A program made the translations under genes and the position numbers. Below are positions 1 through 64,000 of a stretch of 64,000 nt of DNA, in pieces (positions within the stretch are counted from its first letter, which is position 1; each line of letters starts with the position of its first letter). Below the pieces are notes generated by a model, which had not been told where the DNA came from, searched no databases, and saw nothing but the letters and a program-made list of their open reading frames with translations. Source of the stretch: Catellatospora citrea (lineage in GTDB: Bacteria > Actinomycetota > Actinomycetes > Mycobacteriales > Micromonosporaceae); the NCBI RefSeq assembly GCF_003610235.1, contig NZ_RAPR01000001.1:3348001-3412000 (forward strand), in the 5' to 3' direction.

Positions 1-484
1 ACGAACCGTACTCGTTCTCGACCTGGACCATCAGCACGTTGCCGCCCCGGGTCACCTGGTGCGGCGCCAACTGCGGCACGAGCTGGTCGAAGAACCGGTC
101 GACCGGCTCCAGGAAGCGGGGGTCGTGGCAGCGCAGTGGGATCTCCTCGGTGGCCCGCAGCCAGGCGGGCAGGCCGCCGTTGTCCCACTCCGCGCAGATG
201 TACGGGCCGGGCCGCACGATCGCGTACAGGCCCGCGTCCGCGGCCTCGGCCAGGAAGCGCCCCAGGTCGATGCGGCCGCCGAAGTCGAACTCGCCCGGTC
301 GCGGCTCGTGCAGGTTCCACGGGACGTAGGTCTCGATGGTGTTCAGGCCCATCGCGCGCAGCTTGCGCAGCCGGTCGCCCCACTGCTCGGGCAGCACCCG
401 GAAGTAGTGGATCGCCCCGGAGAGCACCTGGAACGGTTTGCCGTCGAGCTCAAGGGCGTCCGGCGTGACGGTGAAGACTGGCAT
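1..484 (-). CDS. GH35 beta-galactosidase, N-terminal part (runs off window)
   Basis: This is the first 161 codons of a glycoside hydrolase family 35 enzyme, which removes terminal beta-galactose from glycans. The N-terminus is typical of the family: a short strand, then LSGAIHYFRV, NTIETYVPWNLHEP, RPGPYICAEWDNGGLPAWL and, near the window edge, VQVENEYG, whose Glu after Asn is the family's acid/base residue. No signal peptide is visible, so a cytoplasmic enzyme acting on imported oligosaccharides is likely. The ATG has no Shine-Dalgarno. A -10-like TAGACT (493-498, minus strand) ends 8 nt before it, which suggests a leaderless transcript. Two operator-like palindromes lie just upstream. The catalytic nucleophile region is outside the window. 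Confidence 0.93.
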   Translation of the reverse strand, partial: MPVFTVTPDALELDGKPFQVLSGAIHYFRVLPEQWGDRLRKLRAMGLNTIETYVPWNLHEPRPGEFDFGGRIDLGRFLAEAADAGLYAIVRPGPYICAEWDNGGLPAWLRATEEIPLRCHDPRFLEPVDRFFDQLVPQLAPHQVTRGGNVLMVQVENEYGS

Positions 485-492
485 GGTCGCGG

Positions 493-518
493 AGTCTAAA
501 CCAATGGAAAGCGCTTTC
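493..518 (-). promoter_or_regulatory. Leaderless promoter with LacI-type operator GAAAGCGCTTTC
   Basis: Positions 507-518 read GAAAGCGCTTTC, a perfect 12-bp palindrome with a central CG as bound by LacI-family sugar regulators. A -10-like TAGACT lies at 493-498 on the minus strand, so the palindrome would occupy the -35/-10 spacer of the beta-galactosidase promoter. Repression by a LacI protein is inferred; no LacI gene is in the window. Confidence 0.6.
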
Positions 519-564
519 ACCAGCCCTCGGATGCATATTCGTCACCAGAACCGGTGCTGGCGAC

Positions 565-576
565 GTAACCGGTTAC
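565..576. promoter_or_regulatory. Second operator-like palindrome GTAACCGGTTAC
   Basis: A perfect 12-bp palindrome with central CG, 81-92 bp upstream of the GH35 start. AACCGGTT cores are also used by LacI-type regulators. It may be a second, auxiliary operator for the GH35 gene; the centre-to-centre distance to GAAAGCGCTTTC is 58 bp. Confidence 0.4.
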
Positions 577-589
577 CTTCACCGCGAAA

Positions 590-644
590 GTGCGGGGCGG
601 TCCATGGTTTCCAGCCCGGTGGGAGACCAAGGACCGCCCCGCAC
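590..644. terminator. Hairpin terminator after the stress-protein gene
   Basis: Perfect 14-bp arms GTGCGGGGCGGTCC (590-603) and GGACCGCCCCGCAC (631-644) with a smaller nested stem in the loop. It lies just after the stop of the minus-strand gene at 657-1154. There is no U-tract, as is common for actinobacterial terminators. Confidence 0.6.
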
Positions 645-656
645 GTGCGGAAGCGG

Positions 657-1154
657 TCAGGTCCGGCCGGCGAGGCCGCCCTCGTCGAGCAGTCGGAGTG
701 CCTCGTCGGCGGCGGCCGCCTCGACCAGGATCTGATAGCGGTCGGCCTGCATCGCCGACACCGAGGAGAAGTCGCGGCGCCCGCCGGTGAGCGCGTGCCC
801 CGCGAGGCCGAACAGCCCGCCCGCGACCGCGCCGAAGCCCGCGCCGTACAGGATGAGCAGCAGCAGCGAGATCAGCGGCGTGACCCAGTTGAAGAAGCCG
901 AACAGCCAGGCGAAAAGCGCACCGAGCAGGGCTCCGCTCACCGCGCCGTGTGCGGCGGCCCGCCACGACGTCAGCCGCCCGGTGACCTGCTCGACCAGGC
1001 TGAGCCCACGGCCGGCGATCGCGGTGCGCTCGACCGGGAACCCGTTGTCGGACAGGTGGTCGACGGCCCGCTCCGCCTCGGCGTAGGTGTCGTAGGTCGC
1101 GACGACGACCTGCCCGGCGGCGCGGCTGTCCGCGGCCCATTCGGTCTGTGTCAT
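657..1154 (-). CDS. General-stress-protein-17M-like membrane protein
   Basis: A 165-residue protein. The first 60 residues (VVVATYDTYAEAERAVDHLSDNGFPVERTAIAG split over two strands and a helix) resemble the YflT/GSP17M ferredoxin-like domain of general stress proteins. This is followed by a Gly/Ala-rich hydrophobic stretch of two helices (about 70-125) and a C-terminal repeat of the same ferredoxin-like fold (DRYQILVEAAAADEALRLL). The ATG at 1154 was chosen because GAGGAAGG lies just upstream; a longer in-frame extension lacks one. Monocistronic, with a hairpin terminator downstream. Role unknown; membrane-associated stress protein is a family-level inference. Confidence 0.75.
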   Translation of the reverse strand: MTQTEWAADSRAAGQVVVATYDTYAEAERAVDHLSDNGFPVERTAIAGRGLSLVEQVTGRLTSWRAAAHGAVSGALLGALFAWLFGFFNWVTPLISLLLLILYGAGFGAVAGGLFGLAGHALTGGRRDFSSVSAMQADRYQILVEAAAADEALRLLDEGGLAGRT

Positions 1155-1244
1155 GGGAGCCTTCCTCATCACGGCTGACGTTGCCGGGCGGATACCCGCC
1201 GTACGGGCTCGCCAACCGTGTCCGTGCACACCCGACTTCCGCTG

Positions 1245-1697
1245 TCAGCGGACGGCGGGCCGCGTGCCGGGAGCGAAGCGGAACTGGATCGCCTCCATCA
1301 GCGTGCGGCGCTGGGTGTTGTGGAAGGCGGCCACCCGCCAACCGTCGGGTTCGCGTACCAGCGTGTAGGTCTGGACCTTCGTGGGTGCGGGGGTGCGGCG
1401 TCCTTTGTAGGTGTCGCCGCGGCCGACGACCACGGCGGTGTCCGGGCCGAGGAACCTGGTGGCGATCGTCTCCCCGGCCAGCCGGGTGCCCTTGGTGAAC
1501 GCCTTGAACAGGGCGCGGTGGCTCTCGGTGATGTCGGCGCGGCCTCGGTAGACGGTGCCGACGAAGGTCACGTAGCTGGCGTCGGTGGTGAAGGCGCGGC
1601 CGAAAGCGTCGGCGTCCGCGGCGTCCCAGGCTGCTGCGATCGAGGCGAGGAGCTGCTCGATCGCCGCTAGGTCGGTGGCGCGGTCGGGGTGATTCAT
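1245..1697 (-). CDS. SgcJ/EcaC-type SnoaL-like protein
   Basis: A 150-residue single-domain protein of the nuclear-transport-factor-2 fold, closest to the SgcJ/EcaC group (DUF4440-like). Seen features are the N-terminal helix AIEQLLASIAAAWDAADADA, then AFTTDASYVTFVGTVYRGRA, the hallmark of the group, and the terminal strands YTLVREPDGWRVAAFHNTQ. Members are small enzymes or ligand-binding proteins of mostly unknown substrate. GGAGGAAC precedes the ATG. It is divergent from a MarR gene and shares a 110-bp intergenic region holding two inverted repeats, so it is a likely MarR target. Confidence 0.85.
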   Translation of the reverse strand: MNHPDRATDLAAIEQLLASIAAAWDAADADAFGRAFTTDASYVTFVGTVYRGRADITESHRALFKAFTKGTRLAGETIATRFLGPDTAVVVGRGDTYKGRRTPAPTKVQTYTLVREPDGWRVAAFHNTQRRTLMEAIQFRFAPGTRPAVR

Positions 1698-1749
1698 GTG
1701 TTCCTCCCTGGTCGGCCGGGCCTAGCATGGGCTCCGGACACACAGACAC

Positions 1750-1780
1750 TGCATGTATGCAATATCTGCACTCATGCAGA
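1750..1780. promoter_or_regulatory. Tandem MarR-type operators in a divergent promoter
   Basis: Two inverted repeats with a common TGCA core: TGCAT-GT-ATGCA (1750-1761) and TCTGCA-CTCA-TGCAGA (1765-1780). They lie between the SnoaL-like gene (start 1697) and the MarR gene (start 1808). MarR proteins usually bind such sites and repress both themselves and the divergent gene; this assignment is an inference from position and symmetry. Confidence 0.55.
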
Positions 1781-1807
1781 GATTAGCGCAGAGGGAGCCG
1801 CCACGCC

Positions 1808-2281
1808 ATGGCCGACGCCACGCCGCCCGCCGGGATGCCGCCCGGAGCGCACGCGACCTTCCGGCGCTACCTCGACGCGATGACCGCGCATGCCCAGGCC
1901 GCGGCCGACGCGGCCGGGATGCACCCCACCGACTGGGCCGCACTGAGCACGCTGAACCTCGCCGGCCGGCTCACCTCGGGCGAGCTGGCCGAGCGCACCG
2001 GGCTGACCACGGGGGCGACCACCCGCCTGATCGACCGGCTGGAACGCGCCGGGCACGTACGCCGGGTCGCCGACGCCGCCGACCGCCGCCGGGTGCTGGT
2101 CGAGCCCGTGCCGAAGCTGGACGTGGACACCATCGTCGGCCCCGCCCGGCAGCGCCTCGGCGAGGTGTTCCAGGGATACCGACCCGAGGAGCTGGCGGTG
2201 CTGTTCGACTACTTCTCGCGCGCCGCCGACGCCCTGCTCGCCGCCACCCATGAGGTCCGCGCCGACACCGCCCGCCGCTGA
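1808..2281 (+). CDS. MarR family transcriptional regulator
   Basis: A 157-residue winged-helix regulator. The segment TDWAALSTLNLAGRLTSGEL-AERTGLTTGATTRLIDRLERAGHVRRVADAADRRRVLVEP shows the MarR recognition helix and the wing with the DRR signature. N- and C-terminal helices would form the dimer interface. GAGGGA lies upstream of the ATG. It is divergent from the SnoaL-like gene and probably autoregulates through the two inverted repeats at 1750-1780. The ligand cannot be deduced. Confidence 0.92.
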   Translation: MADATPPAGMPPGAHATFRRYLDAMTAHAQAAADAAGMHPTDWAALSTLNLAGRLTSGELAERTGLTTGATTRLIDRLERAGHVRRVADAADRRRVLVEPVPKLDVDTIVGPARQRLGEVFQGYRPEELAVLFDYFSRAADALLAATHEVRADTARR

Positions 2282-2362
2282 CCGGAGACCCCGACGGAAA
2301 CATCCACCAGGGACAATGCCCCGACAGGTGTGACGCCGCGACACTCGGGACACAGGTGGGAC

Positions 2363-3187
2363 ATGAACGTGCGTCGAGTACGGGTCGGTTGCGAGTTCGT
2401 CTATCAATCCGCCGTGGACACCCCCGCGGTGCTGCAGATCGAGCCCCGGGGAACCGGGCCGGTCTCGGTCATCGCCCGCTCCTGGTCACTGGAACCGCAG
2501 CTCACCGTGCGCGGCTACGTCGACCTGTACGACAATCCCTGCACCAGGCTGGTGCTGCCCGCCGGCCGGTGCACCGTGCGCTACGAGGCGACGGCGCTGG
2601 TCCCCGACGCCACCGAGGACACCGCGGGCAACGCGCCGCAACTCCTGCCCGACGAGCTGCCCGACGACGTGCTGATCTTCACCCTGCCCAGCCGCTTCTG
2701 CCTGCCCGACATGCTCGGCGACGAGGCCTGGTCGAGGTTCGGCGCCCTGCCCGCCGACCACACGCGGGTGCAGGCGATCTGCGACTACGTCAACGGCCAC
2801 CTGACGTTCGGCTATGGCACCAGCGACGCCCGGTCGACCGCCGCCGACGTCAACGCGTCGGGTTTCGGGGTGTGCCGCGACTTCACCCACCTGGCCATCT
2901 CGTTCTGCCGGGCGCTGAACATCCCGGCCCGCTACGTGTTCGGCTACCTGCCCGACCTCGACGTGCCCCCGGACCCGGCGCCGATGGACTTCGCGGCCTG
3001 GATGGAGGTGTGGCTCGGCGACCGGTGGTGGACGTTCGATCCGCGCAACAACCGCCCGCGCAAGGGGCGGGTCCTGATCGGGCGCGGCCGCGACGCCTCC
3101 GACGTGGCGATGGTGACGACCTTCGGCGCGCCCGCGCTCGAGTCGATGACGGTCACGGCCGCCGAGGATCCGGAACCCGGCCGCTGA
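2363..3187 (+). CDS. Transglutaminase-like protein with altered catalytic His site
   Basis: A 274-residue protein: an N-terminal beta domain (about 1-105) followed by a transglutaminase/protease core. The catalytic Cys sits in SGFGVCRDFTHLA (C171), and the Asp-bearing strand is RWWTFDPRNNRP. The usual HAW motif that supplies the catalytic His reads DFAAWMEVW (A211), and the alternative His seen in relatives with FDARHN is Asn here. Its activity is therefore doubtful, or uses a rearranged site. Start ATG chosen for the AGGTGGG just upstream. No signal peptide. It follows the MarR gene by 81 bp. Confidence 0.85.
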   Translation: MNVRRVRVGCEFVYQSAVDTPAVLQIEPRGTGPVSVIARSWSLEPQLTVRGYVDLYDNPCTRLVLPAGRCTVRYEATALVPDATEDTAGNAPQLLPDELPDDVLIFTLPSRFCLPDMLGDEAWSRFGALPADHTRVQAICDYVNGHLTFGYGTSDARSTAADVNASGFGVCRDFTHLAISFCRALNIPARYVFGYLPDLDVPPDPAPMDFAAWMEVWLGDRWWTFDPRNNRPRKGRVLIGRGRDASDVAMVTTFGAPALESMTVTAAEDPEPGR

Positions 3188-3272
3188 CCCGGGCGGCGTC
3201 GGAGCACGTCGACCGGAGCGTCGCGCATCGCGATGGACCCGCCATCCGGGCAGTTCTCAGCATCCGACGGGA

Positions 3273-3785
3273 TCAAGCCTCGTCGATTTCGTCCAGCGTC
3301 GTCGGATCGAGGTCGACGACAGGCGTCTCGATGAGGTGGTCGGCGACGTCGCCACGGGGCACCAGGGAACCGTCGACATCGAGATAGCCGCTGATCATGG
3401 TAAACCCACCGCCGCGCTCGAAGAACACGAGCAGCGGCTCGTACGGATCGGGTAGGTCCGGCAGAACGACGCCGGGGACGGCACGCAGGGCATACCAGTG
3501 CAGCGCATCGACGGCGGCCGCGCCGTCGACGAACGAGGCGAACGCGGTGAGGTCCTCGACCTCCTCGACCAAGGTGTCGTCGGCACGCACAGTGGGATCG
3601 ACCGCTTCGGCAAGGTCAGGGAACGGCCACTTGCCGGACGGAAAACGCTGTGCCCACCATGCTGCTCGTCGCAGATGCTCCTGCATGAGCAGGCGCCGAG
3701 ACCGCGTCCGGCCGTGGGCACTGCCGGACCAGTTGACGGCCCGCAAGCGGTCGATGAACTCGGCCGGATTCGACGGCGCCGTCAT
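3273..3785 (-). CDS. Probable immunity protein of a type VII toxin cassette
   Basis: A 170-residue soluble protein that I do not recognise by family. It is acidic at the C-terminus (PVVDLDPTTLDEIDEA) and has a central acidic helix (ADDTLVEEVEDLTAFASFVDGAAAVDALHWYA) as in many small immunity proteins. Its ATG overlaps the stop of the toxin-like gene by 4 bp (ATGA), so the two are translationally coupled. Position directly after a polymorphic toxin is the only basis for the immunity call. It is the last gene of the cassette. Confidence 0.55.
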   Translation of the reverse strand: MTAPSNPAEFIDRLRAVNWSGSAHGRTRSRRLLMQEHLRRAAWWAQRFPSGKWPFPDLAEAVDPTVRADDTLVEEVEDLTAFASFVDGAAAVDALHWYALRAVPGVVLPDLPDPYEPLLVFFERGGGFTMISGYLDVDGSLVPRGDVADHLIETPVVDLDPTTLDEIDEA

Positions 3786-5146
3786 GGCATCTCCCTGAGC
3801 ACAATCTGAAGGATCTCGTCAACGTTGGACAGGTCATCGGCCATCGTGACGGCCGGTTCCAGCTTGCCGAGCTTAGGCCAGTGCTCGAACAGAGGAACCC
3901 CGTACGACTCCTTCGGGGCCAGGTGATGTGCCCCGTAGGAGCTGGGATCCAGCGCGTCTGTCAGAGCGCGAGGATCGCGACCGACATACGGCATGCCCAC
4001 TTCCATGAGATGACTCTCCACATACTCGTGCAGCAGCAAACGCTTGAGCTTGTGCTCGTCGGACCATCGCAGCGTGTCCGCGGCTGCCTTGGTCCACCAG
4101 GTCGCGATGTGGTCCATCGGTGCGAAGTAGCCGGTCACGAGCTCACCTTTGACCGGCACCTCATGTCTGGACATGAACAGGTGGTTCTTCACCCGCTCGA
4201 CAACATGCTGGGGAACCCCCAGCAACTCCGCGATCTTGGCGACGTCGTCGGTCCGGGCACGGATCTCGTCGTAAAGCTCAGCAGCCCTTTCCGACTGCGG
4301 CGTGTCGACATAACCGGCCCCGGCCCAGCGGATTTCGCCTGGTCCCGCCTCCGGCGTCCGTGCATGCGGCACGCCGCCACGTCGTCCGAGCACGGTCATG
4401 ACCGCGGATATCGCCTCGTCAAGTCCGCGCAATGCGGGCATGAGGTTGCGCAGGCTGGTGGTGAGGGCTCTCAGCAACCGGGTGATCCGGGCTCCCCACT
4501 TGGCCACCAGCGCTGTCACCTGCGCCACGACATAAGGTGCGGCGATGCCGAAGGTACCCAGGGTCTCCGCGGTCCAGATCGGCAAGCGGGCCAGCAGGAT
4601 GGAGATGAGCTCACCGATGAGGTCTCGCACCAGCGTGCGTACGAGAGTGACCAGCGCGCCCGACATCGCGACGATGGCCTGCACACCTTTCGCAGCCCCG
4701 GCCAGCGCTGACAGCAACTCCAGCGTTTCGGCGGCCTGACGGCGGTACGCGGTGGCGGCCGGCCCTTCCCAGCCGGCGATATGCCCGGCCACCGCGCGGT
4801 CGTACGCCTGCGCGGTCTCGGTCTGGGCCTTCGCGACATTGGCCCAGGTCTGCGCGTTCGCGGTTACCTGATCCGGGTCACCGGCCAGCCAGTCAAGCGC
4901 CGCTGACAGCGGCTCGACGTGTTCCACGCACCAGCCGAATCCGGCAGCGGTGAGCGCGCCGACCGGGTCGAGCACCCAGACCGCGGTCTCCGCGACCGTG
5001 CCGACACCGCCGAGCACTCCGTCGACCCAGGACCCGTTCTCGACACCGCTGACGATCATGTCGATGGTCTCGGCGATCCCGACACCGGAGAACCACGTCG
5101 TGGTGTCGACGCGTTCCGCGACCAGCGGATGCGGCGTACCACTCAC
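3782..5146 (-). CDS. WXG-type protein with C-terminal polymorphic toxin-like domain
   Basis: A 454-residue putative type VII secretion substrate. The N-terminal half is helical and contains HIAGWEGPAATAYRRQA, a WXG motif inside a WXG100/PPE-like helical hairpin, followed by hydrophobic Ala/Leu-rich helices (about 150-260). After a Gly/Pro linker the last 150 residues read IAELLGVPQHVVERVKNHLF, then MSRHEV, YFAPMDHIATWW, LLLHEYVESHLMEVGMPY and GAHHLAPKE. This order of H, W, HE..E and AHH resembles an uncharacterised C-terminal domain I recall in other polymorphic toxins. The GTG start overlaps the upstream stop (GTGA). The HEYVESH stretch is not the standard HExxH zinc motif; the enzymatic activity is unknown. 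Confidence 0.7.
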   Translation of the reverse strand: MSGTPHPLVAERVDTTTWFSGVGIAETIDMIVSGVENGSWVDGVLGGVGTVAETAVWVLDPVGALTAAGFGWCVEHVEPLSAALDWLAGDPDQVTANAQTWANVAKAQTETAQAYDRAVAGHIAGWEGPAATAYRRQAAETLELLSALAGAAKGVQAIVAMSGALVTLVRTLVRDLIGELISILLARLPIWTAETLGTFGIAAPYVVAQVTALVAKWGARITRLLRALTTSLRNLMPALRGLDEAISAVMTVLGRRGGVPHARTPEAGPGEIRWAGAGYVDTPQSERAAELYDEIRARTDDVAKIAELLGVPQHVVERVKNHLFMSRHEVPVKGELVTGYFAPMDHIATWWTKAAADTLRWSDEHKLKRLLLHEYVESHLMEVGMPYVGRDPRALTDALDPSSYGAHHLAPKESYGVPLFEHWPKLGKLEPAVTMADDLSNVDEILQIVLREMP

Positions 5147-5478
5147 CCGGGATCCCGGAGCAGGCCCTGGTGCCGGTCCGCGGCGAGCCGATCGGCCTGG
5201 TCGTATTCGGCGATCACCCGGTACAGCGCGTCGGCGCGCCGGTCCAGGTCGGTCGCGGTCGCTTGCATGGTCGTCGCGATGCGGGCCTGCAACGGCACCA
5301 GTTTCGCCGGGATGAGCGCGCACAGCAGGCCGTAGGCCTCGCGGTCGAGCGTTACCTGCTTGGCGGCCGAGAACGCCTGCTCAGCCTGGTCGGCCAAGCC
5401 GCGCAGCGTCTGCGCGTGCTGCGCAAGCTGCGACAAGGACGCGGTGACGAACTGGTCCGGGCCGTCAGCTGTCGGCAT
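5143..5478 (-). CDS. EspC/WXG-like small helical protein
   Basis: A 111-residue all-helical protein: FVTASLSQLAQHAQTLRGLA, QAEQAFSAAKQVTLDREAYG and a second long helix TTMQATATDLDRRADALYRV, ending YDQADR. This helix-turn-helix pattern, with YG near the turn, matches the ESX-1-associated EspC/DUF2580-like group of type VII targets and chaperone partners. The ATG lies 14 bp inside the upstream YbaB-like gene, and its stop overlaps the GTG of the toxin gene. It is probably the partner that pairs with the N-terminal WXG region of the toxin for secretion (inference). Confidence 0.65.
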   Translation of the reverse strand: MPTADGPDQFVTASLSQLAQHAQTLRGLADQAEQAFSAAKQVTLDREAYGLLCALIPAKLVPLQARIATTMQATATDLDRRADALYRVIAEYDQADRLAADRHQGLLRDPG

Positions 5479-5791
5479 CGGCGAATCCCGACTCCGCGGC
5501 CAGTTCGCGTACGTGCGCGGCCAGGCCCGCACGGGCGGCCCGGGTCGCGGCCAGCACGGCTGCGGCGATGCGCTCGGCGGGCAGCTCACGCACCCGGTCG
5601 TGCAGCTTCAGCCCGACGAGGTGTCCGCCCTGGTCGACGGTGGCCGTGACCGCGCCGTCGAGCACCGAGGCGTCCACCGCCAGGTCCCGTACCTGCGCGG
5701 CGAAGTCTGCGGCCCGACGGGCCCGCTCCTCCAGCGTCGCCTGCCAATCGCCGATCCTGCGATCGGCCGCGTCGAGATCGTCATCGAGCAT
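5465..5791 (-). CDS. YbaB/EbfC-like protein
   Basis: A 108-residue protein with an N-terminal helix rich in Asp, Arg and Glu, then the small beta sheet ASVLDGAVTATVDQGGHLVGLKL and a C-terminal helix, as in the YbaB/EbfC DNA-binding family. In actinobacteria such genes often open type VII effector operons. A GGGGGAGG lies about 11 nt before the ATG at 5791. It is the first gene of a four-gene cassette with overlapping ends (5465-5478, 5143-5146, 3782-3785), presumably one transcript. Confidence 0.7.
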   Translation of the reverse strand: MLDDDLDAADRRIGDWQATLEERARRAADFAAQVRDLAVDASVLDGAVTATVDQGGHLVGLKLHDRVRELPAERIAAAVLAATRAARAGLAAHVRELAAESGFADADS

Positions 5792-5888
5792 GGCGGCGCC
5801 CGCCTCCCCCACAGTGGCCCCAGGACCGCAGCCTAGGCGGCACCGTCCGGACGCGACAAGGCGTCGGGCCCGTGGTGCGGAGCGGCGC

Positions 5889-6572
5889 TCAGTCCGCGGT
5901 CGGGCCGCGGTCCTGGAACTCGTACGTGGTGGTCAGGTACTCGGGAAGGTCCGGCACCAGGGCATCGGTGCCGTCGACGACCTGCACGTAGCGCTTGCCC
6001 TGGAACAGCGACCAGCTCCCGTCGGCCTCCCTGTCGACCCTGAACAGCTGCGCCTGCGCGGAGGGGGCACAGGCCAGGCCGCGCACACTGCCCGGCGCGG
6101 CGTCGTGCACCGCCGTCATGCAGACCTGGCCCCGTGACGTGGCCAGCACGATCCGGAACAGGTTCCCCTCGGGCCGCAGGACCCATTGCGCACGCTCGTC
6201 GGCACCCTGCTCGGTGGTGGCCCGCACCCGGTCGTCGTCGCGGCCGAGCGCGAGCACCGCCCCGCCCATGCTCGGCACCACGATCGCGATCTGCCGCCGG
6301 CCGGCGAGGATCTCCTCAGGGCCCGCCGAAGCGGCCGCGGACGCGACGGCCGACGGCGCAAGCGAGTCCGCCGGATCGGGCGCGGTCTCGCGCGTGCGCA
6401 GCAGGGCGGTTCCGGTGGCCACGACCAGCACGACCAGGGCGGCGCCGGTGACCGAGGCACGGCGCCGGCGCCGTCGGTCGCCACGTTCGCGCAGCATCGA
6501 CGCGGGGGGAAGCTTCGTGGCCCGCTGGACCTCGTCGGAGATCGAGGTGAGGTCGTCGTGCAGCTCAGCCAT
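5889..6572 (-). CDS. Membrane partner of ECF sigma factor (probable anti-sigma-like protein)
   Basis: A 227-residue single-pass protein. The cytoplasmic N-terminus (about 1-40) ends in RERGDRRRRRRAS, followed by one transmembrane helix ALVVLVVATGTALL and an extracellular Ala/Pro linker plus a beta-rich domain of about 140 residues. Gene order and an 8-bp overlap with the upstream ECF sigma gene suggest it regulates that factor. No HxxxCxxC zinc anti-sigma motif is visible, so it is not a ZAS protein. The extracellular part has Cys at CMTAV and ACAPS that could form a disulfide. Function by context only. Confidence 0.7.
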   Translation of the reverse strand: MAELHDDLTSISDEVQRATKLPPASMLRERGDRRRRRRASVTGAALVVLVVATGTALLRTRETAPDPADSLAPSAVASAAASAGPEEILAGRRQIAIVVPSMGGAVLALGRDDDRVRATTEQGADERAQWVLRPEGNLFRIVLATSRGQVCMTAVHDAAPGSVRGLACAPSAQAQLFRVDREADGSWSLFQGKRYVQVVDGTDALVPDLPEYLTTTYEFQDRGPTAD

Positions 6573-7101
6573 GGGGGGCCTCCTCGTGGTCCGCTTCGGT
6601 CAGCATCCCGGCCATCGCGCGGCGGCCCCGAGCGAGGTACGTCTTGACGGTCCCGACGGGCTTTGCCATCTCGGCCGCCACGTCAGCGACGCTCATGTCG
6701 TTCAGGTGGTGCAGCACGACGGCGCGGCGCTCGACGGCACTCAACTGCTGTAACGCCTGCAGCAGGGCGACGTGGTCCTCGGTGAGTCCGGGCACGCTGG
6801 TGTCGACAGCGGCCCGGCGGTGTGCGCGGATGCGGTTGAACGCCTTGCGCCAGGCACTCACCGCGATCCGGGAGGCGACCCGGCGGACCCATGCCTCGGG
6901 GCTGTCCGCGTCGCGTACGGCCGGCCAGCGCTGCCAGGCCCGGGTGAACGCCTCGGCGACGGCGTCCTCGGCCTCGCTGCGGTTGCCGGTCAGCGTGTAG
7001 ACGTGACCCACGACCCGTCCCGCACAGGCGGCGTAGAAGGCGTCGAACTCCTCGGCGTCACTCGTCCGGCCTGTGCCACCGAAGCCTCGTCCCGTGGTCA
7101 C
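6565..7101 (-). CDS. SigE-family ECF RNA polymerase sigma factor
   Basis: A compact ECF factor of about 178 residues. Region 2 is seen in EEFDAFYAACAGRVVGHVYT and AEDAVAEAFTRAWQRW, and region 4 in LSAVERRAVVLHHLNDMSVADVAAEMAKPVGTVKTYLARGR (read in two parts), matching the SigE-type group of actinomycetes. The GTG at 7101 gives a start just before the conserved part; a GTG at 7143 is also possible and neither has a good ribosome binding site. It overlaps the downstream membrane partner gene by 8 bp and is divergent from the subtilase gene. Confidence 0.88.
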   Translation of the reverse strand: MTTGRGFGGTGRTSDAEEFDAFYAACAGRVVGHVYTLTGNRSEAEDAVAEAFTRAWQRWPAVRDADSPEAWVRRVASRIAVSAWRKAFNRIRAHRRAAVDTSVPGLTEDHVALLQALQQLSAVERRAVVLHHLNDMSVADVAAEMAKPVGTVKTYLARGRRAMAGMLTEADHEEAPHG

Positions 7102-7170
7102 CCGGCGAATGCAACCCCGCCCGCGGGATCGGCCGACCGGCACCAGGCGGCATTGTGTCCGCCGTCACAC

Positions 7171-7188
7171 ACCGGTGATCAACCGGTG
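7171..7188. promoter_or_regulatory. Direct repeat ACCGGTG spaced one helical turn
   Basis: ACCGGTG occurs at 7171-7177 and again at 7182-7188 (11-bp period) in the region between the sigma factor gene and the subtilase gene. Helically phased direct repeats here could bind an activator or repressor of either gene. No family assigned. Confidence 0.3.
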
Positions 7189-7246
7189 GACGGGCTCAGA
7201 CGTCAGCGTGTCGTCCCGGGAGACACCCGGTGGCGGAGAGGACGAC

Positions 7247-10200
7247 GTGCGACGACGGCAACGACACGCACTCACGGCCGGGGTGCTCGCGACCGCGCTG
7301 GTCACCGCGGCCCTCGCGGCTCAGCCCGCGACCGCTTCGGCGACGGGGAGCCTGGCCGCTCCACCGGGCACCGGGCAGCAGACCATCGGCGCGCCCCGCG
7401 CCTTCACCTTGATCACCGGAGACCGGGTGTCCGTGGACGCAGGCGGCCACCTGGACCTCCAGCGAGGACCGGGGCGGGCCGGCATGCGGTTCGTGAGCAG
7501 CCGGGAGGACGGCCACCAGTACGTCGTCCCGGCCGACGCGATGCCGCTGCTGCGCGCCGGGCGGCTCGACCGGCGGCTGTTCGACATCACCGCGCTCGGC
7601 GGTTTCGGCTACGACGACCAGGCGGCCGAGTTGCCGCTGCTGGTCGCGTACCCGGCGGACAGCTCCACGCAGGCGCGTTCGGCCGTCGTCGGCGGCGACG
7701 CGCGGGTGCGGGCCGACCTGCCCGCCGCGGACGTGCTCGCGGTGCGGGCGGGGGTGGCTGACCGGGCAGACCTCTGGTCGTCGCTGACCCGCGGCACCTC
7801 GTCGCAGCGCACGCTGACCGCCGGGATCACCCGCATCTGGCTGGACGGCAAGCGCAAGGTCTCGCTCGACCACAGCACGGCGCAGATCGGCGCGCCGGCG
7901 GCCTGGCAGGCCGGATTCGACGGTACGGGCGTCACGGTCGGCGTGCTGGACACCGGGATCGACGCCGCCCACCCCGACTTCGCCGGTCAGCTCGCCGCAG
8001 TCCGGGACTTCACCGGCGGAAACGACCCGACGGACAACGTCGGCCACGGCACGCACGTGGCGTCGACCATCGCGGGCACCGGCGCCGCCTCCGGCGGCCT
8101 GTACCGCGGCGTGGCCCCAGGCGCGAAGCTGGTCATCGGCAAGGTCTGCGCCACGAACGAGTGCCAGGACTCCGACGTCATCGCGGGTATGGAGTGGGCC
8201 GCAGCGCAGGCCAAGGTGGTCAACGTGAGCCTGGGCGACACCGACCGGCCGGGCCTCGACCCGCTGGAGACCGCGGTCCAGGATCTGAGCAGGCGGTACG
8301 GCACGCTGTTCGTCGTCGCCGCGGGCAACGAGGGCAAGCCGAAGTCGATCTCCTCGCCCTCCACCGTGGACGAGGCGCTCGCCGTCGGCGCGGTCGACGC
8401 CGACGACCAGCGGGCGTACTTCTCCAGCAAGGGTCCCCGCCTCGGCGACAACCACATCAAGCCCGACATCAGCGCGCCGGGCGTCGACATCGTCGCGGCC
8501 GCCCCCGGCGGCGGCTACCAGCCCATGGCGGGCACCTCGATGGCCACCCCGCACGTGGCAGGCTCGGCCGCGATCCTCGCCGGGCAGCACCCGGACTGGA
8601 CCGGCCCGCAGCTCAAGGCCGCACTGATGGACTCCACCAAGCCCGGCGGCGAGAACAGCCTCTACGAGCAGGGCGCGGGTCGGCTCGACATCGGCCGCGC
8701 CGTCGCCCAGCCGGTCGCCGCCGAGATCGGTGCGATCGACTTCCCGGTCCAGCGCTGGCCGCACCCCGACGACACCCCGTTCACACAGGTCATCGGCTAC
8801 CGCAACGCGGGCACCGCACCCGTCACGCTGACGATGGGCGTGGAGAACGCCCCGGCGGGCATGGTCACCGTCAGCCCCGCCACCCTGGTGGTGCCGGCCG
8901 GCGGCCGCGCCGCGGCGACGGTCACCGTGGACACCCGGGTCGACACCCCCGACGGCGTCTACCAGGGCGCGATCACCGCGACCGGGGCCGGCGAACTGCG
9001 CGTGCGCACGGTGTTCGCGCTCGACAAGGAGATCGAGAGCTACGACGTACGGCTGCCCCACCTCGGCCGCGACGGCAAGCCGGCCACGGACTACGAGACC
9101 GTGGCGGCGAACCTGGCCACCGGCGAGTTCACCACTCTGGCCGGGACTCCGGGCGGCGGCACGATGCGCCTGCCCAAGGGCCGCTACGCGCTCTACAGCA
9201 CGATCCACGAGGGCACCGTCTCGACGCTGCTCGTGCAGCCGGTCCTGGACGTGCGCGGGCCGATCACCGAGGCGCTCGACGCGCGTACCGCCAAGCCGGT
9301 CGCGCTGACCGTGCCGCAGCGCGACGCCGCCCCGACGGCCATCAACATCAGCGCGAACTGGGACGACGGTTTGCGCTACCCGGGGGTCCAGCTCAGCGGG
9401 GAGTCGTTCCAGGACGTCTTCTTCGGGCGGATCGGGACCGCTGCGGCCGCACCGGAGTTCGCGGTGACGCTCGGCATCGGGCTGGCCCGGCCGGGCAAGG
9501 ACGGGACCTTCCGGAACAGCCCCTACACGTACGACCTCGCGTACGTGAGCAAGGGCGACATGTTCACCGGCCTGGCCCGGAAGCTGTCCCCGGCGAACCT
9601 CGCCACCGTCCAGGCGGTCTACCGCAGCCAGTCGGCCACGGCCACCGCCGTGCGCTACCACCGTGCGGCAGCCCCCGGCGGCCCCGGCCCGATCGGCTCG
9701 AACACGGCAATCGACCTGCCGTTCCGCGCCACCGAGTACTACAACACCGACGGCGGCCTGATCTGGACGTCGACCTTCGTCGAGGGCCCGAACTCCACCG
9801 TTCAGGAGTCGACCTACCAGCCGGGCAAGACGTACACCCAGACCTGGAACGCGGCGCCGTTCGGGCCGACGGTGCTGGACGCCCCGAGCTGGTCGGCGAC
9901 GGGATACGCGGGCCGTGACGGTGACGTGATCACGGTCCAGCCGGCCCTGTTCGCCGACGCGGCCGGCCGCCCCCTCGGCCGCGACGACCTGCAGGTCCAC
10001 CTGCGGCTGTCGCGCAACGGCAAGGAGATCGGCACGGCCGATGGCTCGTACGCGGAGTTCACGGTTCCCGCCGCGAAGGCCTCGTACAGGCTGGAGGCGA
10101 CCGTCACCCGCGGCGCGCCGGACACCCTGTCCACCTCGGTCTCGGTGGCCTGGACCTTCACCTCGGCGCACACGTCCGCGCCGGAGCGGTTCCCGCTGAC

Positions 10201-10495
10201 CACGGCCCGGCCGACGCCGCTGCTCGACGACACCAACTCCACACGGGCGGGCCGGCCCATGGCCATCCCGGTCGTGCTGGACCGACACACCACGACGGCG
10301 TCCGCCTGCCGGGAACTCGGCGTCGAGGCCTCCTTCGACGACGGCCGGACGTGGGTCAGGCTGCCCGTGATCTGGGGAACGGCCTTCATCAGCCACCCGA
10401 AGCGGCCCGGCTTCGTGTCCCTGCGGGTGAAGGCCACCGACACGGCAGGCAACACGGTCACGCAAACAACCGTGCGCGCGTACCGCATCGCCTGA
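7247..10495 (+). CDS. Large secreted S8 subtilisin-like serine peptidase
   Basis: A 1082-residue secreted protease. The N-terminus is a signal peptide (RRRQR, then an Ala-rich helix ending QPATASA), followed by a propeptide-like region to about residue 205. The catalytic triad is visible: Asp235 in VGVLDTGIDAAHPD, His267 in GHGTHVAS and Ser431 in GTSMATPHVAG, with the oxyanion Asn in VVAAGNEG. The 600 residues after the peptidase domain are beta-rich modules of the kind found in large extracellular subtilases. GTG chosen because GGAGAGGA precedes it by 8 nt. Divergent from the ECF sigma operon, which may control it. Followed by a palindromic terminator. Confidence 0.93.
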   Translation: MRRRQRHALTAGVLATALVTAALAAQPATASATGSLAAPPGTGQQTIGAPRAFTLITGDRVSVDAGGHLDLQRGPGRAGMRFVSSREDGHQYVVPADAMPLLRAGRLDRRLFDITALGGFGYDDQAAELPLLVAYPADSSTQARSAVVGGDARVRADLPAADVLAVRAGVADRADLWSSLTRGTSSQRTLTAGITRIWLDGKRKVSLDHSTAQIGAPAAWQAGFDGTGVTVGVLDTGIDAAHPDFAGQLAAVRDFTGGNDPTDNVGHGTHVASTIAGTGAASGGLYRGVAPGAKLVIGKVCATNECQDSDVIAGMEWAAAQAKVVNVSLGDTDRPGLDPLETAVQDLSRRYGTLFVVAAGNEGKPKSISSPSTVDEALAVGAVDADDQRAYFSSKGPRLGDNHIKPDISAPGVDIVAAAPGGGYQPMAGTSMATPHVAGSAAILAGQHPDWTGPQLKAALMDSTKPGGENSLYEQGAGRLDIGRAVAQPVAAEIGAIDFPVQRWPHPDDTPFTQVIGYRNAGTAPVTLTMGVENAPAGMVTVSPATLVVPAGGRAAATVTVDTRVDTPDGVYQGAITATGAGELRVRTVFALDKEIESYDVRLPHLGRDGKPATDYETVAANLATGEFTTLAGTPGGGTMRLPKGRYALYSTIHEGTVSTLLVQPVLDVRGPITEALDARTAKPVALTVPQRDAAPTAINISANWDDGLRYPGVQLSGESFQDVFFGRIGTAAAAPEFAVTLGIGLARPGKDGTFRNSPYTYDLAYVSKGDMFTGLARKLSPANLATVQAVYRSQSATATAVRYHRAAAPGGPGPIGSNTAIDLPFRATEYYNTDGGLIWTSTFVEGPNSTVQESTYQPGKTYTQTWNAAPFGPTVLDAPSWSATGYAGRDGDVITVQPALFADAAGRPLGRDDLQVHLRLSRNGKEIGTADGSYAEFTVPAAKASYRLEATVTRGAPDTLSTSVSVAWTFTSAHTSAPERFPLTTARPTPLLDDTNSTRAGRPMAIPVVLDRHTTTASACRELGVEASFDDGRTWVRLPVIWGTAFISHPKRPGFVSLRVKATDTAGNTVTQTTVRAYRIA

Positions 10496-10544
10496 CCCCC
10501 GGGCAGGGCCCGGCGGCCACCGCCGGGCCCTGCCCGCCACCCCG

Positions 10545-10607
10545 CGCAACTCTTAAAAAGTCGCGCCCTCCCATGGTTCGGGAGGGCGCGACTTTTTAAG
10601 AGTTGCG
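10545..10607. terminator. 63-bp palindrome, copy 1: bidirectional terminator
   Basis: Arms of 28 bp around a 7-nt loop: the left arm starts CGCAACTCTTAAAAAGTCGC and the right arm is its exact complement, ending TTTTTAAGAGTTGCG. Read from either side, a GC-rich hairpin is followed by TTTTTAAGAGTT, so it can terminate both convergent genes (subtilase ending 10495 and acyl-CoA dehydrogenase ending 10620). Related copies lie at 18740-18804 and 57990-58052. Confidence 0.8.
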
Positions 10608-10619
10608 GCAGGGGCGGGG

Positions 10620-11774
10620 TCAGATGACGCCCTTGAGGAGTTGGCGCGCCATGACGATGCGCTGGACCTGGTTGGTGCCCTCGTAGATCTGGGTGATCTT
10701 GGCGTCGCGCATCATGCGCTCCAGCGGGAAGTCCTTGGTGTAGCCGTAGCCGCCGAGGAGTTGGACCGCGTCGGTGGTGATCGCCATGGCCGTGTCGGAG
10801 GCGAAGCACTTGGCGGCCGCGCCGAAGTAGGTCAGGTCGGCGTCGCCGCGCTCGGAGCGGGCCGCGGCGGCGTAGGTCAGCTCGCGGGCGGCGGTGAGTT
10901 TCATGCCCATGTCGGCGAGCATGAACTGCACGCCCTGGAAGTCCGCGATCGGCTTGCCGAACTGGCGGCGCTCCTTGACGTAGTCCAGGGCGGCGTCCAG
11001 CGCGCCCTGGGCGATGCCGATGGCCTGGGCGGCGATGGTGACCCGGGTGTGGTCCAGGGTGCGCATGGCGGTGGCGAAGCCGGTGCCGGGCTCGCCGATC
11101 ATCCGGTCGGCGGGGATGCGCACGTTGTCGAGGTACACCTCGCGGGTGGGCGAGCCCTTGATGCCGAGTTTCTTCTCCGGTGCGCCGAAGCTGACGCCAG
11201 GATCGGACTTCTCGACCACGAAGGCGGAGATCCCCTTGGCGCCGATGCCGGGCTCGGTGACCGCGAAGACGGTGTAGTACTCGCTGACGCCGGCGTTGGT
11301 GATCCAGCGCTTCACGCCGTTGAGCACATAGTGATCTTCGTCACGAACTGCCCGAGTTGTCATGGCGGCCGCGTCGCTGCCGGCCTCGGGCTCGGAGAGG
11401 CAGTACGAGAACATGCCCTCGCCGGAGGCGACCTTGGGCAGGTAACGCTGCTTGAGCTCGGCCGATCCGGCCAGCAGCAGCGGCATGGTGCCCAGCTTGT
11501 TGACGGCCGGGATCAGCGAGGACGAGGCGCAGGCGCGGGCGACCTCCTCGATGACGATCGCGGTGGCGAGCGCGTCCGCGCCGGCCCCGCCGTACTCCTC
11601 GGGGATGTGCGGAGCGTGGAAGTCCGAGGCTCGCAGCGCATCGAAGCTGGCCTGCGGGAACTCGCTCGTTTCGTCTGCTTCAGCGGCGTGCGGGGCGACC
11701 TTGGCGTCGCAGACCTCCCGCACCGCCTCGCGGATCGCCACGTGCTCCTCGGAGAGCTGGTACAGCGCGAACAC
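10620..11774 (-). CDS. Acyl-CoA dehydrogenase
   Basis: A 384-residue flavoprotein of fatty acid or branched-chain acyl-CoA oxidation, full length for the family. The N-terminal helical domain (REAVREVCDAKVAP) is followed by the beta domain with YCLSEPEAGSDAA and RWITNAGVSEYYTVF, then the C-terminal helical domain with RRQFGKPIADFQ, LLGGYGYTKDFP and IYEGTNQVQRIVMAR; the Glu of YEGT is the catalytic base position in most members. The GTG start has AGGAGG 7 nt upstream. A TetR-type palindrome lies in its promoter region. Precise substrate not predictable. Confidence 0.93.
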   Translation of the reverse strand: MFALYQLSEEHVAIREAVREVCDAKVAPHAAEADETSEFPQASFDALRASDFHAPHIPEEYGGAGADALATAIVIEEVARACASSSLIPAVNKLGTMPLLLAGSAELKQRYLPKVASGEGMFSYCLSEPEAGSDAAAMTTRAVRDEDHYVLNGVKRWITNAGVSEYYTVFAVTEPGIGAKGISAFVVEKSDPGVSFGAPEKKLGIKGSPTREVYLDNVRIPADRMIGEPGTGFATAMRTLDHTRVTIAAQAIGIAQGALDAALDYVKERRQFGKPIADFQGVQFMLADMGMKLTAARELTYAAAARSERGDADLTYFGAAAKCFASDTAMAITTDAVQLLGGYGYTKDFPLERMMRDAKITQIYEGTNQVQRIVMARQLLKGVI

Positions 11775-11810
11775 CCGAGACCTCCTCTGAACCGTCTTTC
11801 ATATGGGGCG

Positions 11811-11822
11811 TACCGGTCGGTA
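11811..11822. promoter_or_regulatory. TetR-type operator TACCGGTCGGTA
   Basis: Inverted repeat TACCG-GT-CGGTA, 37-48 bp upstream of the acyl-CoA dehydrogenase start. Sites of the form ACCGnnCGGT are typical for TetR regulators of acyl-CoA metabolism. No tetR gene is in the window, so the regulator is unidentified. Confidence 0.45.
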
Positions 11823-11953
11823 GCTTAACGCTCGATCAGCAAAGGTCGTCCAGCGCCTGCCGCTAAACTTTCTTTGGGGTGGTCAAAGGCGTAGGCTCTC
11901 CAACTGCTCAAACCTGATGCCCCCACCCCTTGCGGATCAAGGAGACGAGAAGC

Positions 11954-13372
11954 GTGACGCTCCCGTACGCGAGCCAGCCTGCCCCGGTCACCCCGCCGTC
12001 AGGCGCCGCCCGGCCCCGACTGACGTTCATCGGCACCGGTTACCTGGGAGCCACCTACGCGATCTGCTATGCCGAACTCGGTTACGAGGTCATCGGGTTC
12101 GACGTGGACGTCGACAAGATCGAGAAGCTGGGCAAGGGCGAGGTGCCCTTCCACGAGCCCGGGCTCGACGAGATGCTGCGTCGCAACCTGGCCGCCGGCC
12201 GGCTGCGCTTCACCACGTCGTACCAGGAGACGGCCGACTTCGGTGACGTCCACTTCATCTGCGTGGGCACCCCGCAGCGCGCCAGCGGCCTGGGCGCCGA
12301 CCTCACCTACGTCGAGGCGTCGGTCAGCAACCTGGCCCAGCACCTCAGCCGCAAGGCCCTGATCGTCGGCAAGTCCACCGTGCCGGTGGGCACCGCCGAG
12401 TGGGTGGAGCAGCTGGTCGCCAAGCACGCCCGCCCGGAGCTGGCCGTCGAGGTCGCCTGGAGCCCCGAGTTCCTGCAGGAGGGCTTCGCCGTCGACGACG
12501 TCATGCGGCCCAACCGCATCGTCGTGGCCACCAAGACCGAGTGGTCGAACTCGCTGCTGCACGCCGCCCACAAGGGCGTCTTCGACCTGGCCGCCACCGA
12601 GGACCGCGAGGTGCCGGTGGTCTCCACCGACTTCGCCACCGCCGAGCTGGTCAAGGTCGCGGCGAACTCGTTCCTCGCCACCAAGATCTCCTTCATCAAC
12701 GCGATGGCCGAGGTCTGCGAGGTCGCCGGCGGTGACATCACCCAGCTGGCTCGCGCGCTCGGCTACGACCCGCGCATCGGCAACCGCTTCCTGCAGTCGG
12801 GCGTCGGCTTCGGCGGCGGCTGCCTGCCCAAGGACATCCGGGCCTTCCAGGCCCGCGCCCAGGAGCTGGGCGCCGGCGAGGCGCTGCGCTTCCTGCACGA
12901 GGTCGACCTGATCAACCTGCGCCGTCGCCAGCGGGTGCTGAACCTGGCCGCCGGCCTGCTCGGTCGCAAGTTCGGCCCGGCCGGCCCGGACCTTTCCGGC
13001 GCGCGCATCGCCGTGCTCGGCGCGACCTTCAAGCCCAACTCCGACGACGTACGCGACGCGCCGGCGCTCGCCGTGGCGGCCATGCTGTCCCGCGCCGGTG
13101 CCGCGGTGCACGTGTACGACCCGCAGGGCATGGAGAACGCGAAGCGGGCGCTGCCCGAGGTCGAGTACGCCAAGTCGATGGTGGACGCCGTCACCGACGC
13201 CGACCTGGTCTGCGTGCTCACCGAGTGGGCCGAGTTCCGCAACGCCGACCCGGTCGCCCTCGGCGAGGTCGCCGCGACGAAGCTCGTCGTCGACGGGCGC
13301 AACTGCCTCGACGCGACCGCCTGGAAGTCCGCGGGCTGGACGCTGCGCGCGCTGGGCCGCCCGACGGTCTGA
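11954..13372 (+). CDS. ugd: UDP-glucose 6-dehydrogenase
   Basis: A 472-residue nucleotide-sugar dehydrogenase that oxidises UDP-glucose to UDP-glucuronate for wall polymers and exopolysaccharide. Visible features: the Rossmann start FIGTGYLGATYA, the substrate domain, GKSTVPVGTAEWVEQL, EFLQEGFAVDDVMRPNRIV, the catalytic Cys290 in GFGGGCLPKDI, and the C-terminal UDP-binding domain with VLGATFKPNSDDVRDAPAL. A relative that uses UDP-ManNAc cannot be fully excluded, but the motif set favours UDP-glucose. GTG chosen because AAGGAG lies just upstream. Terminator at 13378-13422. Confidence 0.88.
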   Translation: MTLPYASQPAPVTPPSGAARPRLTFIGTGYLGATYAICYAELGYEVIGFDVDVDKIEKLGKGEVPFHEPGLDEMLRRNLAAGRLRFTTSYQETADFGDVHFICVGTPQRASGLGADLTYVEASVSNLAQHLSRKALIVGKSTVPVGTAEWVEQLVAKHARPELAVEVAWSPEFLQEGFAVDDVMRPNRIVVATKTEWSNSLLHAAHKGVFDLAATEDREVPVVSTDFATAELVKVAANSFLATKISFINAMAEVCEVAGGDITQLARALGYDPRIGNRFLQSGVGFGGGCLPKDIRAFQARAQELGAGEALRFLHEVDLINLRRRQRVLNLAAGLLGRKFGPAGPDLSGARIAVLGATFKPNSDDVRDAPALAVAAMLSRAGAAVHVYDPQGMENAKRALPEVEYAKSMVDAVTDADLVCVLTEWAEFRNADPVALGEVAATKLVVDGRNCLDATAWKSAGWTLRALGRPTV

Positions 13373-13377
13373 CGTTC

Positions 13378-13422
13378 ATGCGAAAGGGCCCGTCCGCGAT
13401 ATGCGGACGGGCCCTTTCGCAT
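13378..13422 (+). terminator. Terminator of ugd
   Basis: Perfect 20-bp arms (ATGCGAAAGGGCCCGTCCGC and its complement) around GATAT. Starts 6 nt after the ugd stop. Confidence 0.85.
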
Positions 13423-13551
13423 GCGTGACGCGTCGCGCGGCCCACCGATCCACTAGCTGACTGAAATGGGGCTTTTCAAAGGTCACTCCTATTAGGCATG
13501 CTGCTGCTGAGTGGATCCATACGCCGCGTCGTGTCCGCTAGTGGCTCGTCC

Positions 13552-13580
13552 CGACGGCCCGCCTGGACGGCGGGCCGTCG
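13552..13580 (+). promoter_or_regulatory. Leader hairpin before the large membrane protein gene
   Basis: 12-bp arms CGACGGCCCGCC and GGCGGGCCGTCG with a 5-nt loop, 49 bp upstream of the start at 13629. It could act as an attenuator or mark a terminator of an upstream short transcript. The rest of 13423-13551 shows no gene. Confidence 0.3.
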
Positions 13581-13628
13581 AGGACTCCCCACCAGCGTCC
13601 GGTGACGTGCCGGGAGTCGGAGGTAGCC

Positions 13629-16600
13629 ATGGCTGCGGCCACCAGCACGTGCTCGATGTGTGGCCGGGAACGTGATCCCTCGGTGCGCTGCCCGCACTGC
13701 GGCAACACGCCTGAGCAGCTCGCGGCCGAGGTGTCCCGGCTCAACAAGGCCATCGCCGACATGAACGCCGAGGACCTGCGCCTGTCCGGCGAGCGCAAGA
13801 AGCTGAGCAGCAAGCTGCAGGCGGCGCTGTACCAGCGCGACATCCTCGCCCACGCCGAGGCGCAGCGGCAGAAGAAGGCAGCGCCCAAGCAGCGCCGCTG
13901 GCTGCCGCGCCCGCCCGGCGCGCAGGCTCCGGCCGCGCCGCCGGGCACCCTGCCCCCGGATGCGCCGACCACCGGCACCACCACCGCCGACGAGTCCGGC
14001 GTGCCCCGGCAGGCGCCCACGGTCCCCCGCGAGCGCACCGCACCGCGCGACGGCGGCACCCGGCCGGAGGGCACGGGACGGCCGGGGGGCACGGCGCGGC
14101 GGGAGGGCGGCACGCGGGTCGCGCCGCTGCCGCCGTCGCTGTCCGAGCCGCCGCCCGAGGCGTCCGCGCGCTCGGTGCAGAACATCATGCTCGCGCTGGG
14201 TTCGCTGCTGCTCGGCATCGCCGCGGTGGTGTTCGCCGCCGTCGCGCTGAGCAACGTCGCCCCCGGCATCCGGCTCACCGTGCTGGCGCTGGCCACCGCC
14301 CTGCTGCTCGGCATCGCGCCGAGCCTGGTCCGGGGCGGGTTGTCGGCGACCGCCGAGGCGCTGGCCGCGGTCGGCCTGGCCCTGCTGCCGGTCGACGGCT
14401 ACCTGCTGGCGCAGCTCAGCCTGATCGACACGTCGCTGATGGTCGTCGCCGGGCTGGTCTTCGCCGCCACGGCCGCGATTGCCTACCTGTATCACCGGGC
14501 CACCGGCCTGACCATCCCCCGGTACGCGGTGGTGATCGCCATCCAGCCGGTGCTGCCGCTGCTGCTGTACGACCTGATCAACGGTCCGGCCGGCTGGGCG
14601 GTGGTGCTGACCGTGGTCGCCGCGCAGAACGCCGTGCTCGCGCGCGCCGTCGAGCTGGCCAACGTCCCCGCCCGCCCCGGCCCGCCACCGCGCCTGGCCA
14701 CTCCCGCCACCGCGGGCGCCCCGACCACCGTTCCTCCGCCGGACACGACGTCGGACTCGCAGGCCGCGGCCGGCGACGACACCGCGACGGCGGCCCGGCC
14801 CACGCGGACCCCCGGGCTGCCGGAGGGCCTGGCCACCTTCATGCGGCGACCCGAAACCGCCGCCACGGCGACCCGGCGGTCCGCGTTCTGGCTGCGCGAA
14901 CTGGCCTGGGTGCTGCACGGGCTGGCCATCGCCGCCGCCACCGTGTACGCCGTGGCCGCCCTGCTCACCGCCGACACGGTGCCGTCGGTCCTGCGCGCCT
15001 CGGCGACGCTGCTGCTGGCGGTCGGGGTGGCGCTGGTCGGCGCGCTGATGCTGCGCCGGGCGCCGCTCAACGAGCTCGCCGCCGGGGCCATGGTGCTGGC
15101 CGTCATCGGCTCCGCGGCACGGGTCGCCGTGGTCGCCCTGCCCGACCGGGCGCTGCTGGTCATCGCCGCCGCCGTGGCGATCACCGGCCTGGGCGTACGG
15201 GCCATCCCGGAGCCGACCCGACGCGGCCCGCAGCTCGCCTCCACGCTCGCCCTGATCGTGATCAGCCTGTTCACCGCGGGCAGCGCGCTGCGCGCGGCGC
15301 TCGCCCCGGTCACCGCGGCGTGGCCTTTCGGCAGCGCCGACGTGGCCGGGTTCGCCGCCGAGATCGCGCAGCGCGCCGGGCACCCCGGCTGGCCGCTGGT
15401 CGCCACGATCGCACTGCTCACCATCGCGGCCGCGCTGGCGCTGCCGGCCGCCTGGCGGCACGAGACCGTGGTGGCGGGCGCGGCGCTCACCGCGCTTGCC
15501 GCACCGGCCTCGCTGGGGCTGGACTGGGTGGCCACCCAGTGGCTGCTGGCCGCCGCCGCGATCGCGCTGCTGGCCGCCGGGATCGGCGTCGCGGGGATCG
15601 GCTCCGCCGAGGGCGGCGCGCCCTGGGCCGCGGCCACGCCCCGGGCGGCCCGCGCCCATCTGATCACGTCGTTCCTGGTCGGTGCCACGGCGGTCGGCGT
15701 CGCGCTGGCGCACACCTGGTCCACCGCCGGGCTGATGGTCGCGTACACCCTGGCGGGTGTGCTGCTCGCGGCGGCGCAGCGGGTGCTGCCCACGCCGCCG
15801 GCGACCGGGCTGCTCGGCGACGCCGCGGCCGGGGCCGCCGCGTTCGCCGCGCCGGTCGCGGTCGGCACCGGCGTGCTCACCGTCTTCCCGACGGCCGGGG
15901 AACAGGTCGCGCTCGCCGCCGCCTTCCTCGCCTGTGCCGCCACCCTGGCCCTGGTCGCGGCCCGCCTGGTCGCGCACCGCCGCATCGGCACCCCGCTCTC
16001 GCTCGGCGCGGGCCTGGGCGCGTTGGTCGTGGCCGGGGCGGCGTTCGGCACGGCCGGGGCGGGCGTGCTCGACGCCGGGCTGGGCGCGCTGCTGCTCGTC
16101 TCGGCGATCCTGCTGGCCCTGGCCCAGTCCATCGACTCCGGCCGCCGCGCCGACCGCGCCCTCGACGGCGCGGACTTCGCCGCCGCGGCGGTCACCACGG
16201 CGCTGATCGCCGCCCTGGCCCGGGTCGCGCACCTGGTCGCCCCGCAGTACTGGCTGGTGCTGTCGGCGCTGCTGGTGCTCGCGGTGGGGGTCGCCGTCCG
16301 GCTGCTCCCGCAGGAGCTGCGTCGCGGGCCCGTCGCGGGCAGCGCGATGGCCGGCGGCATCCTCGTGCTCATCGCGGGCTACCCGGCGCTGGCCGGCGGG
16401 ATCAAGGCGCTCGCCCTGCCCGGTGAGCTGTGGGCCGCCGACCTGGCGCCGGTCGGCGGCGGGGTGGAGTTCGGCTGGCAGGCTCCCGCCGCGCTGGTGG
16501 TGCTCGCCGTGGCCGCGGCGGTCGTGCTGCCCCCGCCGCGCAGCCACCAGGCCGCCGCGATCGCCGCGATCCTCGCCACCGTCGGCACCCCGGCGGCGCT

Positions 16601-18704
16601 CGGCTGGCCCTGGTGGGCGCCGATCGTGCTGGGCCTGACGATCGCCACCGGGTACGCCCTGGCGGCGGCGGTGGCCGAGGATGCCCGGGCCGGGTACACC
16701 CGCCTCGCGGTGGCCACCGCCGTCGCGCTGCATGCGCTCGGCGCGAGCCTGGTGCGCCCGTGGACCACCGCCGCGGCCCTCGGCATGATCGCCCTCGTCG
16801 GGGCGGCGCTGGTGCTGATGGCGGTGCTGATGACCCAGCAGGCCGAGCAGGCGGACGCGACACCGCCCGCGCACCTCGACGTGCTCGGCGGCGCGGGCGT
16901 GCTCGCCGTGCTGCTGGCCGGCCCGGCGGCGCTGGCCGCGTTCGCCGCCAGCGCCGGCAAGGAGCCCGGCGTCCTGCTGACCGCCGCGCTCGGCGGGGTC
17001 AGCATCGGGCTGGCGGCGCTGGCCGCGGCCCGCCGCCCCGCCGCGCCCTATCTCGGCTGGGGCACCGTCGGCGTGGCGATCTCCGGCACGCTGATCGCCC
17101 TGCTGGCGCTCGCGAACGGGCACCCCGCCGGGGTGTACGCCGCTGCGGCGGTGCTGCTCGTGGTGCTCGCCGAACTGCTCCGCACCACCACCCGCGACCA
17201 GCTCGGCCTCACCCCCGAGCGGGTCGCCGTGCGGAAACCGCGCCGGGTGCCCAAGGAGGGGCCGCAGCGCTGGCGCGTCGGGTTCGACACCCGCCAGGAG
17301 CTGATCGAGCGCAGCCGGCGCTTCCCGTCGTACCCGGGTGCGATGGCCGCCGCCGCGGCCGCCGCACCGGCCTTCATCTCGCTCACCTCGCTCGCGCCCG
17401 CGCTGCACACGGCGCTGGTCCGGCCGTACGACAGCCTGAACGCGATCTGGCAGGGGCCGCCCGCGGCCACCACGGTCGCCACGGACGTCGCCGCGGTGCT
17501 GACCGCGGTCCTGCTCACCGTCGCCGCGGGCATCGCCGCCGTCGGCTTCGGCGGCGGGCCCACCCGGGCCGTCTCCGTCGTGGTGCCCGGCGCGGCGGTG
17601 ACACTGCTGATCGCCCCGACCGGCCTCGGGCTGGCCTGGCCGGCGAGCGTGCTGGCGGGGCTGGGCGTGTTCACGGTCTGCATGCTCAGCGTCGCGCTCA
17701 CCGAGCCGCCGTCCGGCGACGACGTCGACCGCCCGGTCCGCGCGGCCCGCGTCGCGGTGCTGCTGCTCGGCCTCATCGCGGGCGGCGCGGGCCTGGCCGG
17801 TGCGCTGGCCACGCCGGGGCTGACGATCTTCACGTTCGGCGGCGCGGTCGCCGTCGGCGCCGTCGCCGCGCTCGGCGGCAAGAGCCAGCGCGCCCGCATC
17901 CTGGGCTGGCTCGGCGCGGCGCTGGCCGCGCAGCTGTTCGTGCTGACCGTCAGCCTGCGCGTCGGCGCGAAGCCGGAATGGGCGGCGTTCGGCGTGCTGG
18001 GCGTCGGCGCGATCCTGATCGTCGGCGCGGCCCTGCACCCCCGGTTCACCCGCCCCGAGGCACTGCGTGAGGCGAGCGCGGTCGAGTGGGCCGGCTACAC
18101 CGCCGGGGTGATCGCCCTGGCCCTGGCCGTACGCGCCCCGTCGCAGGTCGCGGCCCTGCTCGTCGGCTGGGGTGCGGTGCTCGGCATCGCGGCGACCCGG
18201 GCCGGCCGGCCCACCGCGCAGCGCCGGGTGCTGTTCTGGGCCGCCGCGGGCAGCGAGATCGCCGCCTGGTGGCTCATCATGCGCAGCGCCGACATCGCAC
18301 TACCGGAGGCGTACACGCTGCCGTTCGCGCTGCTCGCGCTCGCGGTCGGGCTGCTGGAACTGCGGCAGCGCCCGCAGCTGGGCAGCTGGGCCGCCTACGG
18401 GCCGGCGCTGATCGCGGGCTTCGGCCCGACGGTGGTGGTCGTGCTGGTCACCGACACCAACCCGATCCGAGAGGTCGGCCTGCTCGTCGCGGCCATCCTC
18501 ACCCTGGTGATCGGCTCCCGCTACGGCCAGCAGGCCCCGGTGGCGATCGGCGCGGCCGTCACCGTCATCGCCGCCCTGCACGCCCTCACCCTGGTCGGCA
18601 CCACCTGGCTGGGCGTCCTCGTCGGCGGCATAGTCCTCATCGTCCTCGGCGCCAACTCCGAACGCCGCCGCCGAGCCACCGACCGCTACAAACAACTCCG
18701 CTGA
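13629..18704 (+). CDS. Giant polytopic membrane protein (SCO7613 C-terminal-domain type)
   Basis: A 1691-residue protein. It begins with a zinc ribbon (CSMCGRERDPSVRCPHC), then a basic coiled segment (LNKAIADMNAEDLRLSGERK, about 35-95), a Pro/Thr-rich disordered linker (about 100-180), and then dozens of Ala/Leu/Val-rich transmembrane helices to the end, broken by a cytoplasmic loop around 1200-1240 (KPRRVPKEGPQRWRVGFDTR). It ends in a basic tail. This layout matches the poorly understood actinobacterial SCO7613-type membrane proteins. GGAGGT precedes the ATG by 6 nt. No enzymatic motif seen; transport or scaffold roles are guesses. Monocistronic, with a palindromic terminator after it. Confidence 0.85.
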   Translation: MAAATSTCSMCGRERDPSVRCPHCGNTPEQLAAEVSRLNKAIADMNAEDLRLSGERKKLSSKLQAALYQRDILAHAEAQRQKKAAPKQRRWLPRPPGAQAPAAPPGTLPPDAPTTGTTTADESGVPRQAPTVPRERTAPRDGGTRPEGTGRPGGTARREGGTRVAPLPPSLSEPPPEASARSVQNIMLALGSLLLGIAAVVFAAVALSNVAPGIRLTVLALATALLLGIAPSLVRGGLSATAEALAAVGLALLPVDGYLLAQLSLIDTSLMVVAGLVFAATAAIAYLYHRATGLTIPRYAVVIAIQPVLPLLLYDLINGPAGWAVVLTVVAAQNAVLARAVELANVPARPGPPPRLATPATAGAPTTVPPPDTTSDSQAAAGDDTATAARPTRTPGLPEGLATFMRRPETAATATRRSAFWLRELAWVLHGLAIAAATVYAVAALLTADTVPSVLRASATLLLAVGVALVGALMLRRAPLNELAAGAMVLAVIGSAARVAVVALPDRALLVIAAAVAITGLGVRAIPEPTRRGPQLASTLALIVISLFTAGSALRAALAPVTAAWPFGSADVAGFAAEIAQRAGHPGWPLVATIALLTIAAALALPAAWRHETVVAGAALTALAAPASLGLDWVATQWLLAAAAIALLAAGIGVAGIGSAEGGAPWAAATPRAARAHLITSFLVGATAVGVALAHTWSTAGLMVAYTLAGVLLAAAQRVLPTPPATGLLGDAAAGAAAFAAPVAVGTGVLTVFPTAGEQVALAAAFLACAATLALVAARLVAHRRIGTPLSLGAGLGALVVAGAAFGTAGAGVLDAGLGALLLVSAILLALAQSIDSGRRADRALDGADFAAAAVTTALIAALARVAHLVAPQYWLVLSALLVLAVGVAVRLLPQELRRGPVAGSAMAGGILVLIAGYPALAGGIKALALPGELWAADLAPVGGGVEFGWQAPAALVVLAVAAAVVLPPPRSHQAAAIAAILATVGTPAALGWPWWAPIVLGLTIATGYALAAAVAEDARAGYTRLAVATAVALHALGASLVRPWTTAAALGMIALVGAALVLMAVLMTQQAEQADATPPAHLDVLGGAGVLAVLLAGPAALAAFAASAGKEPGVLLTAALGGVSIGLAALAAARRPAAPYLGWGTVGVAISGTLIALLALANGHPAGVYAAAAVLLVVLAELLRTTTRDQLGLTPERVAVRKPRRVPKEGPQRWRVGFDTRQELIERSRRFPSYPGAMAAAAAAAPAFISLTSLAPALHTALVRPYDSLNAIWQGPPAATTVATDVAAVLTAVLLTVAAGIAAVGFGGGPTRAVSVVVPGAAVTLLIAPTGLGLAWPASVLAGLGVFTVCMLSVALTEPPSGDDVDRPVRAARVAVLLLGLIAGGAGLAGALATPGLTIFTFGGAVAVGAVAALGGKSQRARILGWLGAALAAQLFVLTVSLRVGAKPEWAAFGVLGVGAILIVGAALHPRFTRPEALREASAVEWAGYTAGVIALALAVRAPSQVAALLVGWGAVLGIAATRAGRPTAQRRVLFWAAAGSEIAAWWLIMRSADIALPEAYTLPFALLALAVGLLELRQRPQLGSWAAYGPALIAGFGPTVVVVLVTDTNPIREVGLLVAAILTLVIGSRYGQQAPVAIGAAVTVIAALHALTLVGTTWLGVLVGGIVLIVLGANSERRRRATDRYKQLR

Positions 18705-18739
18705 CGCGCCCCGCCAGGCGGCCACCCGCCAAGATCGTG

Positions 18740-18804
18740 CCGCAACTCTTAAAGTGTCGCGCCTTCGAAGGCCCTTGGAGGCCGCGACTCTTTAAGAGTT
18801 GCGG
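18740..18804. terminator. Palindrome, copy 2: bidirectional terminator
   Basis: About 65 bp, ends CCGCAACTCTTAAAG and CTTTAAGAGTTGCGG, with an imperfect inner stem. It separates the convergent giant membrane protein gene and purE. Same family as 10545-10607 and 57990-58052. Confidence 0.75.
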
Positions 18805-18825
18805 TGGGTGGTGGTGGGTGGTGGG

Positions 18826-19332
18826 TCAGAGGGTGGATTGGAGGGCGGCGTCCTTTTGGGCGACGAGTTCGGTGAGGCTGTGGGCGTAGTCGGCGAGCTT
18901 GGCGCGCAGGGTGGCGTCGTGGGCGCCGAGGATGCGGGCCGCGAGCAGGCCTGCGTTGCGGCCGCCCGCGATCGAGACGGTGGCGACCGGGATGCCCGCG
19001 GGCATCTGCACGATGGACATCAGTGAGTCCATGCCGTCGAGGTACTTCAGCGGCACCGGCACACCGACCACCGGCAGCGGCGTCACGCTGGCGACCATGC
19101 CGGGCAGGTGGGCCGCCCCGCCCGCGCCCGCGATGATGACCTTGATACCGCGATCCGCGGCCGTCTGGCCGTAGTCGATCATGAGCTGCGGCGTACGGTG
19201 CGCGGACACGACCCGGACCTCGTACGACACGCCGAACTCGGCCAGCGCCTCGGCGGCGGGCTTCATCACGGGCCAGTCCGAGTCGGAGCCCATGATGATC
19301 CCCACCAGCGGTGCCGGGGTCTGCTCGCTCAT
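18826..19332 (-). CDS. purE: N5-carboxyaminoimidazole ribonucleotide mutase PurE
   Basis: A 168-residue class I PurE of de novo purine synthesis, converting N5-CAIR (made by PurK) to CAIR. Motifs: [12 protein letters not shown] near the N-terminus, [27 protein letters not shown] and [11 protein letters not shown]. Its ATG overlaps the TGA of a 24-codon mini-ORF that links it to purK, and it lies in the 3' arm of a perfect 11-bp hairpin, so its translation probably depends on ribosomes arriving from the mini-ORF. Last gene of the minus-strand cluster. Confidence 0.96.
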
Positions 19333-19403
19333 GCCGGAACTCCGCTTCGCTGCGTTCCGGCATGTGCACCGGACCCCATGATTCGCGCGCTGCGCTCGCT
19401 CAT
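19329..19403 (-). CDS. Coupling mini-ORF between purK and purE (24 aa)
   Basis: A 24-codon ORF whose ATG overlaps the purK stop (ATGA at 19403-19400) and whose TGA overlaps the purE ATG (ATGA at 19332-19329). It starts [12 protein letters not shown] and ends QRSGVPA. No homology is expected at this size; the exact double overlap is the evidence that it is translated. Its likely job is to carry ribosomes from purK into purE and open the hairpin over the purE start. Compare the mini-ORFs at 50566, 51716, 51778 and 63137. Confidence 0.5.
19330..19364 (-). promoter_or_regulatory. Hairpin sequestering the purE start codon
   Basis: Perfect 11-bp inverted repeat: CATGCCGGAAC (19330-19340) and GTTCCGGCATG (19354-19364). 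In the minus-strand mRNA the 3' arm ends with the purE ATG itself, so the folded RNA would hide the start codon. Confidence 0.6.
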
Positions 19404-20545
19404 GCTTCGAGTGCCTTTCCGTAGGTCAGCCAGTGGCCGGCGCGGGCCGCGCGGGCGCGGCAGTCGGCGAGGTCGTCGCCGAGCGCGGTGACGTGCCCGA
19501 TCTTGCGGCCGGGCCGGGTCTGCTTGCCGTACAGGTGCACCTTCACGCCCGGCTCGGCGGCCATCAGGTGGTGCAGCCGCTCGTCGATCGACATGCCGCC
19601 GTCGGGGCCGCCCAGCACGTTGGCCATGACCACGGCCGGCGCGGCGAGCGCGGTGTCGCCCATCGGGTAGTCGAGGACCGCCCGCAGGTGCTGCTCGAAC
19701 TGGGAGGTGCGCGCGCCCTCGATGGTCCAGTGCCCGGAGTTGTGCGGCCGCATGGCCAGCTCGTTCACCACGAGCCCATCCGGCGTCTCGAACAGCTCGA
19801 CGGCCAGCAGGCCGACCACGCCCAGCTCGTTGGCGATGCGGATGGCCAGCTCCTGGGCCCCGAGCGCGACGTCCTCGGCCAGGTCCGGGGCGGGGGCGAG
19901 CACCTCGACGCAGATGCCGTCCTGCTGCACCGTCTCGACCACCGGGTACACCGCGACCTGCCCGTACGGCGAGCGGGCGACCTGCACGGCGAGCTCGCGG
20001 CGCAGCTCGACCTTCTCCTCGACGATCAGCTCGGCCCCGCTGGCCAGCAGGTCGATGATCTCCTCGACGTCGTTGACGACGAACACGCCCCGGCCGTCGT
20101 ACCCGCCGCGGGCCGTCTTCACGACCGCGGGCAGCCCGAACGCGACCAGCTCCGCGGCCGACGAGATCGGGGCCCAGCGCGGCACGGGCGCGCCCAGCTC
20201 CGACAGGCGGCGGCGCATCAGGTGCTTGTCCTGGGCGTACTGCAGCGCGTCGGCCCCCGGGAAGACCTTGTGGCCCGCCGCGACCAGGGCGCGGATGTGC
20301 TCGCCGGGCACGTGCTCGTGGTCGAAGGTGACCACGTCGCACGACTTGGCGAACGTGCGCAGGGCGTCCAGGTCGGTGTGGCTGCCCAGCTGGACGTCGG
20401 CCGCGACCAGGGCCGCGGACTCGTCGACGTCGTTGGCCAGCACCCGCAGGGACTGGCCGAGGGCGATCGCCGCCTGGTGGGTCATACGGGCGAGCTGGCC
20501 GCCGCCGATCATGCCGACGACAGGGAGGCCGGTGCGAGTGTCCAT
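19400..20545 (-). CDS. purK: N5-carboxyaminoimidazole ribonucleotide synthase PurK
   Basis: A 381-residue ATP-grasp enzyme that makes N5-CAIR from AIR, bicarbonate and ATP. Motifs: [23 protein letters not shown], the ATP-grasp strand [38 protein letters not shown], and [34 protein letters not shown] (in parts) with the metal-binding Glu and Asn. ATG at 20545 chosen over a TTG two codons earlier; neither has a clear ribosome binding site. It follows the fusion gene by 15 bp and is coupled to purE through a mini-ORF. Confidence 0.95.
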
Positions 20546-20560
20546 CGGCAAGGAGTCTAA

Positions 20561-22738
20561 TCAGCGCCGACGTGCGGAAGCCTTAGCGCCCTTGCGTCCA
20601 GTGGACTGCGCCACGCGGCGCGGCGCGGCGAGCGCCAGCACCAGCGGGGTGCGCTCGTCGCCCTGGCCGAAGGGGTTGCGTTCGCAGAGCCGCTCCAGCA
20701 GTCCGGCGGGCGGCTCACCGGGCTGCGACCAGCCCAGCAGCCGCATGCCGCCGTCGCCCGCGCCGACCACGGCACAGCCGGCCAGCATGGCGTACACGTC
20801 GTCGGGCAGCGTCTTGCGCAGGGCAGCGACGATCTGCTCGGCGACCCGGTCGGCGTCGCGCGGCGGCGGCACCACGGCCAGGTGCGCGGGCGGGCAGGCC
20901 TGCTCGCGGGGCGGGCAGACGGAGCGGACCAGCGGCCCGGCGATGCGCTCGGACCAGGCGCGGCGGCCCAGCCGGGCGCACAGCACCGCCAGGCCGAGCC
21001 GGGTCGTGCCGCCGTGGTCGAGGGCCACCTGCATGCTCCACGGGTCGGCGAGCCCGACGGCGGGCCCGGCGAGCCGGACCAGCGCGCGGGCGTACGAGCC
21101 GGGCTCGATCTCCCAGATGGCCCGGGACAGACCCTGGGCCACGGCGACCGGCTTCGCCGCGACGAGCAGGTGCCAGGGCCGGCGCAGCGCCTGGCGCGCG
21201 TGCTTGTCCGCGCCGTGCGCGAACTCGGCGACGTACCAGGCGAACTTGTCGGCGATGCGGTCGCCGGCCGCGATGGGCTCGGTGACCACGGCGTGCGTGG
21301 TCCAGTCCTGCCCCGCCGCCGCGATCACGACCGGGCCGGGCGCGGGGCGGGACGCGGGCACGTCAGGGACGCGCTCGTACGGCGCGAGGACCGTGGTCAG
21401 CCAGCGCTCCAGCAGGTAGCGACGCCACAGCCGGGCGACGTCGGCCTCGTTGGCGGTCGGCAGGTGCTGCATGACGGCGAGGCCGTCGTGGTCGGTGCCG
21501 CCGTGGCGCGGATACAGCAGGGCGCTGATGGTCTCGGCCCGCAGCCGCAGCATGATCTCCCGCAGTGGCGGTTCCAGCGTCGCGGCGGCGGGGGCGGCCC
21601 CGGCGGCGCGCAGCGAGACCGGCGGCAGCGTGCGCTCGGCCAGCCCGCGCAGTTCGGCCCGCAGCGCCTCGTCGGTGGTCTCCAGGTCCCGGTACGGGAA
21701 GCGCAGCGCGACGCCGTAGCGGCTGGCGACCCGGTCGGCCAGGCGCGGCAGGTGGCCGACCGGCCCGCTCCAGCCGCCCGCACCGAGCAGCGCGTCGACC
21801 TCGCCGCCGGTCGCCCGCGCCACCGCCCAGGCCAGGTAGGACGACAGGTCGGGCATGGGCTCGCCGACGTCGGTCAGGAACCCGTCGACGTCGATCTCGT
21901 CGGCGAAGAAGGGCAGCGCCCGGTGCCGCACGCTGCTGTCGGGCAGCGGCCCGAGCAGCGCCGAGGCGTACGCGGACGAGTCCGCCGGCAGCCCCGGGAA
22001 GTTCACCGAGTACACCGGCAGGCCACGTGGCTCGGCGCGTTCGGACAGCGCCGTGCCGAGCACCGCCGCGCCGGGCAGGCCGGGGCCGAGCAGCACACCG
22101 AGCCGCCCCTCGCCGACCGCGCCGAGCAGCGCCATCCGGCCGGTGACCGGGTGGCCCCGGTGCCGGACCGGCGGGTGCGCGCGGACCAGCCAGCCGTCGG
22201 TGTGCCCGGCCGAGATCTCGACGACCTGGTGCGGCAGCACCCGGCGGATGCCGTCGAAGAAGGTCGCGGCACCCTCGTCGCAACTGCCGACGGCCAGGAA
22301 CCGGGCGACCGTCTCCGGGTCGGGCCGGGCGGGCACCCCCGCGGCCAGCAGCGCGGTCGGCTCGCTGGCGACCAGCACCGCGCCGCGGCTGCGCGCGTAG
22401 TAGAGCGGCGGGCCGTCGCCGTTGCGGGCCAGCACCAGGCCGTCCGGGTCGGCCATGATCAGGGTGTACGGGTCGGCCCCGCCGACCAGGCCCAGCGGCC
22501 CGCGCTCGGCGTACCGGTGGGCAAGGGTGCTCAGCTCGACGATGCCGTCCACGATCAGCGTGGTGACGTCCAGCCGGTGCACGATCGGCATCGCGGCGCG
22601 GATCAGGAGCTTCGCGGAGCCGCAGACCCCGCGGGCCTCCTCGGAGCCGCGCGGGGCGAGCGCGCGGGACAGCGCGGTGAGCGTGTCGGTGGAATTGCGA
22701 TCGGAGCCGAAGCTCAGCAGAGCGGCGAGACCGGCCAC
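20561..22738 (-). CDS. Asparagine-synthase-like / F420 gamma-glutamyl-ligase-like fusion
   Basis: A 725-residue protein. Residues 1 to about 430 look like a degenerate asparagine synthetase: the glutaminase-like start is MAGLAALLSFG, lacking the catalytic Cys2, with later DPDGLVLARNGDGPPLYYA and a C-terminal synthase-like part without the SGGxDS pyrophosphatase loop. Residues about 460-710 resemble F420-0:gamma-glutamyl ligase-like proteins: AAAGQDWTTHAVVTEPIAAGD, ADPWSMQVALDHGG, TRLGLAVLCARLGRR and NPFGQGDERTPLVL. The glutaminase is presumably dead; activity of the second part is unknown. It is the first gene of the purK-purE cluster (15 bp upstream of purK). GTG start with GAGGAG 8 nt before it. 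Confidence 0.65.
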   Translation of the reverse strand: MAGLAALLSFGSDRNSTDTLTALSRALAPRGSEEARGVCGSAKLLIRAAMPIVHRLDVTTLIVDGIVELSTLAHRYAERGPLGLVGGADPYTLIMADPDGLVLARNGDGPPLYYARSRGAVLVASEPTALLAAGVPARPDPETVARFLAVGSCDEGAATFFDGIRRVLPHQVVEISAGHTDGWLVRAHPPVRHRGHPVTGRMALLGAVGEGRLGVLLGPGLPGAAVLGTALSERAEPRGLPVYSVNFPGLPADSSAYASALLGPLPDSSVRHRALPFFADEIDVDGFLTDVGEPMPDLSSYLAWAVARATGGEVDALLGAGGWSGPVGHLPRLADRVASRYGVALRFPYRDLETTDEALRAELRGLAERTLPPVSLRAAGAAPAAATLEPPLREIMLRLRAETISALLYPRHGGTDHDGLAVMQHLPTANEADVARLWRRYLLERWLTTVLAPYERVPDVPASRPAPGPVVIAAAGQDWTTHAVVTEPIAAGDRIADKFAWYVAEFAHGADKHARQALRRPWHLLVAAKPVAVAQGLSRAIWEIEPGSYARALVRLAGPAVGLADPWSMQVALDHGGTTRLGLAVLCARLGRRAWSERIAGPLVRSVCPPREQACPPAHLAVVPPPRDADRVAEQIVAALRKTLPDDVYAMLAGCAVVGAGDGGMRLLGWSQPGEPPAGLLERLCERNPFGQGDERTPLVLALAAPRRVAQSTGRKGAKASARRR

Positions 22739-22865
22739 GCGACCATCTCCTCAGGGAAGGCTGAGCGACGGTGGCGTCGTGCTGCGGAGCAGCATCGGGC
22801 ACGCCACGGTCGTCGGGGGAACCCTCAGCCTAGCCAGGATTGTCCGTTTGGCCGTCCATATCGTG

Positions 22866-24887
22866 CTATCGGGCGAGAATTGTCGCCAGTTCGACAGTTG
22901 TCGTCACCGGACGGTCGCAGACGAACCCTCGGCAGACGTACGCCGTGGGCTGGTCACCGACCATCGGGCGGCCCGCCAGCAGCGGCACGCCCGGCGCGTC
23001 CGGGTGACCCGCCACGATCACCGCTCCGGGTGGCGCGTGTTCGATCGCGGTCAGCAGCAGCGGGTCGGTCTCCGGGTCCGTGGTCGCGATCGCGATCTCG
23101 TACGGCCCCGACAGCAGCGCCTCCGCCGCCGACGCGGCGTACCCGGCGAACCGGGGGTGCCGGGCCAGCAGCGGCACGATCGTCGACAGCGCCCGCTCGG
23201 CCAGCTCGTGCCAGCGTGGCTCACCGCTCAGCGCGGAGTAGGTCAGCAGCGCGTTGACCAGCGACGACAGCCCCGACGGGGTGGCGTTGTCGGTCGGGTC
23301 GGCGGGCCGGATCACCAGCTGCTCCGCGTCGTCGGCGGTGTCGTGGAAGCCGCCCTGCCCGTCCCGGAACCGCTCGGCCGCCGTGTCCAGCAGCGCCCCG
23401 GCCGCCGTCAGCCAGCGGCCGTCGCCGGTGACCTGGTGCAGGGCGCAGAAGGCCTCGGCCACGCAGCCGTAGTCCTCCAGCACCCCCGCCGGCTGCCCGA
23501 CCACCCCGTCCCGGGACACCCGCCGCAGCCTGCCGTCCACGACGTGCCTGGACAGCAGCAGCTCGCCCGCCTCCACCGCGATCGCGCGGAAGTCCACGTT
23601 CTCCACGTCGGCCACGTCGCCGACCTCGGTGTAGTTGCGCCAGAACTCGCACAGCGCGGTGATCGCCAGCCCGTTCCAGGCCGCGACCACCTTGTCGTCG
23701 CGCATCGGCTGCGGCCGCTCCCGGCGCGCGGCCATCATCAGCCCGCGCACCCGCTCCCAGCGCTGCTGCACCTCCGGCGCGACGTCGTCGATGTCGCGCC
23801 TGAGCACCAGCACCGACGTGCCGTGCTCGAACGTGCCGGCGTCGGTCACCCCGAACAGGTCCGCCGCGAACGCCGCGTCGTCGGAGCCCAGCACCTCCAC
23901 CAGCTGCGCCGGGGTCCACGAGTACGTGGTGCCCTCCACGCCCTCGGTGTCGGCGTCCAGCGCCGAGGCGAAGCCTCCCTCGGGTGTCTGCAGGTCGTTG
24001 ACCAGGAACATCGCCGTCTCGGTCGCGATCCGCTGGGCCAGCGGGTCGGCGGTCAGCCGCCAGATCTCGTTGTACACCCGCAGCAGCAGCGCGTTGTCGT
24101 ACAGCATCTTCTCGAAGTGCGGCACGGTCCACGTCGCGTCCACCGCATACCGGTGGAAGCCGCCCGCGAGCTGGTCGTAGATGCCGCCGCGGGCCATCGC
24201 CTCGCCGGTGTGCCGGACCAGCTCCAGCGCGTCGGCGTCCTTGGCCCGCTGGTGGTGGCGCAGCAGGAACAGCATCAGCATGTGCGGCGGGAACTTCGGC
24301 GCCCCGCCGAACCCGCCCCGCACGCTGTCGTAGTCGGCGCGCAGCCGCTCCACGGCGTGGTCCAGCAGCTCCTTGGTGATCTCGCCGCCGCCCTCGATCG
24401 GGTTGCGCGCGATCGCCTCGACCACCGCCTCGCCCTGCTCCAGCACCTGTGTGCGCTGGTCGCGCCAGGCCTCGGTGACCGCCTCCAGCAGGCGCGTGAA
24501 CTGCACCTTCGGGTAGTACGTGCCACACAGGAACGGCTTGCCGTCGGGCGCGGCGAACACCGTCATCGGCCAGCCGCCCTGCCCGGTCATCGCCTGCGTC
24601 GCCGACATGTAGACCGCGTCCACGTCGGGCCGCTCCTCGCGGTCCACCTTGATCGCCACGAAGTGCTCGTTGACGAGGTCACCGACGACCGCGTCCTCGA
24701 ACGACTCGTGCGCCATGACGTGACACCAATGACACGCCGCGTAGCCGACGGAGATCAGCACCGGCACGTCGCGGTGCTTGGCCTCCTCGAACGCCTCGTC
24801 ACACCACGGCCACCAGTGCACCGGGTTGTCGGCGTGCTGCAGCAGGTAGGGCGAGGTCGCGTCCCCGAGTCGGTTCACACGTCCCAC
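22866..24887 (-). CDS. DUF255 thioredoxin-like protein (YyaL/SSP411 family)
   Basis: A 673-residue cytoplasmic protein. The N-terminal thioredoxin-fold domain has NPVHWWPWCDEAFEEAK and the CHWCHVM active-site motif (C52, C55), then the cis-Pro region GGWPMTVFAAPDGKPF. The remaining about 500 residues form an alpha/alpha barrel resembling N-acylglucosamine 2-epimerase-type folds (GGIYDQLAGGFHRYAVDATWTVPHFEKMLYDNA in parts). Widely conserved, biochemical role unclear. The GTG at 24887 has GAGAGG upstream; a GTG three codons later is an alternative. No partner gene in the immediate surroundings. Confidence 0.92.
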   Translation of the reverse strand: MGRVNRLGDATSPYLLQHADNPVHWWPWCDEAFEEAKHRDVPVLISVGYAACHWCHVMAHESFEDAVVGDLVNEHFVAIKVDREERPDVDAVYMSATQAMTGQGGWPMTVFAAPDGKPFLCGTYYPKVQFTRLLEAVTEAWRDQRTQVLEQGEAVVEAIARNPIEGGGEITKELLDHAVERLRADYDSVRGGFGGAPKFPPHMLMLFLLRHHQRAKDADALELVRHTGEAMARGGIYDQLAGGFHRYAVDATWTVPHFEKMLYDNALLLRVYNEIWRLTADPLAQRIATETAMFLVNDLQTPEGGFASALDADTEGVEGTTYSWTPAQLVEVLGSDDAAFAADLFGVTDAGTFEHGTSVLVLRRDIDDVAPEVQQRWERVRGLMMAARRERPQPMRDDKVVAAWNGLAITALCEFWRNYTEVGDVADVENVDFRAIAVEAGELLLSRHVVDGRLRRVSRDGVVGQPAGVLEDYGCVAEAFCALHQVTGDGRWLTAAGALLDTAAERFRDGQGGFHDTADDAEQLVIRPADPTDNATPSGLSSLVNALLTYSALSGEPRWHELAERALSTIVPLLARHPRFAGYAASAAEALLSGPYEIAIATTDPETDPLLLTAIEHAPPGAVIVAGHPDAPGVPLLAGRPMVGDQPTAYVCRGFVCDRPVTTTVELATILAR

Positions 24888-24946
24888 CCTCTCACAACGC
24901 CCCGCCCCCTACCCCGGTGCCCCATTTGTCGCCGCTCTCATCCGAC

Positions 24947-25009
24947 TGCAGTTTCGGGGAAAGTGCACGAACGCCGACCGTGGTCGGGTGCAGTTTCCCC
25001 GAAACTGCA
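24947..25009. terminator. 63-bp palindrome with GGTTTCCCC-type arms, copy A
   Basis: 16-bp arms TGCAGTTTCGGGGAAA (24947-24962) and its complement (24994-25009) around a GC-rich loop that folds further. It ends 3 nt before the stop of the flavoprotein gene and probably terminates that gene. A diverged relative is at about 26917-26985. Confidence 0.65.
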
Positions 25010-25011
25010 CC

Positions 25012-25626
25012 TCAGCGCAGACCGGCGGGGATCAGGTCCATGATCACATTCCAGTGGTACGGGTGGGCGGGGAGCTGGGGGCGGAGCGCGTCGCGTTCGG
25101 TCACCAGGGCGCCCCACTGCGCGAGCAGGGCGAGATTCCGGCGGAAGCCGGGGTGGGCGGCCAGCACCGCCTTCGCGTACGGGCTGACGATCGTCGGCAC
25201 CTGGAGCCCGAACGTCGTGTTCAGCAGGCTCAGCGCCACGTTGTCGTTGATCCCGGCCACCCACTTGTTGATCGTGTTGAAGCTGGCCGGTGCGACGATC
25301 ACCAGATCGGGCCGGCTCTCGCGCCGCGACTCACCGGGCTTGCGGGCCCGGCTCACGATCGGGTTTCCGGTCAGCGCCTCCAGCCTCGGCAGATCCAGCC
25401 AGTCGACGGCCGCCGCCGTGGGGACGACCTGAACCGTCCAGCCGGCTGCCATCAGCAGCTCGACCAGGTCAGACACCGCGGCTGCGGGAGGCGCCGCACA
25501 GACGACCACGTGGGCGTTCCGCGTCGACGGCGCACGCCCGCCCGCTCGGCTCTCGCCGGCCGGGTCTGACGGCCGCCGAGGCACGACCGTGGCGGCTCCG
25601 GCGGAGAGAACCTTGTGCCGTTTCAT
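25012..25626 (-). CDS. Flavoprotein of the phosphopantothenoylcysteine-decarboxylase-like family
   Basis: A 204-residue HFCD-type flavoprotein. After a basic, Pro-rich leader of about 35 residues comes HVVVCAAPPAAAVSDLVELLMAAGWTVQVVPT (in parts), the Rossmann-like FMN fold, then RPDLVIVAPASFNTINKWVAGINDNVAL, the PASFNT/NK signature of the family that contacts FMN and substrate. It is too short and in the wrong context for full CoaBC; the redox substrate is unknown. Start ATG at 25626 is uncertain, since residues before HVVVC are not conserved-looking. Confidence 0.8.
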   Translation of the reverse strand: MKRHKVLSAGAATVVPRRPSDPAGESRAGGRAPSTRNAHVVVCAAPPAAAVSDLVELLMAAGWTVQVVPTAAAVDWLDLPRLEALTGNPIVSRARKPGESRRESRPDLVIVAPASFNTINKWVAGINDNVALSLLNTTFGLQVPTIVSPYAKAVLAAHPGFRRNLALLAQWGALVTERDALRPQLPAHPYHWNVIMDLIPAGLR

Positions 25627-25810
25627 CTCCTCGTCCGCCTCCCGGGCCCGTACGAGATCGCCGTTTGCCGCCGGCTCGCGGTCAAGTATGGGCACGAGTC
25701 CGTCGGCGCAGCCACGGTGCTCGCGTCCCAGGCGCCGCTTTCCGCTGGACGGGTGGCCGCTCGTATAACGACGTTGCCGCCGGGGCGAGCGGTGTGATGA
25801 GGTCGCGGGC

Positions 25811-26899
25811 ATGACGGGGGCGGCTTTCCTGGATACGCAGACCGATTTGACGACGGCGCAGCGGGCGGCGCTCGCGCACGTGACCGAGGTCGCGACGCGG
25901 CAGCAGGCTCGGGCGCTGGAGCGGCTCGGCGACGTGCCGGATCTGGCCGTGCTCGTGGCGGCCGCCGCCGCCCACGGGCGGGTCACCCTGAACTTCCACC
26001 CCGACCGGCTGCTGGCCGACGGGCGCACCGTCGCCGCGTCGATGGCCGCCGACGGCCGGTACCGGAGCCAGTTCGAGACCGGTGTCACCAACGGCAGCCG
26101 CACCGCCTTCCTGGGCGGCGACCGCGACCGCTGGGAGGCGGCCCTGTTCGGCGACGCCTACCGCGCGCCCGGCACGCTGCCCCTGGAGCGCGTCCGCTAC
26201 GGCGGCCTGAACCTGCTCGGGCACCCGGATGGGGCCTGCCCCCGATTCGGCTCCTGCCATGTCCGACTGCGCCCGTCGGTCAACGCGCGCTGCACGGTCA
26301 CCGTCGGCGACAGTCACCTCGGCCCCGCTGACGTCGGCACGCTCACCGTCTTCGAACCGGTGCTGGCCGGGCTCGTCGAGCAGGCCCGCCAGACGGGCGT
26401 GACCCTGGGTCGCCCCGGCGCCGACCCGCTGGCGGTGCTGCGGGAACTCGCCGGAGCCGCGCCGGGGGTCGAGCCCGGCCGGGCTCTGGACGACTACCTG
26501 GAGGTGCAGGTGCACGGCCCGGTGGACCTCGCGGTGGACGCCGAGGCGCTGGTGCTCGACCCGAGCTTCCGCGGCACCCCGGACGGCGACCTGCTCACCG
26601 GGCTCGCCGCCCGGCTCGGCATCGGCCTGGAGTGGCATGCGGGCTTCGAGCTGACCGCCGCCGAGGTCGGCCCGGACTTCCGCGGCCCGGCGATCCCGCC
26701 GCTGGCCGCGGACCTCTGCCGGCGGTACGCGGGCCCGCGCGGCACCTTCGACGCCGAGCTGGTCGGCCGCGCCGCCGCCGACATGCTCCACCACCCGCAG
26801 GCCTGGTCCGCCCACGGCACCCCCGACGACCTCCTCCAGTACGTCAAACAGCTCTGGCACACCCTCGTCCACGCCGGCCGCCCGTTCACCGGTCGCTGA
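25811..26899 (+). CDS. DUF3626 domain protein
   Basis: A 362-residue protein of the uncharacterised DUF3626 family. Recognisable blocks are VTLNFHPDRLL, YRSQFETGVTNGS, RYGGLNLLGHPDGACPRFGSCH, and TLTVFEP. The conserved His, Asp and Cys residues in these blocks suggest a metal-dependent or hydrolytic enzyme, but no function is established. No signal peptide or membrane segment. It stands alone and converges on pspA. Confidence 0.85.
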   Translation: MTGAAFLDTQTDLTTAQRAALAHVTEVATRQQARALERLGDVPDLAVLVAAAAAHGRVTLNFHPDRLLADGRTVAASMAADGRYRSQFETGVTNGSRTAFLGGDRDRWEAALFGDAYRAPGTLPLERVRYGGLNLLGHPDGACPRFGSCHVRLRPSVNARCTVTVGDSHLGPADVGTLTVFEPVLAGLVEQARQTGVTLGRPGADPLAVLRELAGAAPGVEPGRALDDYLEVQVHGPVDLAVDAEALVLDPSFRGTPDGDLLTGLAARLGIGLEWHAGFELTAAEVGPDFRGPAIPPLAADLCRRYAGPRGTFDAELVGRAAADMLHHPQAWSAHGTPDDLLQYVKQLWHTLVHAGRPFTGR

Positions 26900-26948
26900 C
26901 CGCGCTCGGACACCCGGCAGTTCCGGGGAAAGTGCGGCCATGCGTCGT

Positions 26949-26985
26949 CCGATGGCTGCGGTTTCCCCGAAACCGCAGCCATCGG
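26949..26985. terminator. Terminator between DUF3626 and pspA (palindrome copy B)
   Basis: Perfect 17-bp arms CCGATGGCTGCGGTTTC and its complement around CCC. A competing, imperfect 60-bp fold (26917-26976) matches the palindrome at 24947-25009, with GTTCCGGGGAAAGTGC on the left and GGTTTCCCCGAAACCGC on the right. It lies between convergent genes. Confidence 0.7.
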
Positions 26986-26998
26986 ACGGGTGGTGACG

Positions 26999-27709
26999 TC
27001 AGCGGCCGGACTTCATGGCGGCCAGGCGGGACTCGATCTCCTGGTCGCGCGACGAGGCGGACAGCTCCTCGAACTGGGCGTCCAGGCTGGAGGCCTGCAA
27101 CTCCTCGTGACCCTTGAGCCGGGCCTCCTCGCGGCGCACCATCTCCTCGAAGCGGCTGATCTCGGTGGTCGGGTCGAGCGTGTTGATGCTGTTGACCGAG
27201 GCCTGCACCCGGCCCCGCGCCTCGGTGACCTTGGCCCGGCCGACCAGTTCGTCGCGCTTGCGGCGCAGCTCGTCGAGCTTGCCCCGCATCTGCATGACGC
27301 CCTGCTTGAGCTGGTCGGTGACCTGCGTCTGCTCGGCGATCATCGGGCCGAAGCTCTTCACGTCGTTCTCGTACGCGATCTGCTTGCCGATCGCGATCCG
27401 GGCCAGGTTGTCGAACTTGTCCGCGTCGGCGGGATTGGCCGCGCGCACCTTGTCGGCCTTCGCGCTGGCCGCCTGCGCCTTGGTCTGCCACTCGGCGGCG
27501 TTCTTCGTCGCCTCCGCCGAGTCGGCCTCCAGCAGGCGCAGGTTGGCGATGGTCTGCGCCACGGCGTTCTCCGCCTCGCCGATGTTCGCGGTGTAGTCGC
27601 GCACCATCTGGTCGAGCATCTGCTGCGGGTCCTCGACGTCGTCGAGGATCGCATGGATGTTGGCGCGGGCCATCTGGGTGATCCGCCCGAGGATCGACTG
27701 TGCCGCCAT
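26999..27709 (-). CDS. pspA: PspA/IM30 family membrane-stress protein
   Basis: A 236-residue coiled-coil protein of the PspA/IM30 (ESCRT-III-like) family that binds and protects stressed membranes. Seen: SILGRITQMARANIHAILDD at the N-terminus, DPQQMLDQMVRDYTANI, and long Arg/Glu/Ala-rich helices throughout, with little else. Length is normal. The PspC, PspB and PspF partners are absent; instead a membrane coiled protein lies 16 bp upstream and a GGDEF-EAL gene before that. AGGGGGA precedes the ATG. Confidence 0.92.
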   Translation of the reverse strand: MAAQSILGRITQMARANIHAILDDVEDPQQMLDQMVRDYTANIGEAENAVAQTIANLRLLEADSAEATKNAAEWQTKAQAASAKADKVRAANPADADKFDNLARIAIGKQIAYENDVKSFGPMIAEQTQVTDQLKQGVMQMRGKLDELRRKRDELVGRAKVTEARGRVQASVNSINTLDPTTEISRFEEMVRREEARLKGHEELQASSLDAQFEELSASSRDQEIESRLAAMKSGR

Positions 27710-27725
27710 GATCAATTTCCCCCTG

Positions 27726-29336
27726 TCATTGCTTCTCCGGTCGCATCCACGTGCTGGGGCCGCCGAACCGGCCCTGGACCGGCGGCGCACCGGGGGTCGT
27801 CGTGCCGCCGTCGGCGTGGTCGGCCTCGCTGGTGAGGCCGATGCGGAAGCCGCCCATGCCGCCCCCACCGAGCATGCTGTCGAGCAGGATGCCGCCGAGG
27901 ACGGCCCCGCCCATGCCGCCTGCCGCCGCCGTGCCGAAGCCGCCGGGACCGCCGATGATCACGCGGCCGCCGCCCGCCTGGCCGCTGTAGCCGGACGGGA
28001 ACGACCAGCGTTCGATGTCGTCGCGGGCCGAGTCCATGGCCTGCGCGGCGAGGTCGTGCGCGCGCTCCGCGGCGGCCAGCGCGGCGACCGGGTCGCCGCC
28101 GCTCTCGGCGCGGTCCAGCAGTGCGTGCGCTTCGGACAGCCGGGCCCGGGCGGTCGTGCCGACCGCGCCACGACGCGTCGTGATGTAGCCGGTCGCGGAG
28201 TCCACCGCGGCGCGGGCCGCGTGCAGCGCCTGGTCGAGCTGGCGGCGGGCCTGTTCGGTGCGGTTGGCCGCGTCGCGTACGCCCCCCATGGCCTCGGCCA
28301 GTCCGGACGCGGCGCCCTCCAGCCGGCGCATCATGCCCAGCGGATCGGTCTGCGGTTTGGCCAGCTGGGTGCGGACGTCCCCGGCGACCTGGTCGGCGCG
28401 GGCCACCGCGGCCGCCAGGTTCATCTGGTCCGCGCCGCCCGCCCCGCCCGCGGCCTGCATGGCGGCCTTGCCCGCGGCGACCTCGCCCTGCATCTCGTCC
28501 AGCAGCCGGGTCACGTTCTGCCCGGCCGTGTCCAGGTCGGCAGCGGACTTGTCGAGCGCGTCCAGCAGGCTGCCCGCCTGGCCGAGTGCCTGCTCGGCGC
28601 CGCGAAGCGCGAGGGCCGCCTTGCCCCGGTCGCCCGCGGCGAGCGCGGTGGCGGACTGCCGCAGCTGCTCGTCGGCGAAGTCGAGCCGGGCGACGGCCTC
28701 GGTGACGTTGCCGGCCACCGGGGTGAGCGCGCCGTCGGTGTAGCGGTCGGTGAGCCGGGTGAGCGTGGCCTGCGCCCCGGGGAGCCGGCCGCGCAGCTCG
28801 GCAGCGCGGGCCAGCAGCGACTGGCCGAGCTCCTCGGCGTTGGCGCTCATCGCGCGCAGTTTCTCGAACGCGTCCGCCTCGGCGTCCAGCCGCCGGTCCA
28901 CCGCCCCGCAGCGGTCGACGATCTCCCGCAGCAGCTGCCGCCGGGTCGTGTCGTCCTCGGGGATCTCGTCGTCGAGCTGGTGCCGGATGCGGAACGCCGC
29001 GGCCAGATCCTCCTTTGCGGAGGCGACCGCGGCGGCGAAGGCGGTCACGGCCTCGGCGCCGTACTGGGCGGTGGCGAAGCCGAGTTCCTGCTCGCTGGTG
29101 CGCACCGCGTTGTCCACGGCCACCAACTGACCGTTGGCGTACGTGGACAGCTGGACGGTGCTGTACGCGGCGAACGGGTCGACCGGCCCGGCCTGCTGCG
29201 GCGTGGCCTTCGCCGGGCCCGCGTCACGCCGTCGTCGCCGCCCGGCCACCGTCAGCGCCAGGACCACGCCCAGCACGATGATGGCGAGGCAGCACAGGAC
29301 CGAGAAGAGATCGATCTCAGTGGTCTGCACCGGCAC
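27726..29336 (-). CDS. Membrane-anchored coiled-coil protein lacking the TPM domain
   Basis: A 536-residue protein with one N-terminal transmembrane helix (LFSVLCCLAIIVLGVVLALTV), an Arg-rich stop-transfer, a 430-residue helical region (VRTSEQELGFATAQYGAEAV, FRIRHQLDDEIPEDDTTRR, AAELRGRLPGAQATLTRL) and a Gly-rich end with GGMGGAVLGGILLDSMLGGG. The helical region matches the cytoplasmic part of actinobacterial TPM-domain proteins, but the secreted TPM domain that usually precedes the membrane helix is missing. Reading upstream in frame only enters the complementary reading of the GGDEF-EAL gene, so the GTG at 29336 (or 29330) is the real start. It probably works with PspA 16 bp downstream. Confidence 0.75.
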   Translation of the reverse strand: MPVQTTEIDLFSVLCCLAIIVLGVVLALTVAGRRRRRDAGPAKATPQQAGPVDPFAAYSTVQLSTYANGQLVAVDNAVRTSEQELGFATAQYGAEAVTAFAAAVASAKEDLAAAFRIRHQLDDEIPEDDTTRRQLLREIVDRCGAVDRRLDAEADAFEKLRAMSANAEELGQSLLARAAELRGRLPGAQATLTRLTDRYTDGALTPVAGNVTEAVARLDFADEQLRQSATALAAGDRGKAALALRGAEQALGQAGSLLDALDKSAADLDTAGQNVTRLLDEMQGEVAAGKAAMQAAGGAGGADQMNLAAAVARADQVAGDVRTQLAKPQTDPLGMMRRLEGAASGLAEAMGGVRDAANRTEQARRQLDQALHAARAAVDSATGYITTRRGAVGTTARARLSEAHALLDRAESGGDPVAALAAAERAHDLAAQAMDSARDDIERWSFPSGYSGQAGGGRVIIGGPGGFGTAAAGGMGGAVLGGILLDSMLGGGGMGGFRIGLTSEADHADGGTTTPGAPPVQGRFGGPSTWMRPEKQ

Positions 29337-29398
29337 GTGATCACGATATCGCCCGCAATCACCCCGAACCCGGCGAATAGCCTGCCCTCGATCCGCCC

Positions 29399-31936
29399 TC
29401 AGGCGGTGTGCGGGCGGGCGCGGAGCGGGCGGACGGGGCGAGCGGCCCGGGACAGGGTGTGCAGGGCCTCGGTGATCTCGTCGGCGGGCAGCGGGTGGGA
29501 GAAGTGGAAGCCCTGGCCGGCGTCGCAGCCGAGACGGCGCAGCGCGATCCGCTGGTCGGCGGTCTCCACGCCCTCGGCGACCACCCGCAGGCCGAGCTGG
29601 CGGCCCAGGTCGACGACCGCCTGCACGATGGCGGCGGCCTGGCGCGAGTCGGCCATCCGGGCGACGAAGGTGCGGTCCACTTTCAGCTCGTCGACCGCGA
29701 TCCGGGTGAGGAAGGTCAGCGACGAGAAGCCGGTGCCGAAGTCGTCCACGGCGAACCGCACCCCGAGCCCGCGCAGCTCCCGCAGCACCTGGTCGGTGAT
29801 GGGCAGCGGGCTGAGCACCACCGTCTCGGTGATCTCCAGGACCAGCCGGGACGCCGGGATGCCGTGGCGGCGCAGCAGCTCGTCGACGTCCGCGGGCAGT
29901 TGCGGGTCGAGCAGGCTGCGCGGGGACAGGTTCACCGCGACGGGCACGTCGAGGCCCTGCCGGGTCCACTCGGCCGCGAGCGTCAGCGCCTGGTCGAGCA
30001 CGTGCCGGGTGAACCGCCCGAGCAGGTCGCTGGCCTCGACGGCGCGTACGAAGTGCTTGGGCAGCAGCAGGCCGCGGCGCGGGTGGTGCCAGCGGATCAG
30101 CGCCTCCACCCCGGACGGCGCGCCCGTGTCCAGGTCGACCGCGGGCTGCATGACCAGGTGGAGCTGGTCGTCGGTGGCCAGCGCGGCCCGCAGCTCGGCG
30201 ACCAGCGCCAGCCGGTCGGTGCTGGTCCGGTCGCGGTGCGGGTCGTACGCCGCGACCCGCGAACCCGACTCCTTCGCCTGGTAGAGCGCGATGTCGGCGC
30301 GGCGCAGCAGCTCGGTGAGGTCGAACTCGCCCGCGGTCGCCACGGCCACGCCGACCGAGACCTCGGCCGACAGCGTCACCCCGGCGACCTCGGTGGGGCT
30401 GGCCAGCGCCGCGGTCAGCATGCGCGCGCGGCGCTGGGCGACGAGGTTCGCGGCGCTGAGCCGGTCGACCTCGTCGTGGTCGGCGGACAACCCGGGCAGG
30501 TCGGTGACCAGCAGCGCAAACTCGTCGCCGCCGAGGCGGGCCAGCAGCTCGCCGTGCCCGACGTCGGCGGACAGCCGCGACGCGGCGGTCTGCAGCAGTT
30601 CGTCCCCGGCGAGGTGGCCCAGGGTGTCGTTGACCTCTTTGAAGTGATCCATGTCGAGCAGCAGCAGGGCGACCGGGATGCGGGCGTCGAGGCCGCGCAG
30701 CACCGCGTCGCCGCGGTCCATCAGCGCGTCACGGTTGAGCAGCCGGGTCAGCGGGTCGTGATGGGACTCGTACATGGTGCGTTCGCGCAGTTCGCGCAGG
30801 GCGCTGTGGGTCGCGGCGTCGTGCAGGGCGGCGGCCAGGGCGTCCCCGAACACGGCCAGCCGGTGCTGGTCGTTGGGGCCCCAGGCGCGCTGGCGCAGCA
30901 GCCGCAGGGTGAGCACGCCCACCCGGCCGCCGGCCACCTCCAGCACCCGGGTCACCGCGGGCGCCCGGCCCGCCTCGGTCGGCGGCACGGTCGACACCGG
31001 CTCGACCTGGACCTCGTCGCCGGTGCGCAGGCTGCTGCGGTATCGGGTCTGCGAGCCGAGCACGGTCAGCTCCACCGCCCGCACCGGGAACAGGGAACGG
31101 GCCGCATGCAGGCCCTCCTGCGCCACGGCCAGCTCGTCCAGCCGGTGCAGGGAGCGGCTGGCCAGCGCGAACGCCCGCCAGGTGCGGCGTTCCTCGTCCT
31201 CGTGCACCCGGTGCACGTAGAGCTGGTGCAGCAGCCACAGCAGCGGCGGCAGCACCCACAGCCAGCTGCTGCCCCACAGCCGGACCGCGACCAGGCCGAG
31301 CGCGACGTTGCCGACGATCATCACGGGGGTGCCGCGCAGCGCCTGCCAGACCACCCCGATCATGTTCTGCCCGTCGCGCACCGCCAGGTGCACCGCGAGC
31401 AGCACGGCACTGCTGAGCAGGTAGATCAGCGCGGCCAGCACGACCACGGCGGCGGCCTGCGCCGACATCGGCACCACCGGCACCCCGCCGGCCCAGACGA
31501 CCAGCGCGGCGACGGCCGCGGACAGGGTCAGCGACGCGGCGGCGCGCACCGTCTCGATCGGACTGGTGCGGTTGCCGGAGACCACCGACACCACCGGCTT
31601 GGCCAGCAGCACGCCGATCCCGGCGGCGGCGGGGATCCACGTCACCGGGACCAGGATGAAGCCGACGATCAGCGCGGCCTCGCCCCAGTCGACGTCGATG
31701 GTGGTGGAGCCGACCCGCATCCGCAGCCCGAACAGGTGGGCCAGCGTGATCAGGCAGATGAGCAGGCCGAACTGGCCGAGGTCACCCTCGCGCACACCCA
31801 GGATCGCGCCGATGCCGGCGACCAGGACCGCGGTGACGACGAGACAGGTTATGACAATGCGGACACGTGACGACAACGAGGCAGCACCGGACCAGCGATA
31901 GAGTCCGTCCGCCGCGCGCGTGAGCCACCTGCCCAT
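29399..31936 (-). CDS. Membrane GGDEF-EAL cyclic-di-GMP enzyme
   Basis: An 845-residue protein. Residues about 25-235 form six to eight transmembrane helices (MHYT/MASE-like sensor), then a cytoplasmic GAF-like region (about 250-380), a GGDEF domain with intact GGDEF at 469-473 and the DMDHFKEVNDTLGH substrate loop, and an EAL domain with EAL at 611-613, ITETVVL and DDFGTGFSSL. Both active sites look complete. The position of the inhibitory RxxD site upstream of GGDEF reads GHGE, so product inhibition through an I-site is unlikely. Separated by 62 bp from the downstream membrane coiled protein. Confidence 0.93.
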   Translation of the reverse strand: MGRWLTRAADGLYRWSGAASLSSRVRIVITCLVVTAVLVAGIGAILGVREGDLGQFGLLICLITLAHLFGLRMRVGSTTIDVDWGEAALIVGFILVPVTWIPAAAGIGVLLAKPVVSVVSGNRTSPIETVRAAASLTLSAAVAALVVWAGGVPVVPMSAQAAAVVVLAALIYLLSSAVLLAVHLAVRDGQNMIGVVWQALRGTPVMIVGNVALGLVAVRLWGSSWLWVLPPLLWLLHQLYVHRVHEDEERRTWRAFALASRSLHRLDELAVAQEGLHAARSLFPVRAVELTVLGSQTRYRSSLRTGDEVQVEPVSTVPPTEAGRAPAVTRVLEVAGGRVGVLTLRLLRQRAWGPNDQHRLAVFGDALAAALHDAATHSALRELRERTMYESHHDPLTRLLNRDALMDRGDAVLRGLDARIPVALLLLDMDHFKEVNDTLGHLAGDELLQTAASRLSADVGHGELLARLGGDEFALLVTDLPGLSADHDEVDRLSAANLVAQRRARMLTAALASPTEVAGVTLSAEVSVGVAVATAGEFDLTELLRRADIALYQAKESGSRVAAYDPHRDRTSTDRLALVAELRAALATDDQLHLVMQPAVDLDTGAPSGVEALIRWHHPRRGLLLPKHFVRAVEASDLLGRFTRHVLDQALTLAAEWTRQGLDVPVAVNLSPRSLLDPQLPADVDELLRRHGIPASRLVLEITETVVLSPLPITDQVLRELRGLGVRFAVDDFGTGFSSLTFLTRIAVDELKVDRTFVARMADSRQAAAIVQAVVDLGRQLGLRVVAEGVETADQRIALRRLGCDAGQGFHFSHPLPADEITEALHTLSRAARPVRPLRARPHTA

Positions 31937-32044
31937 CCGTGCCCCCTGTCCGAGCGCACCTGAAGCGGAGGCCCGTCGTCTCCAGCTGAAGACGACGCGC
32001 TCTCCGCCTGACGCGACAGGCCGTGTCCGATTCCCTCGGTCCGC

Positions 32045-32275
32045 CTAGCGAGGGTCCGGCGTGACGGGCGAGTCCGTCCGCGCACCGTCACTCATGCTCG
32101 CCGAATCGAACGTCTCGGGCAACCGCTTCAGCCGCTGATTCATGTTGCGAATCAGGAAAACCGTTGCGGCGGCCAGGAGCAGGATCAACAGCAGCGCCAT
32201 CGGCCCGGCGAGACCGTCGCCCGACCGGGTGTCGCCGAAGTTGTTGTCGGCCAGGAACTCCAGCATGTGCCTCAC
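32045..32275 (-). CDS. Small single-pass membrane protein after mca
   Basis: A 76-residue protein with one transmembrane helix (GPMALLLILLLAAATVFLI), a basic RNMNQRLKRLPETF after it and a disordered tail. The GTG at 32275 overlaps the mca stop (GTGA), so it is coupled to mca; an ATG at 32266 is an alternative start. Function unknown; a fixed neighbour of mca in this lineage is plausible but not shown here. Confidence 0.7.
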   Translation of the reverse strand: MRHMLEFLADNNFGDTRSGDGLAGPMALLLILLLAAATVFLIRNMNQRLKRLPETFDSASMSDGARTDSPVTPDPR

Positions 32276-33162
32276 CTATCCGCTACCGCCGGCGCGCGTA
32301 CGCCGGCGAACAGGTCGTCCTCGGGGATCGCGGTCGCCACGGTCGACCTGACCAGCTGATAGTCCTCGGTGGGCCAGGCCGCGCGCTGCACGGTCAGCGG
32401 CGCGCGGAACCAGGGGCCGTCCGGGTCGATCTGGGTCGCGTGCGCGCGCAGCGCGTCGTCACGCAGCTCGAAGTACTCGCCGCAGGGCACCCGGGTGGTG
32501 ATCCGCGGCGACTTGTCGCCCACCCAGTCGTCGTTGAGCCGCTCACCGTAGGGCGACTCCAGCCCGGCCGCCTCCATCGCCTCGTGCAGCGCGGTGAACT
32601 TCACCTTGGTGAAACTGATGTGGTAGTAGACCTTCGGCACCTCGAAGGCCGGGCCGAAGTCCGGGTAGCGCGCCGGGTCCGCGGCGGCCTCGATCGCGGC
32701 CATGCTGACCAGGTGGGTCTGGATGTGGTCGGGGTGCGGGTAGCCGCCCTCCTCGTCGTAGGTCAGCAGGACCTGCGGCCGGAACTCGCGGATCAGCTTG
32801 ACCAGCGGCGCCGCCGCCTCCTCGACCGGCACCCGGGCGAAGCAGCCCTCGGGCAGGCCGGACGGGTCGTCGTGGGTGTAACCCTCGACCCAGCCCGAGT
32901 CGACGAAGCCGAGCCAGGCCTGGTCCACGCCGAGGATGTCGCGGGCCGCGGCCATCTCCGCGCGGCGGATCTCGGCGATGTTCTCCCAGACGTCCGGGCG
33001 GTCCAGTTTCGGGTTGAGCACGTCACCCCGCTCGCCACCGGTACACGTGACGACCAGCACCTCCGCACCCTCGCGGACATACCGCGCCATCGTCGCGGCA
33101 CCCTTGGACGACTCGTCGTCCGGATGTGCGTGCACCGCCATCAGTCGCAACCGCTGCGTCAC
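32272..33162 (-). CDS. mca: Mycothiol S-conjugate amidase
   Basis: A 296-residue zinc amidase that cleaves mycothiol adducts so that the mercapturic acid is exported and glucosaminyl-inositol is recycled. LmbE/PIG-L signatures: AHPDDES with zinc ligands H13 and D16, HPDH with H146, plus GERGDVLNPKL and YHISFTKVKF, which fits Mca better than the deacetylase MshB. Full length. Its presence implies a mycothiol-producing actinobacterium. Divergent from the DUF4307 gene with about 79 bp between starts. Confidence 0.93.
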   Translation of the reverse strand: MTQRLRLMAVHAHPDDESSKGAATMARYVREGAEVLVVTCTGGERGDVLNPKLDRPDVWENIAEIRRAEMAAARDILGVDQAWLGFVDSGWVEGYTHDDPSGLPEGCFARVPVEEAAAPLVKLIREFRPQVLLTYDEEGGYPHPDHIQTHLVSMAAIEAAADPARYPDFGPAFEVPKVYYHISFTKVKFTALHEAMEAAGLESPYGERLNDDWVGDKSPRITTRVPCGEYFELRDDALRAHATQIDPDGPWFRAPLTVQRAAWPTEDYQLVRSTVATAIPEDDLFAGVRAPAVADR

Positions 33163-33241
33163 CGTGCTCTCCCCACGTGCGAGAATCGACCCTGACAGTG
33201 TTCCTCACGCGTCTGACGCATCACACGAAGGACCCCCACCG

Positions 33242-33685
33242 GTGACCGAGACCTCCACCGACACCGCCGCCGGCCCGGTGGCCGAGCGCGCGCCGTGGCC
33301 GGCCGGGCGTTACGGCCGCCGCCGCGAGCAGCGTCCCGCCTCCCGCTCGACCGTGCTCGTGCTGGCCGTGCTGACCGTGCTCGCCATGACGTTCATCGGG
33401 GCCCGCCTCTACCGGGCGTACGGTGACGGAGACTACACAGCGTCGGTGACGGCGTTCGACGAAGTGACCGACACGCAGGTCGCGGTGACGTTCCTGGTCC
33501 GGATGCCCGCCGACGGGACCGCGGTCTGCCTGGTGCGCGCTCGGGACTCCACCGGCACCGAGGTCGGCCTGGAGGAGGTCACGGTCCGACCGGGGCCCGA
33601 TCCGGAGCGCACCATGGTGACGCATCGCCTGGTGACGACGGGACGCCCGGTGACCGGCGAGGTTAAGGGCTGCCACCCGGCGTGA
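33242..33685 (+). CDS. DUF4307 membrane protein
   Basis: A 147-residue protein: a disordered cytoplasmic N-terminus with RYGRRREQRP, one transmembrane helix (TVLVLAVLTVLAMTFIGA), and an extracellular beta domain with VTFLVRMPADGTAVCLVRARD and a second Cys in VKGCHPA, which could pair. This is the DUF4307 layout, and the gene is usually found next to mca and greA in actinobacteria. GTG start at 33242. Function unknown. Confidence 0.85.
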   Translation: MTETSTDTAAGPVAERAPWPAGRYGRRREQRPASRSTVLVLAVLTVLAMTFIGARLYRAYGDGDYTASVTAFDEVTDTQVAVTFLVRMPADGTAVCLVRARDSTGTEVGLEEVTVRPGPDPERTMVTHRLVTTGRPVTGEVKGCHPA

Positions 33686-33807
33686 GTCGCTGGTAGGTTG
33701 GTAACTTCGCCCATCGCGCTCACTGGGGCAGTTACCACTGCAGCGCACGACGGGCGACGCACCGCCGCAACGTTTCCTAGAACCCGTAAGACCTGAGGAG
33801 AACGCCC

Positions 33808-34296
33808 GTGTCCACGACTGACGCCACCTGGCTGTCCCAGGACGCGTACGACAGGCTCCAGTCCGAGCTGAACGATCTCATCGCCGCTCGGCCCGCGATG
33901 GCCGCCGAGATCAACGCCCGCCGCGAGGAGGGCGATCTCAAGGAGAACGGCGGCTACCACGCCGCCCGCGAGGAGCAGGGCAAGGCAGAGGGACGCATCC
34001 GCCAGCTCCAGGAGCTGCTGCGGGTCGCCCACGTCGGCGAGGCCCCCCGCGGTGACGGCGTCTCCATCGGCAACGTCGTCGTCATCTACTTCGACGACGA
34101 CACCGAGGACACCGAGACCTTCCTGCTGGGCTCCCGCGAGATCGCGGCGACCACCGACCTGACCGTGTACTCCCCGGAGTCGGCCCTCGGCCAGGCCATC
34201 CTCGGCGCCCGCAAGGGCCAGACCGTCACCTACACCGCGCCCAGCGGCGTGGACATCAAGGTGACCGTGGTCTCCTTCGAGGCATTCGGCGGCTGA
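33808..34296 (+). CDS. greA: Transcription elongation factor GreA
   Basis: A 162-residue GreA that rescues backtracked RNA polymerase by stimulating transcript cleavage. The N-terminal coiled coil has RPAMAAEINARREEGDLKEN followed by GGYHAAREEQ, with the acidic tip residues D and E preserved, and the C-terminal FKBP-like domain carries SPESALGQAILGARKGQTV. GTG start with GAGGAG 9 nt upstream. Terminator directly downstream. Confidence 0.96.
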   Translation: MSTTDATWLSQDAYDRLQSELNDLIAARPAMAAEINARREEGDLKENGGYHAAREEQGKAEGRIRQLQELLRVAHVGEAPRGDGVSIGNVVVIYFDDDTEDTETFLLGSREIAATTDLTVYSPESALGQAILGARKGQTVTYTAPSGVDIKVTVVSFEAFGG

Positions 34297-34314
34297 GCCG
34301 CCCACGACGGATTC

Positions 34315-34346
34315 AGGGCCGGCATCGCACCCGCGGTGCCGGCCCT
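34315..34346 (+). terminator. Terminator of greA
   Basis: 10-bp arms AGGGCCGGCA and TGCCGGCCCT around a 12-nt loop, between convergent greA and ilvA. Confidence 0.65.
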
Positions 34347-34365
34347 GCCGTATCCCCTGCCCGGC

Positions 34366-35592
34366 TCAGCTGAACGCGTTGTCGACGTCGACCTCGTAGC
34401 CGGCCCCGCGCAGGGCGCTGACGAGCTGGTCGGAGTGCTCGGCCCCGCGGGTCTCCACGGACAGCTCGACCTCGACCTCGCCCAGGTGCAGGCGCGGGTC
34501 GTGGCGCTGGTGGGCCACGTCGAGCACGTTGGCGCGCTGCTCGGCGATCAGCGTGAGCAGCGCCGCGAGCTGGCCCGGCCGGTCCGCGCAGCGGACGTTG
34601 ACGTGCAGGTAGCGCCCGGCGGCGCTGAGGCCGTGCTCGATCACCCGCAGCATCAGCAGCGGGTCGATGTTGCCGCCCGACACCACGGCCACGACCGGGG
34701 TCTTCACCTGCACGTGCCCGGCGAGCAGGGCGGCCACGCCGACCGAGCCGGCCGGCTCGGCGACCATCTTGCCGCGCTCCAGCAGCATCAGCAGGGCCCG
34801 GGAGATCTCCTCGTCGGTGACCGTGACGACCTCGTCGACCAGCTTGCTGATGTGTGCGAAGGTCAGGTCCCCGCAGCGGCCGACCGCGATGCCGTCGGCG
34901 ATGGTGGCGATGCTGGGCAGGCGCACCGGTCGCCCGGCCCGCAGCGCGGGCGGCACCGCGGCCGCGCCGGCCGCCTGCACGCCGATGATCGTGATGTCGG
35001 GGCGCAGCGCCTTCGCGGCCACGGCGAGACCGGAGATCAGGCCGCCACCGCCGATACCGGTGATGATCGTCTGCACGTCGGGGCGCTGTTCCAGGATCTC
35101 CAGCGCGACCGTGCCCTGCCCGGCGATCACATCCGGGTGGTCGAACGGGTGGATGAAGACCGCGCCGGTGCGCTCGGCGAACTCCTGCGCCGCGACCAGC
35201 GCCTCGTCGACGGTGTTGCCGGCGAACTCGACACGCGCGCCATACCCCTTGGTCGCCGCGACCTTCGGCAGCGGCGCGCCCATCGGCATGAACACGGTGG
35301 CCCTGGTCTTGCACAGCCCGGCCGCGAGCGCGACGCCCTGCGCGTGGTTGCCGGCGCTCGCCGCGACCACGCCCCGCGCCCGCTCCTCCTCGCTGAGCCG
35401 CGAGATCCGCACGTACGCGCCGCGCACCTTGTAGGAGCCCGCGCGCTGCAGGTTCTCGCACTTCAGCCAGGTCGGGCCGCCGAGCTTGGCCGACAGCGGC
35501 CGGCACGGCTCGATCGGGGTGGTGCGTACGACGGACCGCAGGCGCTCGCGCGCCGCCTCGATGTCGGCCAGGCTGACCAGCTCAGGTGTCAC
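34366..35592 (-). CDS. ilvA: Threonine ammonia-lyase (threonine dehydratase)
   Basis: A 408-residue PLP enzyme that deaminates threonine to 2-oxobutanoate, the entry to isoleucine. PLP Lys55 is in RAGSYKVRGAY; SAGNHAQGVALAA and the phosphate-binding GIGGGGLISGLA are clear. The last about 80 residues form one ACT-like regulatory domain (HVNVRCADRPGQLAALLTLI). A single ACT domain fits the short actinobacterial form. GTG at 35592 gives the usual N-terminus. Convergent with greA. Confidence 0.93.
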   Translation of the reverse strand: MTPELVSLADIEAARERLRSVVRTTPIEPCRPLSAKLGGPTWLKCENLQRAGSYKVRGAYVRISRLSEEERARGVVAASAGNHAQGVALAAGLCKTRATVFMPMGAPLPKVAATKGYGARVEFAGNTVDEALVAAQEFAERTGAVFIHPFDHPDVIAGQGTVALEILEQRPDVQTIITGIGGGGLISGLAVAAKALRPDITIIGVQAAGAAAVPPALRAGRPVRLPSIATIADGIAVGRCGDLTFAHISKLVDEVVTVTDEEISRALLMLLERGKMVAEPAGSVGVAALLAGHVQVKTPVVAVVSGGNIDPLLMLRVIEHGLSAAGRYLHVNVRCADRPGQLAALLTLIAEQRANVLDVAHQRHDPRLHLGEVEVELSVETRGAEHSDQLVSALRGAGYEVDVDNAFS

Positions 35593-35752
35593 AGGACGAT
35601 CGTGCCACCCGGCAGGGGCGCACCGAAAACCGGTCCGGCGCCGGTCGAGGCCGGCCGTGGCGACCTGGTGCATGCCCCGGCACGGAACGAAGCTCACGAA
35701 CAGAACGAACCACCCCGATCGCCCAGGGCAGCCGAGCCCGGCAGCGAGCGGT

Positions 35753-37126
35753 TCAGTTCGGGCGGGGGAAGCCCGGGGCGTGCCGCCGCCACGGCGCGGC
35801 CAGCTCGATCTGGCCCGCCACCGCGAGCAGCAGCAGTTCTGTGCCGGGCGGGCCGATCAGCTGCACCGTGGCGGGCAGGCCGTCCGGGCGCACCCCGACG
35901 GGCAGGGTCATCGCCGGGAAGCCGGCGATGTTCCACGGCGCGGCGAACGGCGCGTTGCGTACGTTCGCCACCACGTTGGTCAGCCAGCCCCGGCGGTGCC
36001 AGTCGCCGGCCTTCAGCGGCGGTCCGGCCAGCACCGGCGTGAGCAGCAGGTCCACCCCGTTGTCGACGAAGAAGTCCAGGCAGCCGTCGCGGAACTGCTT
36101 GCGGTCCTGCTCGCGCACGTATCCCCGCCGCCAGGCCCAGCCGCCCGCGGCGACGTGCCGCCGGGTGCGCTTCTGCAGCTTCCACCGCTCGATCCCGGCC
36201 GCCTCGACGTCGCGGTACGCCGCGGCGAACCAGGTCGCCAGACCGCGCAGCCCGATCGAGGTCGAGTACGCCGGGTCGGCGGTCAGCGTGTCGTGGCCGC
36301 ACTCCGCCAGCAGCCGGGTGGCGGTGCTCACCGCGGCCCGGTTCGCCTCGTCGGCGCCCGCCCCGACCACGGGCGACTTCAGCGACACCGCGATGCGCAG
36401 CCGGCCCGGCTGGCTGAGCGGCTGCGGCGTGCGCCCCGCCAGCACCGCGAAGCCCAGCGCCGCGTCGGCGACCGTGGTGGCCAGCATGCCGTGCTCGACC
36501 AGGCCGAACCAGTCGTCGGCGCCCAGGTTCACCGGCAGCACGCCCCGGCCCGGCTTGAGCCCGATCAGTCCGCAGCAGGCCGCCGGGATGCGGATGGAGC
36601 CCAGCCCGTCGTTGGCGTGGGCGATCGGCACCAGGCCCGCCGAGACCGCGGCGGCCGAGCCGCCGGAGGATCCGCCGGGGGTGCGGTCCAGCGCCCACGG
36701 GTTGCGAGTCACGGCGCTGTCGTCGTCGGTCACGCCCCACAGCCCCAGCTCGGGCATCCGGGTCGTGCCGACGACCACCGCACCCGCGCCGCGCAGCCTG
36801 CGTACCAGTTCGTGGTCCTCCTCGGCCACGGCCTGGCGCGCGCCCGCGGAACCGTGCCACGTCGGCAGCCCGGCGACCGGGGTGTTCTCCTTCACCGCGA
36901 TCGGCACCCCGGCCAGCGACAGGTTGCCCATCTCGCCCTGGTCGTCGACCTTCTCCGCCTCGGCGGCCGCCTCCGCGGCGCGCACCGTGCGGAAGGCCGC
37001 GACGACCGGATCGGTGTGCGTCAGGTAGTCGAGGTGATCGGCCACGACCTGCGTCGCCGACGTGTCACCGCGTCGCACGGCCCGCGCGATCTGCTTGGCG
37101 GTGGCGCCGACCCAGGTGTCCGCCAT
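35753..37126 (-). CDS. Amidase signature enzyme
   Basis: A 457-residue amidase with the Ser-cisSer-Lys triad: Lys in GVPIAVKENTPVAG, the cis-Ser in TPGGSSGGSAAAVSAG and the nucleophile region DGLGSIRIPAACCGLIGLKP. The C-terminal FPAMTLPVGVRPDGLPATVQL is typical. It lacks Gat partners and the GatA-specific context, so it is a stand-alone amide hydrolase of unknown substrate, not the tRNA amidotransferase subunit. GGAGGAA lies upstream of the ATG at 37126. Confidence 0.9.
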   Translation of the reverse strand: MADTWVGATAKQIARAVRRGDTSATQVVADHLDYLTHTDPVVAAFRTVRAAEAAAEAEKVDDQGEMGNLSLAGVPIAVKENTPVAGLPTWHGSAGARQAVAEEDHELVRRLRGAGAVVVGTTRMPELGLWGVTDDDSAVTRNPWALDRTPGGSSGGSAAAVSAGLVPIAHANDGLGSIRIPAACCGLIGLKPGRGVLPVNLGADDWFGLVEHGMLATTVADAALGFAVLAGRTPQPLSQPGRLRIAVSLKSPVVGAGADEANRAAVSTATRLLAECGHDTLTADPAYSTSIGLRGLATWFAAAYRDVEAAGIERWKLQKRTRRHVAAGGWAWRRGYVREQDRKQFRDGCLDFFVDNGVDLLLTPVLAGPPLKAGDWHRRGWLTNVVANVRNAPFAAPWNIAGFPAMTLPVGVRPDGLPATVQLIGPPGTELLLLAVAGQIELAAPWRRHAPGFPRPN

Positions 37127-37189
37127 CTCATTCCTCCACCACATCGTGACCCACAACCGGTGCTCCAGTATGGAGTGCGGTGACGCGAC

Positions 37190-37861
37190 GTGAGCAACAG
37201 GAGCCTTGCCGCAACGGAATTCATTGGCGATGCTGGGCGGATGCAGCCGGAACAGCAACGTCGCGATTGGACCGTGCCCATCGTGGTCGGTGTGGTCGTG
37301 CTGATCGTCGCGCTCGTGGTGTGCCTCGGCGGTGCCGCTGCCGCCTATCTGCTGACCCGGCCCGATCCCGCCGCGCCGCCGTCGCCCTCGCCGTCGCCTA
37401 GCCCCGTTGCCGTGGTGCCGTCGCCGACGCCGGCCTCACCCGCGCGGTGCCTGATAGGACAGTGGCGCGAGACGTCCTACACCTCCAGCGCCGAGCTGTT
37501 CGGGGTGACCGTGCAGCTGACCGGGGCAGGCACGCTGCTGAGCTACGGCGCGGACGGCACCGTGGTCACCGTGGACAAGGTCACCCGCACGGGCACGCGC
37601 AACGGCGACCGGTACGAAGTGATCCACAACGGCTCGACGCGGCTGAACTACGAGGCCGACGACGAGATGATCAGCTATAGCAACGCGTCCGCCACGGGCA
37701 CCACCACGTGGAAGGTCAACGGTAGCGTCCGCGACCGCGAGAACCTGAGCACCACGATCACCCCCGAGCGCTACACCTGCAAAGGCGACAAACTTCGCGT
37801 CTACGGCGACGGCTACTCCATCGAGGCCGACCGCATCCTCCCGCCCGGCCGCCCGGTCTGA
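37190..37861 (+). CDS. Single-pass membrane protein with lipocalin-like exterior domain
   Basis: A 223-residue protein, or 206 residues if the ATG at 37241 is used. One transmembrane helix (IVVGVVVLIVALVVCLGGAAAA) is followed by a Pro/Ser-rich spacer and an extracellular beta-rich domain that opens CLIGQWRETSY and contains repeated Thr/Gly strands and a second Cys in YTCKGDKL. The CxxGxW opening resembles lipocalin-like domains that bind small molecules, but this is a weak match. Divergent from the amidase gene. Function unknown. Confidence 0.7.
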   Translation: MSNRSLAATEFIGDAGRMQPEQQRRDWTVPIVVGVVVLIVALVVCLGGAAAAYLLTRPDPAAPPSPSPSPSPVAVVPSPTPASPARCLIGQWRETSYTSSAELFGVTVQLTGAGTLLSYGADGTVVTVDKVTRTGTRNGDRYEVIHNGSTRLNYEADDEMISYSNASATGTTTWKVNGSVRDRENLSTTITPERYTCKGDKLRVYGDGYSIEADRILPPGRPV

Positions 37862-37884
37862 CGCGGTTCCCGCCCCAAAGTGAA

Positions 37885-37945
37885 GATCGCCGTCTCGTGT
37901 CCGAACCTGCGGTTCAACCCGAGGTCCGGACACGAGACGGCGATC
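37885..37945. terminator. 61-bp palindrome between convergent genes
   Basis: Perfect 19-bp arms GATCGCCGTCTCGTGTCCG (37885-37903) and its complement (37927-37945) around a 23-nt loop, between the lipocalin-like gene and metB. Probable bidirectional terminator. The span matches several other palindromes in the window. Confidence 0.65.
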
Positions 37946-37967
37946 CAGGACTTCCGTGTCCGGAAGG

Positions 37968-39104
37968 TCAGCCCAGCGCGGTGGCCAGGTCGGCGAGGAG
38001 GTCGTCGATGGTCTCGATGCCCACGGAGAGGCGGATGAGGTCGGCGGGGACCTCCAGCTCGGAGCCCGCGACGCTGGCGTGGGTCATCTTGCCCGGGTGC
38101 TCGATCAGGGACTCGATGCCGCCCAGGGACTCGGCCAGGGTGAACACCTTGGTCGTGTTGCACACCCGCTCGGCGGCGGCCGGGTCGCCCATCCGGAAGC
38201 TGATCATGCCGCCGTACCGGCGCATCTGCTTGGTGGCCAGCTCGTGGCCGGGGTGCTCGGGCAGGCCCGGGTAGAGCACCTGCTTGACCTTCGGGTGCCG
38301 GGTCAGGAACTCGACCACCTTCTCGGCGTTGTCGCAGTGCCGCTCCATGCGTACGGCCAGGGTCTTCACCCCGCGCAGCGTCAGCCAGGCGTCGAACGGG
38401 CCGTTCACCGCGCCCATCGCGTTCTGGTGGAACTTCAGCGCGTCGGCCAGCGCCAGGTCGTTGAGCACCAGCGCGCCGCCGACCACGTCCGAGTGGCCGC
38501 CCACGTACTTCGTGGTCGAGTGCACCACCACGTCCGCGCCCAGCGCCAGCGGCTGCTGCAGGTACGGGCTCGCGAAGGTGTTGTCGACCACCAGCAGCGC
38601 GTGCGCGTCCCGGGACACCGCGGCCAGCCCGGCGATGTCGGCGATGCCGAGCAGCGGGTTGGTGGGCGTCTCCACCCAGATCATCTTCGTGTTCGGGGTG
38701 ATCTTGGCGCGCACGTCGTCGACGTCGGAGATCCGGGCCGCCGTCCAGGACAGGCCCCAGCGCTCGGCCACCTTCGCGAACAGCCGGAACGTGCCGCCGT
38801 ACGCGTCATCGGGAATGATCACGTGGTCGCCGGGCTTGCACACGGTGCGGATGAGCGTGTCCTCGGCGGCCAGGCCGCTGGCGAACGCGAGCCCGCGCGA
38901 GCCGCCCTCCAGCGCCGCCAGGCACTCCTGCAGGGCGTCGCGGGTCGGATTGCCGGACCGGGAGTACTCATAGCCCAGCCGCGGCGAGCCGACCGCGTCC
39001 TGCTTGTAGGTCGACGTCTGGAAGATCGGCGGGATCACCGCACCGGTGCGCTCGTCCGGTTCTTGGCCTGCATGGATGGCGAGCGTTTCAAACCCGTAAG
39101 ACAT
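37968..39104 (-). CDS. metB: Cystathionine gamma-synthase
   Basis: A 378-residue PLP enzyme of the Cys/Met metabolism family. Motifs: [53 protein letters not shown] and the PLP lysine K199 in [16 protein letters not shown]. The C-terminus [17 protein letters not shown] fits cystathionine gamma-synthase, although gamma-lyases are similar. Its start codon is 30 bp from that of the divergent msrA. With the cystathionine beta-synthase gene at 48.7 kb the window holds both directions of transsulfuration. Confidence 0.9.
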
Positions 39105-39134
39105 TCCACCAGCGTAGAGGAGGACACTGGAGAC

Positions 39135-39791
39135 ATGTTCCTTCGCCACAAGAAGCTCGATGTCGTCAACGCCAGCGAGGCCCTGGCCGGCCGGGACACC
39201 CCGATCGTGCCGCCGGCCGAGCACTTCGTGCTGGGCACCCCGCTGACCGGGCCCTGGCCCAAGGGTTATCAGGTGGCCGTCGTGGCCATGGGCTGCTTCT
39301 GGGGCGCCGAGCGCCTCTTCTGGAAGCTCGACGGCGTCTACTCGACCTCGGTCGGCTACGCCGGCGGCATCACGCCGAACCCGACCTACCAGGAGGTCTG
39401 CTCCGGCTACACCGGGCACACCGAGGCCGTGGAGATCGTCTTCAACCCCGAGGTCATCTCGTACGCCGAGATCCTGCGGGTGTTCTGGGAGAACCACGAC
39501 CCGACGCAGGGCATGCGCCAGGGCAACGACATCGGCACCCAGTACCGGTCGGCGATCTACGCGACCACACCGGAACAGCTCAAGGAGGCCGAGGCCTCGC
39601 GCGACGCGTTCCAGCCGGTGGTGACCGCCGAGGGCTACGGCCAGATCACCACCGAGATCGCGATGCTCGGGAACTACTTCTACGCCGAGGACTACCACCA
39701 GCAGTACCTCGCGAAGAACCCCGACGGTTACTGCGGCATCGGCCCCAACGGCATGAGCTGCCCGATCGGCGTCGCGAAGACCGACGCCTGA
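39135..39791 (+). CDS. msrA: Peptide methionine-(S)-S-oxide reductase MsrA
   Basis: A 218-residue MsrA that repairs oxidised methionine. The catalytic Cys54 is in [14 protein letters not shown], followed by [21 protein letters not shown] and the substrate block [21 protein letters not shown]. Resolving Cys residues are near the C-terminus ([13 protein letters not shown]). ATG at 39135, GGAGA upstream. Its promoter must overlap that of metB, which starts only 30 bp away. Confidence 0.96.
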
Positions 39792-39813
39792 CCCGCCGCT
39801 CGACCCGCGGGCT

Positions 39814-39842
39814 GTGCTGGACGGGGTACACCCGTCCAGCAC
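39814..39842 (+). terminator. Terminator of msrA
   Basis: 12-bp arms GTGCTGGACGGG and CCCGTCCAGCAC around GTACA, 23 nt after the msrA stop. Confidence 0.8.
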
Positions 39843-39892
39843 GGCCTGCCGTCGCGGGCACGGGCGATACGATTCCGTAGGGGGTGGGGTCC

Positions 39893-40240
39893 ATGGCCGC
39901 AACGCCGGCTCGGGCAAGAGGGCGGTACGCCAAGCCCGTCGTGCTGCCCGATGGACTCGACTCGCTCACCGGGCCGACATCCGGAATCGTGTCGCTTCCC
40001 CGCCACCTGAAGTGGTCGGGCACCGTGCATTACGACCTCGAGGAGCCGGGACGGATCATGGATCTCTACCGGACTGTGATCAACGAGGCTGCGGCACCCG
40101 ACGACCTCCACCGATACCTCGACGAAGCCGTGTTGAGGTCGCTGTGGGAGACGATCTTCCTGTCCGCCCCGGTCCGCTCGGCATGGGAGCGCCGTTTCCC
40201 GGACCTCGCCACGACCAGGACATCGGTCGACGTCGCATAA
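39893..40240 (+). CDS. Probable antitoxin-like partner of the AbiEii-type gene
   Basis: A 115-residue soluble protein. Conserved-looking features are YAKPVVLPDGLDSLTGPTSG, then VSLPRHLKWSG, YDLEEPGRIMDLYRTVINEA and a C-terminal VRSAWERRFPDLA. I recall such proteins directly upstream of AbiEii-type nucleotidyltransferases in actinobacteria, and here the next gene starts 9 nt after this stop. It is not an AbiEi-type winged-helix protein. Antitoxin role is inferred from position. ATG at 39893 with GGGGTGGGG upstream. Confidence 0.6.
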   Translation: MAATPARARGRYAKPVVLPDGLDSLTGPTSGIVSLPRHLKWSGTVHYDLEEPGRIMDLYRTVINEAAAPDDLHRYLDEAVLRSLWETIFLSAPVRSAWERRFPDLATTRTSVDVA

Positions 40241-40249
40241 ACTCCGACG

Positions 40250-40900
40250 GTGGAAGCCCGCCATCGCGAGATCACCGAAATAGCCCTCACCTCAGTCGGC
40301 CGGTACGGGTTCGCCCTGGCAGGCGGGTACGCAGTACAAGCGCACGGCATGGGGAACCGCCTCAGCAGCGACGTGGACCTGTTCACCGACTCACGGGAGC
40401 AAGTTGACTTCAACCGGGCCGTGGACGAGGTGATCGCCGCTTTCGCGGCGAACGGCTACGACGTGACCACCGCCATCCGTAACGACGTCTTCGCCCGGCT
40501 GCTGTTGACCAAGCACGACAGCACGGAACCCGACAAGCTCGAAATGGCCGTCGACTGGCGAGCCCATCCTCCTGTCGCTACGCCGGTCGGCCCGGTGCTC
40601 CATCCCGACGACGCGGTCGCCAACAAGATGTGCGCGCTGTTCAACCGGGCCGAGTCGCGCGACTTCCTCGACGTCCAAGCGGCGATCAGCAGCGGTCGGT
40701 ACTCGCGCGAAACTCTGATCGAGCTCGCACGCCAGGCGGACCCCGGGTTCGACGTGCACGTCTTCGCCACCGCCCTGCGCTCGCTGGAACGGATCACCGA
40801 CACCGACTTCGCCGAGTATCAGGTCACGCCGGAACGTCTGGCCGCACTACGCAAGGACTTCGGAGACTGGGCTCACGCACTCCAGAAATCGGCGGCGTGA
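40250..40900 (+). CDS. AbiEii/AbiGii-type nucleotidyltransferase
   Basis: A 216-residue DNA-polymerase-beta-fold nucleotidyltransferase. The core motif GYAVQAHGMGNRLSSDVDLF contains the G-x(n)-S-x-D-x-D catalytic signature, and the later LEMAVDW supplies the third acidic residue; PDDAVANKMCALFNRAESRDFLDV is typical for AbiEii and MenA-like toxins. Family members act as toxins by modifying tRNA 3' ends or in phage defence, though many are uncharacterised. GTG start 9 nt after the partner gene; presumably one operon. Confidence 0.85.
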   Translation: MEARHREITEIALTSVGRYGFALAGGYAVQAHGMGNRLSSDVDLFTDSREQVDFNRAVDEVIAAFAANGYDVTTAIRNDVFARLLLTKHDSTEPDKLEMAVDWRAHPPVATPVGPVLHPDDAVANKMCALFNRAESRDFLDVQAAISSGRYSRETLIELARQADPGFDVHVFATALRSLERITDTDFAEYQVTPERLAALRKDFGDWAHALQKSAA

Positions 40901-40924
40901 ACCCGCCCTGACACCTGGCGATCG

Positions 40925-41461
40925 TCAGGCGGGCGTGATGGTGGTGGTGACGCCGTCGACGAATCTGCCTCCGGCATACCGGGTGAGGGCTGTGGTCACC
41001 TCGGCGGTGGAGACGCGCACGGACTTCAGCGACACGAGGATCACCGAGGGCCGCCCGTCGATCATGTTCCGGTAGTCCGTGGACACCCCCAGGTCGACAC
41101 CGGCGGCAGGCACCAGGATCAACCGGGCGGTGGTCTCGGTGCGGCCGCCGACCTGCTCGGTGTACGGCTCCAGGAGCACCGCGTCGACCGCCGACCACGG
41201 CAGCGTGCGCTTGATGCCCGCCGTACGCAGGGCCAACCCGGACTCGTCCAGCACCACCGGCGCGGGCCGGAACGCGGCGGCCAGCACCCCGAGGGCGCAG
41301 ACAGCCGACAGCAGCCCGAAGCCGAACAGCGCGCCCGAGCCCAGCGGGATGAACAGGAACCGCAGTTCCCAGCCGTTCAGCGAGCTCCAGATGAGGACGA
41401 AGCCACCGAGCAGGAAGAAGGCTACGCCGAGGTATGGCGGACGGGCGCGGTGCAGCACCAT
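40925..41461 (-). CDS. PH-domain (bPH-like) membrane protein
   Basis: A 178-residue protein with two N-terminal transmembrane helices (YLGVAFFLLGGFVLIWSSLN and GSGALFGFGLLSAVCALGVL) and a C-terminal bacterial pleckstrin-homology-like domain (VVLDESGLALRTAGIKRTLPW, ARLILVPAAGVDLGV). Common in actinomycetes; function unknown. GGGGAGA precedes the ATG. Convergent with the AbiEii-type gene, 24 bp apart. Confidence 0.75.
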   Translation of the reverse strand: MVLHRARPPYLGVAFFLLGGFVLIWSSLNGWELRFLFIPLGSGALFGFGLLSAVCALGVLAAAFRPAPVVLDESGLALRTAGIKRTLPWSAVDAVLLEPYTEQVGGRTETTARLILVPAAGVDLGVSTDYRNMIDGRPSVILVSLKSVRVSTAEVTTALTRYAGGRFVDGVTTTITPA

Positions 41462-41560
41462 GACGGTCTCCCCGAAGACTGGTCGTTGATCGCGCCAGAA
41501 CGTAACAGCCGCCCCGTTTCGAGGCAACGGTGTTGTGCGGTGGCCGTCCACGCACGTCGG

Positions 41561-41650
41561 TCAGTCGGTGCAGTCCCGGTCGCACCGGGCGTACGCGGTC
41601 CAGCTGTTGCCGCCCGGGCCGACGTAGAACACGCACAGGTAGCGCCGCGC
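41561..41650 (-). other. In-frame protein-like sequence after the GH3 stop codon
   Basis: Directly after the TGA of the GH3 gene (41653-41651) the same frame stays open for 29 codons to a TGA at 41563-41561 and reads like real protein: RYLCVFYVGPGGNSWTAYAR followed by CDRDCTD. There is no start codon between. It may be a gene remnant, a readthrough extension, or chance. The rest of 41462-41560 holds only the PH gene's promoter region. Confidence 0.3.
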
Positions 41651-44014
41651 TCACTCCGCCACGTCGGCGAGGGTGACCTCCGAGGTCATCTTGCGCTGGT
41701 GGCCGACGACGCGCTCCGGGCCGTGCAGGCGCACCCGCACGGTGTGCCGGATGTCGGCGCTGGACGCGCCGAGCCGCAGCTCCAGGTCGCCCGGCTCGAC
41801 GATGCGCCGCCCGTCGCGGCCGGTGAACGCCGACAGGTCGGCGGGCACGGTGAACTCCACCCGGCTTGCCGCGCCCGGTTCCAGCGCCGCCCGGGCGTAC
41901 CCGATCAGGCGCTGCACCGGCCGGGTGACCTGGGCGACCGGATCGTGCAGGTAGAGCTGCACGATCTCGGTGCCGGCCCGCTCGCCGGTGTTGCGCACCG
42001 TCAGCGCCACCCGCACCGCCCCGTCGGTCGGGCAGGCGGTCTCCTGCTCAGCCTGCGGCTCGGGCTCCCAGGCGAAGCTCGTGTACGACAGCCCGTGGCC
42101 GAACGGGAACAGCGGCGTCGGGTCGACGGTGCTCACCTCGGTGGCGTGGCCGAGCGGCGGCATGAGGTAGCTCGCGGGCTGTCCGCCCGGGTGCCGCGGC
42201 ACGCCGACCGGCAGCCGCCCCGACGGGTTGACCCGCCCCGCCAGCACGCCGGCCACCGCGGGCCCGCCCTCCTGGCCGGGGAAGAACGCCTGCACGACCG
42301 CGGCCAGCCGGTCCACCCACGCGCCGAGGGCGTACGGGCGTCCCGCCAGCAGCACGGCGACGACCGGCCGTCCGGTGTCCAGCAGCGCCTCCAGCAGCCG
42401 CTCCTGCACCCCGGGCAGCCGCAGCTCGGGCACGTCGCACCCCTCGCCGGAGGTGCCCTTGCCGAACAGGCCGGCCCGGTCGCCGAGCACCACGAGGCAG
42501 AGGTCGGCCTGCTCGGCGAGCGCGACGGCGGCGGCCAGGCCCGTGGTGTCCGTGCCGTCGACCGCGCAGCCCGCGGCGTGGGTGAGCGTCGCCTTGGGCA
42601 GCTCGGCGCGCAGCGATTCGAGCACCGTGGGGATGGACACGCCGAGGGGCAGGCCCGGGTGGTGCAGCCCGACGTGGCGCGGGAAGGTGTAGCAGCCGAG
42701 CATGCCGTCGGCGTCGTCGGCCAGCGGCCCGACCACGGCGATCGAGGCGGTCGGCGGCAGCGGCAGCACTCCGTCGTCGGCCAGCAGCGTCACCGACTGC
42801 TCAGCGAGCTGCCGGGCCAGGTCGCGGGTGGCGGGCGGGTCGAGGTCGACGGTGCCGGGGCGGGGCGCGGTCCAGTCCGGGTCGAGCAGGCCGAGCTCGC
42901 ACTTCTGCCGCAGCACCCGGCGCACCGCCCGGTCCACCAGCGTCATCGAGACGGCGCCGTCCTGCACGGCGTCGGCCAGCGGCCGCCCGTAGCAGCGCAC
43001 GATCGGCAGCTCGACGTCGACGCCGGCGGCCAGCGCGAGCCCGGCGGCGGCGGTGAGGTCGCCCGCGACGCCGTGCAGCGAGTGCAGGAAGGTGATGCCG
43101 AAGTAGTCGGCGACCACCGTGCCGTCGAAGCCCCAGGCCCCGCGCAGCAGGTCGGTGAGCAGCCTGCCGTCCGCGGCGGCGGGCACGCCGTCGATCTCGG
43201 CGTACGAGTGCATGACCGAGCGCGCGCCGCCGTCGCGCAATGCCATCTCGAACGGCGGCAGCATCACGTCGGCCAGCTCGCGGGGTCCCATCGCGACGGG
43301 GCCGAAGTTGCGCCCGGCCCGGGACGCGGAGTAGCCCGCGAAGTGCTTGAGCGTGGCCACGATCCCGGCCGACTCCAGCCCCCGCACGTACGCGGTGCCG
43401 ACCGTCGCGACCAGATACGGGTCTTCGCCGATGGTCTCCTCGGTGCGCCCCCAGCGGGCGTCGCGGGACACGTCGAGCACCGGGGCGAGGCCCTGGTGCA
43501 CGCCGACGGCGCGCATGCCCTGGCCGATCGCGGCGGCCATGCGCTCGACCAGGTCGGGGTCGAAGGTCGCGCCCCAGGCCAGTGCGGTCGGGAAGATGGT
43601 CGCGCCGTGCGTGGTGAACCCGGTGAGGCATTCCTCGTGCACCAGGGCGGGGATGCCGAACCGTCCGGACGCGACGATCGCCTCCTGCAGGCCGGCCAGC
43701 CGGGCCATGCCCTCGGCGGGGGTGACCGGGGCGGTGCCGAACGGGCGGGTCAGCTGCCCGAGCCCGTCGGCGATCAGGGTCTGCCAGTCGAACCCGTCCT
43801 CGACCATGTCCTGCTGGTACGGCGCGACGTCGTCGCCGTCCGCACCCGCGCCGGGCCACACGCTGTAGAGCTGGGCGATCTTCTCCGCCGGGGTCATCCG
43901 GCCGATCAGGTCGTCGACGCGTCGCCCGACCGGCAGCGTCACGTCGCGCCAGGGCTGGTCGTCGGATCCGAGGTCGGTCACGGCCGCGGTGGCGGCGTCC
44001 TTGTGGGTCGACAT
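41651..44014 (-). CDS. GH3 beta-glucosidase/beta-xylosidase-type enzyme
   Basis: A 787-residue cytoplasmic glycoside hydrolase family 3 enzyme with the usual three parts: a barrel domain (GRMTPAEKIAQLYSVWPG, VLDVSRDARWGRTEETIGED, TLKHFAGYSASRAGRN), nucleophile Asp in GTVVADYFGITF, an alpha/beta domain with LLADDGVLPLPPTASIAVVG, and a C-terminal fibronectin-III-like domain. Substrate cannot be fixed by sequence; the xylan-type operator-like site upstream suggests beta-xylosides or beta-glucosides. No signal peptide. ATG at 44014. Confidence 0.92.
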   Translation of the reverse strand: MSTHKDAATAAVTDLGSDDQPWRDVTLPVGRRVDDLIGRMTPAEKIAQLYSVWPGAGADGDDVAPYQQDMVEDGFDWQTLIADGLGQLTRPFGTAPVTPAEGMARLAGLQEAIVASGRFGIPALVHEECLTGFTTHGATIFPTALAWGATFDPDLVERMAAAIGQGMRAVGVHQGLAPVLDVSRDARWGRTEETIGEDPYLVATVGTAYVRGLESAGIVATLKHFAGYSASRAGRNFGPVAMGPRELADVMLPPFEMALRDGGARSVMHSYAEIDGVPAAADGRLLTDLLRGAWGFDGTVVADYFGITFLHSLHGVAGDLTAAAGLALAAGVDVELPIVRCYGRPLADAVQDGAVSMTLVDRAVRRVLRQKCELGLLDPDWTAPRPGTVDLDPPATRDLARQLAEQSVTLLADDGVLPLPPTASIAVVGPLADDADGMLGCYTFPRHVGLHHPGLPLGVSIPTVLESLRAELPKATLTHAAGCAVDGTDTTGLAAAVALAEQADLCLVVLGDRAGLFGKGTSGEGCDVPELRLPGVQERLLEALLDTGRPVVAVLLAGRPYALGAWVDRLAAVVQAFFPGQEGGPAVAGVLAGRVNPSGRLPVGVPRHPGGQPASYLMPPLGHATEVSTVDPTPLFPFGHGLSYTSFAWEPEPQAEQETACPTDGAVRVALTVRNTGERAGTEIVQLYLHDPVAQVTRPVQRLIGYARAALEPGAASRVEFTVPADLSAFTGRDGRRIVEPGDLELRLGASSADIRHTVRVRLHGPERVVGHQRKMTSEVTLADVAE

Positions 44015-44048
44015 CGCCCTGCCTGTCTTCCACCCGGAATGACTGAAC

Positions 44049-44066
44049 TTCCGGTAGTTTCCGGTA
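44049..44066. promoter_or_regulatory. Direct repeat TTCCGGTA upstream of the GH3 gene
   Basis: TTCCGGTA at 44049-44056 and 44059-44066 (10-bp period), 35-52 bp upstream of the GH3 start, hence over its likely promoter. Helically phased repeats suggest a regulator site; the family is unknown. Confidence 0.35.
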
Positions 44067-44187
44067 TTCACACCTCGCCACTGAGGCATCAGCCATCGCA
44101 CCCTAGCACCCTGATCCGGCGTACAGACAAGGGTTGCGAGCCACTTTGTCACCCGCACCGTCGAATTCGGAGGCCGCACCCGAGCTC

Positions 44188-44198
44188 CGAAACTTTCG
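44188..44198. promoter_or_regulatory. CGAAACTTTCG palindrome
   Basis: An 11-bp palindrome of the form CGAAA-N-TTTCG, described upstream of xylanase and beta-xyloside genes of streptomycetes as a LacI-family regulator site. Here it lies 174 bp upstream of the GH3 start and 68 bp upstream of the GNAT start, in their shared divergent region. Confidence 0.4.
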
Positions 44199-44265
44199 AA
44201 GCCACACCCGCCCGCTTCCGGAACCCCGCCCGCCGCTCCCCCGCCCGGCCGGTAACGTGCCGGGC

Positions 44266-44790
44266 ATGACGCTGACGATCCGCCGGGGCGGCACGCCCGA
44301 GGACGTGGCCGCGATCGGGGAGCTGCACGCGCTGAGCCGCCGGTCGGCGTACCGGGAACTGCTCACGCCGCAGGAACTGGCGGAGATCACCGTGGCGTGC
44401 CAGCAGGAGAAATGGACCCGGCGTTGGGCCGTCGAGGCGGACACGCACCGCCTGCACCTGGCCGTGCGCGGCGACAGCGTGCTCGGCTTCTGCTACCTGG
44501 GCCCGGCCGGGGCCGAGGAGCAGGCCCCGGCGGGCACCGGGATGCTGAACGCCATCCACGTCCGCCCGGACGCGATCGGCTCGGGCGTCGGCCTGGCGCT
44601 GATGAACACCTGCCTGGCCGAGTTCGCCGCCCTGGGCCACCACCAGGCGATGCTGTACGTCGTCAGCGACAACACCCGGGCCCGGCGCTTCTACGAGCGC
44701 GGCGGCTGGGCGGCCGACGGGGTCACCCGCACCACCCGGATCGGCCCCGCGGACGTGCCGGTCGTGCGGTACGCCCGCCCGATCTCCTGA
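44266..44790 (+). CDS. GNAT family N-acetyltransferase
   Basis: A 174-residue acetyl-CoA-dependent acyltransferase. The GNAT fold is seen in IRRGGTPEDVAAIGELHALS, LAVRGDSVLGFCYLG, LNAIHVRPDAIGSGVGLALM (the acetyl-CoA pyrophosphate loop in variant form GSGVG) and YVVSDNTRARRFYERGGW. Substrate unknown. ATG at 44266 without a strong ribosome binding site. Divergent from the GH3 gene; no functional link evident. Confidence 0.88.
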   Translation: MTLTIRRGGTPEDVAAIGELHALSRRSAYRELLTPQELAEITVACQQEKWTRRWAVEADTHRLHLAVRGDSVLGFCYLGPAGAEEQAPAGTGMLNAIHVRPDAIGSGVGLALMNTCLAEFAALGHHQAMLYVVSDNTRARRFYERGGWAADGVTRTTRIGPADVPVVRYARPIS

Positions 44791-44806
44791 CCGGCCGCCG
44801 AGCGGC

Positions 44807-45706
44807 TCAGCTGCCGTCGGCGTCCGAGTCGGCGGCCAGCACCAGCACGGCGAGGTGGCCGTCGCCGTCCTCGGTGACCTTCAGCAGCATGGTGCTCTGG
44901 AAGATGCCGTCGCCGTCGTTGAACGTGTCCCGCCCGGTGTGCGACGCGTACGGCGCCGCCGCGAACACCTTCGTGTTGAGCGCCTCGTCGAACATCAGCT
45001 GGGTGGTCAGCACCCGCGAGTTGCTGACGTGCACCATCGCGTGGATGTGCACGGTGCGGCCGCGATACCAGCCGGGCCAGATCGTGGTGAACTCGACGAT
45101 GCCGTCGGCGTTGGTGACCTGGGCCCCGCGCAGGTAGCGCTTGTCGTCGACCGGCTGCAGGTCGGCCATGCCGTCGTTCGCCCCGCCGCCGTTCGCGCCG
45201 CCTGGTGGATTCCCGCCGGGCGCGCCGCTGGGCGGGGTCCCGCCCGGACCGCCTCCGTTCGCGCCGCCGGGCGGAGCGCCACCGGGCTGCCCGCCGCCGC
45301 CCGAGGACAGCGACTCCGCGCCGGAGTACAGGCCCGCAGCGTCGCAGTGCCAGATCTCCACGACCGCGTTGGCGAGCGGCTTGCACTGCTCGCTGTCCTG
45401 GACCTTCAGCACGACCCGCAGCCGGCTGCCGGCGCGGTCCTCGCGGATGTCACTGCGGATCTTGTCCGCGTCGAAGTAGTACGGCCCCTGCGTGGTCGAC
45501 GGCGACAGCCGGCACGTGTTCGCGTCGGTGAACAGGCCGGTCAGGTCCGCCGAGGTGGTCGCGTCCGGCGACACCGCCTCGCCGCTGGTCGTCGTCGCGG
45601 GCGTGCCGTCGCCGCAGGCGGCGAGCAGGCTGCCCAGCCCGATCGAGCTGATCCCCGCGAAGATCGACCGGCGGCTCACCCGCTGGCCCTCGTGGTCGTG
45701 TCCCAT
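44807..45706 (-). CDS. Secreted intradiol ring-cleavage dioxygenase-like lipoprotein
   Basis: A 299-residue exported protein. The N-terminus has a twin-arginine signal with lipobox (RRSIFAGISSIGLGSLLAAC), so it is probably a Tat-exported lipoprotein. The core has GPYYFDADKIRSDI, VVEIWHCDAAGLYSG and WYRGRTVHIHAMVH, giving two Tyr and two His like the Fe(III) ligands of catechol dioxygenases. A 45-residue Gly/Pro/Asn insert (about 130-175, repeats of PPGGANGGG type) sits before the second half. Extracellular substrate unknown. Confidence 0.85.
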   Translation of the reverse strand: MGHDHEGQRVSRRSIFAGISSIGLGSLLAACGDGTPATTTSGEAVSPDATTSADLTGLFTDANTCRLSPSTTQGPYYFDADKIRSDIREDRAGSRLRVVLKVQDSEQCKPLANAVVEIWHCDAAGLYSGAESLSSGGGGQPGGAPPGGANGGGPGGTPPSGAPGGNPPGGANGGGANDGMADLQPVDDKRYLRGAQVTNADGIVEFTTIWPGWYRGRTVHIHAMVHVSNSRVLTTQLMFDEALNTKVFAAAPYASHTGRDTFNDGDGIFQSTMLLKVTEDGDGHLAVLVLAADSDADGS

Positions 45707-45902
45707 CGCCTCGTCCCCCTGCCTCTGGTGGCCCTCGCGGGCGCTACCCCTGGCGGCCCTTGCGGGCCGCGCGCTGCTGACCCTGTGCAGGCGACGTTAG
45801 GCAGGCGGTGTCGGCGCCACCTCGGCGCTTGCTGGAAGACCACTGGGCGTCTCGGGCGCGGTACCCTCCCCCGGTGAAGACGATCTCCGCGTGGGGGCGT
45901 GG

Positions 45903-46814
45903 ATGAGCCGGGAGCTGATCGTGCTCGGCACGGCGAGCCAGGTGCCCACCCGCCAGCGCGCGCACAACGGCTACCTGCTGCGCTGGGACGATCAGGGCAT
46001 CCTGTTCGACCCGGGCGAGGGCGCCCAGCGGCAGCTGCTGCTGGCGGGCGCCGCGGCGAGCGACATCACCCGGATCTGCGTCACGCATTTCCACGGCGAC
46101 CACTGCCTGGGCCTGCCGGGCATCGTGCAGCGGCTGTCGCTGGACCGGGTGCCGCACGAGGTGCCGATCCACTTCCCCGGCTCCGGCGCGGAGTTCCTGC
46201 AGCGGCTGCGCCACGCCAGCCACTTCCACGACCAGGCCCGCCTCGCGGAGTGTCCGGTCGAGGCGGACGGCGTGCTGGCCACCGGCCCGTTCGGCACGCT
46301 CAGCGCGCGGCGGCTGCGGCACCCGGTCGAGTCGTTCGGCTACCGCCTCGCCGAGCCCGACGGCCGCCGGATGCTGCCGGAGCGGCTCGCCGCGCTCGGC
46401 GTGCGCGGGCCGGACGTCGGCGTGCTGCAGCGGGTGGGCACGGTGGTCGCCGACGGCCGGCTGGTGACCCTCGACGAGGTCAGCGAGCCGCGCCCGGGGC
46501 AGGTGGCCGCCTTCGTGATGGACACCGGCTGGTGCGACGCCGCGATCGGGCTGGCCGAGGGCGCCGACCTGCTGGTCATCGAGTCGACGTTCCTGGAGTC
46601 GGAGGCGGCGCTGGCGGCGGAGGCCGGGCACCTCACGGCGGCGCAGGCCGCCCGGATCGCCACCGAGGCGGGCGTACGCAAGCTGGTGCTCACCCACTTC
46701 TCCCAGCGGCACCCGGACGCGGCCGTGTTCGGCGACGAGGCCGCGGCGCACTTCGACGGGGAGATCGTGGTGGCCGAGGAGCTGGCCCGGATCGCGGTGC
46801 CACCGCGCCGGTGA
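45903..46814 (+). CDS. rnz: Ribonuclease Z
   Basis: A 303-residue metallo-beta-lactamase-fold nuclease that trims tRNA 3' ends. THFHGDH at 61-67 supplies the main zinc ligands; [30 protein letters not shown] and the late [29 protein letters not shown] (in parts) are RNase Z features. A long form (RNase Z-like with AAFVMDTGW in place of SDT) is seen, so some substrate drift is possible. ATG at 45903. Followed by a strong terminator. Confidence 0.88.
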
Positions 46815-46839
46815 CCGGGACGGGCTGAAGACGAGTCGG

Positions 46840-46893
46840 GGCGAGGGTACGTGACCGGACTGCGGGGAACCGGAGATCACGTACCCTCGCCCA
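46840..46893 (+). terminator. Terminator of rnz
   Basis: 16-bp perfect arms GGGCGAGGGTACGTGA and its complement around a 22-nt loop. The stretch 46894-47089 after it contains no gene I can support. Confidence 0.75.
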
Positions 46894-47089
46894 CTGACGC
46901 ATCCGCACGACTGGGGAGAACGCCTGGCCGGAGGCGCTTGGAGTCGACGGAGGCATGTCGACTCCCGATCAGCCGTACAGATGCACGCGGCACGCCTACG
47001 CTGGCGGAGCGCAACGGCGTCGCCGCTGGGACGGGGCCCGATGACCACGTGCCGGGGGACGGCGGGGCATCGGAACACCCTGTGGTTGG

Positions 47090-47428
47090 CTAGTCGAAGA
47101 GGCTCCTGCGGGTGCCGTTTCGCATGATGGAGCCGCCACGCTCGCCGAGGTCAGCACGCCACGCGGGCAGTGAACGCATCCCGTTGATGTCGTGCCGCAC
47201 GGTCCAGGCCTCCCGCCAGTTCCGGCTGGCCGCGGCTTCCGCGCGCTCGGCCAGCTTTCGTGGCGGGCACGGCCAATGCTGACCGCACCAGTTGCAAAGA
47301 TGATCGTCGTCAGGTCTGTTGTGCCGCCCCAGCATCTGCTGCGCGTCGCGCCACAGCAGGTGGTCGGTTATGTCGGAGGGTTCGATGTGGCTGGTCTCGG
47401 TGGGTGGTGCATGGTCGACGGTGACCAC
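47090..47428 (-). CDS. Conserved-looking small protein with zinc-ribbon-like Cys motif
   Basis: A 112-residue soluble protein that I do not recognise. It has DDHLCNWCGQHWPCPPRKLA, three Cys in a zinc-knuckle-like spacing, and a basic C-terminus (SIMRNGTRRSLFD). The GTG at 47428 was chosen because AGGGGAGAG lies 8 nt upstream; a longer reading to 47503 lacks one. Neighbours give no clue. Confidence 0.55.
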   Translation of the reverse strand: MVTVDHAPPTETSHIEPSDITDHLLWRDAQQMLGRHNRPDDDHLCNWCGQHWPCPPRKLAERAEAAASRNWREAWTVRHDINGMRSLPAWRADLGERGGSIMRNGTRRSLFD

Positions 47429-47530
47429 GATCCACTCTCCCCTCGGTAGCACTGCCGCTTCCGTACGCTTAGTCAACACTCGCCACAAGCAGAGCAGTCG
47501 CACAGGCTGTGCGACTGCCGCCGAAACGGG

Positions 47531-48553
47531 CTAACGGAACCTGCGACGCGCCCGGCCACCAGCGATTACTGCGATAAGCAGGGCCAGCCCCAGCAGCATC
47601 CCGGCGACCCCGAACCAGGTAACAGGGCGTGACGCCAGGGCCGTCAGCCGCTCACTCACCGGCTTGGCCGACGCCGCCGCCGACCCGGTTGCGCCCGGCT
47701 CGGCAGCGCCCGACCCGGGCGCGAGGCTGGGGTCCACGGTGGTCGACGGGCTCGGCGAGGCCGACGGCGGTGGAGCGCAGTCCAGCCCGTCGGGCAGCAC
47801 GACGGGGGCTGTCCGCACCACCGGCGGGACGGCCCGCATGGCCACCGGTCGGGCAGCCAGGAGCGGTCCCGGCTCGGCAGGCGGAGCCCCAACCGGGCCG
47901 GCGGGAGCCCGGGAGCCGGAGGGTGACGGCGTGGCGGCCGGCGACAGGCTGGGCACGGGCGACGCGCTGGGCGAAGGGCTCGGCGAGGGCGACGGGCTCG
48001 CCGCGACAAGCACCTCGGCCCGCGGCGCGAAGATCACGCCGGGGGCCTGCGGGCCGGTCACCAGGATGCGCACCGCGCTCGGGAAGTGCCAGACCACGCT
48101 GCCGACCGGGCCGCCGCCGATGTCGGTCACCCGGGGCACGACCCAGGCCACGCGGTCGTCGACCAGCCGGGTGTCCACGTTCACCAGCAGCGGCGCGGAC
48201 TCGGTGGGCGGCGTGGCGAGGATCAGCTCGGCGATCCGGTTGAGCTCGCCCGAGCGCAGGGTGAGCACGTTCGCCTGGTCCTGGCGCAGGTACACCAGCG
48301 CCCGGACGCCGCGGGCCAGCGGGCGGGGCAGCGGCTGGCCGTCGGGGCCGCGCAGGTCGACGTTGGGAGCGCAGGCGGCCAGCGACATCGACCGTTCGAG
48401 GTCCACCGGGTCCGGGGCCGGCGCGCCCGCGCGGGCGGGCGGGGCGGCGAGCACCATCGCCAGCGGCAGCGCCAGCAGCACCCCGCACACGGCTCGTCCA
48501 GGCGCGCCGGCCCTCCGGCGCACCCAGCGGCTCAGCGCGTTCGGCCTCCGCAT
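47531..48553 (-). CDS. Choice-of-anchor-A-like surface protein
   Basis: A 340-residue exported protein: signal peptide (basic WVRRRAG, then a hydrophobic stretch ending PPARAGA), a beta domain with LLVNVDTRLVDDRV, SVVWHFPSAVRIL and GVIFAPRAEVLVA, which matches the choice-of-anchor A adhesin-like pattern, then a 100-residue Ser/Pro-rich stalk and a C-terminal transmembrane helix (WFGVAGMLLGLALLIAVIAG) with a short Arg-rich tail. No LPxTG is present, so it stays membrane-anchored. Probable cell-surface protein. Confidence 0.7.
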   Translation of the reverse strand: MRRPNALSRWVRRRAGAPGRAVCGVLLALPLAMVLAAPPARAGAPAPDPVDLERSMSLAACAPNVDLRGPDGQPLPRPLARGVRALVYLRQDQANVLTLRSGELNRIAELILATPPTESAPLLVNVDTRLVDDRVAWVVPRVTDIGGGPVGSVVWHFPSAVRILVTGPQAPGVIFAPRAEVLVAASPSPSPSPSPSASPVPSLSPAATPSPSGSRAPAGPVGAPPAEPGPLLAARPVAMRAVPPVVRTAPVVLPDGLDCAPPPSASPSPSTTVDPSLAPGSGAAEPGATGSAAASAKPVSERLTALASRPVTWFGVAGMLLGLALLIAVIAGGRARRRFR

Positions 48554-48702
48554 GTCCGGAGGGTAGCCCGCCGCCGCACGTCGATCGTGAAAGTGGCGTT
48601 TCCGACACACCGCCATGACGGGTTCGACCCCGCGCCGTGCCCGCGGGTTCCGGCAACGCCCCGGCAGGACGCTCGCATTCACCCGCCACCTCGCGCGGGC
48701 CA

Positions 48703-48740
48703 CGTGGTGCGGAGCCCGCTTCGCCGAACTCCGCACCACG
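48703..48740 (-). terminator. Terminator of cystathionine beta-synthase gene
   Basis: 12-bp arms CGTGGTGCGGAG (48703-48714) and CTCCGCACCACG (48729-48740), 8 nt beyond the stop of the minus-strand gene. Confidence 0.65.
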
Positions 48741-48747
48741 ATCGGCT

Positions 48748-50121
48748 TCAGCCCAGTTGGGCCAGCAGGTCCTGGCGGGTGAGCACGCCGTGGGGCTTGC
48801 CGTCGATCAGGACCATCGCCGCGTCGGCCTTCTCCAGCAGCGCCACGATCTCGGCCACCGGCTGGCCGCCGCCGATCATCGGCAGCGCCGGGCCGACGTG
48901 CCGGTCCAGCGGGTCGTGCAGCGCGGCCGCGCCGGTGAACAGCGCGTCCAGCAGGTCCTTCTCGGCCACCGCCCCGGCCACCTCACCGGTGACGACGGGC
49001 GGCTCGGCCTTCAGCACCGGCAGCTGGGAGACGCCGTACTCGCGCATGATGTCGATGGCGTCGCGCACCGTCTCGGTCGGGTGCACGTGGATCAGCTCCG
49101 GCAGCGCGCCCTTGGTGTGCGACTTCGCGGCGAGGATGTCGGCGACGGTCGCGCCGTGCTCGTCCGTGCGCAGGAAGCCGTAGCGGGCCATCCAGTCGTC
49201 GTTGAACAGCTTCGACAGGTAGCCGCGGCCGCCGTCGGGCAGCAGCACCACGACCACGTCGTCCGGCCCGGCCTGAGCGGCGACCTTGAGCGCGGCCACC
49301 GCGGCCATGCCGCACGAGCCACCGACCAGCAGGCCCTCCTCGCGGGCCAGCCGCCGGGTCATCGCGAACGACTCCTTGTCGGTGACCTCGACGATCTCGT
49401 CGCAGACGGTCCGGTCGTAGGTCTCCGGCCAGAAGTCCTCACCGACGCCCTCGACCAGATACGGCCGCCCGGTGCCGCCGGAGTAGACCGAGCCCTCCGG
49501 GTCCGCACCGATGATCTTCACGCGGCCCTGGGAGACCTCCTTGAGGTAGCGCCCGATGCCGCTGATGGTGCCGCCGGTGCCGACGCCCGCCACGAAGTGC
49601 GTGATCCGGCCGTCGGTCTGCTCCCACAGCTCCGGGCCGGTCTGCTCGTAGTGCGAGAGCGGGTTGTTCGGGTTCGAGTACTGGTTCGGCTTCCACGCGC
49701 CGGGGATCTCCCGGGCCAGCCGGTCCGAGACGTTGTAGTAGGAGCGCGGGTCCTCGGGCGCGACGGCGGTCGGGCAGACCACGACCTCCGCGCCGTACGC
49801 CCGCAGCACGTTCTGCTTGTCCTCGCTGACCTTGTCGGGGCAGACGAAGACGCACTTGTACCCCTTGAGCTGGGCGACCAGCGCCAGCCCGACGCCAGTG
49901 TTGCCACTGGTCGGCTCGACGATGGTGCCGCCGGGCTTGAGCAGGCCGTCCCGCTCGGCCGCCTCGACCATCCGCACCGCGATCCGGTCCTTGACGGAGC
50001 CGCCCGGGTTCAGATATTCGACCTTGGCGAGCACGGTGGGGCCGCCGGGATCGGTGACATTCCGGAGCTTGACCAGCGGGGTGTTACCGATCAGCTCGAC
50101 GACGTTCTCGTAGTAGCGCAC
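48748..50121 (-). CDS. cbs: Cystathionine beta-synthase
   Basis: A 457-residue fold-type II PLP enzyme that condenses serine and homocysteine to cystathionine. PLP Lys44 is in LNPGGSVKDRIA; EPTSGNTGVGLA and GVGTGGTISGIGRYLKE bind substrate and phosphate. Two C-terminal CBS domains (about 335-457, DIMREYGVSQLPVLK and DAAMVLIDGKPHGVLTRQDL) make it a regulated cystathionine beta-synthase, not a plain cysteine synthase. The GTG at 50121 has no better alternative. Confidence 0.92.
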   Translation of the reverse strand: MRYYENVVELIGNTPLVKLRNVTDPGGPTVLAKVEYLNPGGSVKDRIAVRMVEAAERDGLLKPGGTIVEPTSGNTGVGLALVAQLKGYKCVFVCPDKVSEDKQNVLRAYGAEVVVCPTAVAPEDPRSYYNVSDRLAREIPGAWKPNQYSNPNNPLSHYEQTGPELWEQTDGRITHFVAGVGTGGTISGIGRYLKEVSQGRVKIIGADPEGSVYSGGTGRPYLVEGVGEDFWPETYDRTVCDEIVEVTDKESFAMTRRLAREEGLLVGGSCGMAAVAALKVAAQAGPDDVVVVLLPDGGRGYLSKLFNDDWMARYGFLRTDEHGATVADILAAKSHTKGALPELIHVHPTETVRDAIDIMREYGVSQLPVLKAEPPVVTGEVAGAVAEKDLLDALFTGAAALHDPLDRHVGPALPMIGGGQPVAEIVALLEKADAAMVLIDGKPHGVLTRQDLLAQLG

Positions 50122-50152
50122 GCGTCAAGCGTAGACCGGCGGTTAATCCCCG

Positions 50153-50521
50153 TTAAGCGACGTCGCCGTCGATGATCGGACCGCCCACGGGCGCCTTGAC
50201 GCCGTTCTCCCACATGAGGAAACGATCGGTCTCGCTGATCAGGGCCCCCGCGATCCAGCTCACGATGATCACGTCATCGGCCAGGCCGAGGACCAGGAGG
50301 AACGCCTCCGGGACCATGTCGACCGGGGACACCACGTACACCGTGGCCGCCGTGATCGCCATGAGCCGGCCGAGGCCGTCGTACCGGCCGCGCAGCGTGG
50401 CCAGCACCATGCGCGGCATCGCGCCCAACCGGTCCGCCAGGCTGGCGTTGCTGCCGTTCCCCGTGATGAGTGCCTTCCACAGCGCAGTGAACGCTGCGGT
50501 ACGACGCAATGTGCGTCCCAT
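50153..50521 (-). CDS. YkvA/DUF1232 family membrane protein
   Basis: A 122-residue protein with the DUF1232 signature AATVYVVSPVDMVPEAFLLV followed by GLADDVIIVSWIAGAL, a membrane-inserted helical pair. The family is widespread and uncharacterised. The ATG at 50521 follows GGAGGCGAG. It lies 31 bp upstream of cbs and may be cotranscribed with it. Divergent from the SGNH operon. Confidence 0.85.
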   Translation of the reverse strand: MGRTLRRTAAFTALWKALITGNGSNASLADRLGAMPRMVLATLRGRYDGLGRLMAITAATVYVVSPVDMVPEAFLLVLGLADDVIIVSWIAGALISETDRFLMWENGVKAPVGGPIIDGDVA

Positions 50522-50565
50522 CTCGCCTCCATCCGAGCGCAACCGAAGAGCGCTACCTTTCTCGC

Positions 50566-50661
50566 ATGAGCGAGCGTTACCAGCTGACGATCCGCTGGGT
50601 ACGTAGGAGCCTCAGAGAGGATTCCCCGACGGGTCTCCCGAGTGAGGCGGGTTCACTATGA
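50566..50661 (+). CDS. Leader mini-ORF before the first SGNH gene (31 aa)
   Basis: A 31-codon ORF beginning MSERYQLTIRWVRRSL. Its TGA (50659-50661) overlaps the ATG of the first SGNH gene as ATGA. The start ATGAGCGAGCG repeats at the downstream gene's own start. It would act as a leader peptide that couples translation; no protein family. Confidence 0.45.
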   Translation: MSERYQLTIRWVRRSLREDSPTGLPSEAGSL

Positions 50662-51719
50662 GCGAGCGTACTGCGCTGGGCGCCACGGCGGCACAACGTC
50701 GCGGCAGGGACCTGGCCAAGCTGGCCGTCTATGGAGGCGGCGCGCTGGGCGCGCTCGGCCTGGCCACCGTCGGGGTGCTGCTCGGCCAGGTCGAAGCCGC
50801 CCGGCGCACCATTCCCATCGCGCAGGCCCCGCCGCCGCGCTCGGACGGCCTCTACGGCGGCCGGTTCGGCGGAGAGCCGGTGCACATGGCCATGCTCGGC
50901 GACTCCTCGGCGGCCGGGTTCGGCGCGCTGCGGGCCCGGCAGACCCCGGCGGCGCTGATCGCCACCGGGCTGTCCCGGCGTCTGGAAAGGCCGGTGCGGC
51001 TGCACAGCCTGGCCGTGGTCGGCGCGACCTCGGGAATGCTGGTGCACCAGGTGGAAGAGGCCCTGGAACTGCGCCCCGACCTGGCCGTGATCCTGATCGG
51101 AGCCAACGACATCACCCACCGGGCCGGGCAGGCCGCATCCGTACGCCACCTCGCCGACTCGGTGCGGCGGCTGCGTGAGGCCGGCGCGACCGTCGTCGTG
51201 GGCACCTGCCCCGACCTCGGCGCGGTGCAGCCCATCCGGCCGCCGCTGCGCTGGCTGGCCCGCAGCTGGAGCCGCCAGCTCGCCGCGGCGCAGACCGTCG
51301 CCGTGGTGGAGGCCGGGGGCCGCACCGTGTCCCTGGGCGAGCTGCTGGGACCGACGTTCTCCGCCCAGCCGCACCGGCTGTTCGCCCGGGACCGCTTCCA
51401 CCCGTCCGCGGAGGGCTACGCGCTGGCCGCGTCGGTGCTGCTGCCGACGGTGGTGGCCGCCCTGCGCAGCCCCGCCGGGCCACAGCGCGTGGAAGCGGGC
51501 GCACGAACCGCCGTGGACGGGGTACGGTCGCTGCCACAGGCCGCGGTCGAGGCGGCGCGCCACGCCGGCACTGAGGTGAGCGGCGTACGCGTCGACGGCC
51601 GTGATCGCGGCCCGGCCGGCCGGTGGGCGCAGCTGCGCCGCCGCATGTGGGAAGTAGTCCGCCAGGGCGAGGCCCCAGCCGGCCTGGCAGACCGGGCGAA
51701 CGTGGTGGAGCAGGCGTGA
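50658..51719 (+). CDS. SGNH/GDSL hydrolase, first paralogue
   Basis: A 353-residue membrane-anchored esterase-like protein. An N-terminal helix (LAVYGGGALGALGLATVGVLL) anchors it. Block I is MAMLGDSSAAGFGAL with the nucleophile Ser in GDSS, the block III Asn is in ILIGANDITH, and block V is RFHPSAEGYALAA, supplying Asp/His. The last about 90 residues are a charged tail absent from the next paralogue. It shares RRLREAG and VVVGTCPDLGA with the gene at 51849, from which it is separated by two coupled mini-ORFs. Confidence 0.88.
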   Translation: MSERTALGATAAQRRGRDLAKLAVYGGGALGALGLATVGVLLGQVEAARRTIPIAQAPPPRSDGLYGGRFGGEPVHMAMLGDSSAAGFGALRARQTPAALIATGLSRRLERPVRLHSLAVVGATSGMLVHQVEEALELRPDLAVILIGANDITHRAGQAASVRHLADSVRRLREAGATVVVGTCPDLGAVQPIRPPLRWLARSWSRQLAAAQTVAVVEAGGRTVSLGELLGPTFSAQPHRLFARDRFHPSAEGYALAASVLLPTVVAALRSPAGPQRVEAGARTAVDGVRSLPQAAVEAARHAGTEVSGVRVDGRDRGPAGRWAQLRRRMWEVVRQGEAPAGLADRANVVEQA

Positions 51720-51781
51720 GCGGGCGGGACGGGTCGGCACGGTCCCGCGCCGACGAGGAGCGGAGCGAGGAGCGGGCATGA
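51716..51781 (+). CDS. Coupling mini-ORF 1 between the SGNH genes (21 aa)
   Basis: Starts at a GTG inside the stop of the first SGNH gene (GTGA, 51716-51719) and ends in a TGA that overlaps the ATG of mini-ORF 2 (ATGA, 51778-51781). Its C-terminus is DEERSEERA, encoded by a repeat that also occurs at 51826 and 63136. Confidence 0.45.
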   Translation: MSGRDGSARSRADEERSEERA

Positions 51782-51782
51782 G
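51752..51782 (+). repeat. GAGCG-rich initiation repeat, copy 1
   Basis: GACGAG followed by GAGCGGAGCGAGGAGCGGGC and ATGAG. It contains the GAGGAG ribosome binding site and the ATG of mini-ORF 2. Twenty-five bases (51758-51782) are identical to copy 2. Confidence 0.7.
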
Positions 51783-51852
51783 CGAGCTTGTCGAGCGAAT
51801 CACGATGCTCGGTGGACATGTCCGCGACGAGCGGAGCGAGGAGCGGGCATGA
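51778..51852 (+). CDS. Coupling mini-ORF 2 between the SGNH genes (24 aa)
   Basis: Starts at the ATG overlapping the end of mini-ORF 1 and ends in a TGA overlapping the ATG of the second SGNH gene (ATGA, 51849-51852). It begins MSELVERI, similar to MSERSARI of the purK-purE mini-ORF, and ends RDERSEERA. Confidence 0.5.
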   Translation: MSELVERITMLGGHVRDERSEERA

Positions 51853-51853
51853 G
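51826..51853 (+). repeat. GAGCG-rich initiation repeat, copy 2
   Basis: 28 nt, GACGAGCGGAGCGAGGAGCG then GGCATGAG. Carries the ribosome binding site and ATG of the second SGNH gene. Differs from the copy at 63136-63163 (minus strand) at two positions. Confidence 0.7.
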
Positions 51854-52652
51854 TTCCGTGGCACGGAGGATCGGGAAGGCCGCCGCGATCACGCTCATCG
51901 CGGGCACGGTGGGCGGCGCGGCGCTGCTGGCGGCCGAGGCGGTGGTGGCGCGCAGCCGCCGGTACGCCAAGCCGGGGCTGGGCCTCGCGCTGCGCACCAC
52001 CGTGGGCGCGGACAACGCCACCCCGCTGCGGCTGGTCATGCTCGGTGACTCCGCCGCCCTGGGCGTGGGCGTGGACCGGGTCGCCGACACCGTCGGCGGC
52101 CAGCTGGCCACGCTGCTGTCCGGCGGCGAGTCCGGCAAGGGCGGCCCGGTGCAGGCCGTGGCGCTGTCCAGCGTCGGCGTCGCCGGGTCCCGCTCGTCGG
52201 ACCTGGCCACCCAGGTCGCTCGGTGCCTGCTGGGCGACCGCCCGGACGTCGCGGTGATCCTGGTCGGCGGCAACGACGCGATCACGCTGCGCCGCCCCGC
52301 GGACGCGGCGGCCTACCTGGGCGCGGCGGTGCGCCGCCTGCGCGAGGCCGGGGTCGAGGTCGTCGTGGGCACCTGCCCCGATCTGGGCGCGGCCCGCGCC
52401 ATCGCGCCGCCGCTGCGCCAGGTCGTCGGCTTCCTGGGGCGCCGGGTGGCGCGGGCGCAGGTGCGCGCCGTGCACGCCGCCGGCGGGGCCGTGGTGGACC
52501 TGGCCGCCGAGACCGGCCCGGTGTTCCGCGCCGACCCGAACACGCTGTCCGTCGACCGCTACCACCCTTCCGCGGACGGCTACCGGGTGTGGGCGTACGC
52601 CCTGCTCCCGTCCGTCGCCCACGCCGCCGGAGTGACCCCCCGCCTGCCCTGA
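51849..52652 (+). CDS. SGNH/GDSL hydrolase, second paralogue
   Basis: A 267-residue protein with an N-terminal membrane anchor (AAAITLIAGTVGGAALLAAE), block I LVMLGDSAALGVGV (nucleophile Ser of GDSA), ILVGGNDAITL and RYHPSADGYRVWAY with the Asp/His pair. It is a paralogue of the gene at 50658 but lacks the long tail. GAGGAG in the upstream repeat serves as the ribosome binding site. Probably a lipase/esterase acting on envelope substrates; unproven. Confidence 0.88.
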   Translation: MSSVARRIGKAAAITLIAGTVGGAALLAAEAVVARSRRYAKPGLGLALRTTVGADNATPLRLVMLGDSAALGVGVDRVADTVGGQLATLLSGGESGKGGPVQAVALSSVGVAGSRSSDLATQVARCLLGDRPDVAVILVGGNDAITLRRPADAAAYLGAAVRRLREAGVEVVVGTCPDLGAARAIAPPLRQVVGFLGRRVARAQVRAVHAAGGAVVDLAAETGPVFRADPNTLSVDRYHPSADGYRVWAYALLPSVAHAAGVTPRLP

Positions 52653-52676
52653 CCCCCGCGCCGCGCCAAGATCCGT

Positions 52677-52737
52677 CGACTTGCCTGGCAGGTGGGCGTA
52701 TCTTGGACGGCGTCTCGCCCACCTGCCGGGCAAGTCG
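52677..52737 (+). terminator. 61-bp palindrome after the SGNH operon
   Basis: 22-bp arms CGACTTGCCTGGCAGGTGGGCG (given here as 52677-52698) and its complement at 52716-52737 with one G-U-type mismatch, around a 17-nt loop. Ends the SGNH operon and precedes the thiolase promoter. Confidence 0.65.
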
Positions 52738-52820
52738 GGCGATCATGACGGCCCGCCGGGTGGATGATGACTTTCTCACCCGGTCTGGTGGGCAAGTTAC
52801 CGGCGAGTTAACGTTCGTTC

Positions 52821-54068
52821 ATGTCAGATGCTGTCATCGTCGCCACCGCCCGGTCCCCCATCGGCCGGGCCGGCAAGGGCTCCCTGAAGGACCTGCGCGC
52901 GGACGACCTCACCGCCACCATCATCCAGGCCGCCCTCGACAAGATCCCGGCCCTGGACCCGGCCGAGATCGACGATCTCTACCTGGGCTGCGGCCTGCCC
53001 GGCGGCGAGCAGGGCTTCAACATGGGCAAGGTGGTCTCCACCCTGCTCGGCCTGGACTCGCTGCCCGCCGCCACGGTCACCCGTTACTGCGCGTCCTCGC
53101 TGCAGACCAGCCGGATGGCGTTCCACGCGATCAAGGCAGGCGAGGGCGACGTCTTCATCTCGGCGGGCGTCGAGATGGTGTCCCGGTATGCCCGGGGCAA
53201 CTCAGACTGGCTGCCCCCGGACGCCGCGGCCGCCGTCGGCGGGAGCTGGAACAACCCGCGCTTCGCCGCGGCGCAGGCCCGCTCCGCGCAGCGCGCGGGG
53301 GCGGACACGCCGGTCTGGACCGACCCGCGCGAGGCCGGCGAGCTGCCCGACATCTACCTGACCATGGGTCAGACGGCCGAGAACCTGGCCCAGATCCACG
53401 GCGTGACCCGCGAGGACATGGACGCTTTCGGCGTACGGTCGCAGAACCTCGCCGAGCAGGCGATCAAGAACGGGTTCTGGGCCCGCGAGATCACCCCGGT
53501 GACCCTGCCCGACGGCACCGTGGTCAGCCAGGACGACGGCCCCCGGGCGGGGGTGACGCTGGAGGGCACCGCCGGGCTGAAGCCGGTGTTCCGCCCGGAC
53601 GGCCGGATCACCGCGGGTAACTGCTGCCCCCTCAACGACGGCGCGGCCGCGGTCGTGATCATGAGTGACACCCGGGCCCGCGAGCTCGGGCTCACCCCGC
53701 TGGCGAGGATCGTCTCCACCGGCGTCACCGCGATGAGCCCCGAGATCATGGGCATCGGCCCGGTCGAGGCGACCCGCCAGGCGCTCAAGCGGGCCGGCAT
53801 GACCATCGACGACGTCGACCTGGCCGAGATCAACGAGGCGTTCGCGGCCCAGGTCATCCCGTCGTACCGCGAGCTGGGCCTGCCGCTGGAGAAGGTGAAC
53901 GTGATGGGCGGCGCGATCGCCGTCGGCCACCCGTTCGGCATGACCGGCGCCCGCATCACCGGCACGCTGATCAACAACCTGCAGTGGCACGACAAGAGCA
54001 TCGGCCTGGAGACCATGTGCGTCGGCGGCGGCCAGGGCATGGCCATGGTCCTCGAACGCCTCTCCTGA
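52821..54068 (+). CDS. Acetyl-CoA C-acetyltransferase (thiolase)
   Basis: A 415-residue thiolase of beta-oxidation or acetoacetyl-CoA metabolism. Nucleophilic Cys90 in VTRYCASSLQTSRMA, the GGAIAVGHPFGMTGAR His motif and the second Cys in ETMCVGGGQGMAMV are all present. NEAFAAQ is normal. Full length. Whether it favours degradation or synthesis cannot be told from sequence. Terminator-like palindrome follows. Confidence 0.95.
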   Translation: MSDAVIVATARSPIGRAGKGSLKDLRADDLTATIIQAALDKIPALDPAEIDDLYLGCGLPGGEQGFNMGKVVSTLLGLDSLPAATVTRYCASSLQTSRMAFHAIKAGEGDVFISAGVEMVSRYARGNSDWLPPDAAAAVGGSWNNPRFAAAQARSAQRAGADTPVWTDPREAGELPDIYLTMGQTAENLAQIHGVTREDMDAFGVRSQNLAEQAIKNGFWAREITPVTLPDGTVVSQDDGPRAGVTLEGTAGLKPVFRPDGRITAGNCCPLNDGAAAVVIMSDTRARELGLTPLARIVSTGVTAMSPEIMGIGPVEATRQALKRAGMTIDDVDLAEINEAFAAQVIPSYRELGLPLEKVNVMGGAIAVGHPFGMTGARITGTLINNLQWHDKSIGLETMCVGGGQGMAMVLERLS

Positions 54069-54100
54069 ACCACCCCCGGGCAGCTCAAAGCCGGTAGGGC

Positions 54101-54152
54101 GTTAAGAAGGGCACCTTCCTCTACGGAATCCGTTAAGAAGGTGCCCTTCCTT
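54101..54152. terminator. GTTAAGAAGG-type palindromic repeat
   Basis: GTTAAGAAGGGCACCTTCCT (54101-54120), an 11-nt loop, then GTTAAGAAGGTGCCCTTCCT. The arms are near-complementary and each arm is itself nearly palindromic. It separates the convergent thiolase and 98-residue genes. I recall similar GTTAAGAAGG repeats as common in Micromonosporaceae. Confidence 0.6.
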
Positions 54153-54154
54153 CG

Positions 54155-54451
54155 TCAGGTGAGGGTGTGGCGGAGGGCGGCCAGCTCGTCGGCGGCGGCT
54201 GAAGTGATCTCGTCGGGTGGTGCGGCCGCGGCGAGGTCGGCGACGACGACCCTGAGTTGATCGGGCAGGGCCAGATCGGACAGCCGGGGCACGTCGTGGC
54301 GCGGGGCGCCGGAGAGGTCCGCGGCCTGGTCGGCGAGGCGCTGGATCAGCTTGTGCAACGGTTCGCCCTGGTCGCGCCAGCGCGCCGGGGTCCAGTGTCC
54401 GACCTGGTTGGCCAGGAGGTCGACGGCGCGCGTCAGCTGCTCGATGCTCAC
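54155..54451 (-). CDS. Small hypothetical helical protein
   Basis: A 98-residue, all-helical soluble protein of unknown function. It starts MSIEQLTRAVDLLANQVGHW and contains KLIQRLADQAADL, with Leu/Ala heptads suggesting a coiled dimer. GTG start. No family recognised; the even amino acid composition and absence of shadow-like Arg/Pro runs support it as a real gene. Confidence 0.55.
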   Translation of the reverse strand: MSIEQLTRAVDLLANQVGHWTPARWRDQGEPLHKLIQRLADQAADLSGAPRHDVPRLSDLALPDQLRVVVADLAAAAPPDEITSAAADELAALRHTLT

Positions 54452-54544
54452 ACCCGCGATTGTCCCGGGCCGGAAAACGGACCGCCGCCCCGGGGCGTCC
54501 CCTGGGCGGCGGTCGTCAGGTGTGCCCCGATCGGGGCGCCCCGG

Positions 54545-55345
54545 TCAGTCTTCGGAGAAGTAGGAGATCAGGCGCAGGATCTCCAGGTAGAGCCAGACCA
54601 GCTCGACGAGGATGCCGAACGCGCCCAGCCAGCCGTACTTGCGCGGCAGACCGGCGGCGATGCCGTCCTCGATCTGCTTGAAGTTGACCACGAACATCAG
54701 CGCCGCGACGACGATGCAGACCAGGCTGAACCCGATGGCCAGCGGGCCGCCGTCACGCAGCGGGCCGACCGAGTCGGTGATCAGGTAGATCACGAAGTTC
54801 ACCAGCATGACCACGCCGAGACCGGCCGCCGCGCCAATGACGATCTTCATGAACTTCGGGGTGGCACGGATGATCTTCATCTTGTAGAGCGCGGCCATGG
54901 CAAGGAACACCGAGAGCGTGGCGATGACCGCCTGCAGCACGATGCCCTCGAAGGCGTGCTCGAACGCCCGGCTGATCAGGCCGAGGAAGACGCCCTCGAT
55001 CACCGCGTACCCGACGATCACCGCAGCGTTGGTGACCTGCGCGAACGAGATGACCAGACCGACGATCACACCGAGGAACATCGACGCGTACAGCAGCGGC
55101 CGCGTGATCTCGAGGGGCACCGTGATCCAGGTGATCGCCGCCAGCGCCGCGGTGGTGGCCAGCAGGGTCACGGTCTTGACGACGACGTCGTCGATGGTCA
55201 TCCGGTCGACGTGTCCGGACTGGACGACCTCCGGGTAGCCGCCGCCCGCCGGGTAACCCGCCGGGGCGCCCTGGCCCGGCACGGTGTACCGGGGCTGCTG
55301 CGCCGCCGCACTGATGCGGCTGAGCACCGGGTTGGAACTCTTCAC
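54545..55345 (-). CDS. Bax inhibitor-1/YccA family membrane protein
   Basis: A 266-residue protein with a Pro/Gly-rich cytoplasmic N-terminus and seven transmembrane helices, e.g. LLATTAALAAITWITV, AAVIVGYAVIEGVFLGLISR and LGAFGILVELVWLYLEILRL, the last being the typical BI-1/YccA end. Family members are pH- and calcium-linked channels or FtsH-associated proteins; no role here is proven. GTG start at 55345 after a basic-looking upstream region without a better start. Confidence 0.88.
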   Translation of the reverse strand: MKSSNPVLSRISAAAQQPRYTVPGQGAPAGYPAGGGYPEVVQSGHVDRMTIDDVVVKTVTLLATTAALAAITWITVPLEITRPLLYASMFLGVIVGLVISFAQVTNAAVIVGYAVIEGVFLGLISRAFEHAFEGIVLQAVIATLSVFLAMAALYKMKIIRATPKFMKIVIGAAAGLGVVMLVNFVIYLITDSVGPLRDGGPLAIGFSLVCIVVAALMFVVNFKQIEDGIAAGLPRKYGWLGAFGILVELVWLYLEILRLISYFSED

Positions 55346-55498
55346 AGCGGGTCTCGCCTCCTCCACAGGGAATGTGCCGACAGAGTAGCGGATCGGCGCA
55401 CCCGCGGAGATCACAGTTTTCGGGCCGTTTCGCGGGCGACAGCCGCCGCCGCGGTGTCGGAGATCACCTCGGGCGGAGCAGTGGCCGTCCGGCGCCAC

Positions 55499-55532
55499 GG
55501 CGTGCCCCCGCTTCTCCCACCGGGGGCACGCC
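55499..55532. terminator. Hairpin in gene-free interval
   Basis: 12-bp arms GGCGTGCCCCCG and CGGGGGCACGCC around a 10-nt loop. Orientation unknown. Confidence 0.45.
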
Positions 55533-55750
55533 ACGCGCCGTCCGGACGCCCGATCGACGCGGCTGCGACAGGACCGGCGCCGAGCGCGACAATCGCCGCA
55601 CCCGATCCTTAATGAAACCTAATAGAAAGCCTGCGAATTCGCGTCGCAACAGTGCGGCCATCGATCGATGCCACACCTCGGAAAAATCGGCGTGAAAAGC
55701 AGGCAACCAAGGGGTGACAGACCGCCGTACGCTCGCTATGCTCGTCCACA

Positions 55751-55798
55751 ACGCGCTCCAATCGCCCGCTTCCCCCGTGGCAGGCGATCGGAGCGCGT
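55751..55798 (+). terminator. Hairpin with downstream T-rich stretch
   Basis: 16-bp arms ACGCGCTCCAATCGCC and GGCGATCGGAGCGCGT (one mismatch), followed by CACTATTTCTGAAGCTTTT. Looks like a plus-strand terminator of an unannotated short transcript. Confidence 0.45.
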
Positions 55799-55896
55799 CA
55801 CTATTTCTGAAGCTTTTCGCCACACCATTCGCGCGTTCGGCCACCGGCCCGCGCCGATGCCATTCGACCCGCCGGCGCGCATCGCCTAGGACCTGC

Positions 55897-55980
55897 TGGT
55901 GCCCGGGGCGGGGGTCGAACCCGCACGCCTTTCGGCAGTCGCTTTTAAGGCAACCGTGTCTGCCGTTCCACCACCCGGGC
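55897..55980 (-). tRNA. bldA: tRNA-Leu(UAA), bldA type
   Basis: A complete class II tRNA on the minus strand with encoded CCA. Acceptor arms GCCCGGG / CCCGGGC with discriminator A, anticodon stem GTTGC/GCGAC enclosing loop CTTAAAA (anticodon UAA), a variable arm TGCC-GAAA-GGCG, and T-arm GCGGGTTCGACCCCCGC. UAA reads the rare Leu codon UUA; the streptomycete equivalent is bldA, which gates development and secondary metabolism. The symbol is by analogy. Confidence 0.93.
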
Positions 55981-56116
55981 GCGTCACACGCGTAGCTGTG
56001 CCCTGCCACGGTAGCGGTTCCCCCCGGCCCGAAGCACGCCCGTTGTCGCTATCCGGAGAACGCGGGCACAGCGGCCGACAGGCCGCAGGCGCAGCCGAAG
56101 CGCTAGGGTCAAGCGC

Positions 56117-57940
56117 GTGACGAGCACCGCGCCCGCCCTCACCACCGCCCCGGAAGACGCCGTACTGCCTGGCCACCGGGGTGGTACGGACGCGTCCGCG
56201 GCAGGGCGGCCCACCCGGCGGCGGGAGTGGACCCGCGACGTCCTCGCCTGCCTGGCCTTCCTGGCCCTCGCCGGCTGGCTCACCCTCGGGCTCTGGCCCG
56301 ACCCGGACACCCGGACGCTCGCCCTCAACCCGCCCGACCAGATCCTCTACGAGTGGTTCCTGGCCCACGACACGATGCTGTGGAGCGGCGACTTCTCCCT
56401 CGTCACCGACCGCCTCAACGCGCCGTACGGGGTGAACCTGCTCGCCAACACCACGGTCATCCTGCTCGGCGGCCTGCTCGCCCCGGTCACCGCCGCCTAC
56501 GGCGCGGCCACCACGTTCGCGCTGCTGGTCGCGCTCAACCTGGCCGGCACCGCGATCGCCTGGTATCTGCTGCTGCACCGCACGCTCGGCGCGAGCCGGA
56601 CCGCGGCCGCCGTGGGCGCGGCGTTCTGCGGTTTCGCCCCGGGCATGGTCTCGCAGTCCAACAGCCACCTGCACATGACCGCGCAGTGGCTGATCCCGCC
56701 GATGCTGTGGTGCGTCGTCGAGCTCGCCCGGGCGGCCCGCTCCGGCACCGCCCGGCCGCGCCGGTTCATCGGCTGCGGCGTGCTGTTCGGCGTGCTGGTC
56801 AGCCTGCAGGTGTTCATCGGCGAGGAGACCCTGTTCCTCACCGCGCTCGCGCTGGCCATCGTGACCGCGACCTACGTGGCGATCGTCCGGCCGCCCCGGG
56901 CGGTGCTGGCCCGCTTCGCCGCCGGGCTGTCCATCGCCGTGGCGGTGGCCGTGGCGCTGCTGGCGTACCCCCTGTGGGTCCAGTTCAGGGGCCCGCAGGC
57001 GGTCGCCGACGGGGTGTTCAGTCCGCACTACTTCTCCGCCGACCTGGCCGGGTTCACCGCGTTCTCACCGCTCACGCTGGCCGGCGACGACACGGCGGCG
57101 AAGCTGACCACCGGACCGGCCGAGTACAACACGTTCCTGGGCTGGCCCCTGGTGCTGCTGTCGCTCGGGCTGCTGGTCTGGCTGCGCCGTGACGCGCTCG
57201 CGGCGGCCTGCGGCGCGGGCGCGCTGGCGATGAGCGCGCTGGCGCTGGGCCCGCAGGTCACGCTGCACCACGAGCGCACACCGCTGCCGGGCCCGTACCG
57301 GCTGCTCATGCACCTGCCCGTGGTGGACGGCGCGCTGCCGATGCGCTTCGCCCTGGCCGCGATCCCGCTGCTGGCCGTGCTGCTGGTGCTGGCGCTGCGC
57401 CAGGCGGCGCGGTCCGACCTGCGCGCCGTGCGGGTCGGTGTCCCCGCGCTGGTCGCCGCGGCGCTGCTGCCGCTGTTCCCGACCCCGCTGCCGACCACCG
57501 ATCGGGCCGCGGTGCCGACGTTCTTCGCCGACGGCCGGTGGCGGGACTGCGCGACGGACGGCGACGTCATCGTGCCGGTGCCGCTGCCGACCCCGGAACA
57601 GCCCCTGCCGATGCGCTACGCGACCGCGGCGCTGACCGCGTTCGCCCTGCCCGAGGGCTTCTTCATCGGCCCGCACGGGCCGCACGGCGAGGCGACCATG
57701 GGCATCCAGAAGCGGACGACGTCCTGGGTGCTGTCCGAGGTGGCCCGCACCGGGGTGGTGCCCGCGATCAACGACGACCACCGCCTGGACGCCCGCAAGG
57801 ACCTCACCAAGTGGAACGCCGCCTGCGTGGTGCTCACCCCCGGGCACGCCCGCCACGCCGAACTCCAGCGCACCCTGGAAGCCCTCCTCGGCCCCGGCAC
57901 CCCCTCCGCCGACGTCCTCTACTGGCCCCGCACCTGGTAA
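56117..57940 (+). CDS. Polytopic membrane protein, GT-C glycosyltransferase-like
   Basis: A 607-residue protein with about 10-12 transmembrane helices and a C-terminal soluble part of 120 residues. An extracytoplasmic loop after helix 1 contains NPPDQILYEWFL and YGVNLLANT, resembling the first-loop region of lipid-linked-sugar GT-C enzymes, where an acidic residue is catalytic. It is likely to act in envelope glycan synthesis; donor and acceptor are unknown. GTG at 56117. Followed by a palindromic terminator. Confidence 0.75.
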   Translation: MTSTAPALTTAPEDAVLPGHRGGTDASAAGRPTRRREWTRDVLACLAFLALAGWLTLGLWPDPDTRTLALNPPDQILYEWFLAHDTMLWSGDFSLVTDRLNAPYGVNLLANTTVILLGGLLAPVTAAYGAATTFALLVALNLAGTAIAWYLLLHRTLGASRTAAAVGAAFCGFAPGMVSQSNSHLHMTAQWLIPPMLWCVVELARAARSGTARPRRFIGCGVLFGVLVSLQVFIGEETLFLTALALAIVTATYVAIVRPPRAVLARFAAGLSIAVAVAVALLAYPLWVQFRGPQAVADGVFSPHYFSADLAGFTAFSPLTLAGDDTAAKLTTGPAEYNTFLGWPLVLLSLGLLVWLRRDALAAACGAGALAMSALALGPQVTLHHERTPLPGPYRLLMHLPVVDGALPMRFALAAIPLLAVLLVLALRQAARSDLRAVRVGVPALVAAALLPLFPTPLPTTDRAAVPTFFADGRWRDCATDGDVIVPVPLPTPEQPLPMRYATAALTAFALPEGFFIGPHGPHGEATMGIQKRTTSWVLSEVARTGVVPAINDDHRLDARKDLTKWNAACVVLTPGHARHAELQRTLEALLGPGTPSADVLYWPRTW

Positions 57941-57989
57941 CCCCACCCGGGCCCCAGGCCCCGGCCCCGCCCCGGCCCCGGCCCTCGGG

Positions 57990-58052
57990 CGCAACTCTTA
58001 AAGACTCGCGGCCTCCAGGACAACTGGAGGCCGCGAGTCTTTAAGAGTTGCG
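57990..58052. terminator. 63-bp palindrome, copy 3: bidirectional terminator
   Basis: 29-bp perfect arms beginning CGCAACTCTTAAAGACTCGC, 5-nt loop GACAA. Convergent junction between the GT-C-like gene and NDH-2. Same family as 10545-10607 and 18740-18804. Confidence 0.8.
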
Positions 58053-58104
58053 GAAGGAGGGGGCCTGGCCCGGCCCCGGCGGCCCTTGGGGGCCGCTGGG
58101 TGGG

Positions 58105-59430
58105 TTATGGCTGCTGGGTGGGCTGGGTTACCTGGGCGAAGGGGTCCATGGGCTGGTGCAGGGCGCCCAGGGAGACGACTTCGCGCTTCAGGAACAGGGC
58201 CAGGGTCCAGTCGGCGATCACGCGGACCTTGCGGTTCAGCGACGGGATGCGGCTCATGTGGTACGTGCGGTGCATGAACCAGGCGACCCAGCCCTTGGCC
58301 TTGAAGCCGTACACGTGGGCCACGCCCTTGTGCAGGCCGAGGCTGGCCACCGAGCCGACGTGCTTGTGCCGGTACTCCCGGATGCCCTTGCCGCGCACGG
58401 TGGCGATCAGGTTGTCGGCCAGCAGGCGCGCCTGGCGCACCGCGTGCTGAGCGCTCGGCGAGCACATCTCGCCCGCGGCGGCGGTCAGGTCGGGCACCGC
58501 CGCGCAGTCGCCGGAGCTCCACGCGCCCTCGACGACCTGGCCGCCGTCGACGACCCGCAGCGTCGGGTCACAGGTGAGCTTGCCCTGGGCGTTGCGGGGC
58601 AGGTCCGTCGCGGCGATCATCGGGTGCGCCTTGACGCCCGCGGTCCACACGATGGTGTCCGCGGCGAACTCGCCGCCGTCCGACAGCTTCACGACGCCGT
58701 CAACGCAGGACTCCAGCCGGGTGCCCAGGCGCAGGTCCATGTTGCGCTTGAGCAGCGCCTCGACCGTGTACGCGCCCATCTGCGGCCCGACCTCGGGCAG
58801 CACCCGCTGCGTCGCCTCGACCAGCACCCAGTGCATGTCGTCGGCCTTCAGCTCCGGGTAGTAGCGCAGCGCGTCGCGAGCCATGTCCTCCATCTCGCCC
58901 AGCGCCTCGACCCCGGCGAAGCCGGCGCCGACGACCACGAAGGTCAGCGCGCGCTGCCGCGTCTGCGGGTCGGTCGTGGCGGCCGCGATGTCCAGGCACT
59001 CCAGCACGTGGTTGCGCAGCCAGATGGCCTCACCGATGGTCTTGAAGCCGACCGCGTGCTCGCGCAGGCCCGGGATGGGCAGCGTACGGGAGACGCTGCC
59101 GGGCGCGACGATGATGTGGTCGTACGGGATCTCCCGGGACGGGCCCACCACCGGCTGCACCGTGGCGACCTTGCGGAAGTGCTCGACCTTCGTCACCGCC
59201 CCGTGCACGATGTGGCAGTCGCGCAACTCCCGACGCAGCGGCACCACGGTGTGCCGGGGGGAGATGTTGCCTGCCGCCGCCTCGGGAAGGAACGGCTGGT
59301 ACGTCATGTGCGGCTGCGGGTCGACGACCGTGACCTCAGCCTCGGTCGAGCGCAACTTGCTGGACAGGCGCAGAGCGGCGTAGAGGCCGACGTGGCCGGC
59401 GCCCACCACCAGGATCCGTACAGGCTTCAC
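58105..59430 (-). CDS. ndh: Type II NADH dehydrogenase
   Basis: A 441-residue single-subunit NADH:quinone oxidoreductase. Two dinucleotide folds: RILVVGAGHVGLYAALRLS for FAD and FVVVGAGFAGVEALGEM for NADH; TYQPFLPEAAAGNISPRH, YDHIIVAPGS and the FAD contact WSSGDCAAVP are typical. The C-terminal amphipathic helix region (GWVAWFMHRTYHMSRIPSL) docks on the membrane. GTG start. Monocistronic, ending in the palindrome at 57990-58052. Confidence 0.9.
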   Translation of the reverse strand: MKPVRILVVGAGHVGLYAALRLSSKLRSTEAEVTVVDPQPHMTYQPFLPEAAAGNISPRHTVVPLRRELRDCHIVHGAVTKVEHFRKVATVQPVVGPSREIPYDHIIVAPGSVSRTLPIPGLREHAVGFKTIGEAIWLRNHVLECLDIAAATTDPQTRQRALTFVVVGAGFAGVEALGEMEDMARDALRYYPELKADDMHWVLVEATQRVLPEVGPQMGAYTVEALLKRNMDLRLGTRLESCVDGVVKLSDGGEFAADTIVWTAGVKAHPMIAATDLPRNAQGKLTCDPTLRVVDGGQVVEGAWSSGDCAAVPDLTAAAGEMCSPSAQHAVRQARLLADNLIATVRGKGIREYRHKHVGSVASLGLHKGVAHVYGFKAKGWVAWFMHRTYHMSRIPSLNRKVRVIADWTLALFLKREVVSLGALHQPMDPFAQVTQPTQQP

Positions 59431-59514
59431 GCATTCACGCTACCGCTGTGCCATCGCTCTGATCAGCGCCGATGCCTGTGATCCCGGACAGCGACGGCCG
59501 TCACGCCGCCCTGA

Positions 59515-60060
59515 TCAGGGCCGCTTGCCCAGCCGAGTGAGCAGCGCCACGGCCGCCGCCACCACCGCCAGGCCGACCACCAGCGCCACCGTCGGCGTGG
59601 TGATGTACATGCCCGGCAGCACCGTCATCAGCACGATGGTGAGCCCCCCGGCCGCCCCGAGCACCAGCGCCGAGCGCACCGCCCAGCGCAGTAGCACCTG
59701 GTTGTCCACGATCGCGTCGTACGGCAGCACGGCCGCCAGCGCCGCCGCGTTGTGCAGCAGGTAGAGCGCCGCCGCGGTGCCCAGCAGCCGCCCCGTCGAC
59801 GGCTCGGCCAGGAACAGCATCGTGTCGGCCAGCCACATCGCGACCGTCGCCAGCATCACCAGGGTCACCGCCACCCCGCCGGGTGCGATCGCGGGCACGG
59901 CGGCCAGGGCGAGGAAGCCGAGCATCATCCGCGCGGGCAGCCCGCCGGGCGCGGCCAGCAGCAGGCCGGTGAAGGCCGCCACGAAGACCACCCCGCGCAC
60001 CAGCAGCGGGCCGCCGGTGATCCGCCCCAGGTCGCGGACCTGCGTCAGCAGCTGTTTCAC
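59515..60060 (-). CDS. Membrane protein at the end of the MoxR operon
   Basis: A 181-residue protein of five to six transmembrane helices (LLVRGVVFVAAFTGLLLAAP, LFLAEPSTGRLLGTAAALYL, TVALVVGLAVVAAAVALL). Its GTG overlaps the DUF58 stop (GTGA). Function unknown; by position part of the MoxR/DUF58/DUF4129 system. Confidence 0.75.
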   Translation of the reverse strand: MKQLLTQVRDLGRITGGPLLVRGVVFVAAFTGLLLAAPGGLPARMMLGFLALAAVPAIAPGGVAVTLVMLATVAMWLADTMLFLAEPSTGRLLGTAAALYLLHNAAALAAVLPYDAIVDNQVLLRWAVRSALVLGAAGGLTIVLMTVLPGMYITTPTVALVVGLAVVAAAVALLTRLGKRP

Positions 60061-61442
60061 CGCAGCACCGCCTTCGGCGCGGCGGCCAGCCGCGACACGT
60101 CCCGGAGCACGGCGTCCAGGCTGCCCGCGCCCGCCCAGGCGACCACCGGCACACCGTGCTCGCCCAGCTGACCCATGGTGTTCTCCCGTTCGGCCTTCCA
60201 CAGCCGGTACGACACGTCGCTCCAGGTGTTCACCGGTGGCGAGGTCAGGTCGGAGGGCAGCGTGTCCACGGCGACGACGAAGCGGCCCGAGCGGGCCAGG
60301 CCCGCCAGCATCGACGCCGACCGGGCGTCCAGCAGCGGAGTGAGCACGACGACCAGCGCCGCCGCGGAGATGCCCGCGGCGAGCTGCGCGCCGCCCCGCT
60401 CCTGCGCGGTCGGGCTCGGGTGGGCGTCCAGCAGCCACTCCAGCACGGTCAGGTACTGCCGCCGGCCGCTGGCCGGACGCAGCCGCCGGGCCTGCGCGCC
60501 GTACTCCAGGACCGAAACCCGGTCACCGCGGTGCAGGTAGTGCTCGGCGATCGCGGCCGCGGCCCGCACGGAGCGGTCCAGCACCGACGAGGCGCCGCCG
60601 ATGCCGCCGGAGCGGCCCGCGTCGGCCAGCAGGTCCAGCAGGACCACCACCTCGGCGTCGCGGTCGGACAGCGTCGCCGCCACGTGCAGGCGCTCGGTGC
60701 GCAGCGACACCCGCCAGTCGACGCGGCGCAGCCGGTCGCCGGGGCCGAACTGGCGTACGCCCGCCAGCTCGCCACCCTCGCCGGGCCGCCGCGAGCGGTG
60801 CTGGCCGACCAGGCCGGCCGCCCGGGGCATCGCCTCGTCGGCCTTGAACGGGTCGGTCAGCGGGTACACCTTCACGCCCAGTGCGCCGGTCACCACGGCC
60901 CGGCTGACCAGCAGCCCGTCACCGGCGACCGCATGCGCCGACGCCGGGCCCAGCCAGTGCCGCCCCCAGCGCACGGCGGGTCCGGCCAGCTCGACCGCGG
61001 TCGCCACACCGCGCGGCACCAGGGTCACGTAGGGACGGTTGCCGCCGCGCCGGGACGGCCCCGCGTCGGCTGCCCCGCCCTCCAGCCGCAGCCAGGGCGA
61101 GTGCTGCAGGTGCACCACGGTCAGGTCGTACCCGGTGACGTCGCGGTTCTCCACCTCGACGGTCGCGCCGAGGTCACCGCCCTCGACCGGGAACGACTCG
61201 ACCGTGGACAGGCGCAGCCCCGGCAGCGAGCGCGGCCGTTTGGCCAGCGCGAACGCCACGCTCAGCGCCAGCGGCGCGGCGAGGATCACCAGATCCGTGC
61301 GGCCCAGCAGCACGGCGGCGACCAGCAGCAGGCCCGCCACCAGCACCGCTCGGCCCAGCGCCCGGGTGGGCGCCCAGTTGTCGCCGGTGTCGGCGGCCGC
61401 GACGGGCTCCAGGTCGCCCTCGGGGGAGGCTCCCTGGGACAC
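60057..61442 (-). CDS. DUF58 domain protein
   Basis: A 461-residue protein with two N-terminal transmembrane helices (AVLVAGLLLVAAVLL and LVILAAPLALSVAFAL), a beta domain (VEVENRDVTGYDLTVVHLQ) and a DUF58/von-Willebrand-like domain with VRQFGPGDRLRRVDWRVSLR and VVVLLDLLADAG. DUF58 proteins partner MoxR AAA ATPases. GTG at 61442 lies 1 nt after the MoxR stop, so the genes are coupled. Confidence 0.88.
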   Translation of the reverse strand: MSQGASPEGDLEPVAAADTGDNWAPTRALGRAVLVAGLLLVAAVLLGRTDLVILAAPLALSVAFALAKRPRSLPGLRLSTVESFPVEGGDLGATVEVENRDVTGYDLTVVHLQHSPWLRLEGGAADAGPSRRGGNRPYVTLVPRGVATAVELAGPAVRWGRHWLGPASAHAVAGDGLLVSRAVVTGALGVKVYPLTDPFKADEAMPRAAGLVGQHRSRRPGEGGELAGVRQFGPGDRLRRVDWRVSLRTERLHVAATLSDRDAEVVVLLDLLADAGRSGGIGGASSVLDRSVRAAAAIAEHYLHRGDRVSVLEYGAQARRLRPASGRRQYLTVLEWLLDAHPSPTAQERGGAQLAAGISAAALVVVLTPLLDARSASMLAGLARSGRFVVAVDTLPSDLTSPPVNTWSDVSYRLWKAERENTMGQLGEHGVPVVAWAGAGSLDAVLRDVSRLAAAPKAVLR

Positions 61443-61443
61443 G

Positions 61444-62526
61444 TCAGCCTCGCAGCCCGGTCGACCGGTACGGCGGGTCCAGCAGCTCGTCCTCTAACTC
61501 CGCCAGGCGGTTGCGCCCGGGAGTCGGCCGCTGGCCGGGGGCCGCGGCGTGGCTCGGCAGCGCACCGCTGACCGGGGCCGGCGTCGCGGCCAGCACCTCG
61601 GCCACCACCGAGACCGGGTCGATGCGCTTGAGCCACATCTCCGGTCGCAGCGTGATCCGGTGCGCCAGCGCGGGCAGCGCGACCCCCTTCACGTCCTCGG
61701 GGATGACGTAGTCGCGCCCGGCCAGCGCCGCGCGGGCCCGCGACAGCAGCAGCAGGGCCAGCGAGCCGCGCGGCGAGGAGCCGACCAGCACCGCCGGGTG
61801 CTCGCGGGTGGCCGCGGCCAGCGACACCAGGTAGCGGCAGATGGAGTCCTCGACCTCGATCTGCTCCAGGCCGGCCTGCATGCGCAGCAGCGTGGCCGCG
61901 TCGACGACCGGCTCGACCTCGGACTCCTCCTGGCGGCGCACCATGCGCCGGCGCAGCACGTTCAGCTCCTCGTCGGCCTCCGGGTAGCCGAACGACACGC
62001 GCAGCATGAAGCGGTCCAGCTGTGCCTCGGGCAGCGGGTAGGTGCCCTCGTACTCGATCGGGTTGGCGGTGGCGAGCACGTGGAACGGGGCCTCCAGGCG
62101 GTACGTCACGCCCTCGACGGAGACCTGCTTCTCCTGCATCGCCTCCAGCAGCGCCGCCTGCGTCTTCGGCGGCGTGCGGTTGATCTCGTCGGCGAGCAGC
62201 AGGTTCGTGAAGACCGGGCCGGCCCGGAAGGTGAAGTCGTGGGTGCGCTGGTCGTACAGGAACGAGCCGGTCACGTCCGCGGGCAGCAGGTCGGGCGTGA
62301 ACTGCAGGCGGCGGAAGTCCAGGCCCAGCGCCTGGGCGAAGGTGCGCGCGGTCAGCGTCTTGCCCAGGCCGGGCAGGTCCTCCAGCAGCACGTGGCCGCC
62401 GGCGAGGATGCCCGCCAGCACCAGCTCCAGCGAATCGCGCTTGCCCACCATCACGGTGCCGACCCGGTCGAGCACCTGCTGGGCGAGACGGCCCACCTCA
62501 GCGGCGGGGATCGGTTGCATGCTCAC
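61444..62526 (-). CDS. MoxR family AAA+ ATPase
   Basis: A 360-residue MoxR ATPase, a chaperone-like remodelling enzyme. Walker A GHVLLEDLPGLGKT, Walker B NLLLADEINRTPPKTQ, the sensor ATANPIEYEGTYPLPEAQ and Arg finger region LDRFMLRVSFGYP are present, with the usual C-terminal lid. GTG at 62526 overlaps the preceding stop (GTGA); an ATG two codons later also has weak support. Acts with the DUF58 gene downstream, probably on the cell envelope. Confidence 0.93.
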   Translation of the reverse strand: MSMQPIPAAEVGRLAQQVLDRVGTVMVGKRDSLELVLAGILAGGHVLLEDLPGLGKTLTARTFAQALGLDFRRLQFTPDLLPADVTGSFLYDQRTHDFTFRAGPVFTNLLLADEINRTPPKTQAALLEAMQEKQVSVEGVTYRLEAPFHVLATANPIEYEGTYPLPEAQLDRFMLRVSFGYPEADEELNVLRRRMVRRQEESEVEPVVDAATLLRMQAGLEQIEVEDSICRYLVSLAAATREHPAVLVGSSPRGSLALLLLSRARAALAGRDYVIPEDVKGVALPALAHRITLRPEMWLKRIDPVSVVAEVLAATPAPVSGALPSHAAAPGQRPTPGRNRLAELEDELLDPPYRSTGLRG

Positions 62527-63140
62527 AGTTTCTCCAAGGCATTGACGATCACATCGAGTTCGCGAGGGCTGGGCGGGCGCTTGGCCGGCACCGTGAGGAG
62601 CGTCCAGAGCGGATCACCGAGCAGCCTACGCGCGCGTTCGGGCTCGGTCGCGCGGTTGACGCCGTGGCGCTGGCGCAGCCGCTCGTCGACGACCTCGGCC
62701 AGGCGCGGCTGCACCCGGCGCTGGAAGCGGGCGGCGTCGGTGTGGCTCCACTCCAGGATGGTCTCCCAGCGGGCCACCGCCAGCCGCAGGCCGTCGGTGA
62801 CCTCGGACTGGTCGTCCGCGACGGTCCGGCCCGCGCGGCGGGGCGGCAGCGGGGCCTTGAGCGAGCGGGCCATCCGCCACACCCCCACCACGGTCAGCGC
62901 CACCGCGAAGACCAGCGGCAGCGGCATGCTCAGGCTGAACACCTGGAGCGTGAGCCAGCCCGCGGTGGTCCAGGCGACGGCGAACCCGAGCAGGCTCAGC
63001 CAGCGCGTCGCCTTCGGCCGAGGCGGGCGGGCCGCGACGGGCCCCTCCGGCCGGCTGAACCCGCCAAGCAGGTCGCCCAGGGTCGCGCCCTCGTCGACGT
63101 CACCGTCGACGAAGTCGTCGTGCTCCCGATGCTGGCTCAT
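62523..63140 (-). CDS. Two-helix membrane protein of the MoxR operon
   Basis: A 205-residue protein: an acidic N-terminus (DDFVDGDVDEGATLG), two transmembrane helices (WLSLLGFAVAWTTAGWLTL, PLVFAVALTVVGVWRMA) and a cytoplasmic domain of about 95 residues with RWETILEWSHTDAARFQRRV. Common in actinobacterial MoxR clusters; function unknown. Its ATG overlaps the stop of a 15-codon mini-ORF. Confidence 0.7.
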   Translation of the reverse strand: MSQHREHDDFVDGDVDEGATLGDLLGGFSRPEGPVAARPPRPKATRWLSLLGFAVAWTTAGWLTLQVFSLSMPLPLVFAVALTVVGVWRMARSLKAPLPPRRAGRTVADDQSEVTDGLRLAVARWETILEWSHTDAARFQRRVQPRLAEVVDERLRQRHGVNRATEPERARRLLGDPLWTLLTVPAKRPPSPRELDVIVNALEKL

Positions 63141-63163
63141 GTCCGCTCCTCGCTGCGCTCGTC
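63136..63163 (-). repeat. GAGCG-rich initiation repeat, copy 3
   Basis: 28 nt on the minus strand, GACGAGCGCAGCGAGGAGCG then GACATGAG; two mismatches to the copy at 51826-51853. Supplies the ribosome binding site and ATG of the gene at 62523-63140. Confidence 0.7.
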
Positions 63164-63184
63164 GAGGACATACCCGAAGCTCAT
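63137..63184 (-). CDS. Coupling mini-ORF in the MoxR operon (15 aa)
   Basis: Encodes MSFGYVLDERSEERT. Its ATG overlaps the stop of the DUF4129 gene (63184-63181) and its TGA overlaps the ATG of the next gene (63140-63137). Same C-terminal DERSEER as the SGNH mini-ORFs, and the same double-overlap architecture. Confidence 0.5.
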   Translation of the reverse strand: MSFGYVLDERSEERT

Positions 63185-63891
63185 GTCCCCACCTCGCTTC
63201 GGGTGCCGGCGGTCAGCTCGTCGCGCAGGCGGTGCAGGGACGCCCTGGCCTGCAGGCGCATGTCGTCGTCGACGCGGTGGGTGGCGTAGCGGGCGCGGCG
63301 GTACACGTCGGCGAAGCCGTTGAGCACCCCGGCGTCCAGGCGGCGGCGGTGGAGCATGCGTACGACCAGGTCGGTGGCGGTGTCGTCGGGCAGCCGCGGC
63401 ACGCCCGCCGCCGCGGCAGCCTGCTCCAGGCGCACCCAGCAGGCGATGACGGCGGTGCGCGGATCGGCGGCGTCGTCGTCGAGGTCGAGCAGGCCCGCGT
63501 CCAGCGCCGCGACGACCTCCTCCTCGTCGGTGAGCTGCGCGATGCGCACCGGCGGCTTCTCCCGGATGGCCCGGCGGCGGAACTTCGTGGTGGACTTCGC
63601 GGCCGCCTTGAGCAGCACGACCAGCACGGCCGCGCCGATGACCAGCAGCACGCCCAGCCCGACCGCGCCCAGCCAGCCCGAGTCGGCGGCCTGCTCCGGG
63701 GCGGCCGAGGGCGACGGGGACGGCGACCGCGGTGACGGCGTCGGCGAGGCGGTCGGGGTGGGGTTCGGCGACGCGGACTGCTCCGGCGCGGCCCGGCCGA
63801 TCGGCAGCACCGAGACCGAGGCCGTCGCGGCCGCGAGCATCAGCAGCGCGGCCACGGCCAGCAACGGCCACCAGCGACGCAACGCTCCCAT
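63181..63891 (-). CDS. DUF4129 membrane protein
   Basis: A 236-residue protein: signal-anchor helix (WWPLLAVAALLMLAAATASV), a Pro/Ser/Thr-rich extracytoplasmic spacer, a second transmembrane helix (GWLGAVGLGVLLVIGAAVLVVLL) and a cytoplasmic DUF4129 domain (VVAALDAGLLDL, TAVIACWVRLEQAA, RYATHRVDDDMRLQA). First complete gene of the MoxR/DUF58 operon. ATG at 63891. Confidence 0.85.
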   Translation of the reverse strand: MGALRRWWPLLAVAALLMLAAATASVSVLPIGRAAPEQSASPNPTPTASPTPSPRSPSPSPSAAPEQAADSGWLGAVGLGVLLVIGAAVLVVLLKAAAKSTTKFRRRAIREKPPVRIAQLTDEEEVVAALDAGLLDLDDDAADPRTAVIACWVRLEQAAAAAGVPRLPDDTATDLVVRMLHRRRLDAGVLNGFADVYRRARYATHRVDDDMRLQARASLHRLRDELTAGTRSEVGT

Positions 63892-63961
63892 GGTTCCCCG
63901 CTCCGAATATCGCTTTCCACCAGCGGCGCCAGGTCGGCGGCCCGACGCGGTCGAGGTCGAC

Positions 63962-64000
63962 TCAGTCGAGGCCGGCGAGGTGCCGGGCCTGGCTCAGCAC
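63962..64000 (-). CDS. 3' end of a minus-strand gene at the window edge
   Basis: The last 12 codons before a TGA at 63964-63962 read VLSQARHLAGLD. Too short to identify; the reading fits as the next upstream gene of the MoxR operon. The 70 bp before the DUF4129 start carries no visible terminator. Confidence 0.3.
   Translation of the reverse strand: MLSQARHLAGLD

Follow-up and report, generated by a model that had tools for sequence, protein, structure and literature searches.

Two adjacent SGNH hydrolase genes of Catellatospora citrea are preceded and separated by very short reading frames, each of which shares four nucleotides with the next. The question raised by this locus is what these mini-ORFs are and how so many stop/start overlaps could come to follow one another. 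A sequence-only reading of the stretch concerned (64,000 nucleotides, positions 3,348,001 to 3,412,000 of contig NZ_RAPR01000001.1, referred to here as the window) had proposed that the mini-ORFs are translated relays which set the ratio of the downstream proteins, or that they encode small functional peptides. Comparison within the genome, the genus and the order points to another answer. In our view the middle mini-ORFs are, with high probability, copies of a MIRU-like mobile repeat, short and non-autonomous, that inserts at start/stop overlaps and keeps translational coupling.

The overlap chain at the SGNH locus

Direct reading of the window confirmed the chain as it had been described: four 4-nt stop/start overlaps (ATGA, GTGA, ATGA and ATGA) link five consecutive ORFs on the forward strand, namely mini-ORFs of 31, 21 and 24 codons and the two SGNH genes. 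The first is a leader ORF with an ATG start and 31 codons plus stop (50566..50661), the TGA of which overlaps the ATG of SGNH1 (50658..51719), encoding a GDSL/SGNH-like hydrolase of 353 aa (PF13472, E 7e-27). Behind it lies a GTG ORF of 21 codons plus stop (51716..51781). This is a decayed repeat unit of 62 nt plus ATGA (unit proper 51716-51777, length 2 mod 3), of which only the 3′ part matches the repeat family presented below (R1 match at 51744-51781, model positions 38-75, E 1.3e-4). At its 3′ end it carries a Shine-Dalgarno-like (SD-like) GAGGAG (51767..51772). The second middle ORF, with an ATG start and 24 codons plus stop (51778..51852), is an intact unit of 71 nt plus ATGA (unit proper 51778-51848; R1 match at 51782-51852, E 3.5e-15). 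Its SD-like GAGGAG (51838..51843) is located 5 nt upstream of the ATG of SGNH2 (51849..52652), encoding a GDSL/SGNH-like hydrolase of 267 aa (PF13472, E 1e-19). Mechanical ORF calling opens two of the frames further upstream (50509 and 51623); the starts named in the sequence-only reading draw their support from the relatives and the repeat family rather than from such calls.

Both middle mini-ORFs contain a 29-nt DNA repeat (51754-51782 and 51825-51853, 97% identical). The peptide DERSEERA, which they had been said to share, has to be shortened to ERSEERA, as the first reads DEERSEERA and the second DERSEERA. The motif GAGCGGAGCGAGGAGCGGGCATGAG, with up to three mismatches, occurs three times in the window and was not found in 100 shuffles. 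Two further repeat matches lie on the reverse strand of the window, at 19329-19403 (R1, E 6e-10) and 63137-63175 (E 1.8e-5), and same-strand ORFs of 168 and 205 codons, respectively, are located downstream of them.

A dispersed repeat family in the C. citrea genome

Both middle mini-ORFs belong to a dispersed repeat of about 71 nt, the first as a decayed copy and the second as an intact one. Compared with its own genome, the DNA of 51710-51860 yielded 47 matches at E<=10, all but one of them at 8.1e-6 or better. A core of 19 nt, two mismatches being allowed, occurs 29 times in the genome, against no occurrence of the reversed control. From the first loci, 39 units were parsed from NTGA to NTGA by a pattern that imposed no frame condition; their lengths were 59, 65, 68, 71 and 119 nt, and 39/39 were 2 mod 3. 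With R1, a sequence-only model built from 31 aligned units, we detected at least 117 matches (E<=0.01). They form 97 arrays, of which 79 hold one match, 16 two and 2 three; the remaining 23 of 140 matches, with E above 0.01, were set aside. In 18/97 arrays there is more than one match, i.e. tandem copies in variable number. At most 150 candidates were scored per genome in the repeat searches, so that copy numbers and prevalences given here are lower bounds.

By consensus, a unit forms a short ORF that reaches from ATGA to ATGA; its length is 2 mod 3, and GAGGAG lies some 5 nt ahead of the following ATGA. In Catellatospora the units are mostly 71 or 68 nt long. Within the 71-nt unit a distance of 45 nt separates the internal direct repeats, GAGCGCAGCGAG. 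NTGA is present at both ends of 67 of the 70 full-length units, and 63 of these 67 are 2 mod 3, the other four being out of frame. No internal stop codon interrupts 61 of the 63 in-frame units, while two contain one. In 2/31 aligned units a frameshift is compensated, +1 and -1 cancelling each other.

These features suggest a mechanism. A unit would insert at RTGA, usually preceded by C, where the stop codon of an upstream gene overlaps the start codon of a downstream gene. Since it brings a length of 2 mod 3 together with its own SD and RTGA, insertion would turn one 4-nt overlap into two. A ribosome finishing the upstream gene would then re-initiate on the short ORF of the unit, terminate at the next ATGA and re-initiate on the downstream gene. 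Such termination-reinitiation along -4 overlaps, most of them with an SD-like sequence, would render the insertion little harmful to the downstream gene. We infer that the mini-ORFs are translated, that ribosomes pass through the relay and that its presence is largely harmless.

A different reading takes the repeat as an RNA structure or attenuator in which the ORF is incidental. A weak hairpin, ATGCC...GGCAT, is indeed predicted near the 3′ end, but the fold energy of the unit in the window is ordinary (z -0.58), the covariation term is -0.15 with both-sided change in 1/12 pairs, and the frame rule is not expected from a structure. A search of Rfam gave no match at the units. On account of the ordinary fold energy, the poor covariation and the lack of an Rfam match this reading was rejected, and we consider it even less credible than the peptide reading discussed below. 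The two arms (columns 42-46 and 70-74 of alignment A1) could pair around the SD and the start codon, and a both-sided change of one pair is seen in one unit; the arms may form a weak start-codon hairpin.

Position of the arrays relative to genes

For the analysis of array positions, coding was judged from the open frame and GC3, without a gene caller, and arrays were left out of the respective counts when a complete 3′ end (8/97) or a defined 5′ end (32/97) was missing. On the 3′ side, 86/89 arrays terminate in RTGA, and 81/89 lead directly into an ORF on the same strand that has coding-like high GC3 and a length of 60 codons or more, whereas 8/89 do not. The downstream test is also passed by 1033/2076 control RTGA (1143/2435 in an earlier form of the control). 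As sole proof of placement at gene starts it was rejected as too weak, about half of the control RTGA passing, and the argument is therefore carried by the upstream test and by both tests jointly. On the 5′ side the end is defined in 65 arrays, 42 of which start inside the stop codon of a coding-like ORF, compared with 75/2076 control RTGA; among the remaining arrays, 17/65 have a same-strand coding-like ORF ending at most 400 nt upstream and 6/65 have none. Jointly, the upstream and downstream tests are passed by 34/59 arrays with both ends, compared with 26/2076 control RTGA. The arrays share the orientation of the gene that follows and sit at its start codon.

In 81/85 arrays an SD-like GGAG, AGGA or GAGG precedes the gene start. 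C directly precedes the first unit in 50/65 arrays, compared with 10/26 control overlaps (the control was counted by eye), and GC does so in 35/65; this C may partly derive from older unit ends, as at 3238577. A side observation concerns the genes behind the arrays, 24/85 of which open with at least seven bases of the unit start (ATGAGCG...), while this start is seen in 0/26 overlapping starts and 20/2076 RTGA of the controls. Such gene starts go back either to a preferred target or to element sequence that now serves as an N-terminus.

Bare and occupied sites in related genomes

The nearest relative of the C. citrea SGNH1 protein is that of C. paridis (99%). Both in C. paridis and in C. sichuanensis, SGNH1 and SGNH2 are joined by a bare ATGA and the units are absent. 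In C. vulcania one 71-nt unit is located exactly at the junction. Relays of 35 and 71 nt were read in C. methionotrophica, at least two units in C. coxensis (the contig ends inside), a single 47-nt relay in C. bangladeshensis, relays of 17 and 26 nt in C. tritici and one of 17 nt in strain KI3. Among 72 other named loci, four Micromonospora loci (L079, L125, L133 and L134) have strong matches at the SGNH junction, mostly of 80 nt; the remaining ones gave only weak or partial matches. A lack of conservation of the overlaps in close relatives had been named beforehand as an outcome that would refute the sequence-only reading; we found the overlap to be retained even in the absence of the mini-ORFs.

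By queries of joined flanks, i.e. empty sites, 14 further sites were sought within the genus. Three of them were dropped on account of mixed indels in the listed matches (S4, S5 and S10; the S5 flank also holds an older unit end), and 11 were followed, with 60 loci read in a set that does not cover each genome at each site. An unbroken link from the upstream to the downstream gene via -4 overlaps is kept in 57/60 loci; as the definition of a link already requires 2 mod 3, the finding lies in the proportion linked. Of these loci, 31 are bare and 26 have relays (21 one, four two and one three), with 12 different relay lengths (8, 11, 26, 29, 32, 44, 53, 59, 62, 68, 71 and 140 nt). The three unlinked loci comprise one gap (L239) and two cases in which no stop was found in the upstream frame (L255 and L256). 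Some short relays at these sites are no longer similar to the unit. At site S1 the unit number differs between species, one unit being present twice, two units twice, and a fused pair and the solo form once each; at site S2 from 0 to 3 units are present. Presence or absence of units thus varies exactly at RTGA. That this polymorphism includes true insertions, and that the units are mobile by some route, we infer.

These data bear on the main idea of the sequence-only reading, according to which the relays are regulatory, their number and sequence tuning the ratio of upstream to downstream protein and being retained for that purpose. Its first half, the relay, is supported by the comparison, in that the chain stays in frame over many unit lengths and in compensated and fused variants. 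The SD-like motif before most gene starts and the different unit numbers at S1 would suit regulation. On the other hand, presence, number and sequence vary among close species, bare sites at the same junction included, and for this reason tolerated insertions fit better than a setting that is kept. We regard a regulatory role as unlikely.

Chance stop/start overlaps in a GC-rich genome have to be considered as well. Single 4-nt overlaps are common, and the 26/2076 control RTGA near arrays that pass both tests resemble gene overlaps. The claim that the overlaps go beyond chance is nevertheless borne out by the shuffles of GAGCGGAGCGAGGAGCGGGCATGAG, the control of the 19-nt core, the repeat family, the bare sites and the conservation of frame. 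For the two middle mini-ORFs, chance was rejected on the last three grounds and has next to no probability; in the case of the leader ORF its presence in all eight Catellatospora sequences examined argues against it.

Change, gain and loss of units

If the middle mini-ORFs are mobile units as proposed, they would, after insertion, amplify in tandem, shrink by recombination, or drift in sequence, with the chain mostly intact. Tandem copies at one site are often nearly identical, suggesting local amplification. Solo forms of 26 nt, which retain only 9 codons, were read in four loci (S1, S7 and S9 of genome G002 and S13 of G004), and we propose recombination between the GAGCGCAGCGAG direct repeats as their origin, because it would yield this form. 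In genome G010 two bases are lost at a unit junction of S1; stop and start are gone, and a fused ORF of 140 nt remains in frame.

Functional small peptides encoded by the mini-ORFs, the second proposal of the sequence-only reading, are not supported by these observations. In favour of peptides, the true-frame pN/pS of the outer unit parts is 0.60 for 71-nt and 0.46 for 68-nt units, below the shifted frames. This is a modest excess of synonymous change. Once two codons are left out, 4 and 19 in the 71-nt and 4 and 18 in the 68-nt units, the values rise to 0.75 and 0.78. Moreover, the middle codons are free to vary, shifts are compensated in 2/31 aligned units, solo units are left with 9 codons and some relays measure just 8 or 11 nt. 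A small-peptide reading of the single locus was rejected in view of the dispersal of the units and the lack of constraint on their middle, and peptides in general appear very improbable. What persists, to judge from the sequences, is the chain rather than the peptide.

The direction of change can be read from a flank-based tree, which is unrooted, with much missing data, little sequence for G006, G007 and G009 and poor support of some inner nodes. G001 and G006-G009 cluster with full support, and their role as outer group is an assumption. At S1 the outer genomes read (G007, G008 and G009) are bare and 6/6 inner genomes carry a unit or solo form. At S2 units are confined to G000, G004 and G005 among ten genomes read, and at S11 to G000 and G004 among eight. 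The patterns of S1, S2 and S11 agree with one gain each, into a site that had no unit, whereas S7, S8 and S12 require losses or repeated gains; the polarity is clear for only some sites. Since more distant Catellatospora carry relays at the SGNH junction, its bare state in C. paridis and C. sichuanensis could stem from precise loss.

The leader ORF

The leader ORF with the identical SGNH1 overlap is found in 8/8 Catellatospora sequences (the window and seven named loci, KI3 being left out). The distances are 92, 95 or 86 nt, all of them 2 mod 3 and without internal stop, and in C. tritici the sequence is mostly different. In the window the leader ORF has ATGAGCGAGCGT at both its start and its end. 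The repeat model R1 did not match it (50566-50661) in the C. citrea genome, and the C. methionotrophica version gave a weak match (E 0.17). The leader ORF thus appears to be conserved, yet not clearly a repeat unit. Six bases upstream of its ATG there is a possible -10 element, TACCTT (50554..50559), and TACC[TG]T stands 6-7 bases before the matching ATG in 7/8 named Catellatospora loci (KI3 is unreadable there). The transcript may therefore begin at the ATG of the leader ORF, i.e. it may be leaderless.

Scans of 50500-51900 for a sigma-70 consensus promoter, which do not reach other promoter types, and for a terminator consensus found nothing. The former result speaks against the idea that the units are promoters which let the downstream gene be expressed alone. 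A precedent exists in the MIRU-holding senX3-regX3 intergenic region, which can drive senX3-independent expression of regX3 (PMC4213456). A promoter role would however leave the frame rule unexplained, and we consider it improbable.

Distribution

Matches to the repeat were obtained in 11/11 Catellatospora genomes, C. citrea included, with 9 to at least 149 matches each. The copy number thus varies more than tenfold among species of one genus, suggesting bursts. In the family, Micromonosporaceae, at least 148/200 genomes and 34/44 genera have matches (Catellatospora included), and in the order at least 99/249 genomes and 36/69 genera (the family included); at most 24 candidates per genome were scored in the family search and 19 in the order search, and these prevalences are lower bounds. 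Outside the genus, 98/99 of the full-length matches listed are 2 mod 3, and the in-frame ones among them have six lengths from 71 to 86 nt, 80 of them being 80 nt long.

Strong cases in other families of the order are G249 (at least 18 matches, the best at 2.4e-12), G333 (at least 18) and G254 (at least 12); together with G326 they have at least 12-18 matches each. Possibly these four represent separate branches between the Micromonosporaceae repeat and MIRU. Many further matches beyond the family are weak and occur singly, and chance may account for them.

Among the papers listed in a literature search, no title or abstract opening described such repeats in Micromonosporaceae; an earlier description is possible. 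A paper on a Micromonospora genome gives a count of 27 interspersed repeats (PMC4392142).

Relation to MIRU and other repeats

MIRU target DTGA upon insertion. They appear to be mobile and to insert at start codons, and their internal ORF is coupled at -4 nt (reviewed in PMC12548453, where start-codon insertion is credited to Supply et al. 1997). In senX3-regX3, tandem MIRU units of 77 and 53 bp are described (PMC4213456), both of them 2 mod 3 as are the Catellatospora units. MIRU292, as printed in PMC7977185, becomes a 53-nt RTGA-to-RTGA ORF when rotated to ATGA.

A MIRU fragment used as query matched in 19/397 genomes of the order, all of them of one genus (g51), which we take to be Mycobacterium. 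Of 32 copies examined there, 19 lacked a flanking RTGA on one side over the distance searched and were left out; the 13 with RTGA at both sides are 2 mod 3 without exception, one containing an internal stop.

The traits of MIRU recur in the Catellatospora repeat: dispersal at many sites, gene-wise orientation with placement at start codons, an ORF with 4-nt overlaps on both sides (63/67 in frame, 42/65 beginning in the upstream stop), an RTGA target with bare sites in relatives, and variable tandem copies. Both share a similar 3′ module, GCCGnCGAC..GAGCGCAGCGA.GAG. Unlike MIRU, the repeat has another 5′ half (ATGAGCGAGCGCAGCGAGCGAATC), longer units (68, 71 and 80 nt), an internal direct repeat yielding the 26-nt solo forms, and other hosts.

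Several comparisons address a possible common origin of the 3′ module. The local alignment of repeat and MIRU scores 33, which is reached by 33/5000 shuffles (undefined consensus bases filled in). R1 matches MIRU loci with a best E of 7e-4, in loci preselected by a motif thought to be similar. Conversely, 13/66 matches of the MIRU model R2 in the C. citrea genome fall on units, on the same strand and near the 3′ end (counted by hand); the units cover roughly one part in a thousand of the genome, none of the matches is individually significant and the top four lie elsewhere. On 54 stretches enriched for units, 23/26 R2 matches fall on units (counted by hand). Homology to the mycobacterial MIRU is thus probable, for the 3′ part only.

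Mycobacterial small ORFs joined to the next gene by RTGA have been reported, at least one of them with a non-conserved primary sequence, and many begin leaderless transcripts (Shell et al. 2015, PMC4633059). The 31-codon leader ORF, perhaps likewise leaderless, resembles these. There the ORFs are described one by one, the main text making no mention of MIRU (PMC4633059), whereas the middle ORFs reported here are copies of one dispersed repeat.

As a class, the units resemble repeats of the REP, BIME and MITE type, which are likewise short, non-autonomous, dispersed and of high copy number in bacteria. REP are palindromic, lie outside genes and are not known to follow such a frame rule; in contrast to REP, no strong fold was found in the repeat.

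Conclusions

On a broader view, mobile elements aimed at start/stop overlaps may make up a superfamily that spans the order and has MIRU among its branches. It would be defined by arithmetic (any length of 2 mod 3 with an SD and RTGA) rather than by a peptide or fold, and each insertion would then be nearly invisible to translational coupling. We hold this as a tentative proposal, with the odds slightly against it. Targeting of C|RTGA junctions on the sense strand seems too specific for nothing but random insertion and selection and would imply a dedicated mobilisation route.

Annotation is concerned as well: mini-ORFs of this kind would have to be regarded as element sequence and not as conserved small proteins, which perhaps applies to some MSERSE-like gene starts behind them too. 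At the sites examined, one and the same gene pair, found bare or with one, two or three units, in solo or fused form, offers natural experiments. Questions that can be tested with them are the efficiency of ribosome passage along -4 overlaps and the way in which an enzyme-less element of 71 nt reaches start codons. The findings point to a system of the MIRU kind in Micromonosporaceae, beyond the mycobacteria.
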